This document shows positions 1 to 42,083 of a DNA stretch of 42,083 nt, in pieces. The stretch covers positions 1 through 42,083 of the forward strand of contig JAIESQ010000017.1 of assembly GCA_019745975.1 (NCBI GenBank), read 5' to 3'. Every line of letters starts with the position of its first letter. The first letter of the stretch is position 1. The notes beneath the pieces are model-generated. The model was not told where the DNA came from and ran no database searches. It was given only the letters and a program-made list of their open reading frames with translations. The position numbers and the translations under genes were made by a program. The DNA comes from Pirellulales bacterium (GTDB taxonomy: Bacteria > Planctomycetota > Planctomycetia > Pirellulales > JAEUIK01).

Positions 1-1
1 G

Positions 2-76
2 TACGACCACGCCCCCAACACCTTCGCCGCCCACACTACCCCGCTCCCCAATCAACTCATGAATAATCCGGGCTAG
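2..76 (+). CDS. C-terminal end of an unidentified protein (partial)
   Basis: An open frame enters from the left edge in frame 2 and ends at TAG 74-76, giving 24 residues rich in Asn, Pro, His and Thr. The composition is unlike a random shadow frame, but no family can be recognised from so short a piece. It could be the tail of a larger plus-strand gene lying mostly outside the window. Confidence 0.3.
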   Translation, partial: YDHAPNTFAAHTTPLPNQLMNNPG

Positions 77-102
77 AGACCCTGTCCGCCGATGGGACGC
101 AT

Positions 103-300
103 TTGACAGTCGTGGGAATTCGCGAGCTGTTGCAACACGACCGACTGAAGTACCTCATGGTTGGTGGCGTGCAAGTGACCGCCGAAGAAGCAATCGAATT
201 GGAGCCACATGCACCCGGAATCAGTCCGCACGACGGCGAGGAACTTTCGAAGTTCTTGGAATTGAAACGATCCGCCGAGACAGCGCCTGGACCGAACTAA
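103..300 (+). CDS. Possible small hypothetical protein, 65 aa
   Basis: A 65-residue frame begins at TTG 103 and ends at TAA 298-300. The protein is acidic in its second half (an EEAIELE stretch, then DGEEL) and has no membrane segment or signal peptide. Codon choice looks coding-like, with many GAA, GAG, GTG and GCC codons and few rare ones. There is no convincing Shine-Dalgarno site before the TTG, so it may be a remnant or a chance frame. It lies just after the partial frame ending at 76 and before a hairpin-bearing gap. No family is recognised. Confidence 0.3.
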   Translation: MTVVGIRELLQHDRLKYLMVGGVQVTAEEAIELEPHAPGISPHDGEELSKFLELKRSAETAPGPN

Positions 301-344
301 CGATGGCTGTTGAATGCGAGGATTGGCCCGCTAACAAAGAAAGC

Positions 345-364
345 CCAGCGGGTGCGACCGCTGG
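345..364. repeat. Hairpin, 7-bp perfect stem
   Basis: CCAGCGG (345-351) and CCGCTGG (358-364) pair perfectly across the loop GTGCGA. Flanking AAG and CTT can extend the stem with one bulge. It lies between the left-edge frames and the metzincin gene, which runs towards it from the right, so it could be a terminator-like or REP-like element. There is no strong T-run. Confidence 0.45.
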
Positions 365-492
365 ACTTGGTTTGATCGATTTGTTGCTTAGTGACCTCTT
401 CGCGTTCTTGGTGTTCTTCGTGGCAACACAATCCGATCGCAACACCGAGGAGACCCGGCCGAGCCTGCCACCCGAAACAGCCTCGCGCGAGC

Positions 493-519
493 TAGCGCGC
501 GGGATGAATCCCGCGGCTA
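493..519. repeat. REP-like palindrome
   Basis: GCGGGAT (499-505) and ATCCCGC (508-514) form a perfect stem over a 2-base loop, with an outer TAGC/GCTA pairing (493-496 with 516-519). It sits about 50 bp past the stop of the minus-strand metzincin gene, a usual place for REP elements or terminators. No T-run follows on either strand. Confidence 0.5.
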
Positions 520-569
520 ACAACGTTCACGTGCCGCGGCGAACATGCGCCGTGTCTCGCGAGCGCCCG

Positions 570-3203
570 CTACGGCCGGGCCAGTTCCAGCCGGGCGTCG
601 AGCACCTTGTGGATCCGGCTGGCCGTTTCGCGGTAGTGCGCCTTGGTGTAGGTGTCGAGGTTCGTGCTGGTTTCCAGCAGCTTCTTGATCCGACCCTCCA
701 GGTCTTCCAGCTCGACAAACGCCACTGTCTGGCAATCGTCGGGCGCGCCCGAGCTGCCCATCGCCAGATCGCTCAGCCAGCGGGTGTAAATCCGCTGCAG
801 GTTGCGGCGCAGGCTGCTCACGGCCGGCTTGCGCGGCGTGAATTCGCCCTGCGGCGGCGTGTCGACCTCGGCAAAAATGGCTTTGGTCAGCCGGTTCAAC
901 AGTTCGGCCGAGGTGAAGGCGTCCTGGTCGGCGGCCACCTTGATTTCCGAGTCGTGCAGCCGGGTCAAGGTCAGCGGCGAGAGCAACTGATACAGAATCC
1001 GCTCCTGCCACATGGCGATGATCTCGTGCGCCGCCGGGTCGAGGCGATACGGATCGCTCGTCCCCCAGTGGCTCCACCGTGACACCGCCAGGTGGTTGTA
1101 CAACTCGGGCGGGAACTGGAACGGCTTGTCGCTGAAGACGTTCGTCTCCAAGATCGCCAGCGACTCGCGCTGCTTGTCGGCAGGCACCACGACGAACGGC
1201 GCCCGGCCGTTCGGGTCTCCCTTGTGATCGCGGTTCACGTACAACCCGCCGACGTTGCGGGCCGCGTAGAACATCGCCTGACCGTAGTTCGACAACAGCA
1301 CGCCGAACATCTGGCGGGCCCGCTGGAAACCGTCTCCCTCTTTGACCGAACGTTCGACAACCTGCGGCCAAAGCGCGCCGATCAATTCGGCCCGCACGCG
1401 GGCGTACTCGGCGGGGTCTTTGCCCAGGTCGTAACGGTTCGACAAGGGATCGCTGTCGATGCCACGGGTGTCCTCATCCGTGGCGTAGGCCAGCTCAGGC
1501 GCGGCGCACTTGGCGGCGATCTTCTTCAGTTCGGCCACTTCGCCATCGGTGCCACCCCCCAGCGTCTTATAGCCGTACTCGATCGCCCACATGTCGTAGG
1601 GACCGATCGTCTGGGAGAAGTAGTCCCCCTGACGCCGCCCCTTGGGCATGATGTTGGCCGGGTTGTAGTCCATGACCGACGAGGTGAGCCCGGTGGCCTT
1701 GGTCTTATCGGCGTCGTTGAGCTCGTCGAGGGTATAGAGGACGCTCGACTTGAAGTTGTGCCGCAGGCCGAGCGTGTGCCCGACCTCGTGCATCGTGACC
1801 TCTTTGAGCCCCTGATCGACGAGCTTCTGCTCCATGGCCGGATTCGGCGCGGTGTTCAACAGCGTGAGCGCCGCCGAGCCCAAAGCCAGCTCGCGCGACA
1901 AGCCCATGTGCAGCTCGCACCGGCACTGGGCCGAGTGACGCAGGTGCTCGGGCAACTTGCGCTGCTGTTCCTGGTACGCCGGAATATCGAGCGGCCCACC
2001 GGTTTGCGCGGCGACCCCCTCGGGTGTGAACGTCTCGTACTGATACTTCCAGTAGCGGATGAAATCGGCGTCGAAGATGATGTCAGCGTCGAGAATCTGC
2101 CCCGTCGTGGGGTTCACGCGGCTGGGGCCCATGGCAAAGCCGGCGCTGGCCGTGATCCAGCGGAACGTGTTGTAGTTAATGTCTTCGGGATCCCAGGTGT
2201 CGTCGTCACGCTGCTGGATGACGTGAATTGCGTCGACGAAGCCGGCTTTCTCGAAGGCCTTGTTCCACTCGAGAATGCCGTCGTGGATCGGCTTGCGATA
2301 CTGGAACGGCACCGTCTTTTCGATGTAGAAGCGGATCGGCTCGCGCGGCGGCGAGAGCTCCGCCGAGGGATCGGCCTTCTGCAAATTCCAGCGATTGATG
2401 TAGCGGACAAACTCGTCGTCGTCCCCCTTCTTCGAATAGTCTTTGAGCACGGTGAGGAAATAGCCCACCCGGTCGTCGGCCATGCGCGGCTGGTAGCCGG
2501 TTTGCGGCAGCGCGCTGATCGAGTAGTGCACGCTGATCGACACGCCGCGGCTGTCGGGCACGGTGTCAAAATTGATGTTGCCGCCGCTGGCGTAGGTGGC
2601 CGACACTTGCAACTCGACGTTGTCTTTCAGCGCCTTGACGGCTTCCCACGTGCTCTTGTTCTGGGCGAAGAAGAAGCCGGGGAGCACGCTGCCGATCTGC
2701 GGCAGATCGCTCATGAACACGCTCGTCAGGTCGACGATATCACCCCCGTGCGGCCCCTTGGTCACAATCGGCAGGCTGAACAGCACGCTATCGGTGTAGG
2801 CCAGCTTGACGGCTCTTTCTTCGGGGCTGCCACTGGCGGCCTTGAAGCGGACGTTGCGCCGCACGATGTGAATCTTCTCGTCGACTTTGCGAAACTGCCA
2901 CAGCCAATCGTCGCCAAAGCCCCACGTCATGCCCCCCAGCAGCGGCCCCTCGCCGATGCCGCGGGCAATCGAAATCAGCACGATGTAGTCGCGGTTGAGC
3001 TGGCCGCCGCCGATCTCAGCGTAGAGGTTCTCCCCTTTCTGGTAGAGCGGGATGAGCCCGCCCTCGCCGATCGGTTTGGCGTCTTTGAGCGCCTCGGCGA
3101 ACGGCGGATACTTCTGCTCTTGAGCGGTCGCGGCGGCCGTCGCGCCCAGGGTCAGAGCGGCGGCCAGCAAAGCGAATGAACGACGCCAGAGTTGGCTACG
3201 CAT
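570..3203 (-). CDS. Secreted zinc-dependent metzincin protease (DUF5117/DUF4953 type)
   Basis: An 877-residue protein that probably hydrolyses peptides outside the cytoplasm. The start ATG at 3203 follows GAGG at a suitable distance and leads directly into a signal peptide (two Arg, an Ala/Leu-rich core, then an Ala-rich cleavage region near residue 28). A longer frame upstream of it looks non-coding. The metzincin signature HExxHxxGxxH is complete (HEVGHTLGLRH, residues about 472-482), and a Met-turn SVMDY follows near residue 510. The N-terminal half matches the DUF5117 beta-rich region and the catalytic part the DUF4953 family; these large proteases are common in Planctomycetes and Bacteroidetes. 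Their substrates are not known. It stands alone: the next gene upstream is divergent, about 315 bp away. Confidence 0.9.
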   Translation of the reverse strand: MRSQLWRRSFALLAAALTLGATAAATAQEQKYPPFAEALKDAKPIGEGGLIPLYQKGENLYAEIGGGQLNRDYIVLISIARGIGEGPLLGGMTWGFGDDWLWQFRKVDEKIHIVRRNVRFKAASGSPEERAVKLAYTDSVLFSLPIVTKGPHGGDIVDLTSVFMSDLPQIGSVLPGFFFAQNKSTWEAVKALKDNVELQVSATYASGGNINFDTVPDSRGVSISVHYSISALPQTGYQPRMADDRVGYFLTVLKDYSKKGDDDEFVRYINRWNLQKADPSAELSPPREPIRFYIEKTVPFQYRKPIHDGILEWNKAFEKAGFVDAIHVIQQRDDDTWDPEDINYNTFRWITASAGFAMGPSRVNPTTGQILDADIIFDADFIRYWKYQYETFTPEGVAAQTGGPLDIPAYQEQQRKLPEHLRHSAQCRCELHMGLSRELALGSAALTLLNTAPNPAMEQKLVDQGLKEVTMHEVGHTLGLRHNFKSSVLYTLDELNDADKTKATGLTSSVMDYNPANIMPKGRRQGDYFSQTIGPYDMWAIEYGYKTLGGGTDGEVAELKKIAAKCAAPELAYATDEDTRGIDSDPLSNRYDLGKDPAEYARVRAELIGALWPQVVERSVKEGDGFQRARQMFGVLLSNYGQAMFYAARNVGGLYVNRDHKGDPNGRAPFVVVPADKQRESLAILETNVFSDKPFQFPPELYNHLAVSRWSHWGTSDPYRLDPAAHEIIAMWQERILYQLLSPLTLTRLHDSEIKVAADQDAFTSAELLNRLTKAIFAEVDTPPQGEFTPRKPAVSSLRRNLQRIYTRWLSDLAMGSSGAPDDCQTVAFVELEDLEGRIKKLLETSTNLDTYTKAHYRETASRIHKVLDARLELARP

Positions 3204-3520
3204 GTCGATTGCCTCGAAGGGAAGATGGTGTTGTGCGGCGAGACCAGCCGGCGTTCCCTCGCCCAGCGGACGGTCGAACAATGACGCGCTTTCGGGCGCG
3301 GCGATCCTGCCCCACCCCAGGTGGTGATTCAAGCTTGCGGTACCAGACTTTCAAGTATAAGGCGACTTCTGGCCGCAAGCAGCGCCCGGCCGGAATTGTC
3401 GGCCCCAGCGGCGCCCGCGTTCCCAGCGCCCCAGACGTTAGAATTGGTTCGTCGGACTCGAATGGAACTCTTCCCGGTGTCTAGCTCCCCTCTTTCCTTG
3501 TGCGTGGGAGAAGGGTCGAG
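3204..3520. other. Divergent intergenic region
   Basis: This 317-bp stretch separates the minus-strand metzincin from the plus-strand kinase and must hold both promoters. A TATAAG hexamer at 3356-3361 could serve as a -10 box for the plus-strand gene, with TTGCGG at 3335-3340 upstream at a short 15-bp spacing. No RNA gene or repeat was seen. Confidence 0.4.
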
Positions 3521-4696
3521 GTGAGGGGAAAGGTGGTTGATTCGAATTCACAGATCATCGCTGTGCTGCGGCATTACCCTTCCGACTGTGCACCCGGTGC
3601 GTGGACGAAGGCCGCGTCCGGTTTCAGCGGGGCTGAGGTCTACCGACTCGAAACCCCTCGCGGCCCGTTGGCCCTGCGCCGCTGGCCCGCGGAGCACCCG
3701 TCACCCGAGCGGCTGACGTGGATTCACTCTGTCCTTACGCACGCGGTGGCCAACGGGTTTGACCGCTTGCCACTGCCGATCCGTGCCGTTGATGGCGTCA
3801 GCTTTGTCTCGAGCGGCGGCCGTTTGTGGGAGCTCGCCCCCTGGCTCCCCGGCGAGGCGGGTTTTCGCGCGCGATCAAGTCCTGCGAAGCTGACCGCCGC
3901 CATGCAGACCCTGGCCGAGCTGCACCGGGTGATGGCCAGCTTCCAACCGAATCCGCGGCCGGTAGGAACCTCGCCCGGCCTGGCTTCCCGGCTCGAACAG
4001 TTGCGCGGATTGCTCGCTGGCGGCGCGACCGCGATCGGCATGTACAGCGCCGCACATCTCACTAGCCCGAAGCGCAGCGAGGGGGTGCCCGCGTCGCCGC
4101 GTGATGACCGCGCCAGCCGCGTCGCGACGAACGATCCCGAGCACCAAGCGCCACGAACCCTTGCTGCGCTGTGGGCTAGTGTTACGCCTCCTGACGAATT
4201 GGTGGGCGAGGGTGCCGGCCTGTCCAGCAATGCCTTGCACGACGCCGCCAACGAAATCCTGAGTCATTTCGCGAGACGCGCTCCCGAGCTCGAACGTCGA
4301 CTAACTGCCGCCGCGAAGATTCGCGTCCCGTTGCAGCCAGCGCTCCGCGACATCCACGGCGAACACGTCTTGTTCGTCGGCGACCAGGTGACCGGCATTA
4401 TCGACTATGGCGCGATGCGATTCGAAACCGTGGCCGGCGACATCGCCCGACTGCTCGGTAGTCTGGCGCCGAACGACCAATCGAGCTGGCAAGCGGGGTT
4501 CGCGGCATACGAAACGGTCCGGCCACTATCTACCACCGAGCGCGAACTGGTCGGAGTGTTCGATTCGAGCGGCGTGCTCTTGGGGGCGATGAACTGGCTC
4601 AACTGGCTATTTGTCGAACAGCGTAAGTTCGCCAACCTCGCTCGGGTGCAAATGCGCATAACCGAGCTGCTCACCCGCTTGCGCGCCTCGGCATAA
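3521..4696 (+). CDS. APH-fold phosphotransferase-like protein with an in-frame palindromic insert
   Basis: A 391-residue cytoplasmic protein of the aminoglycoside phosphotransferase / choline kinase fold. GTG 3521 is preferred because GGGAG and AAGGG lie just upstream; GTG 3500 and GTG 3533 are alternatives. The N-lobe is recognisable from the FSGAEVYRLET nucleotide-binding region and the LALRRWP strand that should hold the ATP-binding Lys, here apparently Arg. The catalytic loop reads LRDIHGEHVLF, keeping the Asp but with His where the Brenner motif usually has Asn. The metal-binding Asp is in GIIDYGAM. About 40 residues in the middle (containing SPKRSEG and ending LAALWASV) are encoded by a palindromic repeat and are probably not part of the ancestral fold. 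Its substrate is unknown; such lone planctomycete proteins are not known resistance enzymes. Confidence 0.75.
   Translation: MRGKVVDSNSQIIAVLRHYPSDCAPGAWTKAASGFSGAEVYRLETPRGPLALRRWPAEHPSPERLTWIHSVLTHAVANGFDRLPLPIRAVDGVSFVSSGGRLWELAPWLPGEAGFRARSSPAKLTAAMQTLAELHRVMASFQPNPRPVGTSPGLASRLEQLRGLLAGGATAIGMYSAAHLTSPKRSEGVPASPRDDRASRVATNDPEHQAPRTLAALWASVTPPDELVGEGAGLSSNALHDAANEILSHFARRAPELERRLTAAAKIRVPLQPALRDIHGEHVLFVGDQVTGIIDYGAMRFETVAGDIARLLGSLAPNDQSSWQAGFAAYETVRPLSTTERELVGVFDSSGVLLGAMNWLNWLFVEQRKFANLARVQMRITELLTRLRASA
4060..4181. repeat. Palindromic element inserted in frame in a coding gene
   Basis: The ends form an inverted repeat: 4060-4083 pairs with 4158-4181 with 3 mismatches in 24 positions (core CTAGCCC...GCGCAGCGAGGG). 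The core element 4061-4180 is 120 bp, exactly 40 codons, and is open in the kinase frame. Inside is a direct repeat of CCGCGTCGC (about 4089 and 4117). Removing it would shorten the kinase to a more usual length. The terminal sequence resembles dispersed repeats in planctomycete genomes; that is recollection, not a search. Confidence 0.7.
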
Positions 4697-4749
4697 GCCT
4701 CGCCGGAAGGTGCTCGCGCGCGACCGGCTCGTCGCAAATAGGGGCTCGG

Positions 4750-5823
4750 CTACTTGATCGTGTGCCCTAGGATTGCGCTCTCCGCGAAGATTGCGTGATT
4801 CACCACCTGGCGGTCTTCCGACGTGTAGACGACGTGGATCTTGCCGTCGCGCGTCTGGATCGCCACAGGATAAGCAGCCGTGTCCCCCGGCTTGTTGACG
4901 ATATTGCGGCGGTGCGGATAGGTCTTGTCGTTGTCGGTCGAAATGGCCACGGTCAGCGGCATGCGGTCGCCGACGTTGGTGTCGTTGTAGACCAGCAGCA
5001 AATGGCCGTTTTGCAGCTTGATGAAGTCCACGGCGGAATTCGGGTTGGGGAATTGCGATTTTTCACCCTTGGTCCAGGTGTGGCCGCCGTCGTGCGACTC
5101 GCTACGAATGACAAAGCGATTCGGGTTCGACTCAAAGTCGCCGCCGGGGCGGCAGTAGGCGACGAGAAAGTTGTCGCTGATTTGCGCGGGGGCCGGTTGC
5201 AGATTGCCCTGGGGCGAGAAAATCCGCTGTGACTCGGTCCACTCCTTGGTTTCGTGGTTGTAGCGGAAAAAGAAACTGCACGTATCGGCGGCGGTCTTCT
5301 CCCGGTCTTCGCCGGTCTCGTGATACACGGGCAAGAGGTAATCGCCGTCGCCGAGCACAATCGGCCGACCGCGAACCATTGATCCCTGGTCAAAGGCCAG
5401 AACGTCGGAGTCGCTCCAAGTCTGGGCGCGATCGGTAGAGAGCTTGTACTTGATGCGCGAGCTCGACCAGGTCGGCCCGTAGTTCGTGACGTAGAACAGC
5501 CAGACGACCGCATCAGGAGCCTGCCAGATGGCGGCGTTGCCTTCCGAGCGGTTCGGCGTGTCGGCGATGATCGCCGGCCGCGACCACTGGCTCGTGCCCT
5601 TAGCGAGGCGAGAGCCGTACACCGCCGTGTCGCTGGCATACTCGCCGGCGCCGCCGTAATAGACGACGTATAGATCGCCGTTATCCAGCTCGGTGATCGA
5701 GGGGGGATGTTTGTACTTGCCGGGGACTTCCGGGCCGAACAAACGCTCGATCACAATGTCGTCCGCGGCGCGAACCGACGCCAATGGGGCTAGGCCAAGT
5801 AGGATTACAATCAGGTTTCTCAT
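4750..5823 (-). CDS. Secreted sialidase-like (BNR repeat) protein
   Basis: A 357-residue exported protein with a six-bladed propeller of the exo-sialidase type (BNR repeat-like, GH33-related). ATG 5823 leads directly into a signal peptide (MRNLIVILLGLAPLASVRA, cleavage after about residue 19). Asp-box motifs of the S-x-D-x-G-x-x-W kind are visible: SHDGGHTW is exact, while STDRAQTW and STDNDKTY are looser copies. A MVRGRP segment and several LPV/LLLVY strands fit the propeller. Planctomycetes carry many such proteins, and most have no tested sialidase activity, so the glycan substrate is open. AGGA lies about 10-12 bases before the start. The divergence from the family is moderate and no arginine triad could be assigned by eye. 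Confidence 0.8.
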   Translation of the reverse strand: MRNLIVILLGLAPLASVRAADDIVIERLFGPEVPGKYKHPPSITELDNGDLYVVYYGGAGEYASDTAVYGSRLAKGTSQWSRPAIIADTPNRSEGNAAIWQAPDAVVWLFYVTNYGPTWSSSRIKYKLSTDRAQTWSDSDVLAFDQGSMVRGRPIVLGDGDYLLPVYHETGEDREKTAADTCSFFFRYNHETKEWTESQRIFSPQGNLQPAPAQISDNFLVAYCRPGGDFESNPNRFVIRSESHDGGHTWTKGEKSQFPNPNSAVDFIKLQNGHLLLVYNDTNVGDRMPLTVAISTDNDKTYPHRRNIVNKPGDTAAYPVAIQTRDGKIHVVYTSEDRQVVNHAIFAESAILGHTIK

Positions 5824-5898
5824 CGCGGCGCGGATCCTGTAAGTACCAAAAACAGCCCGCTCGCAATTGTAGGGAGCGAGACCGGAGGACGCGACAGC

Positions 5899-7551
5899 CT
5901 ACTTCACCGCCTGCTTTTGATAGAGGGGCATGTGGCGGTAGTAGACCTCGAGCGTCAGTAGGGCTAGCGACGTCATGTAGAGCCGGCCCCCCGAATCGGC
6001 GAACGGCCCGACCGGGTCCCAGCTACCGGCTTCGTGCCCCGAGCCCGACTGCATTTCGACGAGCGTGTCGCGCATGTGAGAGTTCCACAGTTCCCAGGGT
6101 TCGCCACCGAAGTGGTGTAGCACCTGGGTGCCGTAGTACCAGTAGTAGATGTCCGGGCTATCGCGTCGCGGCAGGTTTTCCAACAAGTACTCAACGCCAC
6201 CGGTCAAACCTGGGTTGTTCCGCGGCCAGCCGAGGTATTGCCGGCAGAGCAGCCCCTCGGCGGTCATGGTGCGCGTGGCTGGACCGCCCGGCGTGTAGGT
6301 GTAGAGCGCTGGCGCCGGGTAAACCTGCGTGCGGTCGAGAAAGCGGCCCGCGCCGGCCAGCACGCGATCCGCGACGCGCAGGTAGGCCAACTGTCCGCTG
6401 CGCAAGGCCATCACTTGCCAGCCGACGACGCTGGTATCGCCGGGCTGACGCGGCTGGTAGCGCCAACCTCCTTGCTGATGCTGCGCGTTGGCGATGTAGT
6501 CCAACGCCCGCTGTGCCGGATCGGCGAGCGACTTGTCCTTGGTCAGCGCGAATGCCTCACACAGCGCGATCGTCGCCAGAGCGTGAGCGTACATCTGGCC
6601 GATCCCGACTCCGCGCAGGTCGCCGCTTTCTGCCTGATGCTGTTTGAGCCACAGCAGGCCCGAGGCGACGACCGTAGCGTATGGGCCTGACGTGTGCGTT
6701 TGGCCGGCCGCCAGAAACGGCAACAGCGCTAGCGCGGTGCCGCCAGTATCGCACGGACCACCGTGTCCATCGCAGCGACCGCGACAGAGTTGGGCGTCGT
6801 GAAACTTGTCGAGCCGCCACGAACCGTCGTCGAGTTGATGATCGGCCAGCCAGCGCAGACCGGCGGCCACCGCAGCTTCGCTGATCGAACTGCCGCCGCC
6901 CGACGCGACCAACTCCGCCCGTGAGCGCTGCGAGCGGCCGGCGAAGATACTCCCCGCGCCGATCGGCAGCTCGATCTCTGGCGCGGCCAACGAATCGGCC
7001 GGGCCGCCAACAGCGAGCGTGGGCACGGGGTCTTGCGGAGAGAACGGATCGTCCTCTTGCAAATGCTCAACCTGCATGTCACCTGCCGGCTCGGGCGGCT
7101 CGATCGCCAGCGGCGCTTGTAGATCGGCCAGCATCGTGTCGTCGTCGGCACTGCCTGTTGAGACGACCAGTGTCACAGGCGGACCATCGTCGTCGAGCGA
7201 CATCAGCCACAGCCCTAGCAAGATCACTGCGAGCATATGAATGACCGTGCTCGACAGCGAACCTAACAGGTAGTCGTAACGGCGACGCCAGGAGAGCAGA
7301 GCGCTTGGCAGGTCGGCGACGATGGGCGCGTTGAGCGGCTCGTCTGCCGTCGGGGCTGGTGAAGGCTCGGCAACGACCGACGCTTGGGTCCGCAATGTCT
7401 CACTTCGTGGGCCGACAGGCGGTGCGGCGGCCAGCGGTTTCGGCGGGCGGCGGCTGCGGCGCGACGGTGGAGTCCACAATTCGCCGGCCGCCAGGCTTTC
7501 TACCGTGGCGTCGAGCGACGGCGAATCGAACGAAGAGCTGCCGGTGGACAT
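5899..7551 (-). CDS. Membrane-anchored squalene-cyclase-like alpha/alpha-toroid protein
   Basis: A 550-residue protein from ATG 7551; TTG 7581 upstream in frame is possible but neither start has a clear Shine-Dalgarno site. About 110 residues rich in Pro, Ser and Arg are followed by one transmembrane helix (core MLAVILLGLWLM, near residue 130), an acidic linker, and an exported domain of repeats typical of prenyltransferase / squalene-hopene cyclase proteins: AAGLRWLADHQLDDGSW, ASGLLWLKQHQ, ALDYIANAQHQQGGWRY and ALLTLEVYYRHMPLY. The DxDD catalytic acid motif of squalene-hopene cyclase was not seen, so cyclase activity is doubtful. Such anchored toroids are frequent in Planctomycetes and of unknown function. 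Two Cys-rich spots (CRGRCDGHGGPC) may bind metal or form disulfides. Confidence 0.75.
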   Translation of the reverse strand: MSTGSSSFDSPSLDATVESLAAGELWTPPSRRSRRPPKPLAAAPPVGPRSETLRTQASVVAEPSPAPTADEPLNAPIVADLPSALLSWRRRYDYLLGSLSSTVIHMLAVILLGLWLMSLDDDGPPVTLVVSTGSADDDTMLADLQAPLAIEPPEPAGDMQVEHLQEDDPFSPQDPVPTLAVGGPADSLAAPEIELPIGAGSIFAGRSQRSRAELVASGGGSSISEAAVAAGLRWLADHQLDDGSWRLDKFHDAQLCRGRCDGHGGPCDTGGTALALLPFLAAGQTHTSGPYATVVASGLLWLKQHQAESGDLRGVGIGQMYAHALATIALCEAFALTKDKSLADPAQRALDYIANAQHQQGGWRYQPRQPGDTSVVGWQVMALRSGQLAYLRVADRVLAGAGRFLDRTQVYPAPALYTYTPGGPATRTMTAEGLLCRQYLGWPRNNPGLTGGVEYLLENLPRRDSPDIYYWYYGTQVLHHFGGEPWELWNSHMRDTLVEMQSGSGHEAGSWDPVGPFADSGGRLYMTSLALLTLEVYYRHMPLYQKQAVK

Positions 7552-8069
7552 CGAGCGCCACCACAGACAAAGGGACGCCAAACTGATTGGTAAGGCGAAA
7601 TAGTTCCGGTACCCGGGCCAGCGCCGCGGGCCTCCTCATCGTACCGCTTTCGGCCGACAGTGACCAACGAATTTCGCGATCAAAATGCCTAGCCTTAGGC
7701 AAGCGAATGCATCGAGTCGCATGGCACGCTGGATGCCGTGTTACGGCGACACGATTTGACAAGCGGCCAGGCGAGCGTCATTCTAAAGGCCTCTTGATTT
7801 CCGGATTCGAAGGGGTCGCTCGTGTAAGCGCGCCAACGACAGGCTTCTGGTTCGCACGGTGGAACTGCCGGCGGACCGGTTCTCATCGCGGCCTGATCCC
7901 TTTTCCGAGATCGATCCCACTTGGCTTGCCAGCGCAACGGCGCGACAGGTCGATCGATCCTGCTGGGCTGCATCAGTTCGAGATCCACGAGACTCGGACT
8001 GCCGCGATTTGTGTAGCTTGCTTTGGCCTCGCTTGCCCGCGTAGCGCAACTCACGGGAGGGAATTGCCA
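7552..8069. other. Divergent intergenic region with no evident gene
   Basis: This 518-bp gap lies between the minus-strand toroid gene and the plus-strand PEP-CTERM gene. A TTGACA at 7756-7761 points towards the PEP-CTERM gene but has only a weak -10 candidate (around TTCTAA, 7781-7786). Frames across the gap are open but lack coding character. No RNA gene or clear repeat was found. Confidence 0.4.
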
Positions 8070-9152
8070 ATGCTGGTCAAGCAGGGATCGGTCGTCGCGG
8101 TAGCAGAAGCTTCTCGCGGCATAAGCATGATCGTGCGTCGAGCGGCGCTGGTCGCGGCCGCGGGTCTGCTAATCTCAAACAGCGTTGTTCAGGGCGCGGC
8201 GGTGCCGGTTTACTTCGCCGGCGCGGCGCAATCGTTTAATGCCACCGTCGACCTGACGGGAAGCTTCAACGCCACCGGGAGCGGAGTGCTCGTCAACCCA
8301 ATCACGAGCACTGTCGAAGCGTTTACCCTGACCGCGCCGACGTCGCACGCCTTGGCGATCAACGGCGGGCCCGTCGTGCTTGCCACGCAGCCGAAGAGCG
8401 CCGGCTATGCCACGTTCGATGTCACGGGCGGTCACGCCACAAGCGCGGCCGGAGTGAACCTCAACTTACTGGGGGGCACATCCGCCAACTTCTCGCTCCT
8501 GCCGATCAATGTTTCCACGTCGATGTCATTGTTGCCGGTTGTGCCAATCGGCATCTCCGGCACGCTGTCTTCGCTGGTGTTCCAACAGACTGGCAGCGCT
8601 TCGTTCAGCCCCACTGGCGTGGGGACCGGCAGCTTTGCCATTGATGGCAAGGCGGCGGCAGCGCTATTGGACATCAATGCCTCGGCTCTCGGACTCCTGA
8701 ATGTGCCGGTCACTCCGCAGTACCTGCATACACCACTGACACTGGCAGGCACTTATACGATCACCGGCGACGACGCCAACCCCAAGATCGAGCTCGATGG
8801 CGCCATGGACTTTGGCCTGCCGCTGGACGTGGCCTCAGCGTTGTCCGCGGCGATCCAGGCCCCGCTGGGTTTGACCGTCGACGCGGCGCTCGGTCTGGCG
8901 GCCACTGTCTCGGTGAAGCTCGGCTTTCACTTGGAACAAACAGGCATCTATGTCCCGCCGAGCGGTCAAACCGGCGGCGAAGATGCGCCCGCGAATTTCA
9001 AATATGGCAGCCTGCTGAGCTTCGACGCGGCCGGACAGCCGTTCTTTCAGCCGCTGGTGCCAGAGCCAGGAAGCGCCGTGCTGCTACTCATCGGACTGGC
9101 GGCCGCCGCGCCACTGGCGATCGGTCGATGGCGACGGCGCTCTCAAAGTTGA
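8070..9152 (+). CDS. PEP-CTERM sorted surface protein
   Basis: A 360-residue exported protein. ATG 8070 is chosen because GGGAGGG (about 8056-8062) lies 7-8 bases upstream; ATG 8127 is a second possibility placing the signal peptide at the very N-terminus. A signal segment (RRAALVAAAGLLISNSVVQGA) precedes a long region rich in Gly, Ala, Ser, Thr and Val with no Cys, typical of extracellular beta-structured proteins. The C-terminus is a classical sorting signal: VPEPG, a hydrophobic helix (AVLLLIGLAAAAPLAI), then a basic tail (GRWRRRSQ). PEP-CTERM proteins are processed by exosortase, which is not encoded here. It is convergent with lanB, with only 13 bp between stop codons. Function unknown. 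Confidence 0.8.
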   Translation: MLVKQGSVVAVAEASRGISMIVRRAALVAAAGLLISNSVVQGAAVPVYFAGAAQSFNATVDLTGSFNATGSGVLVNPITSTVEAFTLTAPTSHALAINGGPVVLATQPKSAGYATFDVTGGHATSAAGVNLNLLGGTSANFSLLPINVSTSMSLLPVVPIGISGTLSSLVFQQTGSASFSPTGVGTGSFAIDGKAAAALLDINASALGLLNVPVTPQYLHTPLTLAGTYTITGDDANPKIELDGAMDFGLPLDVASALSAAIQAPLGLTVDAALGLAATVSVKLGFHLEQTGIYVPPSGQTGGEDAPANFKYGSLLSFDAAGQPFFQPLVPEPGSAVLLLIGLAAAAPLAIGRWRRRSQS

Positions 9153-9165
9153 CCAATCGGCCCGC

Positions 9166-12100
9166 TCACGCCGTCGCGGCAACGGGCCGGCGCTCGTTGC
9201 CGCTGGCTCGGGCCAGTTGCGAATGATAGAGCCGATCGAGGAAGTCGTAGAGCACGACTTCTTGCGCCCGGTGCGCCGCGCGTGCCACGCGATTGACCCA
9301 CATGTGCATCAAGCTCAGGGCTAGCTCTTCGAGCGTGCAACCCAGTTCTCCCCGCTCGGCGAGATGCCGATAGGCCTGTGCGATCGGCCGCGTCTTGTGC
9401 GAGCGACTGATAAGCGCCGCGATCACCGACTCGAGCTCGGCCGCGTTGGCTCCCGTCTCGGCTTGAGCTGCCAAGAGCGCGACAAGTAGGTTGCGTTCAG
9501 TACGGAACTTCTGGCTAAGCTGCTGCCGCAGGTTCGTGTCGACACGAAATTCGGCCGCGAAGCCGTCGCGCGCCTGCCGGGCGACACGGGCCTTGGCCGT
9601 GAGATCGAATCCCAAGTCCTCCAACAGGCGATCGAGACCTACCAGCGCCAACCGCCAGCGCAGGTCCTGCCCCGCGCCACCAGGCGTGGCGGCAATTACC
9701 TCGACCGCCGCGCGGCTGTCGGCCGCAAACCAGTTCTCGGCAAGTTGGACACCGATTGGCCCGCCATAGCGCCGCACTTCGCGTTGGTAGGTATCGAGCT
9801 GCACGCGGCCGACGAGCCCCGCCGCGCGAGCGGCTGCCAAAGCATCGCGAACCACGGGCCAGACTTCGTGCTGCAGCAAGTTCGGTTTGGCCTGAATTCG
9901 CAATCGCAGGTGTTCGTCTGGATCGGCATAGCGGATGAAGAACCACTGTTCGATCAGTCCGCGGCTCGACAGATGCTCGAGCACCGGTTGCAAGTGTTCG
10001 ACGAGCACGCGGTCGGCGGTCGCCGCGCCGCCGTAGACTTTGGCATACAGCCATTCTGATCCAGGCGCGAACTCGAAGGGGATCTCGCCCTCGCCAGCCG
10101 GTGCGCCCTGCGGCGAGATCGCATACCTTGTCGGTTGATTGTCGGCGACTTGCGGCGCGGCAACTGCGGCTCGGGCGACGAACGGCACGACCAGTTCGTG
10201 CACATAACGCCCTTCAGGACCGGCCGCGCACAGTTCGTCGGGGCTGGGGAATATTTCCACCAGCGCGATTGTCTGACGTTGTCGCAGCAAGTCGACCAGC
10301 GCCGCGATCGAAAGTTGATTTTCCAGGTCGACGGGCAATTCGTTGTCACCGTCTTGCAGGGACACCCACCGCGGCAGATTGCGAGCGACGCGCCAGGCGG
10401 CGACCGTTGCGACGAGTTGATCGGCGTCGGCGTCCACGAGGGAGCGGATTTCTTGGGCCGTTACCAGCCAGCGCGCACGCGCCAGCACGACGCGCCCCAC
10501 GACGACGCGCGGCAAGAACGGCGCCGCGTCGAGCGGGCCCCAACTCCAAGCGATGGCGCCACAGTCATGCTGGTTTTGTAGCGTGCAAAGAAACTGGTAC
10601 AGCCCCATGCTGTGCCAGGCAAAATTATGAGCCGTGGTCAACCGCGGACGAATCTCGCGGTTCAGTGCCGCGGAGCGCAGCACGACTCGATCTCCCACGA
10701 CCGAAACCCGCAGATCAGTGACGGGAATCTGTTGTTCGACCGGCGCGGCCGACCGGCCCAAGAACGGTATTTCGTAGTTCCGCAGCAGGGGTCGCAGCAG
10801 AACATTGCCCAAGCGTCCCTCGGGCAAGTGCACGACTTCAGCGTAGATCGCCTCCGGTTCGAGCTGTTCCTCGGCCGACAGGTGCGCGACAACCTCGCGG
10901 GTCAGTTCTTCGTCTCCCTGGCAGAAGCGCCCCAGCGCACGCGCGCCCGAGGGACCCGCGGCGTACTGCAATACAACCTGAAAGTCCCCGGCGGCCAGTG
11001 CCTCGGGAGATTGAGCGGCAACGCTACCAAACGTGGCGAAAGCGGCCGGAGCGGTCGCCGGCTCCGCGGTGGCTAGCGCACGCAGGTCGGCATTATCGAG
11101 CTTCATTTCGCGCGAGCCGCTGGCCAACACGTGCGCCAGCTTTTGCAGCAACACGGAGTGTCGCGAAGTCCAAAATGCCGTCGACGAGCCGCGCTGCGGG
11201 AACGTGATCCCAGCCAAGAGCGGCGCCGCGGCCGCGGCGGGAGACTGCGAGCGCTCGAAGCCGATCCCCAACTCGTCATCGAGCACTTCGACAAGCGGCA
11301 GCTCACGATCGCCATAGCGCTCGACAAAACTTCTGCGAAACGAAGCGAGCAGGTCGCTGTCCGACTTTTCAATCTGGCTCAACAGAACTTCGACTCCACG
11401 CAGCAACTCGTCGGTCACGTCGGTGTTGAGCACGGCGCCCGACGCCGGCTTGTGCATGTCGGTCTGCAGCAAGCGCCCCAAGTCGGCCGTCACCGGCAGC
11501 GCTTGCAGAGTTTGCGCGAGCGCTTCGTAGCTGGTGCGCGGCTCGCCGAGAGGTCGCTGGCAAAGTGTGGCAATCGTCTCGTGCACGCTCCGCAAGATTT
11601 CGAGATAAGGCGCCGCTGCGGGAATCGACGCCAGCCTTAAAACAAGCGCCTCAAGTGGGTCGCCTCCGGTCACCGCTGGTTCCAGATCGCTCGTCAGGAT
11701 CTGGCTGTCGATCAACTCATTGACGAACGCCAAGGCATCCTCGGATTCGATCTCGTGTGCAGTCAATGCCTCGGCCAGCTCGGCCGGCGTTCCGCCTGTC
11801 GCCGCCCGATCGAGCACCGCTTGCAGGTACGGGCACGCGTCGATCGCGACCAATTGGTATGAACGCGACTGGCCAGCGCCGCGCGCCTCGGCATAGCGCC
11901 AGCGATCGGCAACGCGGTAGAGACTTGAATTCGGTCGGAACACCAGCTCGCGGCGGACGTCGGGGTGCCGTTGGATTTCGGCTACCAGGCTCGACAGATA
12001 TTCCATGTCGAGCCGCACGTGCCGGCGATACTCGCTAGACGGGGCGATCGAAAGAGTGTTCGTTTCAGAATTGCCGCCAATGCGCCCGACCGAGCAGCCG

Positions 12101-12441
12101 GCGAACAGCCCGAAGGGGGTCGCACGCCCCGCCATCCGTGTGAAGTAGCGGATGAGGGCCGGCTCAGCTTTGCGGCCGCGAGGGCTGTCGGGAGCGTCGC
12201 GCCAGTCCGAAAACGATTCGTGGAGGCTGGGGGATGCCAGAAACAACGCTTCGCAAACGTCTGGACGGGCGAACATCGCGCGTAGCCACTGCCGCAGCGA
12301 TTCACAAGTTGGTTCGTCGGACGCCTCCGCCCCGCCGCCCTCGTGCCACTTAGTCACGAGATCAAACGGCAACAGCGGCGACCGCATCACGAAGAATTTG
12401 GCGGGCTCAAACCGCTCGGCGAGTGTGGGCTTCTCGGTCAT
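9166..12441 (-). CDS. lanB: Class I lanthipeptide dehydratase LanB, full length
   Basis: A 1091-residue protein starting at ATG 12441, with AAGGGAG six bases upstream. LanB enzymes dehydrate Ser and Thr of a precursor peptide by glutamylation from glutamyl-tRNA and then elimination of glutamate. Both domains are present. The N-terminal glutamylation domain has FFVMRSPLLPFD (about residues 17-28), RYFTRMAGRATPFGLFAG (about 97-115), RLDMEYLSSL and FVERYGDRELPLVEVLDDELG. The C-terminal elimination domain (SpaB-C type) has WFFIRYADPDEHLRLRI near residue 833 and the REVRRYGG...AENWFAADS region. The Arg residues expected for glutamate handling are in place, so it looks active and is not the shortened LanB used by peptide aminoacyl-tRNA ligases. 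It lies 150 bp downstream of lanC on the same strand. No precursor, leader protease or ABC exporter is adjacent. Confidence 0.92.
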   Translation of the reverse strand: MTEKPTLAERFEPAKFFVMRSPLLPFDLVTKWHEGGGAEASDEPTCESLRQWLRAMFARPDVCEALFLASPSLHESFSDWRDAPDSPRGRKAEPALIRYFTRMAGRATPFGLFAGCSVGRIGGNSETNTLSIAPSSEYRRHVRLDMEYLSSLVAEIQRHPDVRRELVFRPNSSLYRVADRWRYAEARGAGQSRSYQLVAIDACPYLQAVLDRAATGGTPAELAEALTAHEIESEDALAFVNELIDSQILTSDLEPAVTGGDPLEALVLRLASIPAAAPYLEILRSVHETIATLCQRPLGEPRTSYEALAQTLQALPVTADLGRLLQTDMHKPASGAVLNTDVTDELLRGVEVLLSQIEKSDSDLLASFRRSFVERYGDRELPLVEVLDDELGIGFERSQSPAAAAAPLLAGITFPQRGSSTAFWTSRHSVLLQKLAHVLASGSREMKLDNADLRALATAEPATAPAAFATFGSVAAQSPEALAAGDFQVVLQYAAGPSGARALGRFCQGDEELTREVVAHLSAEEQLEPEAIYAEVVHLPEGRLGNVLLRPLLRNYEIPFLGRSAAPVEQQIPVTDLRVSVVGDRVVLRSAALNREIRPRLTTAHNFAWHSMGLYQFLCTLQNQHDCGAIAWSWGPLDAAPFLPRVVVGRVVLARARWLVTAQEIRSLVDADADQLVATVAAWRVARNLPRWVSLQDGDNELPVDLENQLSIAALVDLLRQRQTIALVEIFPSPDELCAAGPEGRYVHELVVPFVARAAVAAPQVADNQPTRYAISPQGAPAGEGEIPFEFAPGSEWLYAKVYGGAATADRVLVEHLQPVLEHLSSRGLIEQWFFIRYADPDEHLRLRIQAKPNLLQHEVWPVVRDALAAARAAGLVGRVQLDTYQREVRRYGGPIGVQLAENWFAADSRAAVEVIAATPGGAGQDLRWRLALVGLDRLLEDLGFDLTAKARVARQARDGFAAEFRVDTNLRQQLSQKFRTERNLLVALLAAQAETGANAAELESVIAALISRSHKTRPIAQAYRHLAERGELGCTLEELALSLMHMWVNRVARAAHRAQEVVLYDFLDRLYHSQLARASGNERRPVAATA

Positions 12442-12591
12442 CGAGTGCTCCCTTACGATCGAGGTTGGCCGTGATCCTGGAGGGCCGGCTGCCAACAACT
12501 GGGGCGCGAATCCGCGACCTTTGTTACGGCCATGAGGAAGCGACCTTGCGGCAAGAACCCGCGCCGCCGAATTCGACGACCCACGCGAGGG

Positions 12592-13932
12592 CTATAGCGC
12601 GACCGGCAAATCGGCCAGCAGCATGGCGTCCCACGCGGGTTCGACGTCGGTCGTTGCCGCCAAGAACGCCAGGGCGACGCCGGAGGCCCCTTCCAGCAAC
12701 CCTGGATCGTCGGTCCAGGCCGGTCCGGACGGTAGACCGTGCTGCCACGCGGCAAAACCACCGACTCCGCCGCCGCGACCCTCAAACGCCAGCGTACGAG
12801 CGAACCAACCGATTGCCGCAGCGCGTAGCTCGTCGTCTGCGAAGTGTTGGTAAAGGCGGTTGAACAAATGGGCCAGGCCGGCCGCGCCGTGGCATAGACC
12901 GGCGTCTTCGACGCCAGTCGTTGCTGCCCCGCGGCGTGCCGCGCGCAACGCCAATTCGTGCGCCGCGCGCCGCCAGGCGCCGTTGCCCGTTGCAGCGGCC
13001 GCTCGAGCGACCACGACTGCGTTACCCAAGTCGCCGTAGCACCAGGCCAGCCGCGAAACCGAGGCGCCACGTTGGCCAGGGGCGACGTAATAGTCGTAAG
13101 CGCCCAGCGCATCGGCCGAGTTCTGCTGTGCGAGCAAATAACTGGTGGCCTGGCCCAAGAGCCGCGTGGCAGCGTCGACGGCCACGCCTCGCGAGATTGC
13201 CGCCGCCAGCAACCCCACCACGCCAGCCACGCCGTGTGCCACGCCCAGATTGAAGTAACCCTCGGGGAACTGACTGCGTTGATTGCCGGGCAGCGTGGCT
13301 GCAGGTGTCAGCCAGGCGACACCGTCCGGTTGTGCGACCGATAGCGCGGCGAGTCGGGCGATCGCCAGTTCGAGCAGCTCGCGAGCGGTTGGCGAGGGCA
13401 GTCGCTGCAAGGCATAGGCGCCCCAGCCGACAATGCCTGACACCACGTCGTAGGGCATGAGATGATCGAACGGCGCGACGTCGAGCTGGTAGCGCAACGC
13501 GGCGTCGAGCGCCGAAAAGTTCGCGTCATCGGCCGATTCTTCGCCGCCGGTGAGGTGAGCGATTGTCCAACCGACGCCAGCCAGCCCACCGTACAAGCTC
13601 AATCCACCTCGTGTGTGCTGCGAGGCGTGCATCCCACGTTCGAGCCACTCGACGGCTTGTGATTCCGCATCGGGCAGAGCAGCGGCCTGTGCGGCGTACG
13701 CAAACGGTACGGCGATCCCCATGGCGCCACCGGCCAACGAAGCGTCGAGCTGAAATTCCGCAGAGCGGCGTGTGATGTCCTTCACAATGCGACGCCAGGC
13801 CGACGTGGCGCGGTCCGCGAGGATGCCGTCGAGAATCGGCTGCCAACCGCGCGGTGCCGCGGGTTGCCTTGAGTGCGCGGGGGTCGCGGATCCAAGCGCA
13901 GATGAATCGGTGGCTACCAAGGCCGGCTGCAT
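12592..13932 (-). CDS. lanC: Lanthipeptide cyclase LanC
   Basis: A 446-residue alpha/alpha-toroid enzyme that adds Cys thiols to dehydrated residues to close (methyl)lanthionine rings. ATG 13932 follows GGGGAG at nine bases; a longer frame upstream lacks support. The LanC hallmarks are in order: SLYGGLAGVGW, a conserved His in NLGVAHGVAG, the zinc ligand Cys in WCYGDLG (near residue 298), and the Cys-His pair in GLCHGAAGLAH (near residue 347). The toroid repeat tail is DPGLLEGASGVALAFLA. All zinc ligands known from NisC have counterparts, so it should be catalytic. It is the promoter-proximal gene of a lanC-lanB unit; the 150-bp gap holds only a 26-codon frame. The substrate peptide is not recognisable in this window. 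Confidence 0.92.
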   Translation of the reverse strand: MQPALVATDSSALGSATPAHSRQPAAPRGWQPILDGILADRATSAWRRIVKDITRRSAEFQLDASLAGGAMGIAVPFAYAAQAAALPDAESQAVEWLERGMHASQHTRGGLSLYGGLAGVGWTIAHLTGGEESADDANFSALDAALRYQLDVAPFDHLMPYDVVSGIVGWGAYALQRLPSPTARELLELAIARLAALSVAQPDGVAWLTPAATLPGNQRSQFPEGYFNLGVAHGVAGVVGLLAAAISRGVAVDAATRLLGQATSYLLAQQNSADALGAYDYYVAPGQRGASVSRLAWCYGDLGNAVVVARAAAATGNGAWRRAAHELALRAARRGAATTGVEDAGLCHGAAGLAHLFNRLYQHFADDELRAAAIGWFARTLAFEGRGGGVGGFAAWQHGLPSGPAWTDDPGLLEGASGVALAFLAATTDVEPAWDAMLLADLPVAL

Positions 13933-14086
13933 CGGTGTGTCTCCCCGGGGCAGGTACGAACTGGCCCGCATGCGGTGGGCCACCAACTGGCCAAAGCGCA
14001 ACCGTGTGAGGAATGTTACAAGAAACCTGTGCGCCTAGCTCGTTGGTCGTGCCGCAGCCAGCGTACGGCGGGAGCGCGTCGCTCCT

Positions 14087-14106
14087 AACGACGTTAACCC
14101 GTCGTT
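14087..14106. repeat. Short hairpin upstream of lanC
   Basis: AACGACG (14087-14093) pairs with CGTCGTT (14100-14106) over a 6-base loop. It lies about 155 bp upstream of the lanC start, in the region that should hold the lanC promoter. It could be an operator-like palindrome or a structure in a leader; nothing further is visible. Confidence 0.35.
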
Positions 14107-14121
14107 CGCGGTGAGTCTGTT

Positions 14122-14257
<136 letters not shown>

Positions 14258-14496
14258 GCACTTCCACAGCACAAGGACCGCGCGACCTAACCGACTTCGT
14301 CGATTTGCGCGATACCGGAATTTCGCCCAGTTGCGGCGACCGTTTCGTGTGCGCAACGTCGCGCGGCGCGCGCCGGTGTGCCGTGCTTCATACGACGTTT
14401 CGCGCGCGAAAAAAGTTTCGCGCGCGTAGTTGATTGTCGCGCGGTGAGTTGCGCGCCGCGCTGCTCGCGCGCACGAGAAAATATCCGCGCATGGTT
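14258..14496. other. CGCG-dense non-coding region with a perfect palindrome
   Basis: No gene is supported here. The stretch is crowded with CGCG and GCGC tetramers, unlike flanking intergenic DNA. A 14-bp perfect palindrome, TTTCGCGCGCGAAA, spans 14398-14411, and most of a second copy (TTTCGCGCGCG) follows at 14416-14426. These could be protein-binding sites controlling the promoter at 14497, or a product of local mutational bias. It ends about 70 bp before the promoter. Confidence 0.4.
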
Positions 14497-14524
14497 TTGA
14501 CTTCGAGCTCACAGCGTGTATATG
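14497..14524 (+). promoter_or_regulatory. Sigma-70-like promoter for the small-protein transcript
   Basis: TTGACT (14497-14502) and TATATG (14519-14524) are separated by 16 bp, a near-consensus housekeeping promoter. Transcription would begin near 14531, at the foot of a perfect 9-bp hairpin. Confidence 0.55.
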
Positions 14525-14528
14525 AACC

Positions 14529-14694
14529 TTGCGGCGCTGGCGCGCACGCGCCGCAACTGCCGACCGTCGTCGCACGCTTCGCGCCGCCAGCAGCGTTCGC
14601 ATGCGGCGCACTTGTGCGGTCCGCCGCATCGAGTTGCTGCGACGCGCGGCCGGCGGTTCACATCCAGCGATTGAACACCCGAGGAGAACCAAGC
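14529..14694 (+). promoter_or_regulatory. Structured 5' leader of the 55-aa gene
   Basis: From the inferred start site the RNA can form a perfect stem TTGCGGCGC/GCGCCGCAA (14529-14537 with 14548-14556). A second stem, ATGCGGCG/CGCCGCAT (14601-14608 with 14622-14629), can be extended by CAGCA/TGCTG (14589-14593 with 14634-14638). The leader then runs open to a strong ribosome binding site, GAGGAGAA (14681-14688). A 160-base leader for a 55-codon gene suggests RNA-level control or a functional RNA. It matches no riboswitch class I can recognise. Confidence 0.45.
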
Positions 14695-14862
14695 ATGAAG
14701 TTGGCTCGCTCCGGTACTCGGGCAGGGGCGCTCGGCTCGCAACCGGGCGCCCTCGAGAGGCGTCACCGCCTGCGGGCGATGCACGAGCGGCTCGTGGCGA
14801 CGGGCACGCTGGCCCGCGGTCCAGGCTACTGGGCGCCTCGCAGCGCGCGACCGCCGGCGTAG
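14695..14862 (+). CDS. Small, strongly basic hypothetical protein, 55 aa
   Basis: ATG 14695 sits six bases after GAGGAGAA, the best ribosome binding site in this region; the stop is TAG 14860-14862. The product has about ten Arg, no Cys, no signal peptide and no membrane segment. The central part (LERRHRLRAMHERLVATG) can form an amphipathic helix, and the end is rich in Pro, Tyr and Trp (GPGYWAPRS). The charge suggests binding to nucleic acid or the ribosome, but no family is recognised. It is divergent from lanC and has its own promoter, structured leader and possible terminator. The lack of Cys argues against it being the lanthipeptide precursor. The same frame is open upstream to 14434, but the binding site decides the start. 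Confidence 0.5.
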   Translation: MKLARSGTRAGALGSQPGALERRHRLRAMHERLVATGTLARGPGYWAPRSARPPA

Positions 14863-14996
14863 GCCGCGCGCCAGTCGGGTCCTGTCTCAATTCCAATGGC
14901 ACCTCTAGGCGCCGGGTTATCGCCCCGGCGGCCCACTCGCTCACCAGCGCGGCGAAGTCCTGGCGGATTCGCCGCGCCGCGGGGGCAAGCCACGGC

Positions 14997-15025
14997 CGCC
15001 GACGGTTGCCCGGCGCTACTTTTTT
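14997..15025 (+). terminator. Possible intrinsic terminator
   Basis: CGCCG (14997-15001) pairs with CGGCG (15011-15015), followed after CTAC by six T (15020-15025). The stem is short, so strength is uncertain. It would end the small-protein transcript before tRNA-Arg. Another GC-rich hairpin without a T-run, CGCCGGG/CCCGGCG, lies at 14910-14930. Confidence 0.4.
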
Positions 15026-15105
15026 GCGCTGGCGCCGACGAAGTCATGTTGCTTCACGCGGCTTGACCGCTGTGGCCAGGTTCGTCAAGCTGGGCTTGCA
15101 GCCGC

Positions 15106-15179
15106 GCGCCCGTGGCGCAACTGGATAGCGCATCGGTCTTCGGAACCGAGGGTTGCAGGTTCGAATCCTGCCGGGCGTA
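15106..15179 (+). tRNA. tRNA-Arg (anticodon UCG)
   Basis: A 74-nt cloverleaf: acceptor GCGCCCG (15106-15112) with CGGGCGT (15172-15178, one G-U pair) and discriminator A15179. D-stem GCGC/GCGC and T-arm GCAGG-TTCGAAT-CCTGC are intact. The anticodon loop CTTCGGA gives UCG, reading CGA. CCA is not encoded. A TTGACC at 15063-15068 may be its -35 box, with a weak -10. Confidence 0.93.
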
Positions 15180-15304
15180 CTTTGGACATAGCAATCGGCT
15201 TGCGAATCGCGCGTTGTTCAGCGTGGATCAGACAACCGAGCGCGATTGCGGACGAAGTGATCGCAGGCGGCGTGAACATGCTGGTGTTTGTCCCACCGCA
15301 TCGG

Positions 15305-17389
15305 CTACTTCCCGCCTGGCGGGACGTACTTCTTCAGCCAGTCGAACACTTCGCGGTGCCAGAACTCGCTGTTGGCCGGCTTCAAAACCCAGTGTCCCTC
15401 GTCGGGAAAGTTCACCAGCCGCGACGGCACGCCGAGCCGCTGCAGCGTCGTGAACATCTGCCAGCCTTCGTCGACCGGCACGCGAAAATCGAGGTCGTTG
15501 TGGATGATCAGCATCGGGGTCTTGAACCGTTCGGCGAAGCGGTGCGGCGAGAACTTCTCATAGCTCTCGCGATTGCCCCAGGGAGGGCCGCCATGTTCCC
15601 ATTCGTCGAACCACAGTTCGTCGGTCGTGGCGTACATACTGTCGAAGTTGTAAACGCCACAGTGGCAGATCAAGGTCTGGAACTTGTCGGTGTGCCCGGC
15701 GAACCAGTTCATCATGTAGCCGCCGAACGACGCGCCGGCCGCGGCCAGGCGATGGCGGTCGATGTAAGGCTGGTTTTCGAGCCAGGCGACGCCCGCCATT
15801 AGGTCCTCGAAGCAGCGGCCCCCCCAATCGCCGCTGATCTGGTCGACATACTCCTGGCCGAAGCCAGTGCTGCCGCGCGGATTGGGAAGCGCCACCACGT
15901 AGCCCTGTGCTGCCCAGAGCTGCGGGCACCAGCGGAAGCTCCAGTTATCGTCCCAGGCTCCCTGCGGTCCGCCGTGCACCAGATAGGCCACCGGCCATTT
16001 CTGTTTCGCGTCAAAGCCTGGCGGCTTGAGCACCCACATCTGCATCGGCGTGCCGCCGGCGCCGGGGACGCGCACGCTCTCGGGCTTGGGCAGATCGAGC
16101 TGCGCAAGGAGTGCCGTGTTGGCCTGGCTGAGGTTCTTGGCCTGTCCGTTGTTGTCGATCACGAAGACTTCGGGGGGACTAGTGAGCGACGCTCGCGTGC
16201 AGGCCAATCGCCCGTCGCTGCCGACCGACAACGCGCTGTGCGATCCGCCGGTGACGACGCGCTGCGGCTTCTCGCCCGACAGGCGAACCGTGAAGATCGG
16301 CGAGCTAGCATCCTCCTCGGCCGTGAAGACAAACCCTTGGCTATCGGGCCGCCACACGAAGGCCTCGACCGAGCGATCGAAGTTGGCAGTCAGACTCTTG
16401 GCTGCCGCTCCACCACTGGCCGGCGCAACCATCAGCTCCCAGCGGTCGGCCTCGTAGCCTGCGCGCCGCTGGGCACGATAGGCGAGCCAGCGGCCATCGG
16501 GGGAGAAGCGCGGGAAACCATCTGCGGCCGGATTGGCCACCGTGAGATTCTCCGCGGCGCCGCCGGCGACCGGCACGCGCCAAATATCGTGATTCGTGCT
16601 CCACGCCTCGTCCTTTTCCGGCGGCGCCGTGTAGTAGAGATACTTGCCGTCGGGCGAGAAAGTCATCTCGTCGCCGGCCGAAAACGTGCTCGAGGTCGGC
16701 GTGGCGTCGCGATCGCCCGGCGTCAGGTCGCGCGGCTCGCCACCATCTGCTGGCATCACGAACAGGTGCTGCCGCTTGCCATCGACCCACGAATCCCAAT
16801 GGCGGTAGAACAGCCGCGTGACGACGCGCGCCTTGACCGGGTTCTTTTGCTGGTCGTCGAGCTTCTGTTTGTTGGCTGCGTCGCTCTCGGCGAAAGGCTT
16901 GTCCGAGAACTCGGGGAAGACCGCCGAGATGAACGCGATCTGCTTTCCATCGGGAGACCAGACGCCACCCCCCGCCTCCGTGCTGATCGTGGTCAATTGC
17001 CGGGCTTCACCGCCGTCGAGGTCGATGACCCACAGTTGCTGTTGCCCGGAGCGAGTCGACTCGAACAGCACGCGGCGGCCATCGGGGCTGAATCGCGGAT
17101 GGCGATCTTTGGCCGTGGTGTTCGTCAATTGACGCCGTGGTGCACTGCCATCGGTCGGCGCAATCCAGAGCGTCGAGCTACTGCTGTTCTTGACACGGTC
17201 GACCGTGGTCACCACGTATACAACATTGCGCCCATCGGGGCTGATCTGCGGTTCGCTGACGCGCGCCAGCGCGAAGAAGTCGTCGAGCGTGATCGGGCGA
17301 GCTGCACTTGCCGGAGTAATCATATTGTGAACCAAAACGATCGCGAGAAATGCCGATGTGATTGCCGACAGAGTGAGGTTGTGCTGCAT
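15305..17389 (-). CDS. S9 family prolyl-oligopeptidase-like serine peptidase, exported
   Basis: A 694-residue protein starting at ATG 17389, which opens a signal peptide (hydrophobic core ITSAFLAIVLVH, cleavage near PASAA). The first two thirds form a WD40/TolB-like propeller with repeated SPDGR(N/R/W) motifs that gates the active site. The alpha/beta-hydrolase domain follows: YLVHGGPQGAWDDNWSFRW (oxyanion region), then the nucleophile Ser in GASFGGYMMNWFAGH (near residue 552), the Asp in DLDFRVPVDEG (near 630) and the His in DEGHWVLKP (near 665). This order is that of acylaminoacyl-peptidase / dipeptidyl-peptidase relatives, which cut short peptides from the N-terminus. The frame is open upstream to 17602, but that part lacks coding character. 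It is flanked by tRNA genes on both sides and is not in an operon. Confidence 0.92.
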   Translation of the reverse strand: MQHNLTLSAITSAFLAIVLVHNMITPASAARPITLDDFFALARVSEPQISPDGRNVVYVVTTVDRVKNSSSSTLWIAPTDGSAPRRQLTNTTAKDRHPRFSPDGRRVLFESTRSGQQQLWVIDLDGGEARQLTTISTEAGGGVWSPDGKQIAFISAVFPEFSDKPFAESDAANKQKLDDQQKNPVKARVVTRLFYRHWDSWVDGKRQHLFVMPADGGEPRDLTPGDRDATPTSSTFSAGDEMTFSPDGKYLYYTAPPEKDEAWSTNHDIWRVPVAGGAAENLTVANPAADGFPRFSPDGRWLAYRAQRRAGYEADRWELMVAPASGGAAAKSLTANFDRSVEAFVWRPDSQGFVFTAEEDASSPIFTVRLSGEKPQRVVTGGSHSALSVGSDGRLACTRASLTSPPEVFVIDNNGQAKNLSQANTALLAQLDLPKPESVRVPGAGGTPMQMWVLKPPGFDAKQKWPVAYLVHGGPQGAWDDNWSFRWCPQLWAAQGYVVALPNPRGSTGFGQEYVDQISGDWGGRCFEDLMAGVAWLENQPYIDRHRLAAAGASFGGYMMNWFAGHTDKFQTLICHCGVYNFDSMYATTDELWFDEWEHGGPPWGNRESYEKFSPHRFAERFKTPMLIIHNDLDFRVPVDEGWQMFTTLQRLGVPSRLVNFPDEGHWVLKPANSEFWHREVFDWLKKYVPPGGK

Positions 17390-17595
17390 GATCGTTCGAT
17401 GCCTGGCGGAAGCGATGTCGCGGCAAGTCCAAGGCGGACCACACCACCCTGAAAAGCCGCGAACACCTGGAATCGATCGGGCAAGCTGGCCAATATATCG
17501 GCCGCGCCGGCGCCAGGCGAGCAGCGCCGAGGCATCCGCGAAGTGGCCCGGCAAACGGGTCGCGCACACCGATCGGAACGCCTGCGCGGGCCCTT

Positions 17596-17624
17596 TTGAC
17601 AAGGCTGCCCCCGAGCCCTAGAGT
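17596..17624 (+). promoter_or_regulatory. Sigma-70 promoter of tRNA-Ala(CGC)
   Basis: TTGACA (17596-17601) and TAGAGT (17619-17624) are spaced by 17 bp, placing the start site about 45 bp before the mature tRNA. It lies divergent from the S9 peptidase gene. Confidence 0.6.
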
Positions 17625-17675
17625 AAGAGAACGTCACCGAATCGGCCGGAGAAAAACGCTCTGGCCGACTTCGGT

Positions 17676-17748
17676 GGGGCGGTAGCTCAATTGGGAGAGC
17701 GCAGCGTTCGCAATGCTGAGGTTGAGGGTTCGATCCCCTTCCGCTCCA
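17676..17748 (+). tRNA. tRNA-Ala (anticodon CGC)
   Basis: A 73-nt cloverleaf: acceptor GGGGCGG (17676-17682) with CCGCTCC (17741-17747) and discriminator A17748. The D-arm is AGCTCAATTGGGAGAGC. The anticodon loop TTCGCAA gives CGC, reading GCG. The T-loop TTCGATC is standard. CCA is not encoded. Confidence 0.93.
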
Positions 17749-17875
17749 CTGGCCTGAAGTCGACCTCTGGGGGGCAGCAGGGCATCGAATGCCCTCGGTC
17801 TATACGGGTGCAACGTTTGCCGTAGCACAGCGGCTTTCGCGCCACGTGCTATGGCGATGCCCCGAACGTCGCCGT

Positions 17876-19855
17876 CTACTTTGCCCCCGGCCGCTGCTTG
17901 CCAAGGCTTGAGGGGCCGAGACCTGGTCGGAGCAGGTCCCCGTTGTTGTGGCCCGATTCTTCCTTGTCGGGCTTCACGTTTACCTGGCCGCAGTGGTCGG
18001 CAATCTGCTGAAACTGCTCGGCCATTTCCTTGGCGGTGAAGACACGCAACCGGCCGGCGGCGTCGAGCACCAGGATATCGGCGGGTATTTCTTTGCCGCC
18101 GGCCCCACCATCGGGAGGCGCGGGAGCCATGTCGAGCACCGCGACCTCCGTGCGGAACGGAATTGGCAGCTCGTTCCGCTTGGGAATGTCGTCGCCGATC
18201 TCAAACACCGCGGCCCCTTGTTGCTGTCCACCGGGCCCGTCGCCGGCCGGCGTGACCTCGAAGTTCACCAGTTGCCCGCGATAGACCTTGCCCTTAACGA
18301 ATTGGGCCTTCGCGCAGTCGGCGGCGGTCCATTGCTCGACCCCCACCGAAACCGACGGCTCCTGGGCGGGCGTCGGCGGCGACCACTTCCCGGCCACGAG
18401 CACGCCGTCGTACGGGACGTAAATGGGCGCGCTCGGCTTGCTCTCGGGCGTGAGGACGAATTTCTCGCCGGTCTTCTTTTTCAGGAGCTCGTCGCGAAGC
18501 TTGCGCGCCTCGTCGTTCAGTTGTGAGGGCTCGACGCCAAAGTTGGGATTGGCCACCCAGAGCTTGACTCGATAGCGGTATTGTTTGCCGGGCTCGACCG
18601 TGAAGTCGAAGTAGCGGAACAACAGCGCCTCATCGGCTGTGCTCAGGGGAGTCGCAGAGGCATCTGGAGATGCGGCGGGGCCAAGACCGGAGCCTAACGA
18701 CGAACCGGGACGAGCGGGCCCGCCGGAACCCAAAGATGAGCCGGAGAGACCAGAACCCAGCGACGAACCCGGGCGAGCGCGCGGGCCGGATCCCAGTGAC
18801 GAGCCGCCCGAGGGAGCGGGACGCGCTGGTGGCGCATCGGTCGGCGCGTCGGCGGGAGCATCGTCGACGGGCCCATCGGTCGCAGCCTCGTCGGGAGTTT
18901 CCGGCGCCGCCGGAGCTGGCTCGGGAGGTGGCGCCTCCTCGGGTCCGGCGTCCAGCATTGTCGAGTGAATGACTTCCTCGGGCGCGAAATCCTGGCCTTG
19001 CTTTGGTGGCAGTGATTCGGTGAGGTACTCATCGACGAGCGATCCGCGAGCCATCTCGTTGTGCCGAGCGGTTGCGAAGGCTTCCTTAAGCGCCTTGTGC
19101 GACGCCACGCCGACCGAGACCCACTTGAGGTTCTCGTTGGCGGCGCCGGTAATCACCTCGGCGCGCTCGACGATAGCACCGCGATACTGGGGCATCTCGT
19201 CCCCTTCAAGCCGAACCGCGGCGTCGGCGAAAGTCTTGCGGTAGGCTTCGATCTGTTTGAGGAGCGGAACGCGACCGACGAGCACCACATAGCGATGGCC
19301 GGCGAGGTTCCCCGCGCCGAGATTCGCGGGGGGCGGGGGTGGCGCGGCAGGCTCAGGCTTCGCGCGGCGATTTCGCGCTGAGGGGCGGGTTTTCTCGGGT
19401 TCGGCGGCGGGTTCGGGCTCCGCGGCGGGCTCGGCCTCGCGCGGGCGGACGTCGAAAGCTCCGCGCCCAGCGTGCACTTCGAGATCTTCGACCGCCAACA
19501 ACAACGGCACGCCACGCAGGCTGCCGCGCGGCCAGACCGGATGCCGGATCGGCAGCCATTCGAAGCCGGCGACATCGAGCGTTTTGACCTGCTCGTCGGC
19601 CTTGGCCGTGTAGTCGATGATCTTGATTCCCTGTTCCTCGGGATTGAGCACCGACTGCTGCAATTGCGCGTTGGCGCTCTGCGAAGCCGACGCCAGCTCC
19701 TGGGGGGTCGAGCGATACGTCTCGCGCAGCACCCCTTTGTAAACCAGAAACAGAGCGGCGAGCGCCAACACACCTAGCACCAGCTTCTCGCTGTGCAGGA
19801 TGAAGAACTGCTTGATCGCGTCCGCGTCCAGCTTCAGTTTAATTTTGGCCGCCAT
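17876..19855 (-). CDS. Third protein of the pilM operon: single-pass membrane protein with SSLGSG repeats
   Basis: A 659-residue protein starting at ATG 19855 with AGAGAG upstream. One transmembrane helix lies at about residues 20-40 (core LVLGVLALAALFLVYKGV). A periplasmic region follows, interrupted by a low-complexity Glu/Pro/Ala stretch (about 145-185). A folded segment RYVVLVGRVPLLKQIEAYRKTFADA comes next, then a Pro/Ala linker with four SSLGSG units and a related GPSSLGK near the C-terminus. It ends in a beta-rich domain (FDFTVEPGKQYRYRVKLWVANPNFG onward). No database family is recognised. Its place after the PilM-PilN fusion and a second single-pass protein suggests a PilO/PilP-like role in a pilus alignment complex; that is positional inference only. 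It is the last gene of the operon. Confidence 0.7.
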   Translation of the reverse strand: MAAKIKLKLDADAIKQFFILHSEKLVLGVLALAALFLVYKGVLRETYRSTPQELASASQSANAQLQQSVLNPEEQGIKIIDYTAKADEQVKTLDVAGFEWLPIRHPVWPRGSLRGVPLLLAVEDLEVHAGRGAFDVRPREAEPAAEPEPAAEPEKTRPSARNRRAKPEPAAPPPPPANLGAGNLAGHRYVVLVGRVPLLKQIEAYRKTFADAAVRLEGDEMPQYRGAIVERAEVITGAANENLKWVSVGVASHKALKEAFATARHNEMARGSLVDEYLTESLPPKQGQDFAPEEVIHSTMLDAGPEEAPPPEPAPAAPETPDEAATDGPVDDAPADAPTDAPPARPAPSGGSSLGSGPRARPGSSLGSGLSGSSLGSGGPARPGSSLGSGLGPAASPDASATPLSTADEALLFRYFDFTVEPGKQYRYRVKLWVANPNFGVEPSQLNDEARKLRDELLKKKTGEKFVLTPESKPSAPIYVPYDGVLVAGKWSPPTPAQEPSVSVGVEQWTAADCAKAQFVKGKVYRGQLVNFEVTPAGDGPGGQQQGAAVFEIGDDIPKRNELPIPFRTEVAVLDMAPAPPDGGAGGKEIPADILVLDAAGRLRVFTAKEMAEQFQQIADHCGQVNVKPDKEESGHNNGDLLRPGLGPSSLGKQRPGAK

Positions 19856-19928
19856 GGCCGTCTCTCTTTGTGACTAATGGAATCGATTCGCCGGCGCCCC
19901 GCGCCGCGCGAACAACTCAGGCCCTGCG

Positions 19929-21482
19929 TCAGGGTGTTTCGGTTGGAGGCTCCGCAGGCGCGGCGTCAGCGGCTGGCTCTGCCGGAGTTTCAGTCGCGGC
20001 GCCTGGTTCGGTCGTGCCCGAATCGGCCGCTGGTTCGGTGGCTGGCTCGGTCGTCGGACTGGCTTCGCCGGCCGCGGTTCCTTCGCCGGCAGCATCGGTG
20101 GCCGGCGCCGGTTCGGTTGGCTCGGGCTGGGTGGCTTCGCCGGCGTCGTTGCTTGTGTCAGTCGCGGCGGGCTCGTCGGTCGTTGCGCCGGCAGTGGTTT
20201 CTTCGCCCGCGGAAGCCTCTTCGGTTTCGCCGCTGCCACCGCCGAGCAACTCCTTATTGGGCGCGGTGAAGAAGTAAATCACGCCGCGGAATTCGACGGT
20301 GTTGGAATAGACATCGACCGGAGCTTCGGCCGGCTTGGCGGCGCTAGCGCGCGCCGCCGGCGCGCCAAACGTGCCCGATCCGCCGCTGCCGGGCATGCTC
20401 ATTTGCGGTCGCGGTCCAAGGCTACCACCCGACGGAGCTTCGCCCGAGCCGATCGCGCCGCGCCCCGAAGTCGACCCAGGGTTGTAGCGCACATGACGGA
20501 CTTCGACCGGCAACGGTGAATTTGCGCAGGCGACCAGAAAGTCGGGAATCCGTCGCTGATCCATCACCAGCCGCATCCGCACGGGGATCAGCTTGAACAC
20601 GGCATTTTCCTCGGCTGTTTCCAAGGGCTTGCCGTCGAAACCGACGTAACGGTTTCTCAGCAACTCGTCGTCGAGCGAGGCGGCCGTCGGCAGCTTCTGC
20701 TGCGCGCTCGTATCGCCCGATGGCGGGAACGCCGCATTGGCCAACCCTTCGATTGCCGGAATGCCGGAGTCGAAGGCCTCTTGGGCGATCTTCAACAGTT
20801 CGATCCTGGTGATCGCGGCGTTGGCGGGGGAAGTCGCGCCGGCCTGCTTGTTCACGGCGGCGATGATGTCGAGCAGGCTCTGATAAATCCAATAGTCTTC
20901 TTGCGCCAAACGCACTTGCTGGGTCGTGGGAGTCGACCCCCAGCTATAGCGATTCACCAGCGCGTCGCGATCGGCCGAGCTCCAATCCACGATCCCCCGG
21001 AAACGGGCTTCTTTTTCGCCGGCCGCGACGGCGCCGCCCTCGTCCGGAATCTGCTCGAATGGCTCGACGCGCTTGAATAGCTCGGGGAATTCCAGGCGAA
21101 AGTACTGCCAGAATGCCTCGCGAACCTGACCGCTGATCGGCGCCTTGACGGGTAAATTGGCGATCTGTTTGACAACCTCGGGCCATTTCAGGTTGGCGCG
21201 CTGGCGCTCGTACAGTTTCTGCCAGGCGACGAACACTTTCTGTTTTTGCTGTTCATGCAGCGCGTCGGTCTTCTCCTTGAACGAGGGATTGGGGTCCCCC
21301 TTCTTGATTGCGCGCACGCCGCTAAAGGCGCCATCGATCGCGCTCTTGTTGCTGGCGAACTCGGTGTCGAGCGCTTTCGTCCCGGCGTACCAGCCGTACG
21401 TCGCGAGCAAAACCGCCACGACGACCAGCAACCAGAAGTGATGCTTCTTGAGCACCGCCAGATAGATTTTGACCTTATCCAT
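19929..21482 (-). CDS. Second protein of the pilM operon: PilO-position single-pass membrane protein
   Basis: A 517-residue protein starting at ATG 21482, six bases after AAGGGCG. A cytoplasmic stub of about 14 residues is followed by one transmembrane helix (FWLLVVVAVLLATYGWYAG), then a largely helical, charged periplasmic region with likely coiled coil (residues about 40-110). A further domain includes VRMRLVMDQRRIPDFLVACANS, a strand pattern like the ferredoxin-like cores of PilN/PilO. The last 110 residues are low-complexity Glu/Ala/Thr/Pro. The layout (short cytoplasmic tail, one helix, coiled coil, small alpha/beta domain) matches PilO, but the protein is more than twice PilO's usual length. 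It starts 50 bp after the pilM stop and precedes the third gene by 73 bp. The PilO link is inferred. Confidence 0.7.
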   Translation of the reverse strand: MDKVKIYLAVLKKHHFWLLVVVAVLLATYGWYAGTKALDTEFASNKSAIDGAFSGVRAIKKGDPNPSFKEKTDALHEQQKQKVFVAWQKLYERQRANLKWPEVVKQIANLPVKAPISGQVREAFWQYFRLEFPELFKRVEPFEQIPDEGGAVAAGEKEARFRGIVDWSSADRDALVNRYSWGSTPTTQQVRLAQEDYWIYQSLLDIIAAVNKQAGATSPANAAITRIELLKIAQEAFDSGIPAIEGLANAAFPPSGDTSAQQKLPTAASLDDELLRNRYVGFDGKPLETAEENAVFKLIPVRMRLVMDQRRIPDFLVACANSPLPVEVRHVRYNPGSTSGRGAIGSGEAPSGGSLGPRPQMSMPGSGGSGTFGAPAARASAAKPAEAPVDVYSNTVEFRGVIYFFTAPNKELLGGGSGETEEASAGEETTAGATTDEPAATDTSNDAGEATQPEPTEPAPATDAAGEGTAAGEASPTTEPATEPAADSGTTEPGAATETPAEPAADAAPAEPPTETP

Positions 21483-21532
21483 CGTTTCGCCCTTTACGGG
21501 TGTGCATCGTCACACCACGAACGCCCGGTGCC

Positions 21533-23581
21533 TTAAAACTCGGCTTCGCCTTGGGCCTCTTCCCCTTCAGCCTGCTTCGGCTTCCACATGAACTGCACGA
21601 GAAAATCATACCGCCGCACCTTGGCCGGCACATTGGCAGCGTGCCCCGGCGGCGCGCCTTCGTTGACGTCGAGCGTGGTTTCGACGATCGTGCCCGGGTT
21701 GATGAGCACGGGGAACATGATCCCGCGCTCGGCCATCGACAGTTCCTTCTCCTCGCCCGGGAGCTGGAGCTTCATTTCGGCGAGGTTCGTCAACAAAGTC
21801 TTACGGACGTACTGGGCGCCTTCGTTGTCGGGGTTGCCGCTATTGTGATAGTGGTACCCGCGGATCTGAAACACCCAGCCGGCACCCGAAGGCGCCTCGA
21901 CTCCCGGCGGAAGCGCGAACTCTTCGCCCTCGGTACCTTCTTCGCTGGGGGCTTCTTCTGGCGCGACTTCTTCGCCTTCTGCACCCGGTTCCGGCTTGGC
22001 CCTGGGCGGCGGCAATGGCCGGAATCGCTGCACGCCGCCGAACCAGGCTTCGAGCCCGGTCACTTCGGCGCATTCGATCTGCGTGATCTGAAGCTCCTCG
22101 CGCTCGGCGATGCGATCCAGCGGCAGGTCGGCCGATTTGGGATCGCGGGGGACGGCCGCGTTAATGGCTTTCATCGTGCGCAGCCACTCGGTGCGCCCGT
22201 CGCTGCTGTGCGTCAGGCGCTCGCCGATGCCGATCGTCGTTTCGTAGGCGCCCTTCGACTCGCCGAACTCGCTTGAGTAGCGCTGGGCTGTGGTGGCGGT
22301 GCTCTTGGCTTCATCGACCGCGGCCTGGAAGTAACCGTTCATTTTGGCCGATCCCCACGCGCGCCAATGTCCTAGCGCGCTGAGGGTGAAGCCCAGCAGC
22401 AGCACGGCGGCCGCCGCCAACGCCCACGGCTTCTTGTTGCGGATCATCCGCTCCTGGGCGATTTCGGGCGGGAGCAAGTTGGTGCGAATCTTCGTATCGC
22501 GCAGCCCCTGCAGTGCCAATCCGTAGCAAGTCGCGAAGGTGAGGATATTGTCTTTGAAGGCCGAGGCATCGACGACTTCGGAGCCGCCGAGCGTGCGGAA
22601 CTTCTCCAGCCGCGCCACATCCATGCCCAGATTCTGCTGCAAGTACCGCTGCAAGCCGGGGAGCTTGAGCGTGTTGCCCAGCGCCAGCACGCGCACGACC
22701 TTGGTGCGGCGGTCGATGTCGCCGTAGTACTTCAACGACATCTGCACCTGATTGAGCAAATCGTTGAAGACCGAGCGCATCGCCTGGAAGACCGCTTTGC
22801 CTCCTTCGCCGGCTTGCGCCACGTTGCGCTTCTGGTGCTCGGCGCTGGCGAATGTGAGCTTCAGCTCTTTGGTCAGCGCGCGAGTGAAGTGATTGCCACC
22901 CAAGGGAACGTTGCGCTGCCAGACGCGGAAGCCGTTGGTGATTACCAGGTCGGTCGTATCGGTGCCGACCGAAAGCACTACGACCGAGCCGGGTGGATTC
23001 TCCGGGTCGTAGTCCTCTGGCGGCGGCAAGTCGGGCATCTGGTCGAAGGCCACGAAGTTGTAGAGCGCCAACGGGGCCAACTGCACGTAGTCGACCTCGA
23101 TGCCGGCCTCAGTGAATGGCGCCAACGCGCGAAATACCTGCTCGCGCTTCATCGCGAACAGGCCGACTTCGGTTTCCAGCGCGAAACCTTCTTCGACGCT
23201 GCCGCCGGCCATTTGCTGGTAGTCCCAGACGACGTCTTCCAGGCCGAAGGGAATCTGCTGCTTCGCCTCGTACTTGACGATGTCGGGAATCTTCTTCGAT
23301 TCGACCGGCGGCAACTTGATGAACCGCGCCAAGCCGCTCTGCCCGGAGACCGAGATCGCCACCCGATCACCGCGCACGCTGTTGCGCGAGAGGAACGTTT
23401 TAATGGCCTCGGCGATCAGCTCCTCGGGGTTGGCCTCGGGCTGACTGAGAATCTTGGGGTACTCGATGTAGTCGAAGGCGTCGGCGACGATCGAGTCGGC
23501 GTCGTCCCCCAACCGACAGCGCAGCGCCTTAAGCGCCGATTGCCCCAGATCGATCCCCCACACCGCCTTGCTGCGTGCCAT
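21533..23581 (-). CDS. pilM: PilM-PilN fusion, type IV pilus alignment protein (actin-like ATPase plus membrane part)
   Basis: A 682-residue protein starting at ATG 23581, nine bases after AGGA. Residues 1-345 are a full PilM: GIDLGQSALKALR (phosphate-1), KLPPVESKKIPDIVKYEAKQ (SHS2 region), VVVLSVGTDTTDLVI (phosphate-2) and VLALGNTLKLPGLQRYLQ (adenosine motif). PilM is the cytoplasmic ATPase-fold part of the pilus machine. At about 364-372 comes RTNLLPPEI, which matches the INLLP motif of PilN that docks into PilM, then a transmembrane helix (PWALAAAAVLLLGFTLSALG) and a periplasmic PilN-like domain with an acidic low-complexity insert. PilM alone is about 350 residues. GspL of type II secretion is the known precedent for this architecture. 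It heads an operon with two membrane proteins. Confidence 0.88.
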   Translation of the reverse strand: MARSKAVWGIDLGQSALKALRCRLGDDADSIVADAFDYIEYPKILSQPEANPEELIAEAIKTFLSRNSVRGDRVAISVSGQSGLARFIKLPPVESKKIPDIVKYEAKQQIPFGLEDVVWDYQQMAGGSVEEGFALETEVGLFAMKREQVFRALAPFTEAGIEVDYVQLAPLALYNFVAFDQMPDLPPPEDYDPENPPGSVVVLSVGTDTTDLVITNGFRVWQRNVPLGGNHFTRALTKELKLTFASAEHQKRNVAQAGEGGKAVFQAMRSVFNDLLNQVQMSLKYYGDIDRRTKVVRVLALGNTLKLPGLQRYLQQNLGMDVARLEKFRTLGGSEVVDASAFKDNILTFATCYGLALQGLRDTKIRTNLLPPEIAQERMIRNKKPWALAAAAVLLLGFTLSALGHWRAWGSAKMNGYFQAAVDEAKSTATTAQRYSSEFGESKGAYETTIGIGERLTHSSDGRTEWLRTMKAINAAVPRDPKSADLPLDRIAEREELQITQIECAEVTGLEAWFGGVQRFRPLPPPRAKPEPGAEGEEVAPEEAPSEEGTEGEEFALPPGVEAPSGAGWVFQIRGYHYHNSGNPDNEGAQYVRKTLLTNLAEMKLQLPGEEKELSMAERGIMFPVLINPGTIVETTLDVNEGAPPGHAANVPAKVRRYDFLVQFMWKPKQAEGEEAQGEAEF

Positions 23582-23869
23582 GGCGTGCTTGTTCCTAGTC
23601 GCTTTGCTCTTGGCGGCCGGCGCGCACGATCAACGACAGGCGTGTCGCCGCCGACTCACTAGAGCACACCCAATTTGACATCTGTTCCGACGCTCCTCCA
23701 GGCAGAGTGGCCGCAAAGATTTTCGGAGGAATGCGTATAAAGATAATCCTACAGAGCTCGCCGCGCGTATGTCAAATAACCGGCGCGGCCGCAACGGGAT
23801 GCGCCAGCCGCCGCCCGCCGCGGAGAACCCCCTTGGACGGGCCCCGCCGAGCGGGATATCGTGGTGCCC

Positions 23870-26647
23870 ATGAAACCGTCGGAAGTCGGGGTATTGCTCC
23901 CCTGCCATAGCCTGGAGGACTTTCCTCAGTACCACACCGGCGACGACGCCGAAGGGCTGCTGGCCGGCTGGTGCGTGCTCTGGCACCCCCGACTGCTGGC
24001 GACCACCGAGAAGCTGCCGCGCTGGTGGAGGGCCGATTTTCCGCCCGACGACTGTGCCGGCAAGCTGATCGTCGTCCCGCCGCTCTGTGAACGGCAACTG
24101 GCCGCCGGCTGGACGCAGCGCGTGGCGGGCGAGGGGGCCAAGGTCGTCCGCCAGCTCTCGCGCCGGGCAGATGTTTTGGCGGCCGTACTGGCCGCGGTTG
24201 CGGACGAAGCAGATGTAGCCCCAGCCGCGCCAACGCTCGACGCCGATCTGGCCGCCGACTTTCTCGCTCTCGGCTACGCCTACCTGCAAACCGAACTGCT
24301 CACGCGCCAGATGCGTTACATGAGTAATCTCGATGAGCTGCATCTGGAGCGACAGGCCGTGCAAGCGGCCCAGGCAGCCCTGGCCGGCGACGGTAGCTCT
24401 GCCCGAGAACATCTTACCTCGTGCTTCGAAGTGCTACTGGAAGCGCGCGAGCGATTTTACCCGGTCGACGTACATCTACTCGACCTGACACTCGTAGCCG
24501 ACAGCACGCTGGGAGACCCCTTGCGCGGCGAACTGCGACAGCCGCTACCGGTGAATCTGTTGCTCTCGGGAGCAGTGGCCGCCGTGATGGCCGCGCGCGA
24601 ACCTGAAACGCTGCGGCTCTTGGTCGAAGCGCTCGACGCCGGACGGGCCACCATCGTCGGCGGCGAAGATGTCGAAGGAGACTTGCCACTGGAGTCGCAC
24701 GAAGCGGTGCGCTCGGCCCTGCGGCGCGGCGAGGCACTCTATCGCCAGCACCTCGGTCGCGGCGTGCGCGTCTACGGCCGACGGCGCTTTGGCTTGTCTC
24801 CGGTGCTGCCACTGGAGCTCGCGCGCAGTGGGTTCATCGGCTGCCTGCACGCCACGTTCGACGACGGGCAATTCCCGCAACTTTCCAACAGCAAGACGCG
24901 TTGGCAAGGCTTCGACGGCAACGTGATCGACGCTCTGGGGCGGCTCCCGCTCGACGCCCGCGAAGCCGCGAGTTTTCTCGGCTTCTCGCAGAAGCTGGCC
25001 GAGTCGATGGATCTCGATCAGGTGGCGTCGCTGTGCATCGTGCATTGGCCGGGCGAGTATAGCCCTTGGTACGACGACCTGCGGCGCATCGCGCGCTACG
25101 CGCCGGTGTTCGGCAAGTTCTCGACACTCCAAGACTTTTTTGAGCACACCGACTCGCCAGGGCGGCTCTCGAAAACCGACCCCGACGAATACCGCAGCGC
25201 CTACTTGAAGCAAGCAGTCGCAGCCGGACAGGTCGATCCGCTGTCGCGGCACGTGGACGAAGCCCGCCACGAGGCGGCGATCGCGGCGAGCCAAACGCTC
25301 GCAGCGCTGGCGGCGCTCTTGGCCGAGACGCCCTCAGATAGAAAAACGAACGCTGATGCGGCTCAAGGTCCGCCGCAGGCCGCTTGGGAGTCTGCCGCAT
25401 CGAAACTCGCTCGCGCGCTGGGGGCGAAGCTCGACACGCCCGCTACGGGTCAGCTGGTGCTCAATCCGCTGACGACCTCGCGCGCTGCGGTGGTTGATAT
25501 CGAGACCGCCTCGGGTGTTCAGCATGTCTCCGTCGAAGTCCCCGCGATCGGCTTCGCCTGGGTACCGCTGGATGCCCCGTCGCTGCCACGCGGTCGCCGA
25601 GGCATGGTCCCGATCGCGGAGGACCATCGGCTGGCCAACGAGCTGATCGAGATCACCATTGACCCGCAGACTGGCGGCATTCGCACGGTGCGCGATTTTC
25701 GCCATCGCGCGAACCGCCTGTCGCAGCAGTTGGCGATCCGCCAGCCCGGTCGCACTGAGTCGGCGCCCGATCAATGGGAAGATCCCGCTGGTGACGCCCA
25801 ATACTCGCGCATGGTCGCCGACGAAGTGGCCGTGACTTGCTCTGGTCCGGCCTTTGGCGAGATCGTTTCACGTGGCCAGCTCCTCGACGTCGCGGGGGTC
25901 AAGCTGGCAGATTTCGAACAGCGCGTGCGCTTGGTACGCAATTCGCGCGTCGCCGAGTTGCACGTGCAGCTCGATCTGGCGACGGAGATCGCCGGAGACC
26001 CCTGGCAGAATTATGCCGCGGCCCGGTTCGCTTGGGCCGATCCGGACGCCGAGCTTTACCGCGGCGTCCACGGCACCGCGCAGCGCACCCGCATCCGCCG
26101 ACTCGAAGCGCAGCAGTTTGTCGAAATGCGCGAAGAACGAGGCCGCACCGCCATTCTGACGGGCGGGCTCGTCTATCACCGCCGCAGTGGCGAGCGCATG
26201 CTCGACACGCTTTTGGTCGTGCGCGGAGAGACGCGGCGCGAGTGGCGCCTGGGGATCGGCGTTGATCTGTCGAACCCCACGGCCGCCGCGCTCGATCTGG
26301 TGACTCCCTTGGCCGTGGTGCCAGCGGCGGATCCGCCAGGCGGACAGGCGAGCGGTTGGTTGTTCCATCTCGAAGGGGCGCACATCGTTGCCACGCATTG
26401 GGAACCGCTCTGGGGCGAGCCTCCGAACACCGACCGCGTGATCGGCTTTCGTATCCGGCTACTCGACACGCAAGGCAAGGCCGGTCGAGTGCGGCTGCGC
26501 ACGCCGCAGCCCGTTTCGCTGGCACGTCAGGTCGACTTCCAAGGTCAGACCCTAGTGATGCTCGTCACCAGCGGCGATAGCGCCATGGTGGATTTTTCGG
26601 CGTTTGAATGGGTTGAGATCGAAGTACTCTGGCGGCTAGATTCGTAA
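23870..26647 (+). CDS. GH38-like glycoside hydrolase family protein
   Basis: A 925-residue protein from ATG 23870; GTG 23861 and 23864 are alternatives, none with a clear ribosome binding site. The C-terminal half carries the GH38 C-domain pattern: NPLTTSRAAVVDIE, then LANELIEITIDPQTGGIRTV (about residues 585-605). The middle has GRRRFGLSPVLPLELARSGF and LHATFDDGQFP, fitting the second half of a GH38/GH57-type barrel. The N-terminus (VGVLLPCHSLEDFPQYH) is where family GH38 normally has HsHxDxxW, and that metal site is not recognisable. So mannosidase activity is uncertain and the protein may have another role. No signal peptide is seen. It is followed after 20 bp by cmk and plsC on the same strand, so it probably heads that operon. 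Confidence 0.65.
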   Translation: MKPSEVGVLLPCHSLEDFPQYHTGDDAEGLLAGWCVLWHPRLLATTEKLPRWWRADFPPDDCAGKLIVVPPLCERQLAAGWTQRVAGEGAKVVRQLSRRADVLAAVLAAVADEADVAPAAPTLDADLAADFLALGYAYLQTELLTRQMRYMSNLDELHLERQAVQAAQAALAGDGSSAREHLTSCFEVLLEARERFYPVDVHLLDLTLVADSTLGDPLRGELRQPLPVNLLLSGAVAAVMAAREPETLRLLVEALDAGRATIVGGEDVEGDLPLESHEAVRSALRRGEALYRQHLGRGVRVYGRRRFGLSPVLPLELARSGFIGCLHATFDDGQFPQLSNSKTRWQGFDGNVIDALGRLPLDAREAASFLGFSQKLAESMDLDQVASLCIVHWPGEYSPWYDDLRRIARYAPVFGKFSTLQDFFEHTDSPGRLSKTDPDEYRSAYLKQAVAAGQVDPLSRHVDEARHEAAIAASQTLAALAALLAETPSDRKTNADAAQGPPQAAWESAASKLARALGAKLDTPATGQLVLNPLTTSRAAVVDIETASGVQHVSVEVPAIGFAWVPLDAPSLPRGRRGMVPIAEDHRLANELIEITIDPQTGGIRTVRDFRHRANRLSQQLAIRQPGRTESAPDQWEDPAGDAQYSRMVADEVAVTCSGPAFGEIVSRGQLLDVAGVKLADFEQRVRLVRNSRVAELHVQLDLATEIAGDPWQNYAAARFAWADPDAELYRGVHGTAQRTRIRRLEAQQFVEMREERGRTAILTGGLVYHRRSGERMLDTLLVVRGETRREWRLGIGVDLSNPTAAALDLVTPLAVVPAADPPGGQASGWLFHLEGAHIVATHWEPLWGEPPNTDRVIGFRIRLLDTQGKAGRVRLRTPQPVSLARQVDFQGQTLVMLVTSGDSAMVDFSAFEWVEIEVLWRLDS

Positions 26648-26667
26648 ATGCCGTGGACGTTCGGCCG

Positions 26668-27321
26668 ATGATCGTGACAATTGACGGGCCCGCGGGGGCC
26701 GGCAAATCGACCGTGGCGCGGCGACTGGCGCAGCGTCTCGGCTTCCGCTTTCTCGACACCGGCGCGATGTACCGCGCCGTGGCCTGGGCCGCCGCTCGCG
26801 ATCGAGTCGATTGGAGCGACGCGTCGGCAATCGCTCAGGTCGCGCAGCGCCTACGCATCGAACTTCCCGGATCGCGCGTGCTGGTCGACGGCGACGACGT
26901 CACCACCGCGATCCGCGCCAGCGAGATCACTTCGGTCACGCACTATGCCGCCGACAATCCGCAGGTCCGCGAGCATCTCGTCGGCTTGCAGCGTCTGGCG
27001 GCCGGCAACGACAACGTCGTCAGCGAAGGGCGCGATCAAGGGACCGTTGTCTTCCCAGATGCCGCCTGCAAGATCTTCTTGACGGCCAGCCCCAGCGAGC
27101 GAGCCCGGCGTCGGCTGGCCGACCTGGCGGCGCGTGGCGAATCGCGCGAGCTGGCCGAAGTGCTCGCCGAGCAAACGCTGCGCGACGAGCGCGACAGCGC
27201 TCGCGAGGTCGGCCCCCTGATTCCGGCCGTCGACGCCGTGCACGTGTCGACCGACGAGCTGGAAATCGACGAAGTCGTCGACGCGATCGAGCGCTTGGTG
27301 CGGTCGCGCATGGACAAGTAA
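26668..27321 (+). CDS. cmk: Cytidylate kinase
   Basis: A 217-residue cytoplasmic enzyme converting CMP or dCMP to the diphosphate with ATP. ATG 26668 is preferred because it places the P-loop at the expected distance (IVTIDGPAGAGKST); GTG 26653 is in frame. Other family marks: FRFLDTGAMYRAVAWAA (CMP site), ITSVTHYAADNPQVRE, VSEGRDQGTVVFPDAACKIFLTAS (the usual motif is GRDIGT; Gln replaces Ile here) and RARRRLADL...RDERDSAREVGPL near the lid. Length is normal. It lies 20 bp after the GH38-like gene and 17 bp before plsC; cmk-plsC is a frequent bacterial pairing. Confidence 0.95.
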   Translation: MIVTIDGPAGAGKSTVARRLAQRLGFRFLDTGAMYRAVAWAAARDRVDWSDASAIAQVAQRLRIELPGSRVLVDGDDVTTAIRASEITSVTHYAADNPQVREHLVGLQRLAAGNDNVVSEGRDQGTVVFPDAACKIFLTASPSERARRRLADLAARGESRELAEVLAEQTLRDERDSAREVGPLIPAVDAVHVSTDELEIDEVVDAIERLVRSRMDK

Positions 27322-27338
27322 GGGCAGGTTCACGCGCC

Positions 27339-28034
27339 ATGGCCGCCGCTAAGTCCGATCGTTCGCTGGCCAGCCGCTGGTGGTACCTCTACATGCGGTA
27401 CTTCTGTCGGCTGATCGCGCTGGCGCTCTATCGCATCCGCGTCATCGGACACGAGCACGTGCCGCGCGCGGGGGGTGCGATGGTCGTTTCCAACCACCAA
27501 TGTTTTCTCGATCCGGTGTTTGTCGGGCTGTGCATCGAGCGGCGGATGAACTTTCTCGCTCGCGATACGTTGTTCACCTTTTCGCCGCTAGGGCGATTGA
27601 TCGCGTCGCTCAACGCGATTCCCCTCGACCGCGAAGGGACGGGGCTGTCCGGATTAAAGGAAACCTTGCGGCGCCTTAAGCGCGGCGAGCTGGTGCTGAT
27701 CTTTCCCGAAGGGACGCGCAGCTTCGACGGCCGCTTGCAGCCCTTGAAGCCTGGCTTCACGACGGTCGCCCGGCGGAGCGGAGTGCCGATCGTGCCGGTG
27801 GCGATCGACGGCGGGTTCGAGGCCTGGCCGCGCAGCCGCCCGTGGCCGTGGTTCGCGCCGATTCAAGTGGAAATCGGGCCGCCGATTCATGTCGACGCGA
27901 TGCCCGATCTCGACGAGCAAGCACTGTTGGAACTGGTGACCGCGCGGTTGCAGGAATGCTTGGACCGCGCCCGCGCTGCCCGAGCAAGGCGGTGCGAGAC
28001 GGGCGGTGACAGTGTCAGTTCTTATCGCTGTTGA
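27339..28034 (+). CDS. plsC: 1-acyl-sn-glycerol-3-phosphate acyltransferase (PlsC family)
   Basis: A 231-residue membrane-associated enzyme that acylates lysophosphatidic acid to phosphatidic acid in phospholipid synthesis. ATG 27339 lies 17 bp after the cmk stop, with AGGGCAGG upstream. The family motifs are all present: NHQCFLD (the HX4D catalytic site, near residue 52), then MNFLARDTLF, PLDREGTG, LVLIFPEGTRS (substrate binding) and VPIVPVAI. An N-terminal hydrophobic helix (YFCRLIALALYRIRVIG) would anchor it in the inner membrane. Its last 13 bp overlap the 3' end of the convergent beta-helix gene. Confidence 0.92.
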   Translation: MAAAKSDRSLASRWWYLYMRYFCRLIALALYRIRVIGHEHVPRAGGAMVVSNHQCFLDPVFVGLCIERRMNFLARDTLFTFSPLGRLIASLNAIPLDREGTGLSGLKETLRRLKRGELVLIFPEGTRSFDGRLQPLKPGFTTVARRSGVPIVPVAIDGGFEAWPRSRPWPWFAPIQVEIGPPIHVDAMPDLDEQALLELVTARLQECLDRARAARARRCETGGDSVSSYRC

Positions 28035-29377
28035 GCGTCGACATGCAGATCGCCGGCGGGCAGTCGCAGTCCCGCGGCGGTTAAGTTCACCAAAGTCGCC
28101 GTGGCCTGGTTCGCCGCGGTGATCTGCGCCGTCAGGATCGCACCGGGGGGGAGCGGCTGCGTGAAGGCCACGCGGGCGACATCGCCGAGCTGGGCGCCAG
28201 GCACCGCTACTTGCGCCGTGGCAAATCCCTGCGACGGCACGCTGCCGAAATCGTGCCCGGCCAGCGTCCCTTGCAACAAGCGACCGTACTTTGCCCCGCC
28301 GGTGCCGATCGCCATCCGACCGTCGCCATAGATCTGGAAAACGTCGTTGTTGCCGGTGCTGCGCAGCCGCACGCTCACGTCGGTGGAGCTGTGTACTTCG
28401 CTCCAGGTCCAGAGCGGTTCCGGTTGGCTGCCGCCGCCGACCCAGTTCGCCTGGCTGCCATAGAAGCGGAACGCAGCCGCCTGCGCGGGCAAGCGCATAT
28501 TGGCCAACGGCCGCGTGAGGCCGATGCCGCCATCGAAGACGTTGCCCCCCTGCACAAAGTCGGCCGTGTTGGCGTCGATAAACGGATCGTCGAACCCTTC
28601 ATAGCGAAGATGGCTGAACAGACACGACTGGCAGTTGGCGAAAATCGCATATAGCGGCTTGCGCCCCGCGGGCTGGCCGTTCTCCAGGCACAAGCCGTAG
28701 AACTTGTTGTTGTTCAGTTCGTTGGCGGTGTAGTCAGGCGAGCTCTTGTCGGTGTTGCGCGTCAGCGCGACGAGCGCCGCGCCGCTGGCGTCGGGATCGG
28801 ACGAGTAATAGCCCAACCGGCCGCCACCCAGAAAGACGTTCTCATTCACCCAACCCTTGCGGTGCGCGAACAAGTAGAGTGCGAACCGGCACGAGCCAAT
28901 GCGCCGCGGCACGCCCGTGAAGTAGGCGTTCCCGAAGTTGTTCTCGCCGATCAGTTCCAGCCCATGCTCGAAACCGCTGATCTCGAAGTCGTAGTACGCC
29001 GAGTAATTGGTGTTGACGAAGCGCACGCCGACGTTGCCTTGCGTCCAGTCGATGTCGCGGCGCACGGTACCGCCGTAGACGCAAATTCCTTCGTTAGAGA
29101 CCAGTGGCGACCCGAACGTGATGCCCACCCCCGGAAAGGCGACTTGGATCGTGGCCCCGTGCAGGAACCAGGTGTGATTGTCGTATGGCACGTGCAAGGG
29201 ATGCGTGATCAAGTAGGTGCGTCCAGGCGAAAACCGCACCAACCCGCCGTGCCCGGCCGTGTCGATCGACTTCTGCAGCGCGGCGGTGTCGTCGCTGGCG
29301 CCGTCGCCGGCCGCGCCGTAATGTTCGACGTATACGCCGGGTTGCGGAGCATGCCGCCGGGCAGGTGGCTGAAGCAT
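28022..29377 (-). CDS. Pectate-lyase-superfamily right-handed beta-helix protein
   Basis: A 451-residue protein from ATG 29377, seven bases after GGAG; ATG 29482 upstream in frame has no such site. The opening VEHYGAAGDGASDDTAALQKSID is the hallmark N-cap of the PF12708 pectate-lyase-like family. Short beta coils follow (TWFLHGATIQVAF, ICVYGGTVRR, GVRFVNTNYSAYYDFEISGF, NKFYGLCLENG, SCLFSHLRYEGF). The C-terminal part (about 340-451) forms a separate beta domain. This build resembles phage tailspikes and polysaccharide lyases; no catalytic residues can be assigned. No signal peptide is evident from 29377. It is convergent with plsC, overlapping it by 13 bp, and divergent from badH. Confidence 0.7.
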   Translation of the reverse strand: MLQPPARRHAPQPGVYVEHYGAAGDGASDDTAALQKSIDTAGHGGLVRFSPGRTYLITHPLHVPYDNHTWFLHGATIQVAFPGVGITFGSPLVSNEGICVYGGTVRRDIDWTQGNVGVRFVNTNYSAYYDFEISGFEHGLELIGENNFGNAYFTGVPRRIGSCRFALYLFAHRKGWVNENVFLGGGRLGYYSSDPDASGAALVALTRNTDKSSPDYTANELNNNKFYGLCLENGQPAGRKPLYAIFANCQSCLFSHLRYEGFDDPFIDANTADFVQGGNVFDGGIGLTRPLANMRLPAQAAAFRFYGSQANWVGGGSQPEPLWTWSEVHSSTDVSVRLRSTGNNDVFQIYGDGRMAIGTGGAKYGRLLQGTLAGHDFGSVPSQGFATAQVAVPGAQLGDVARVAFTQPLPPGAILTAQITAANQATATLVNLTAAGLRLPAGDLHVDAQQR

Positions 29378-29608
29378 CGAGACTCCGAGTCGCGCAGATG
29401 GTCGGGCGAAGCTGGCAAATCGATCACGTTCGCTGCGCGCTCGAAAAAGCGCTGCGCGCGAGTGATCAGCAGTTCGCACCATGATACAGTATGCCCACGC
29501 AGGCGCTAGTTGTACCCCGCGGGCTTACCCTCGGTTTTTCCCCGGAACAACCAGCGCGTTTCAATACGATCACACGCCGTCCCATCCATTACTGCTGGGA
29601 AGCAGAGC

Positions 29609-30376
29609 ATGCGCGGCTTGAAAGACAAAGTGGCCATCGTTACGGGCGGCGGCGGTGGAATCGGCCGAGCGATTGCACTTCGCCTGGCCGAGGAGGGAAC
29701 GAGCGTTGGCATCATCGATCTCAATTCGCAAGCGGCTTTGAAGACGGCGCGGTTGGTCGACGCGGCGGGGAGCCGGGGGGCGCTGCAAGCGCTCGACATC
29801 ACCGACTACGACGCCGTTGTTCGCGGCGTCGCCGCACTCGAGCACGATTTGGGATCGACCGACATCCTGATCAACAACGCCGGCTGGGATCGGGCGAGCA
29901 GCTTCCTCGACTCCACACCTGAGTTGTGGCAGAAACTGCTGGCCGTCAATCTCACCGGGCCACTGAACCTGCATCACGTCGTGCTTCGTGGGATGGCCGA
30001 CCGTAGGCGTGGTCGGGTCGTCAACATTGCTTCGGACGCTGCCCGCGTCGGCTCGTCGGGCGAGGCGGTCTATGCCGCCGCCAAGGCGGGCGTGGTGGCC
30101 CTGACCAAAACCGTGGCACGCGAGTTGGCGCACCTGCAAATCACGCTCAACGCCGTCTGCCCCGGCCCGACCGACACGGCATTGTTCGCCGACTTCGCTG
30201 GCTCGGGCGAACAGGGCCAGAAGCTCCGTGCCGCCTTGGAGCGGGCGATCCCCTTCAAGCGCCTGGCGCAGCCCGAGGACATCGCCGGCTTGGTGGCGTT
30301 TCTGGCGAGCGACGAAGCGGGTTATATCACGGGCCAGGTCGTCAGCGTCTCGGGCGGATTGACGATGTGCGGTTGA
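29609..30376 (+). CDS. badH: BadH-like 2-hydroxycyclohexanecarboxyl-CoA dehydrogenase (SDR)
   Basis: A 255-residue short-chain dehydrogenase starting at ATG 29609. In cyclohexanecarboxyl-CoA degradation BadH oxidises 2-hydroxycyclohexanecarboxyl-CoA to the 2-keto compound with NAD. The cofactor motif TGGGGGIGRA, DIxxxNNAGWD and the catalytic Ser and YxxxK in NIASDAARVGSSGEAVYAAAK are all present. The stretches INNAGWD, VNIASDAARVGSSGEAVYAA, CPGPTDTAL and ITGQVVSVSGGLTM, and the exact length, agree with Rhodopseudomonas BadH as I recall it. That is closer than expected for a general 3-oxoacyl-ACP reductase. The presence of a BadI look-alike 1.9 kb downstream supports the assignment. No AliA, AliB or BadK-like genes are in the window. 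Confidence 0.8.
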   Translation: MRGLKDKVAIVTGGGGGIGRAIALRLAEEGTSVGIIDLNSQAALKTARLVDAAGSRGALQALDITDYDAVVRGVAALEHDLGSTDILINNAGWDRASSFLDSTPELWQKLLAVNLTGPLNLHHVVLRGMADRRRGRVVNIASDAARVGSSGEAVYAAAKAGVVALTKTVARELAHLQITLNAVCPGPTDTALFADFAGSGEQGQKLRAALERAIPFKRLAQPEDIAGLVAFLASDEAGYITGQVVSVSGGLTMCG

Positions 30377-30776
30377 CGCGGTGTATGAGTCTATCTGGGG
30401 GCCGCTCGCGAGTGGCGTTAGGTCCTGGGACAGGCCGTAACTAACTCGCGGCTTGTGACTTACGGGCGTCACTTAACGCTGGGCTCTCGATCGAGTCGGG
30501 AAAGCGCGCAAAATCTTATTGCATTTACTTTTCGCACGGTTAAGCTTGCGGAAAATCGCCGCGACTTCATCGCGGGCCGTGCCAGGCGTGCCTGTATCCG
30601 GCAACAACTCGCAACGCAACGCGGCGAACGTCGCTGCTTGTCCACGCGCAGAGCAACGCGGGCTCTTTTGTTCGTAGCAGTCCACCCATTTTGGTGAACC
30701 GCCCAGGCGCGGTTTCGTGCAACGACGCGTGCGAGTAAGCTAATGCAACGAAATTCAACTGGGTCCATTGCGTGAG
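30377..30776. other. Non-coding stretch between badH and the terminator; possible small RNA
   Basis: No gene is supported in these 400 bp on either strand. A promoter-like TTGCAT with TAAGCT about 16 bp downstream lies near 30522-30550 on the plus strand, and the region ends in a perfect terminator. Several short GC-rich hairpins are possible. I looked for the conserved cores of RNase P RNA, SRP RNA, tmRNA and 6S RNA and did not find them. An unknown small RNA or simply a long badH 3' region would both fit. Confidence 0.35.
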
Positions 30777-30822
30777 GGCACTGCCGCGCTGTGCATCGGC
30801 ACAGCGCGGCAGTGCCTTTTTT
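30777..30822 (+). terminator. Strong intrinsic terminator
   Basis: GGCACTGCCGCGCTGTGC (30777-30794) pairs perfectly over 18 bp with 30799-30816 across a 4-base loop, ATCG, followed by TTTTTT (30817-30822). It would end any plus-strand transcript from badH or from the non-coding stretch before the next operon. Confidence 0.9.
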
Positions 30823-30931
30823 CGTATCTCGAGAAAGGCCGATGTCGCGGCCGCGAGAACCGTGTGCAGGACGCCAAGGCGTAGATGGCCTGGAGCCTCG
30901 ACCCCAACAAGCTCGCCAGGAGCTTTCGAAC

Positions 30932-31438
30932 ATGATAAACAGAACTGTTATTCTGACCACAATTGCCCTGACCGCAGGGGGGCTTTGGGCGGCCTTCTCG
31001 GCGCGAGCCGTTCCGACTGGGGACGTCAAACGTATGGACGAAGAACTACTGTGCCGGAAGCTGGAAGCTTGTTACGAGAGCGTCAAATCGTTGGAACAGG
31101 AGCGAGGCAAGGTTTTTGACATTCAGATGGAAAAGCTGTCGTACCTGGTCGTGGTGGCCGGCAGCCGTGCGCGCGGCTCCAAACGATTGGACGCGGTTTT
31201 CAGCAGAATTCAGAACGAGTCGCCGACGCTGGTTGTGCCGCGCTTCGTTATGACTCCCGCGGAGCTGCAGAACTTGATCGACGCCATGGCGGCGGACGAT
31301 GCTGACGAACTTTCCTTTGCGGCGTATCAGCGGAAAGTTCGCACCATTTCGGAACTGATCGCCGCTGCCAAGAACCAGATCACGCCAAGAAGTGGATTTA
31401 AGTTCGATCCATCGGTGCGGGTGATTCGCACGCAGTAA
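30932..31438 (+). CDS. Secreted hypothetical protein, 168 aa
   Basis: ATG 30932 is chosen because AGGAG lies nine bases upstream and the product then begins with a signal peptide (INRTVILTTIALTAGGLWAAFSARA). The frame is open further upstream but would run back into the terminator. The mature part is helical and charged, with two Cys near the N-terminus (LLCRKLEACYESVKSLEQERG) that may form a disulfide. The middle, VMTPAELQNLIDAMAADDADELSF, looks like a helical pair. No family is recognised. It is 43 bp before a PEP-CTERM gene, so the two are probably co-transcribed and may act together at the cell surface. Confidence 0.6.
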   Translation: MINRTVILTTIALTAGGLWAAFSARAVPTGDVKRMDEELLCRKLEACYESVKSLEQERGKVFDIQMEKLSYLVVVAGSRARGSKRLDAVFSRIQNESPTLVVPRFVMTPAELQNLIDAMAADDADELSFAAYQRKVRTISELIAAAKNQITPRSGFKFDPSVRVIRTQ

Positions 31439-31481
31439 GAACCGAAATCGCGGCTGAGCCGCAAACCGGAGGGACCAGCTA

Positions 31482-32237
31482 ATGAACACGAAGCGGTTGA
31501 TTCTAGTAGTGGTGACGCAGGTCGTTGCGGTGTTCATCCTTAATGCACAAGCGCTGGCCGTGCTCATGACGACGACTTACAGCGACGGGCTCACCACCGG
31601 CTCATGGAACCCCGGGCCCCTCAAGACGACAACGGCTGCTACCGTGAAGGCCGTCGCTGCAGGAGAGTGTTTCGATGTGGTCATCGACAGTCCGTTTGCG
31701 TTTTCCTATGCGGCTACGATTTCGCTGCCGGAAGTCGGGAAGACGTTTAACGGTGGTTTTATCGACCAGACGTTTCATGATAGCACCAAGGTCCATGAAG
31801 ATTGGCACGATGCCTACAATCGGGCGCTGCTGACCCGGACGTACGGGGCGCTGGAAACCTGGAGCGCTGGTTACAAGAACGGCCATTTTTTGACGGCGGC
31901 CGCGGCTGTGGCTCAAGGCAACGCCGATCTGGCGGCTGCGCTAACGCTTGCCAAAAACGCCTACAACGCCGACTCTAATACCGATGTCACCAATCCGGCA
32001 TTTGGGCACCAGAATGCCATTGCGGTTATCCAGAAGATTGGCGGCGTGGACACCTGGCGTTCACAGAACCCGGATTGGGGGAAGGCTGCCGTCGACTACG
32101 CGAACAAGATAACGGTGACGTTCGCCACCACTCCTGTGGCTGATCCCTGTGCTGTTCCAGAACCGAGCACCTGGCTGCTTTTGGCGTTTGGAGCCATTGG
32201 GTTGGTTGTGGCAGGAAGCCGTCGGCGACGTCACTAG
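31482..32237 (+). CDS. PEP-CTERM protein with an HExxH motif
   Basis: A 251-residue exported protein. ATG 31482 follows GGAGGG at a good distance. A signal peptide (LILVVVTQVVAVFILNAQALA) leads the protein. The C-terminus is the sorting signal VPEPSTWLLLAFGAIGLVVAGSRRRRH, for exosortase processing. In the middle, STKVHEDWHDAYNRALLTRTYGAL contains HEDWH, the HExxH pattern of zinc peptidases, in a helix-like setting near residue 106. The third ligand cannot be assigned and the family is not recognised, so protease function is only a possibility. It is preceded by the 168-aa secreted protein and followed after 66 bp by the BadI-like gene. Confidence 0.78.
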   Translation: MNTKRLILVVVTQVVAVFILNAQALAVLMTTTYSDGLTTGSWNPGPLKTTTAATVKAVAAGECFDVVIDSPFAFSYAATISLPEVGKTFNGGFIDQTFHDSTKVHEDWHDAYNRALLTRTYGALETWSAGYKNGHFLTAAAAVAQGNADLAAALTLAKNAYNADSNTDVTNPAFGHQNAIAVIQKIGGVDTWRSQNPDWGKAAVDYANKITVTFATTPVADPCAVPEPSTWLLLAFGAIGLVVAGSRRRRH

Positions 32238-32303
32238 CCGGCGCTTTCGGCGGGCCCTGCTGTCGGATTCTCAACGCACAATGAACGCGGCAGAGGCCCA
32301 AGC

Positions 32304-33092
32304 ATGAACTACGACGATATCCTCTATGCCGAGCAATCGGGCATCGCCACGATCACCATCAACCGCCCGCAGGTGTTTAATGCCTTCCGCGCGCAGACGT
32401 GCGAGGAACTGATCGACGCCTTTTCGCGCGCCGGCTGGAATCGTTCGATTGCCGTCATCGTGCTGACCGGCGCGGCCGACAAAGCGTTTTGCACAGGTGG
32501 CGATCAATCGTCGCACACGGAGGTCGGCGGATACGGCGGTCGCGGCACGGTCGGTTTGCCGGTGGAACAGTTGCACAGCGCGATTCGCGACGTGCCGCAA
32601 CCGGTGATCGCCCGCGTACAAGGCTTCGCGATTGGTGGCGGCAATGTGTTGGCCGCGTTGTGCGACCTGACGATTGCTTCCGAGAAGGCGATTTTCGGCC
32701 AGGTCGGGCCCAAGGTCGGTTCGGTCGATCCAGGCTTCGGCACGGCGTACCTGGCGCGCGTTGTGGGAGAAAAACGTGCGAGAGAAATGTGGTACCTGTG
32801 CCGGCGATATTCGGCCGCCGAGGCGCTCGCCATGGGCTTGGCGAATGTGGTCGTGCCGCACGACCAGCTCGACAACGAAGTTGCCCGCTGGTGCGAGGAG
32901 CTCAAGCTGCGCAGCCCAACCGCGCTGGCGATTGCCAAGCGCTCGTTCAATGCCGACACCGAGCAAATTCGCGGGCAGGGAGCGTTGGGCTTGCAGGCCT
33001 TGGCGTTGTTCTATCAATCGGCCGAACACCGTGAAGGCGTCGCGGCGTTTCACGAGAAACGACCCCCAGATTTCGGCAAGTTCCGGTTGTGA
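32304..33092 (+). CDS. badI: BadI-like 2-ketocyclohexanecarboxyl-CoA hydrolase
   Basis: A 262-residue crotonase-fold enzyme starting at ATG 32304, with AGAGG upstream. BadI hydrolyses 2-ketocyclohexanecarboxyl-CoA, opening the ring to pimelyl-CoA. The stretches AFCTGGDQSSH, GRGTVGLPVEQLHSAIRDVP, PVIARVQGFAIGGGNVLA, AIFGQVGPKVGSVDPGFGTAYLARVVGEK and SPTALAIAKRSFN match Rhodopseudomonas BadI as I recall it, far beyond a general enoyl-CoA hydratase. MenB is the nearest relative, and its GQVGPKVGSFD signature is shared; the RDVPQPV and YSAAEAL context and the BadH partner favour BadI. It is last in a run of three plus-strand genes and convergent with the macro-domain gene, 29 bp away. Confidence 0.82.
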   Translation: MNYDDILYAEQSGIATITINRPQVFNAFRAQTCEELIDAFSRAGWNRSIAVIVLTGAADKAFCTGGDQSSHTEVGGYGGRGTVGLPVEQLHSAIRDVPQPVIARVQGFAIGGGNVLAALCDLTIASEKAIFGQVGPKVGSVDPGFGTAYLARVVGEKRAREMWYLCRRYSAAEALAMGLANVVVPHDQLDNEVARWCEELKLRSPTALAIAKRSFNADTEQIRGQGALGLQALALFYQSAEHREGVAAFHEKRPPDFGKFRL

Positions 33093-33121
33093 GCCGGCGG
33101 CAGTGTACGCGCCATGATGCG

Positions 33122-33670
33122 TTACGAACTTCCCAGGGTCAGTTCTTCGAGCGTGGCGGCAAAAGCTCCATAGGCGCCGCCATCGAACAGCACGAATCGC
33201 ACGAGCGCCGGCGCACGCTGGCTGCGCAGAAAATCGATCGCAGCGCCTAACGCCACCTGGCTGGCACGATCGAGCGGGTAACCGTAAGCTCCAGTCCCCA
33301 GCGACGGGAGTGCGATCGATGTGCACTGATGCTCGACTGCCAGTTGCAACGACGATTGGTAGGCCGATGCCAACAAGCTCGCCTCGTTACTTGTGCCCCC
33401 GCGCCAGCGCGGCGCCACGGCATGAATTACAAACTTCGCCGTCAGCAAGCCGCCGCCGCTGATGACGGCACTGCCGATGGGACATCCGTCTGGGTAGCGG
33501 CGCGCGGTCTCGGCCATGATTCCTGGCCCGCCCCGGCGATGGATCGCGCCATCGACACCACCTCCGCCAGCTAGTTGGCTATTGGCGGCGTTGACGATCG
33601 CGTCGACCGCTTGTTGGGTGATGTCACCTTGCGTCAATTCCAACGTTTGTCCGGCGACCGAAACGCGCAT
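33122..33670 (-). CDS. Macro-domain protein, O-acetyl-ADP-ribose deacetylase-like
   Basis: A 182-residue cytoplasmic protein starting at ATG 33670. The macro domain binds ADP-ribose and in the YmdB/MacroD group removes acetyl or ADP-ribosyl groups. The marks are complete: LTQGDITQQAVDAIVNAANSQLAGGGGVDGAIHRRGG (ADP-ribose pocket, catalytic Asn/Asp-Gly region), GSAVISGGGLLTAKFVIHAVAP, and ALPSLGTGAYGYPLDRA near the C-terminus. Length is the usual one. It lies between badI (convergent) and the beta-helix gene (divergent), with no operon partner and so no hint of a specific toxin or NAD-related role. Confidence 0.93.
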   Translation of the reverse strand: MRVSVAGQTLELTQGDITQQAVDAIVNAANSQLAGGGGVDGAIHRRGGPGIMAETARRYPDGCPIGSAVISGGGLLTAKFVIHAVAPRWRGGTSNEASLLASAYQSSLQLAVEHQCTSIALPSLGTGAYGYPLDRASQVALGAAIDFLRSQRAPALVRFVLFDGGAYGAFAATLEELTLGSS

Positions 33671-33779
33671 GGCAAATCCTTCGCACGAAGCTCACTGCGG
33701 CGAAATCAACATTTTACCCCAGCGTGCTAGACTTGAAGACTCGCCGCTTGACAGTCCTGGAAATCCGGGGAGCGACCGC

Positions 33780-34685
33780 GTGCTGCGCTGCTGGCTTCGC
33801 CTGCTGACTTGGAACTTCGTGCTGGCATTTCACGCAGAAGTGCTCAGCGCCCGCGATTGGTTCGTGAACAATCGCGGCGGCGACGACACATTCAGCGGGC
33901 AGATCGAACAAACCGGCACGCTCGACGGACCCGTGCGCACGATCACGCGCGCCCTGCGCATGGCCGGAGCCGGCGATCGCATCGTGCTGGCCAACTCGGG
34001 CGAACCGTATCGTGAGAGCGTGAGCCTTGTCGGCGGACCGCACAGCGGGCTGCCAGGGCATCCCTTTGTGATCGAGGGCAATGGGGCGACGCTCGAAGGG
34101 CGCGCGATCATTCCGCCCGAGGCCTGGGAGTCGTACCACGGCGCGGTATTCCGCTTTTCGCCGCGCCGCCTGGCATACCAGCAGTTGTACTTGAACAACA
34201 AGCCGGCCCTTCGGCATCCGACGCCTCGCGGCGGTGCGCTGCCGAAGCTGGCGCCGCTCGAATGGTTTCTCGATGGCGGCTATCTGTACTTTCGCATCGA
34301 AGACGAGCGAATGATCGACGACTACGCGCTGTCGTGCGCGGGCGAAAAGACAGGCGTCACTGCTTACAAAGTGCACGATGTCGTTATTCAGAACCTGACG
34401 ATTCAGGGCTTTCAGATCGACGGCATCCAGGTGCACGACTCGGTCGAGTGCCTTGTGGGCGGCGTGGTTTCGCGCGGCAACGGGCGAACTGGCATCGCGG
34501 TTGTCGGTGCTTCCCGAGCGACGCTCGATCGATGCGTGCTGGGCGATAATGCCGAAGCTCAATTACTCGTCGCGTATCCAGCCCGGGCCACAGTGCTCGA
34601 GTGCGATTTGTTGCCGAAAGCCGCGCCGCCGATCATCAACCGCGGCGGGCAGGTGGAAGTCGACGGCAAGCCGTTTACTGAGTGA
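33780..34685 (+). CDS. Exported right-handed beta-helix repeat protein
   Basis: A 301-residue protein starting at GTG 33780, seven bases after GGGGAG; this start gives a signal peptide (LRCWLRLLTWNFVLAFHAEVLSA). Then comes DWFVNNRGGDDTFSG, followed by GPVRTITRALRMAGAGDRIVLA, the DUF1565-type start of surface beta-helix proteins. Regular coils follow: DVVIQNLTIQGFQIDGIQVHDS, LVGGVVSRGNGRTGIAVVGAS and LDRCVLGDNAEAQLLV. Proteins of this kind bind or degrade polysaccharides, but no catalytic residues are recognisable. A longer frame upstream to 33516 overlaps the macro gene and is not credible. It is convergent with the LPG-synthase-type gene, 11 bp away. Confidence 0.75.
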   Translation: MLRCWLRLLTWNFVLAFHAEVLSARDWFVNNRGGDDTFSGQIEQTGTLDGPVRTITRALRMAGAGDRIVLANSGEPYRESVSLVGGPHSGLPGHPFVIEGNGATLEGRAIIPPEAWESYHGAVFRFSPRRLAYQQLYLNNKPALRHPTPRGGALPKLAPLEWFLDGGYLYFRIEDERMIDDYALSCAGEKTGVTAYKVHDVVIQNLTIQGFQIDGIQVHDSVECLVGGVVSRGNGRTGIAVVGASRATLDRCVLGDNAEAQLLVAYPARATVLECDLLPKAAPPIINRGGQVEVDGKPFTE

Positions 34686-34696
34686 CGCAGCGACAG

Positions 34697-35824
34697 CTAA
34701 GCGCCCGTGGCCGGTGTTTTCTTCGATGCCGGCGGCGCGCCGTTTTCGCTCGCACGCCGCTCTCGGGCGATCGCTTCGTCGAGCGAGGACATCTCGCCGC
34801 CGTGGGTAGCCACATATTCCGCTTCGTGCATCAATTCGGACATCTGTCGTCGGCTAAACAGATAGGCGACGCCTCCCGCCAGAGCGTCGAGAATCTGGAT
34901 CACGCGGTACACGACCGCGATTTTCAAGACGGCCACCGTATCGAGTTTCACGGCAACCGGCACTTCGGCGTAGAGCACCTTGAGCGCCGCTTCGACCGCG
35001 CCCAGCCCCATCAGCGGCAGCGGCAGGGCTGAGGCCACCATCGCCAGCGGCACGATCACGAAGTGCTCAGCCAGCGTGGGAGTTTCGGCCAGCAACCCCC
35101 GCGCGCTGTAGTACACGCCCAGCGTTCCCAGCACATGCACGGCCACGGTCATGATGGTGACGACGAACAACACGCCAATTCTCTGGCGATAGATGCGGAC
35201 CGCCACCAGCAGCTTGCCGATCGTCGGGCCAATCTTGGGAAGATTGCTGAGCAGCTCCGACAGACGGCCATCGGTGAACCCCGGGACCAAGAGCATCACG
35301 ATCCCGATCGCGCCGCCGATGATCGACACCCAGGTAAGCCAGTTGATCGCTTGAATCTCGGGCACGGGAGAGCCCGCCAGCCCGTTGTAGAAAATCGCGA
35401 TTCCCGCGATCACGAACAGCACGTACAAGCCGATGATCCGGTCGATCAGCACGGTGGCCACGGCTTCGGCCCGGTGATCGGGCGCTTCGCGGGCGATAAA
35501 GATCGCGCGGAATAGATCGCCCCCCACGCTCCCCAGCGATACGAAGTTCAGCATGTAGCCGAGGAAGCCAAGCCTAAAGGCATCTCGGAGTCGAAACGGA
35601 ATGTCGAGCGCCCGCACCAACAGGTGCCAGCGCACGATCGTAATCACCAGGCTTGAGAACATGGCGAACCAGGCCGCCAGCAGCAACGTCCAACTACGTG
35701 GCGGCTGGCGCGTCCAATCGAGACCGCTCCCTTGGGTCTCGCTGATGGCCTGGTAGACGAGCCAGCCGATCAGCAGCGCCGAGGCAGCGAACTTGACGAT
35801 GGTCAGCAGCGTGCGGCGTGACAA
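34697..35824 (-). CDS. LPG-synthase-type integral membrane protein (UPF0104/AglD2 family)
   Basis: A 375-residue inner-membrane protein starting at TTG 35824; GGGAG eight or nine bases upstream supports this unusual start. About eight hydrophobic helices are visible. The family motif GYMLNFVSLGSVGGDLFRAIFIAREAP and AVATVLIDRIIGLYVLF match the lysylphosphatidylglycerol synthetase TM family (PF03706), as does PLMGLGAVEAALKVLY. Relatives act as flippases or in lipid modification; the catalytic aminoacyltransferase domain of true MprF is absent, so this is the membrane part alone. The C-terminal 50 residues are charged and cytoplasmic. It stands alone and diverges from the tRNA-Ala promoter. Confidence 0.88.
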   Translation of the reverse strand: MSRRTLLTIVKFAASALLIGWLVYQAISETQGSGLDWTRQPPRSWTLLLAAWFAMFSSLVITIVRWHLLVRALDIPFRLRDAFRLGFLGYMLNFVSLGSVGGDLFRAIFIAREAPDHRAEAVATVLIDRIIGLYVLFVIAGIAIFYNGLAGSPVPEIQAINWLTWVSIIGGAIGIVMLLVPGFTDGRLSELLSNLPKIGPTIGKLLVAVRIYRQRIGVLFVVTIMTVAVHVLGTLGVYYSARGLLAETPTLAEHFVIVPLAMVASALPLPLMGLGAVEAALKVLYAEVPVAVKLDTVAVLKIAVVYRVIQILDALAGGVAYLFSRRQMSELMHEAEYVATHGGEMSSLDEAIARERRASENGAPPASKKTPATGA

Positions 35825-35852
35825 ACCGGGCTCCCGGTGGCAACCGTCGTTC

Positions 35853-35881
35853 TTGACAGTACGAAACGGGGGTGATAGGTT
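35853..35881 (+). promoter_or_regulatory. Sigma-70-like promoter upstream of tRNA-Ala(GGC)
   Basis: TTGACA (35853-35858) and TAGGTT (35876-35881) are spaced by 17 bp. It would read through about 210 bp to the tRNA at 36099, longer than usual for a tRNA leader. The stretch between holds no recognisable gene, so a closer promoter may exist or the leader may carry something unseen. Confidence 0.4.
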
Positions 35882-36098
35882 TGCGTGCTGGCCGGCGAAG
35901 CGATTTTCGGCAGCAAACTAGCTGACGGCAAAAACTTACGACAAGCCGTGACTCTAAGTGACGGTGGCGGCCAGCGGCACGCGAAACGGCTGCCAGGTCG
36001 AATTCGCGCGCCGAAAGGTTGCGTCACTTTAGGTAACCGTGCGATTTGTCACAAGGTCTGCTCGGGCCGCCCACGACTGCCTGGCGCCCGCTACCTTC

Positions 36099-36171
36099 GG
36101 GGGATTAGCTCAATTGGGAGAGCGCTTGGCTGGCAGCCAAGAGGTCAGGGGTTCAAATCCCCTATCCTCCA
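36099..36171 (+). tRNA. tRNA-Ala (anticodon GGC)
   Basis: A 73-nt cloverleaf: acceptor GGGGGAT (36099-36105) with ATCCTCC (36164-36170) and discriminator A36171. The D-arm is AGCTCAATTGGGAGAGC. The anticodon loop CTGGCAG gives GGC, reading GCC. The T-loop TTCAAAT is standard. CCA is not encoded. Its 3' end begins an inverted repeat leading to a GIY-YIG gene. Confidence 0.93.
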
Positions 36172-36259
36172 TTCGACTCGCTTCGCTCGCTCATGGCGGG
36201 CCAATTTGAAGGAGTCGGTAATAGATCGACATGCAAATCCAGCGGTCGCGAGTCGAATG
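36170..36259. repeat. Inverted repeat starting at the tRNA-Ala 3' end
   Basis: CATTCGACTCG (36170-36180) and CGAGTCGAATG (36249-36259) are a perfect 11-bp inverted pair. The left arm overlaps the last base pair and discriminator of the tRNA. A partial third copy (GAGTCGAA) follows near 36277. The next gene encodes a GIY-YIG nuclease. This is consistent with an integration scar or mobile boundary, but no integrase or second att site is seen. Confidence 0.5.
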
Positions 36260-36298
36260 TCCTGAGCGACCAACGGGAGTCGAAGGGCAATTGGCATC

Positions 36299-36628
36299 AT
36301 GGTCCCCGATCTACACTGGTGGACCTACATTCTCCAGTGCCGAGATGGTAGCTACTACGTAGGTTCGACTAGCGATCTGGCATCGCGCATTCAAGTGCAC
36401 CAGTCTGCTGCCGGTCCCCGATATACCGCCGCTAGATTGCCGGTTCGACTCGTTTACTCCGAGCGTCACTCTACACTTCAACAAGCGATCCGTCGTGAAC
36501 GGCAAATCAAGCGCTGGAGTCGTTCAAAGAAAGCCGCGCTCATCGCCGGTGACGCCGCGACGTTACAAGCGTTGAGTCGATGCCGAGAAGTATCGCGACG
36601 ATCAGGTTCACATCGTACGAACTTCTAG
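36299..36628 (+). CDS. GIY-YIG endonuclease-domain protein
   Basis: A 109-residue protein starting at ATG 36299. The GIY-YIG nuclease core is complete: WTYILQCRDGSYYVGST (the two Tyr-containing strands of the GIY-YIG motif), then DLASRIQVHQSAAGPRYTAARLP with the catalytic Arg region, and AIRRERQIKRWSRSKKAALIAG with the conserved Glu. Single-domain proteins of this UvrC-N / YhbQ type are small DNA nucleases or structural relatives; their targets are mostly unknown. It lies 127 bp downstream of tRNA-Ala, separated by an inverted repeat. Such small GIY-YIG genes are often found in many copies beside tRNAs, which suggests mobility; that is inference. The last 25 residues (Arg/Ser-rich) are outside the domain. 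Confidence 0.88.
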   Translation: MVPDLHWWTYILQCRDGSYYVGSTSDLASRIQVHQSAAGPRYTAARLPVRLVYSERHSTLQQAIRRERQIKRWSRSKKAALIAGDAATLQALSRCREVSRRSGSHRTNF

Positions 36629-36670
36629 CAGCCTCGCCGACAACTCGAGGCACGACTTCTTCCCCCCCTC

Positions 36671-37219
36671 ATGTCCCACCCGACGACCCTCGCCGTGCTC
36701 GAACTCTTCCGCCGCCGCGGCAACTCGCAATATGGGCGCGAGGCGGTCACCCAGCTCGAGCACGCACTGCAGGCCGCCATGTTCGCCGAGCGCGATGGGG
36801 CCGACGCCTCGCTCATCACCGCGGCGCTGCTGCACGACGTCGGCCATCTTTTGCATGCACTCCCCAACGACGCTCCTGAGCAGGGCATCGACGATCATCA
36901 CGAAACGGCCGCTGCCATTTGGCTCAATAAGCGCTTCGGGCCCGACGTTGTCGAGCCGGTGCGGTTGCACGTTGCCGCCAAGCGCTATCTCTGCACGGTC
37001 GAGCCCGAGTATCGCGAGGTGCTCAGCGGGCCATCACTCGTAAGTCTCGAACTGCAAGGGGGCTTACTTAGCGATGGCGAGCGCGAAGAGTTCGAGTCGT
37101 CAGTGTCTTGCGCGGCGGCCGTGCTGCTCAGGCGCTGGGACGACGCCGCCAAAGTCGTCGGCCTGGCGACCCCGCCGCTGGAGCATTTTGCCCAGTACGT
37201 CGATGGCTGTGCGAGGTAG
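36671..37219 (+). CDS. phnZ: PhnZ-like HD-domain oxygenase
   Basis: A 182-residue protein starting at ATG 36671. PhnZ is a mixed-valent di-iron oxygenase that cleaves 2-amino-1-hydroxyethylphosphonate to glycine and phosphate. The ligands expected from known PhnZ line up: Tyr21 and Glu24 in NSQYGREA, His31 in QLEHALQ, His55-Asp56 in LLHDVGH, His77 in DDHHETAA, His100 with Lys104 in HVAAKRYL, and an Asp in RRWDDAAK near residue 155. The spacing is nearly constant relative to the marine PhnZ I recall. The usual partner PhnY (an Fe/2-oxoglutarate hydroxylase) is not in the window. The start overlaps nothing; the next gene encodes a di-heme cytochrome with its own promoter. Confidence 0.75.
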   Translation: MSHPTTLAVLELFRRRGNSQYGREAVTQLEHALQAAMFAERDGADASLITAALLHDVGHLLHALPNDAPEQGIDDHHETAAAIWLNKRFGPDVVEPVRLHVAAKRYLCTVEPEYREVLSGPSLVSLELQGGLLSDGEREEFESSVSCAAAVLLRRWDDAAKVVGLATPPLEHFAQYVDGCAR

Positions 37220-37338
37220 GAAACCGGCGACTCTCGTGCGTCGATTCGCGGCCGATTGGCTCATCGCTTGCGCGTCCGCCCTATAATTGGTTGGTGGTAC
37301 CCCGAGCGCCCTTGCCGTGTGTTGGAGGTGATCCCCCT

Positions 37339-38751
37339 GTGACGGCGATTCAGCATGACAGTCCGATTGTAGCGGAACGACCGGCCTTGGTCTTGTTGCT
37401 GCTATTGTTGAGCGCTTCGAATTGGGCGACCGCCGACGAGCTTGCTGCCGCTACTGTCAGTTCGACGAGCAGCGAAGCCGCCGCGCGCGGTTACCGCTAT
37501 CTGACCACCAAGCCCTATCAGCCGGTCGACTTCACCGCCGCAGAGTTCGACGCCCTCTGGAAAGTCTGGCCGCCGGAGCTCAAGGTCGCCGCCGAAAAAG
37601 CCACTCCAGCCGAACGCCGCCGCCTGGCTTTCTCGCGCTATGGGCTCGTGCCCAATCCCGACTCGCCCGATGGTGCGCCGTTGGGCGTGGTCGACACGCC
37701 AATGGGTTGGGCGATGAACTGCCTGAGCTGCCATGGTGGAAAAGTTGCCGGCCGCGTCATCCCGGGACTTGCCAACTCACACTACGCCTTTCAGACGCTG
37801 ATTCAGGATGTCGCCAATGCCGAGCTCGCCTCGGGCCAGCCCTTGTCGCCCAGGCAGGCGAACACGGCCCTCATTCCGCTCGGCCGCTCGAACGGCACGA
37901 CCAACGCCCAAACGGCCAGCGTGCTGCTCTCTTCCCTGCGCGACCGCGAGCTGCACTTGCTCGAAACGCCGCGCAAAGTCCCGTTCGAGAATTACGACCT
38001 CGACGCCCCGCCGTTCTGGAACACCAAGAAAAAGTCGCATTTGTATATCGACGGTTTCGTGCCAAAGACGGCGCGGGTGATCATGCAGTTCGTGCTCGTG
38101 CCAGCCAACTCGGCCGAGACGATCAAGAGTTGGGAGTCTGATTTTCAGGACGTGCTCGCCTGGATTGAATCGGTCGAGGCGCCGAAGTACCCGTACGCGA
38201 TCGATCGCGACCTGGCCGAGCGCGGCCGGCCGATTTTCAATCGGGCGTGCGCTGAGTGCCATGGCACGTACGGCCCCAGCGGCAGCTATCCCGAAAAGCG
38301 CGTTGACATTGCCGAAATTGGCACCGACCGCCTGCGGCTCGACGGCATGCCGGTCGAGCACCGGCGGTTCTATCAGGAAAGCTGGTTCGGCGAATTTGGA
38401 AAACTCGAAGTTGTCGAGCAGCCGACCGGCTACGTCGCCCCGCCGCTCGATGGCGTGTGGGCATCGGCCCCGTACTTTCACAACGGCAGCGTGCCGACGC
38501 TGTGGCACGTCCTGCACGAAGCGAAGCGCCCCACGGTCTGGCTGCGCAGCGAAGATGGCTACGACCACGAGCGCGTGGGCTTGGAAGTGACCGAGTTCGA
38601 CAAGCTACCCCCCGAGGTGCGCCGCGCTGACGACAAGCGCCGGTACTTCAACACGCGATTGCGAGGCAAGAGCGCCGCGGGGCACAGCTTCCCCGAGCAG
38701 TTGAATGAAGGCGAGAAGCGCGCGGTGCTCGAGTATCTCAAGTCGCTTTGA
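37339..38751 (+). CDS. Exported di-heme c-type cytochrome (cytochrome c peroxidase / RoxA-like)
   Basis: A 470-residue periplasmic protein. GTG 37339 is decided by an ideal ribosome binding site, GGAGGTGAT (37324-37332), six bases upstream; a TATAAT hexamer at 37282-37287 is a plausible -10. A signal peptide follows (RPALVLLLLLLSASNWATA). Two heme c sites are visible: NCLSCHGG (near residue 134) and RACAECHGT (near residue 310). The second half has YVAPPLDGVWASAPYFHNGSVPTLWHVL, typical of cytochrome c peroxidase / RoxA-like di-heme proteins, and a C-terminal helix (LNEGEKRAVLEYLKSL). It probably passes or takes electrons in the periplasm; the substrate is unknown. It follows the PhnZ-like gene by 119 bp but has its own promoter. 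Confidence 0.85.
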   Translation: MTAIQHDSPIVAERPALVLLLLLLSASNWATADELAAATVSSTSSEAAARGYRYLTTKPYQPVDFTAAEFDALWKVWPPELKVAAEKATPAERRRLAFSRYGLVPNPDSPDGAPLGVVDTPMGWAMNCLSCHGGKVAGRVIPGLANSHYAFQTLIQDVANAELASGQPLSPRQANTALIPLGRSNGTTNAQTASVLLSSLRDRELHLLETPRKVPFENYDLDAPPFWNTKKKSHLYIDGFVPKTARVIMQFVLVPANSAETIKSWESDFQDVLAWIESVEAPKYPYAIDRDLAERGRPIFNRACAECHGTYGPSGSYPEKRVDIAEIGTDRLRLDGMPVEHRRFYQESWFGEFGKLEVVEQPTGYVAPPLDGVWASAPYFHNGSVPTLWHVLHEAKRPTVWLRSEDGYDHERVGLEVTEFDKLPPEVRRADDKRRYFNTRLRGKSAAGHSFPEQLNEGEKRAVLEYLKSL

Positions 38752-38819
38752 GAGCCGCGCACGGCAAGCGAAACGCCGCTCCTAGCCGCGCAACGCCTTT
38801 TGGATCGCACAGGCTCTTT

Positions 38820-39122
38820 TCACTGCTGCGGCAACACCACTTCCTCGTAGTGCTCGACCGTTGGAAACGGATCGTAGAAGTGATGCAACAGCGCCTTCCA
38901 TTCCTGATACTCCGCGGAGCGGCGAAACCCTTCCCTATGGTCCTCGATTCTCCGCCAATCAACTAGCAAGATGAATCGCGAAGGCCGCTCGACACACCGG
39001 CAGAGTCGGTGGCGAACGTAGCCAGGCATTGAAGTAATGATCCGTTGTGCCTGGGCGAACGATCGTTGGAATTCAGCTTCCTGCCCCGCAAGGACGTCGA
39101 GAATGGCGACTTCGAGGATCAT
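38820..39122 (-). CDS. ABM-domain (antibiotic biosynthesis monooxygenase-like) protein
   Basis: A 100-residue protein from ATG 39122; the frame is open upstream to 39191 but the domain starts here. It has the dimeric ferredoxin-like ABM fold: ILEVAILDVLAGQEAEFQRSFAQAQRIITSMPGY (strand and first helix), SRFILLVDWRRIEDHREGFRRSAEYQEWKALLHHFYD, and a C-terminal strand EHYEEVVLPQ. Such small proteins act on quinones, heme or reactive carbonyls, or merely bind ligands. Catalytic residues are not conserved across the superfamily, so no reaction is assigned. It is the last gene of a three-gene minus-strand run, 70 bp after the DUF488 gene. Confidence 0.82.
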   Translation of the reverse strand: MILEVAILDVLAGQEAEFQRSFAQAQRIITSMPGYVRHRLCRCVERPSRFILLVDWRRIEDHREGFRRSAEYQEWKALLHHFYDPFPTVEHYEEVVLPQQ

Positions 39123-39192
39123 TGCTGCCGATTCTCGCTCGCGACACCAGCCAAGCCAGAAAGTCGCGCGATCATCGTCTTCTCCTCGCAAG

Positions 39193-39615
39193 CTAGGTGT
39201 TAACTAGGCTGGCACCCCGTTCGGCGAGCAGCACCCGCAGAATCGACCGGTGGCAGCGCGCTTCGATCTCGCAGTAACAACCAAGCGAGAAGTTTGTCTG
39301 CCGCGACAGCGCCGCTAGCAAATCCAACTGCCTCGCAGCGTCGGGCAGGCTCATCTCCCGGCGAAACTTCCGCTCGAATACGCGCCACGCCCGTGCATCG
39401 TCAGCCTGCTTGAACGCTTTGATCAAATCCGGGCTCGGCGACAAGGCGGGCAACCACACGTCGTAAAAGTCGCGCCGAGCGTAATCGCGCTTGGACACTC
39501 CGCGCGGGGGCCTGCGCACGGTGCCCAGCCGCAAGCCCTCGCCAGGCGCGCGTGGAGAGCCGAGTTGAACGATGCGAATCGACAATGTTGAGCTAACCAG
39601 CGACTGAGCTGCCAA
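39193..39615 (-). CDS. DUF488 family protein
   Basis: A protein of up to 140 residues. The start is uncertain: TTG 39615 opens the frame, TTG 39585 would begin nearer the conserved SIRIVQLGSPR, and neither has a clear ribosome binding site. The family pattern is clear: IRIVQLGSPRAPGEGLRLGTVRRPPRGV, then FYDVWLPALSPSPDLIKAFKQ and FERKFRREM, with the C-terminal LLAALSRQTNFSLGCYCEIEARCHRSIL in which Cys-x-Cys and Cys-His occur. DUF488 relatives (YeaO type) have unknown function. It lies between the copper-monooxygenase fusion (57 bp upstream) and the ABM protein (70 bp downstream) on one strand. Confidence 0.78.
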   Translation of the reverse strand: MAAQSLVSSTLSIRIVQLGSPRAPGEGLRLGTVRRPPRGVSKRDYARRDFYDVWLPALSPSPDLIKAFKQADDARAWRVFERKFRREMSLPDAARQLDLLAALSRQTNFSLGCYCEIEARCHRSILRVLLAERGASLVNT

Positions 39616-39672
39616 TCAACGCTCACGTTGGCGCGCGAAAACTCGCGTATTTCACCGCCGTCACCGCTACGA

Positions 39673-41694
39673 TCACTCGGCCGGCTCGGTCGGCTTCGGA
39701 TCGCTCGGCTTGGCCTTGCTCGCCGAGAGCATCGCGCGGCGGAAGAAATCGCTGCCGCGGCCGCCGCGACCGCCGCCGCCAAACAGCTTCGAGGCTTCGT
39801 CGACGATGTGCTCGCGTTCCGCGTCGGTCAGCTTCGCGTTGTTCCATTCCTTCATGAACGCCATCATCATGGCCGGACCAAGCTTCATCATCATGTTGTC
39901 CGACTGACTGACCGTCTGAAAGAGGATAAAGCACATCTCGTCGTCACTGTCGTTGCCGAACAAAACCTGCTTGGGCGGCTTGCTCGGGTTGAAGGGGTTT
40001 TCGGCCGAGTTGTCGTAGTAGGCTTCCAGCTCAATCGTCGTCCCCTTGGGCAGCGTGCGCGGCTCCTTATAGACGTACACATCCTGCCAATAGAAATTCC
40101 AGTCCTTGATCCAGATCAGCGACTCCTGCTCGCCGCTGGGGTAAGTCGCGGTCACTTTCACTTCCTTGCCGATCAAATGCAGGTGCGGAAAGACCGAATT
40201 GAGCGTCAAATCGACCGGCAGGGTGAACGACGTGGCGACCTTGTGGCGCGGTTCGTTCGGCGGAATGTTCACTACCAGCGTGCCGGCGATGAACATCGAC
40301 TGCGTCTTCAGCTTGTCGGCAGGCTTGTCGCTGAAATACAACGCAATGCGCGAGCGGTCTTCTTCAACTTTGCCGCTAGGGTGCAGGTGTAGCTGCAGCA
40401 GAACGTCAGCCTGTTTTGGAATGCGGAAGCCAACGTCTTCAGGATAAAAACGGGGCGTCATCCCCGGCGTCCACACACCTAAGAACGCCGACATCGAACC
40501 CTCGATCGAGCCCGACGAGCGATAGCCTGGCTCGGGCGTCTCTTCGTCGCGCTTGCGCGAGCCGCCGGTCGTGTCGAGCCCGATGATGGCGTGATGCACG
40601 ACCGCCGCGTTGCCTGGCTTGAACTCAATGCCTACCAGCACCTTGTCGGCGGGGATCTCGATTGGCATCACCCAATGGTGAAAGATGTCGGGACCATCCG
40701 CCGGCACGCTGACGGTGGTCGGCGCTTCGACGACCACGTCGGGCGTACCCAGCCGCCAGCCACTGGGAAACCGCGGCTGCGGCGGCAGGTCGGCCTCGTT
40801 GCCGCGCGGCGTGCCGCTAGTGGCCCAGGTTTTGATCATGGCCAGCTCTTTCGCAGTCAAGCGGCGCTCGTCGAGAAAACGGCCATGCCCAATTTCCGCT
40901 TTCCAGGGAGGCATCACCCCGCCGTGAGTGACGTCGGCCAGATACTGGGCTCGTTTCGCGGCGTCTTCATAAGTCAACAGGGCGAACGGCGCGACCTCTC
41001 CGGGCCGGTGACACTCGGCGCAGTGCGCGAACAAAATCCCTGCAATGTGGCGGTTGAACGTGATCTTCTCCGACGCGTCGACGTTGGCGGCTCGATCGAA
41101 CGCACAGCCAACCGGCTCAGTCTTGGCGACGGCGATCGGTCCGCCCGCGGATAGGGCCTGCATGGCGTCTTGTAGCTCGTGAGTCGTTGCCGCGTCGCGG
41201 CGCTGACCGTCGGGGCCAACCGCGTCGTCGATCCGTCCTTGATAAACGATCTCGCCGCGCGCGCTCACGACGAAGGCTTGTGGCAGGCACGTGGGCGCCA
41301 ATATCTCGGCTAACTCAGCCGTGCTGTCGAAGAGCACGCGGAACTTGATGCCGGCCGCCTCTGCGAACGTCTGTGCGGTTGCGCGATCGATCGAGCGATC
41401 GGAGATAACGCCTAGCAAGGGAACCTGCTCGGCAGTCGGCAGCGCCGCCAGGCGATTCAGTTCATCGACGTACGAACTCGAGATTGGGCAGCTCGTCGAA
41501 AGAAACACAAAGGCCGTGCCCGCACGTCGTTCGGTTTCGACGAGCGCCACAATCTGCCCGCTCAAGTCCACCGGCTTGAGAAATCGCAGATCGATCGACG
41601 GATTGTCGGGCGAGGCCGACGGGGTAACCGCCAGCGCGGTGGCCGCAAGCAATCCAAACGCCGCGTGAAGCAGTGCGCTGCGCAACGCCTTCAT
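39673..41694 (-). CDS. Secreted redoxin / cytochrome c / copper type II monooxygenase-like fusion
   Basis: A 673-residue exported protein from ATG 41694, nine bases after AAGGA; a longer frame to 42006 is spurious. A signal peptide (LRSALLHAAFGLLAATALAV) comes first. A thioredoxin-like domain (about 25-190) has STSCPISSSYVDELNRL, with a single Cys at the active site. A heme c site, HCAECHRPGEVAPFALLTYEDAAKRAQYLADVT, lies near residue 220. The rest resembles the copper type II ascorbate-dependent monooxygenase fold (PHM/DBH): NAAVVHHAI, LLQLHLHPSG and FPHLHLIGKE supply the His pairs expected for two copper sites, and DDEMCFILFQT the Met ligand strand. Length and order match a planctomycete-type fusion. 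It may oxidise or sense a periplasmic substrate using heme electrons; no reaction is known. It heads the three-gene run. Confidence 0.85.
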   Translation of the reverse strand: MKALRSALLHAAFGLLAATALAVTPSASPDNPSIDLRFLKPVDLSGQIVALVETERRAGTAFVFLSTSCPISSSYVDELNRLAALPTAEQVPLLGVISDRSIDRATAQTFAEAAGIKFRVLFDSTAELAEILAPTCLPQAFVVSARGEIVYQGRIDDAVGPDGQRRDAATTHELQDAMQALSAGGPIAVAKTEPVGCAFDRAANVDASEKITFNRHIAGILFAHCAECHRPGEVAPFALLTYEDAAKRAQYLADVTHGGVMPPWKAEIGHGRFLDERRLTAKELAMIKTWATSGTPRGNEADLPPQPRFPSGWRLGTPDVVVEAPTTVSVPADGPDIFHHWVMPIEIPADKVLVGIEFKPGNAAVVHHAIIGLDTTGGSRKRDEETPEPGYRSSGSIEGSMSAFLGVWTPGMTPRFYPEDVGFRIPKQADVLLQLHLHPSGKVEEDRSRIALYFSDKPADKLKTQSMFIAGTLVVNIPPNEPRHKVATSFTLPVDLTLNSVFPHLHLIGKEVKVTATYPSGEQESLIWIKDWNFYWQDVYVYKEPRTLPKGTTIELEAYYDNSAENPFNPSKPPKQVLFGNDSDDEMCFILFQTVSQSDNMMMKLGPAMMMAFMKEWNNAKLTDAEREHIVDEASKLFGGGGRGGRGSDFFRRAMLSASKAKPSDPKPTEPAE

Positions 41695-41839
41695 GGAGTC
41701 GATCCTTATGCGTGTTGAGAGTGTCTCGGCCGGCCAGGATTCTGCGGGCCACGAGTGGGCAGTATACGGCCCTGACGCACCCGCGGTCGACAGCGAAACC
41801 TGGCGGCATTCTCGACGCCGCGTCCTGTTCGATATCAGA

Positions 41840-42025
41840 TCACCCGAGATAACCCAGCCCTCGCAGCCGATCGATCGTCGACGATCGCGATCCCGCTGAC
41901 TCGTCGCCGCCCGACGGAGTCGGCCGTTCGCCCTCGAAGAGCCGACGCCCTTGCATCGAATCGGCGACTTCGTACCCACCCAGCGACAAGAGCGTCGGGG
42001 CAACATCTAGTTCTACTGTCCCAAG
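41840..42025 (-). pseudogene. 3' fragment of an alkaline-phosphatase-superfamily (sulfatase/phosphodiesterase) gene
   Basis: Read leftwards, the frame ending at TGA 41840-41842 gives 61 residues starting near VELDVAPTLLSLGGYEVADSM and ending DRLRGLGYLG, the usual C-terminal pattern of sulfatases and type I phosphodiesterases (DVAPTLL..LG, then ..LRALGYL). Upstream the frame is stopped at once by TAA (42026-42028 on the plus strand), in sequence with no similarity to the expected preceding part. So the gene looks cut at about 42015. An insertion of foreign DNA there is one explanation; a frameshift is another. The rest lies outside the window. Confidence 0.5.
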
Positions 42026-42083
42026 TTATCGTCGTTGCTTAACTCGTAAGGGAGGCATGAGGTTGTGTTTCTTCCAGTGATAG

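Follow-up and report, generated by a model that had tools for sequence, protein, structure and literature searches.

REPINs consist of two REPs inverted around a spacer. They are dispersed, lie mostly outside genes and are accompanied by a RAYT gene that has the same repeats adjoining it, as set out in parts of Bertels and Rainey 2011 (PMC3116915). TnpA transposases of class 3, which carry a Y----Q motif, were reported principally from Planctomycetes and also from Acidobacteria and Proteobacteria in the relevant sections of PMC6006769. The same sections mention REP insertions in tnpA genes of subclass 2.4, where the reading frame was kept and loops or linkers are thought to tolerate the insertions. 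REPs and REP dimers located wholly within ORFs of several species are described in portions of a study by Di Nocera and colleagues (PMC3733652), with the verrucomicrobium Opitutus terrae, Thauera and Rickettsia conorii among the hosts; there, intragenic REPs code for 20-30 amino acids and clusters for 43-82. Rickettsia palindromic elements of about 150 bp occur in frame in unrelated genes, according to passages of a review (PMC10969869). In-frame intragenic REPs are already published for other phyla; the novelty of the locus described here lies in the host gene, the transposase class and the occurrence of this repeat family as such an insertion.

The window, a stretch of 42,083 nucleotides from a Pirellulales bacterium, contains a kinase gene with a palindromic repeat (Table 1). 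An earlier note had described this repeat as lying in frame within the gene, and this was borne out: two inverted 24-nt arms enclose a 74-nt spacer, and the frame of the host ORF is open throughout the element, with no stop and no frameshift. The size given there, 120 bp or exactly 40 codons, holds for positions 4061-4180, whereas the drawn arms extend over 122 bp in all; the arm consensus reaches 1-2 bases beyond them. As single-stranded DNA the 122 bases folded with -40.7 kcal/mol (z -5.65), a value equaled by none of 200 shuffles. A lone arm (-1.2 kcal/mol; 174 of 200 shuffles equal) folded no better than shuffles, and a related doublet on C51 was moderately above its shuffles (z -1.73; 12 of 200 equal). 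The G+C content of the element is 71%. A C[TC]AG foot was present in 30 of 34 arms. In one arm, the right arm of locus L007 (C182), GTAG stands in its place, which is the canonical REP foot. Type B arms directly followed by TTCG recur at C51, C52, C182, and C201. A search of positions 3400-4800 against Rfam gave a single match with an E value of 0.49, under the gathering score. Inspection by eye of the borders at 4060 and 4181 revealed no target site duplication; no precise empty site for the element was found among the orthologues, the closest of which has 50% identity.

Table 1. Positions of the repeat element and its host gene in the window
Feature	Position	Strand	Remark
Host gene, ORF for an APH/homoserine-kinase-like phosphotransferase, 398 amino acids from GTG 3500	3500-4696	+	PF01636, E 2.9e-18
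Left arm, REP type A (CACTAGCCCGAAGCGCAGCGAGGG)	4060-4083	+	22-nt core with 4 other exact matches in the genome
40 in-frame codons from the element (TSPKRSEG...LAALWAS)	4061-4180	+	
Doublet core, 74 bp	4084-4157	+	4061-4133 is 82% identical to C52:8946-9018
Right arm, REP type B (CACTAGCCCACAGCGCAGCAAGGG on the minus strand)	4158-4181	-	21 of 24 positions complementary to the left arm
About 14 extra residues beyond the element, without counterpart in the median orthologue	4182-4225	+	From the alignment; not explained by the element

The arms belong to a dispersed family, as the earlier note had anticipated. With up to 3 mismatches allowed, the 22-nt arm core gave 35 matches in the 7.0-Mb genome compared with 1 for a reversed control. 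A search with the whole element detected longer relatives on C51, C52, and C182 with 76-82% identity over the left part. The doublets of C51 and C52, near-copies of one another, are 152 bp long and exceed the window copy by 30 nt. Elsewhere in this genome (C157, 27669-27883) a repeat is present twice together with its surroundings, 193 bp apart. With at most 2 mismatches allowed, the 22-nt form was found in 3 of 57 genomes; one of these is the own genome, and the other two have one match each. Of 296 genomes in the order, 25 matched a pattern that also admits a 23-nt form, and the control gave 0 among the rows listed. Genome G020 alone had 275 matches with one mismatch permitted (control 0). 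Its doublet lengths cluster, with 147 occurring six times and 132 five times, which may reflect descent of subfamilies, and 21 of 36 doublets measured from CTAG to CTAG are multiples of three. In a comparison of a 13.7-kb stretch from G020 with G077, G092, and G096, repeats were present or absent at shared places, the exact borders being obscured by divergence. Between G020 and G096, two species of one genus, most repeats of this stretch occupy the same places (L262 and L300, about 75-86% identity), and the copies therefore seem to persist. Our search of the literature on planctomycete REP/RAYT systems and Rhodopirellula repeats found no report of this exact repeat family.

The genome contains 15 Y1_Tnp matches; these arms occur in the fetched stretch of the C51 match alone. 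The C51 protein carries the motifs NHVHVV, FWTE, and YVRDAQ, which correspond to the HuH, W[TA], and Y----Q motifs of TnpA class 3. NCBIfam models for IS200-like and REP-associated transposases matched it weakly, below their cut-offs. Homologues were searched in 41 chosen genomes, comprising 21 of the 25 repeat-bearing genomes and 20 pattern-negative ones. Some match was obtained in 23 of the 41. Close homologues, with E values of about 1e-41 or better, were found in 9 of the 21 repeat-bearing and 2 of the 20 pattern-negative genomes. In one of the latter (G018) diverged repeats flank the transposase gene on both sides, and the other (G025) has a variant repeat. Thirteen close loci were fetched, the own locus included and a fourteenth left out. 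The Y and Q of the Y----Q motif were aligned in all 13; the position following W is variable, and in one row the start of the HuH motif is degenerate. A repeat adjoins the transposase gene in 10 of the 13 loci and is absent beside the gene in the remaining three (L356, L377, and L378); at 7 of the 10 the gene is flanked by repeats on either side, at distances of up to about 250 bp. At intermediate loci (L365-L367 and L379-L383) the stretch contained a repeat in 5 of 8 cases, and at distant loci (L368-L376) in 0 of 9. Several loci consist of a repeat-gene-repeat unit of about 620-730 bp. In L355 (1438-2060; G057), L357 (1444-2062; G002), and L362 (1440-2060; G018) a repeat, the transposase gene and an inverted repeat together occupy about 620 bp, and these units look like compact autonomous elements with ends of the same kind as those of the short doublets. 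Repeats were present in G019, G024, and G054 with no match to the transposase, so that decay or other transposases have to be allowed for.

In several respects the element resembles a REPIN: similar repeats are inverted and form a hairpin, the copies are dispersed, 27 of 28 units in the genome were not scored as in-gene by a crude codon test, and the same repeat adjoins a transposase gene on C51 as at most close loci. However, the foot is C[TC]AG instead of GT[AG]G, a lone arm barely folds, and the window copy is intragenic. Because the GT[AG]G foot and a stable single hairpin are not features of these arms, we call the element REPIN-like and not a canonical REPIN. With TnpA class 3, as far as the available sections of PMC6006769 describe it, the system shares the NHVH, WT, and Y----Q motifs, occurrence in planctomycetes, weak and atypical secondary structures next to the gene and many dispersed copies. 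It differs from the foot CnGA and the motif YV[VI][AENY]EQ printed there, in place of which C[TC]AG and YVRDAQ are found here. Like the intragenic REPs in the corresponding portions of PMC3733652, the doublet lies whole within an ORF, but those belong to GTAG- or CGTC-tagged families and many of their hosts are genes of DNA synthesis or repair. The insertions in tnpA subclass 2.4 differ in that, in the same sections of PMC6006769, the host is the transposase itself and the REPs are canonical. The likeness to the protein-coding palindromes of Rickettsia proposed in the earlier note held, in that the element works like them as a palindrome in frame within a protein gene. In contrast, close to half of the elements in R. 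conorii are located in ORFs according to the passages of PMC10969869, compared with 1 of 28 units here, and no CGTC was seen at the arm ends. By its partner gene the element belongs nearer to REP/RAYT systems than to the Rickettsia elements.

The host kinase gave a single match in its own genome and was matched in 48 of 57 genomes, the own genome included. The scan of named genomes yielded 73 kinase loci, some of which duplicate other genomes and appear as identical tree rows; kinase frames were read from 102 loci, some cut by contig ends, and gave 86 distinct rows. The orthologue alignment begins near position 3542. Between fixed anchors the window kinase has 121 residues compared with a median of 66 in 96 complete orthologues. 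Of these, 92 have 60-72 residues, and the others have 76 (L033), 83 (L134), 98 (L090), and 102 (L032). The excess over the median orthologue is 55 residues, of which the element accounts for 40-41. In none of the 102 orthologue loci did the part matching the kinase contain an arm; L099 and L111 gave weak matches with 3 mismatches, in both cases downstream of that part. The expectation that orthologous kinases would be without the 40 residues was thus confirmed. Since the orthologues have no such element, it is a gain in this lineage, situated in a loop of variable length. L032 and L090 carry other long insertions at the same loop, about 32-36 residues above the median. No inverted repeats were found in these two loops, and growth of the loop is therefore possible by other routes. 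In the tree, the window kinase and the three other rows with more than 80 residues were ungrouped, with 4 changes for 4 rows. A single origin of the long-loop kinases appeared in 0 bootstrap trees; judged by the well-supported branches of the sequence tree alone, it would be possible.

The kinase gene looks intact. Its conserved residues are retained, with deviations in 4 of 54 conserved columns (rank 43 of 86 distinct rows), and its terminal branch of 0.55 is close to the median of 0.49. An AlphaFold2 model built with 40 sequences for the 384 residues translated from position 3542 had a mean pLDDT of 88.6 and a pTM of 0.86. The homoserine kinase 2ppq ranked first among the PDB matches, ahead of YtaA and aminoglycoside phosphotransferases; YihE came 16th. 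The model places the insert in a loop that joins two long helices (residues 145-173 and 229-257), and pLDDT fell below 50 at residues 185-214. The earlier placement between conserved kinase lobes was therefore loosely put, the position being a loop between these helices. The low model confidence suggests that the extra residues form a disordered loop. We infer from these features that the loop is read out and that activity is retained.

An improbable alternative is that the kinase has been inactivated, or is about to be, and that the open frame is an accident of a young pseudogene. Because the left arm core exactly matches other copies, the insertion may be recent and decay not yet visible, and loss of the kinase may be bearable. 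Against this, neither a stop nor a frameshift has accumulated, the conserved columns and the branch length are ordinary, a few other rows are also long in the loop that holds the insert, and no second copy of the kinase was found in the genome.

Four of the six frames are free of stops in the window copy, and the same is true of the C51 and C52 copies. The frame used by the kinase is open in 4 of 5 other doublets (C51, C52, C204, and C99), and C182 has two stops in it. In G020, 19 of 37 doublets have no open frame at all. Since four of these five doublets of the own genome are open in the kinase frame, selection within the gene is not needed to account for it; the open frame is inherent in the element and does not prove selection. 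This bears on a further alternative, more improbable still, in which the insert was co-opted as a loop with a new function, such as docking or regulation, and is held by selection. The frame has been kept, and the 30 nt by which the copy is shorter than the C51 and C52 doublets are a multiple of three. However, an open frame arises in the doublets irrespective of the gene, the model has low confidence at the insert, and no second case has been established.

The share of copies within genes was estimated with a codon-score test, the threshold of which was the 10% quantile of coding segments; units less than 150 bases from a stretch end were dropped. In this genome, only the window copy was scored as in-gene among 28 units (31 units had been listed before under different settings). 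Beyond it, 2 of 90 units in G020, sampled from its listed places, and 3 of 51 in nine further genomes, taken from a few listed places each, passed the test, giving 5 of 141 across ten genomes. Four of these (L280, L282, L331, and L340) had no Pfam match. The fifth, L317 in G040, was considered as a second in-gene case because it passed both the codon test and a Pfam match to PF10712. It was rejected, as the repeat sits between two genes and relatives have stops in that frame. Positions 1356-3200 of L317 form a long open frame matching PF10712 (NAD-GH) antisense to two genes, which we take to be dnaK and clpB, and the match looks spurious. A unit in L262 (8256-8278) passed an earlier, looser test only and not the final one; its 194-residue frame has a helix-turn-helix match at residues 12-51, and the repeat lies further downstream. 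Frames of the own genome at L083, L021, L238, L008, L081, and L007 had no Pfam match, and at L016 the repeat is upstream of a FliW domain and probably precedes the start of that gene. By this crude test in-gene copies look rare. The count of copies in coding sequence called for by the earlier note thus yielded a single case in the own genome, and the wider idea behind its question, that insertions of such repeats into proteins are common through tolerance or selection, found no support. The same holds for the peptide SPKRSEG, which had been put forward as a recurrent tag of the family: it is the translation of one arm, and a second gene with it was not established. The rough base rate of one in-gene case per 28 units counts against common use as protein tags. 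Predicted tryptic peptides of the insert include SEGVPASPR and VATNDPEHQAPR.

Two further readings are scarcely credible: a lineage-specific protein loop whose DNA is palindromic by chance, to which the unrelated long loops of L032 and L090 lend some color but which conflicts with the excess of arm matches over the control and with a core common to other doublets; and, equally so, an assembly chimera misjoined at the repeat, which a genome in 204 contigs with dispersed repeats might invite but in which the flanks would hardly code, in one frame, for the two parts of a single kinase that has one match in the genome.

The segment is thus very probably a copy of a REP doublet inserted in frame in a loop of an APH-fold kinase that is still functional. 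In the proposed sequence of events, one copy of the doublet, a REPIN-like non-autonomous repeat, would have been moved, most likely by a Y----Q class 3 HuH Y1 transposase like that of C51, and would have landed in the variable loop of the APH-fold kinase gene. The element is rich in G+C, and the TAG stops from its CTAG arms fall in a single frame on each strand; with the length gained divisible by three, the gene would stay readable. The kinase is then probably made with about 40 extra disordered residues, its function probably being kept because the loop lies outside the conserved core. We infer that activity was retained, and the insertion was probably neutral.

Since the likely partner transposase is present in the same genome and the host is well modeled, the neutrality of such inserts is testable. 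On a broader and rather unlikely reading, the Pirellulales-type repeat family, with its Y----Q transposase, C[TC]AG foot and G+C-rich open cores, would serve as an occasional source of protein sequence: its doublets, readable in several frames, would from time to time lengthen a working enzyme by about 40 disordered residues, and residues gained in this way could then be retained. The locus adds to the known cases of protein-coding palindromic insertions one from a planctomycete, and brings in a transposase class with little-described repeats.
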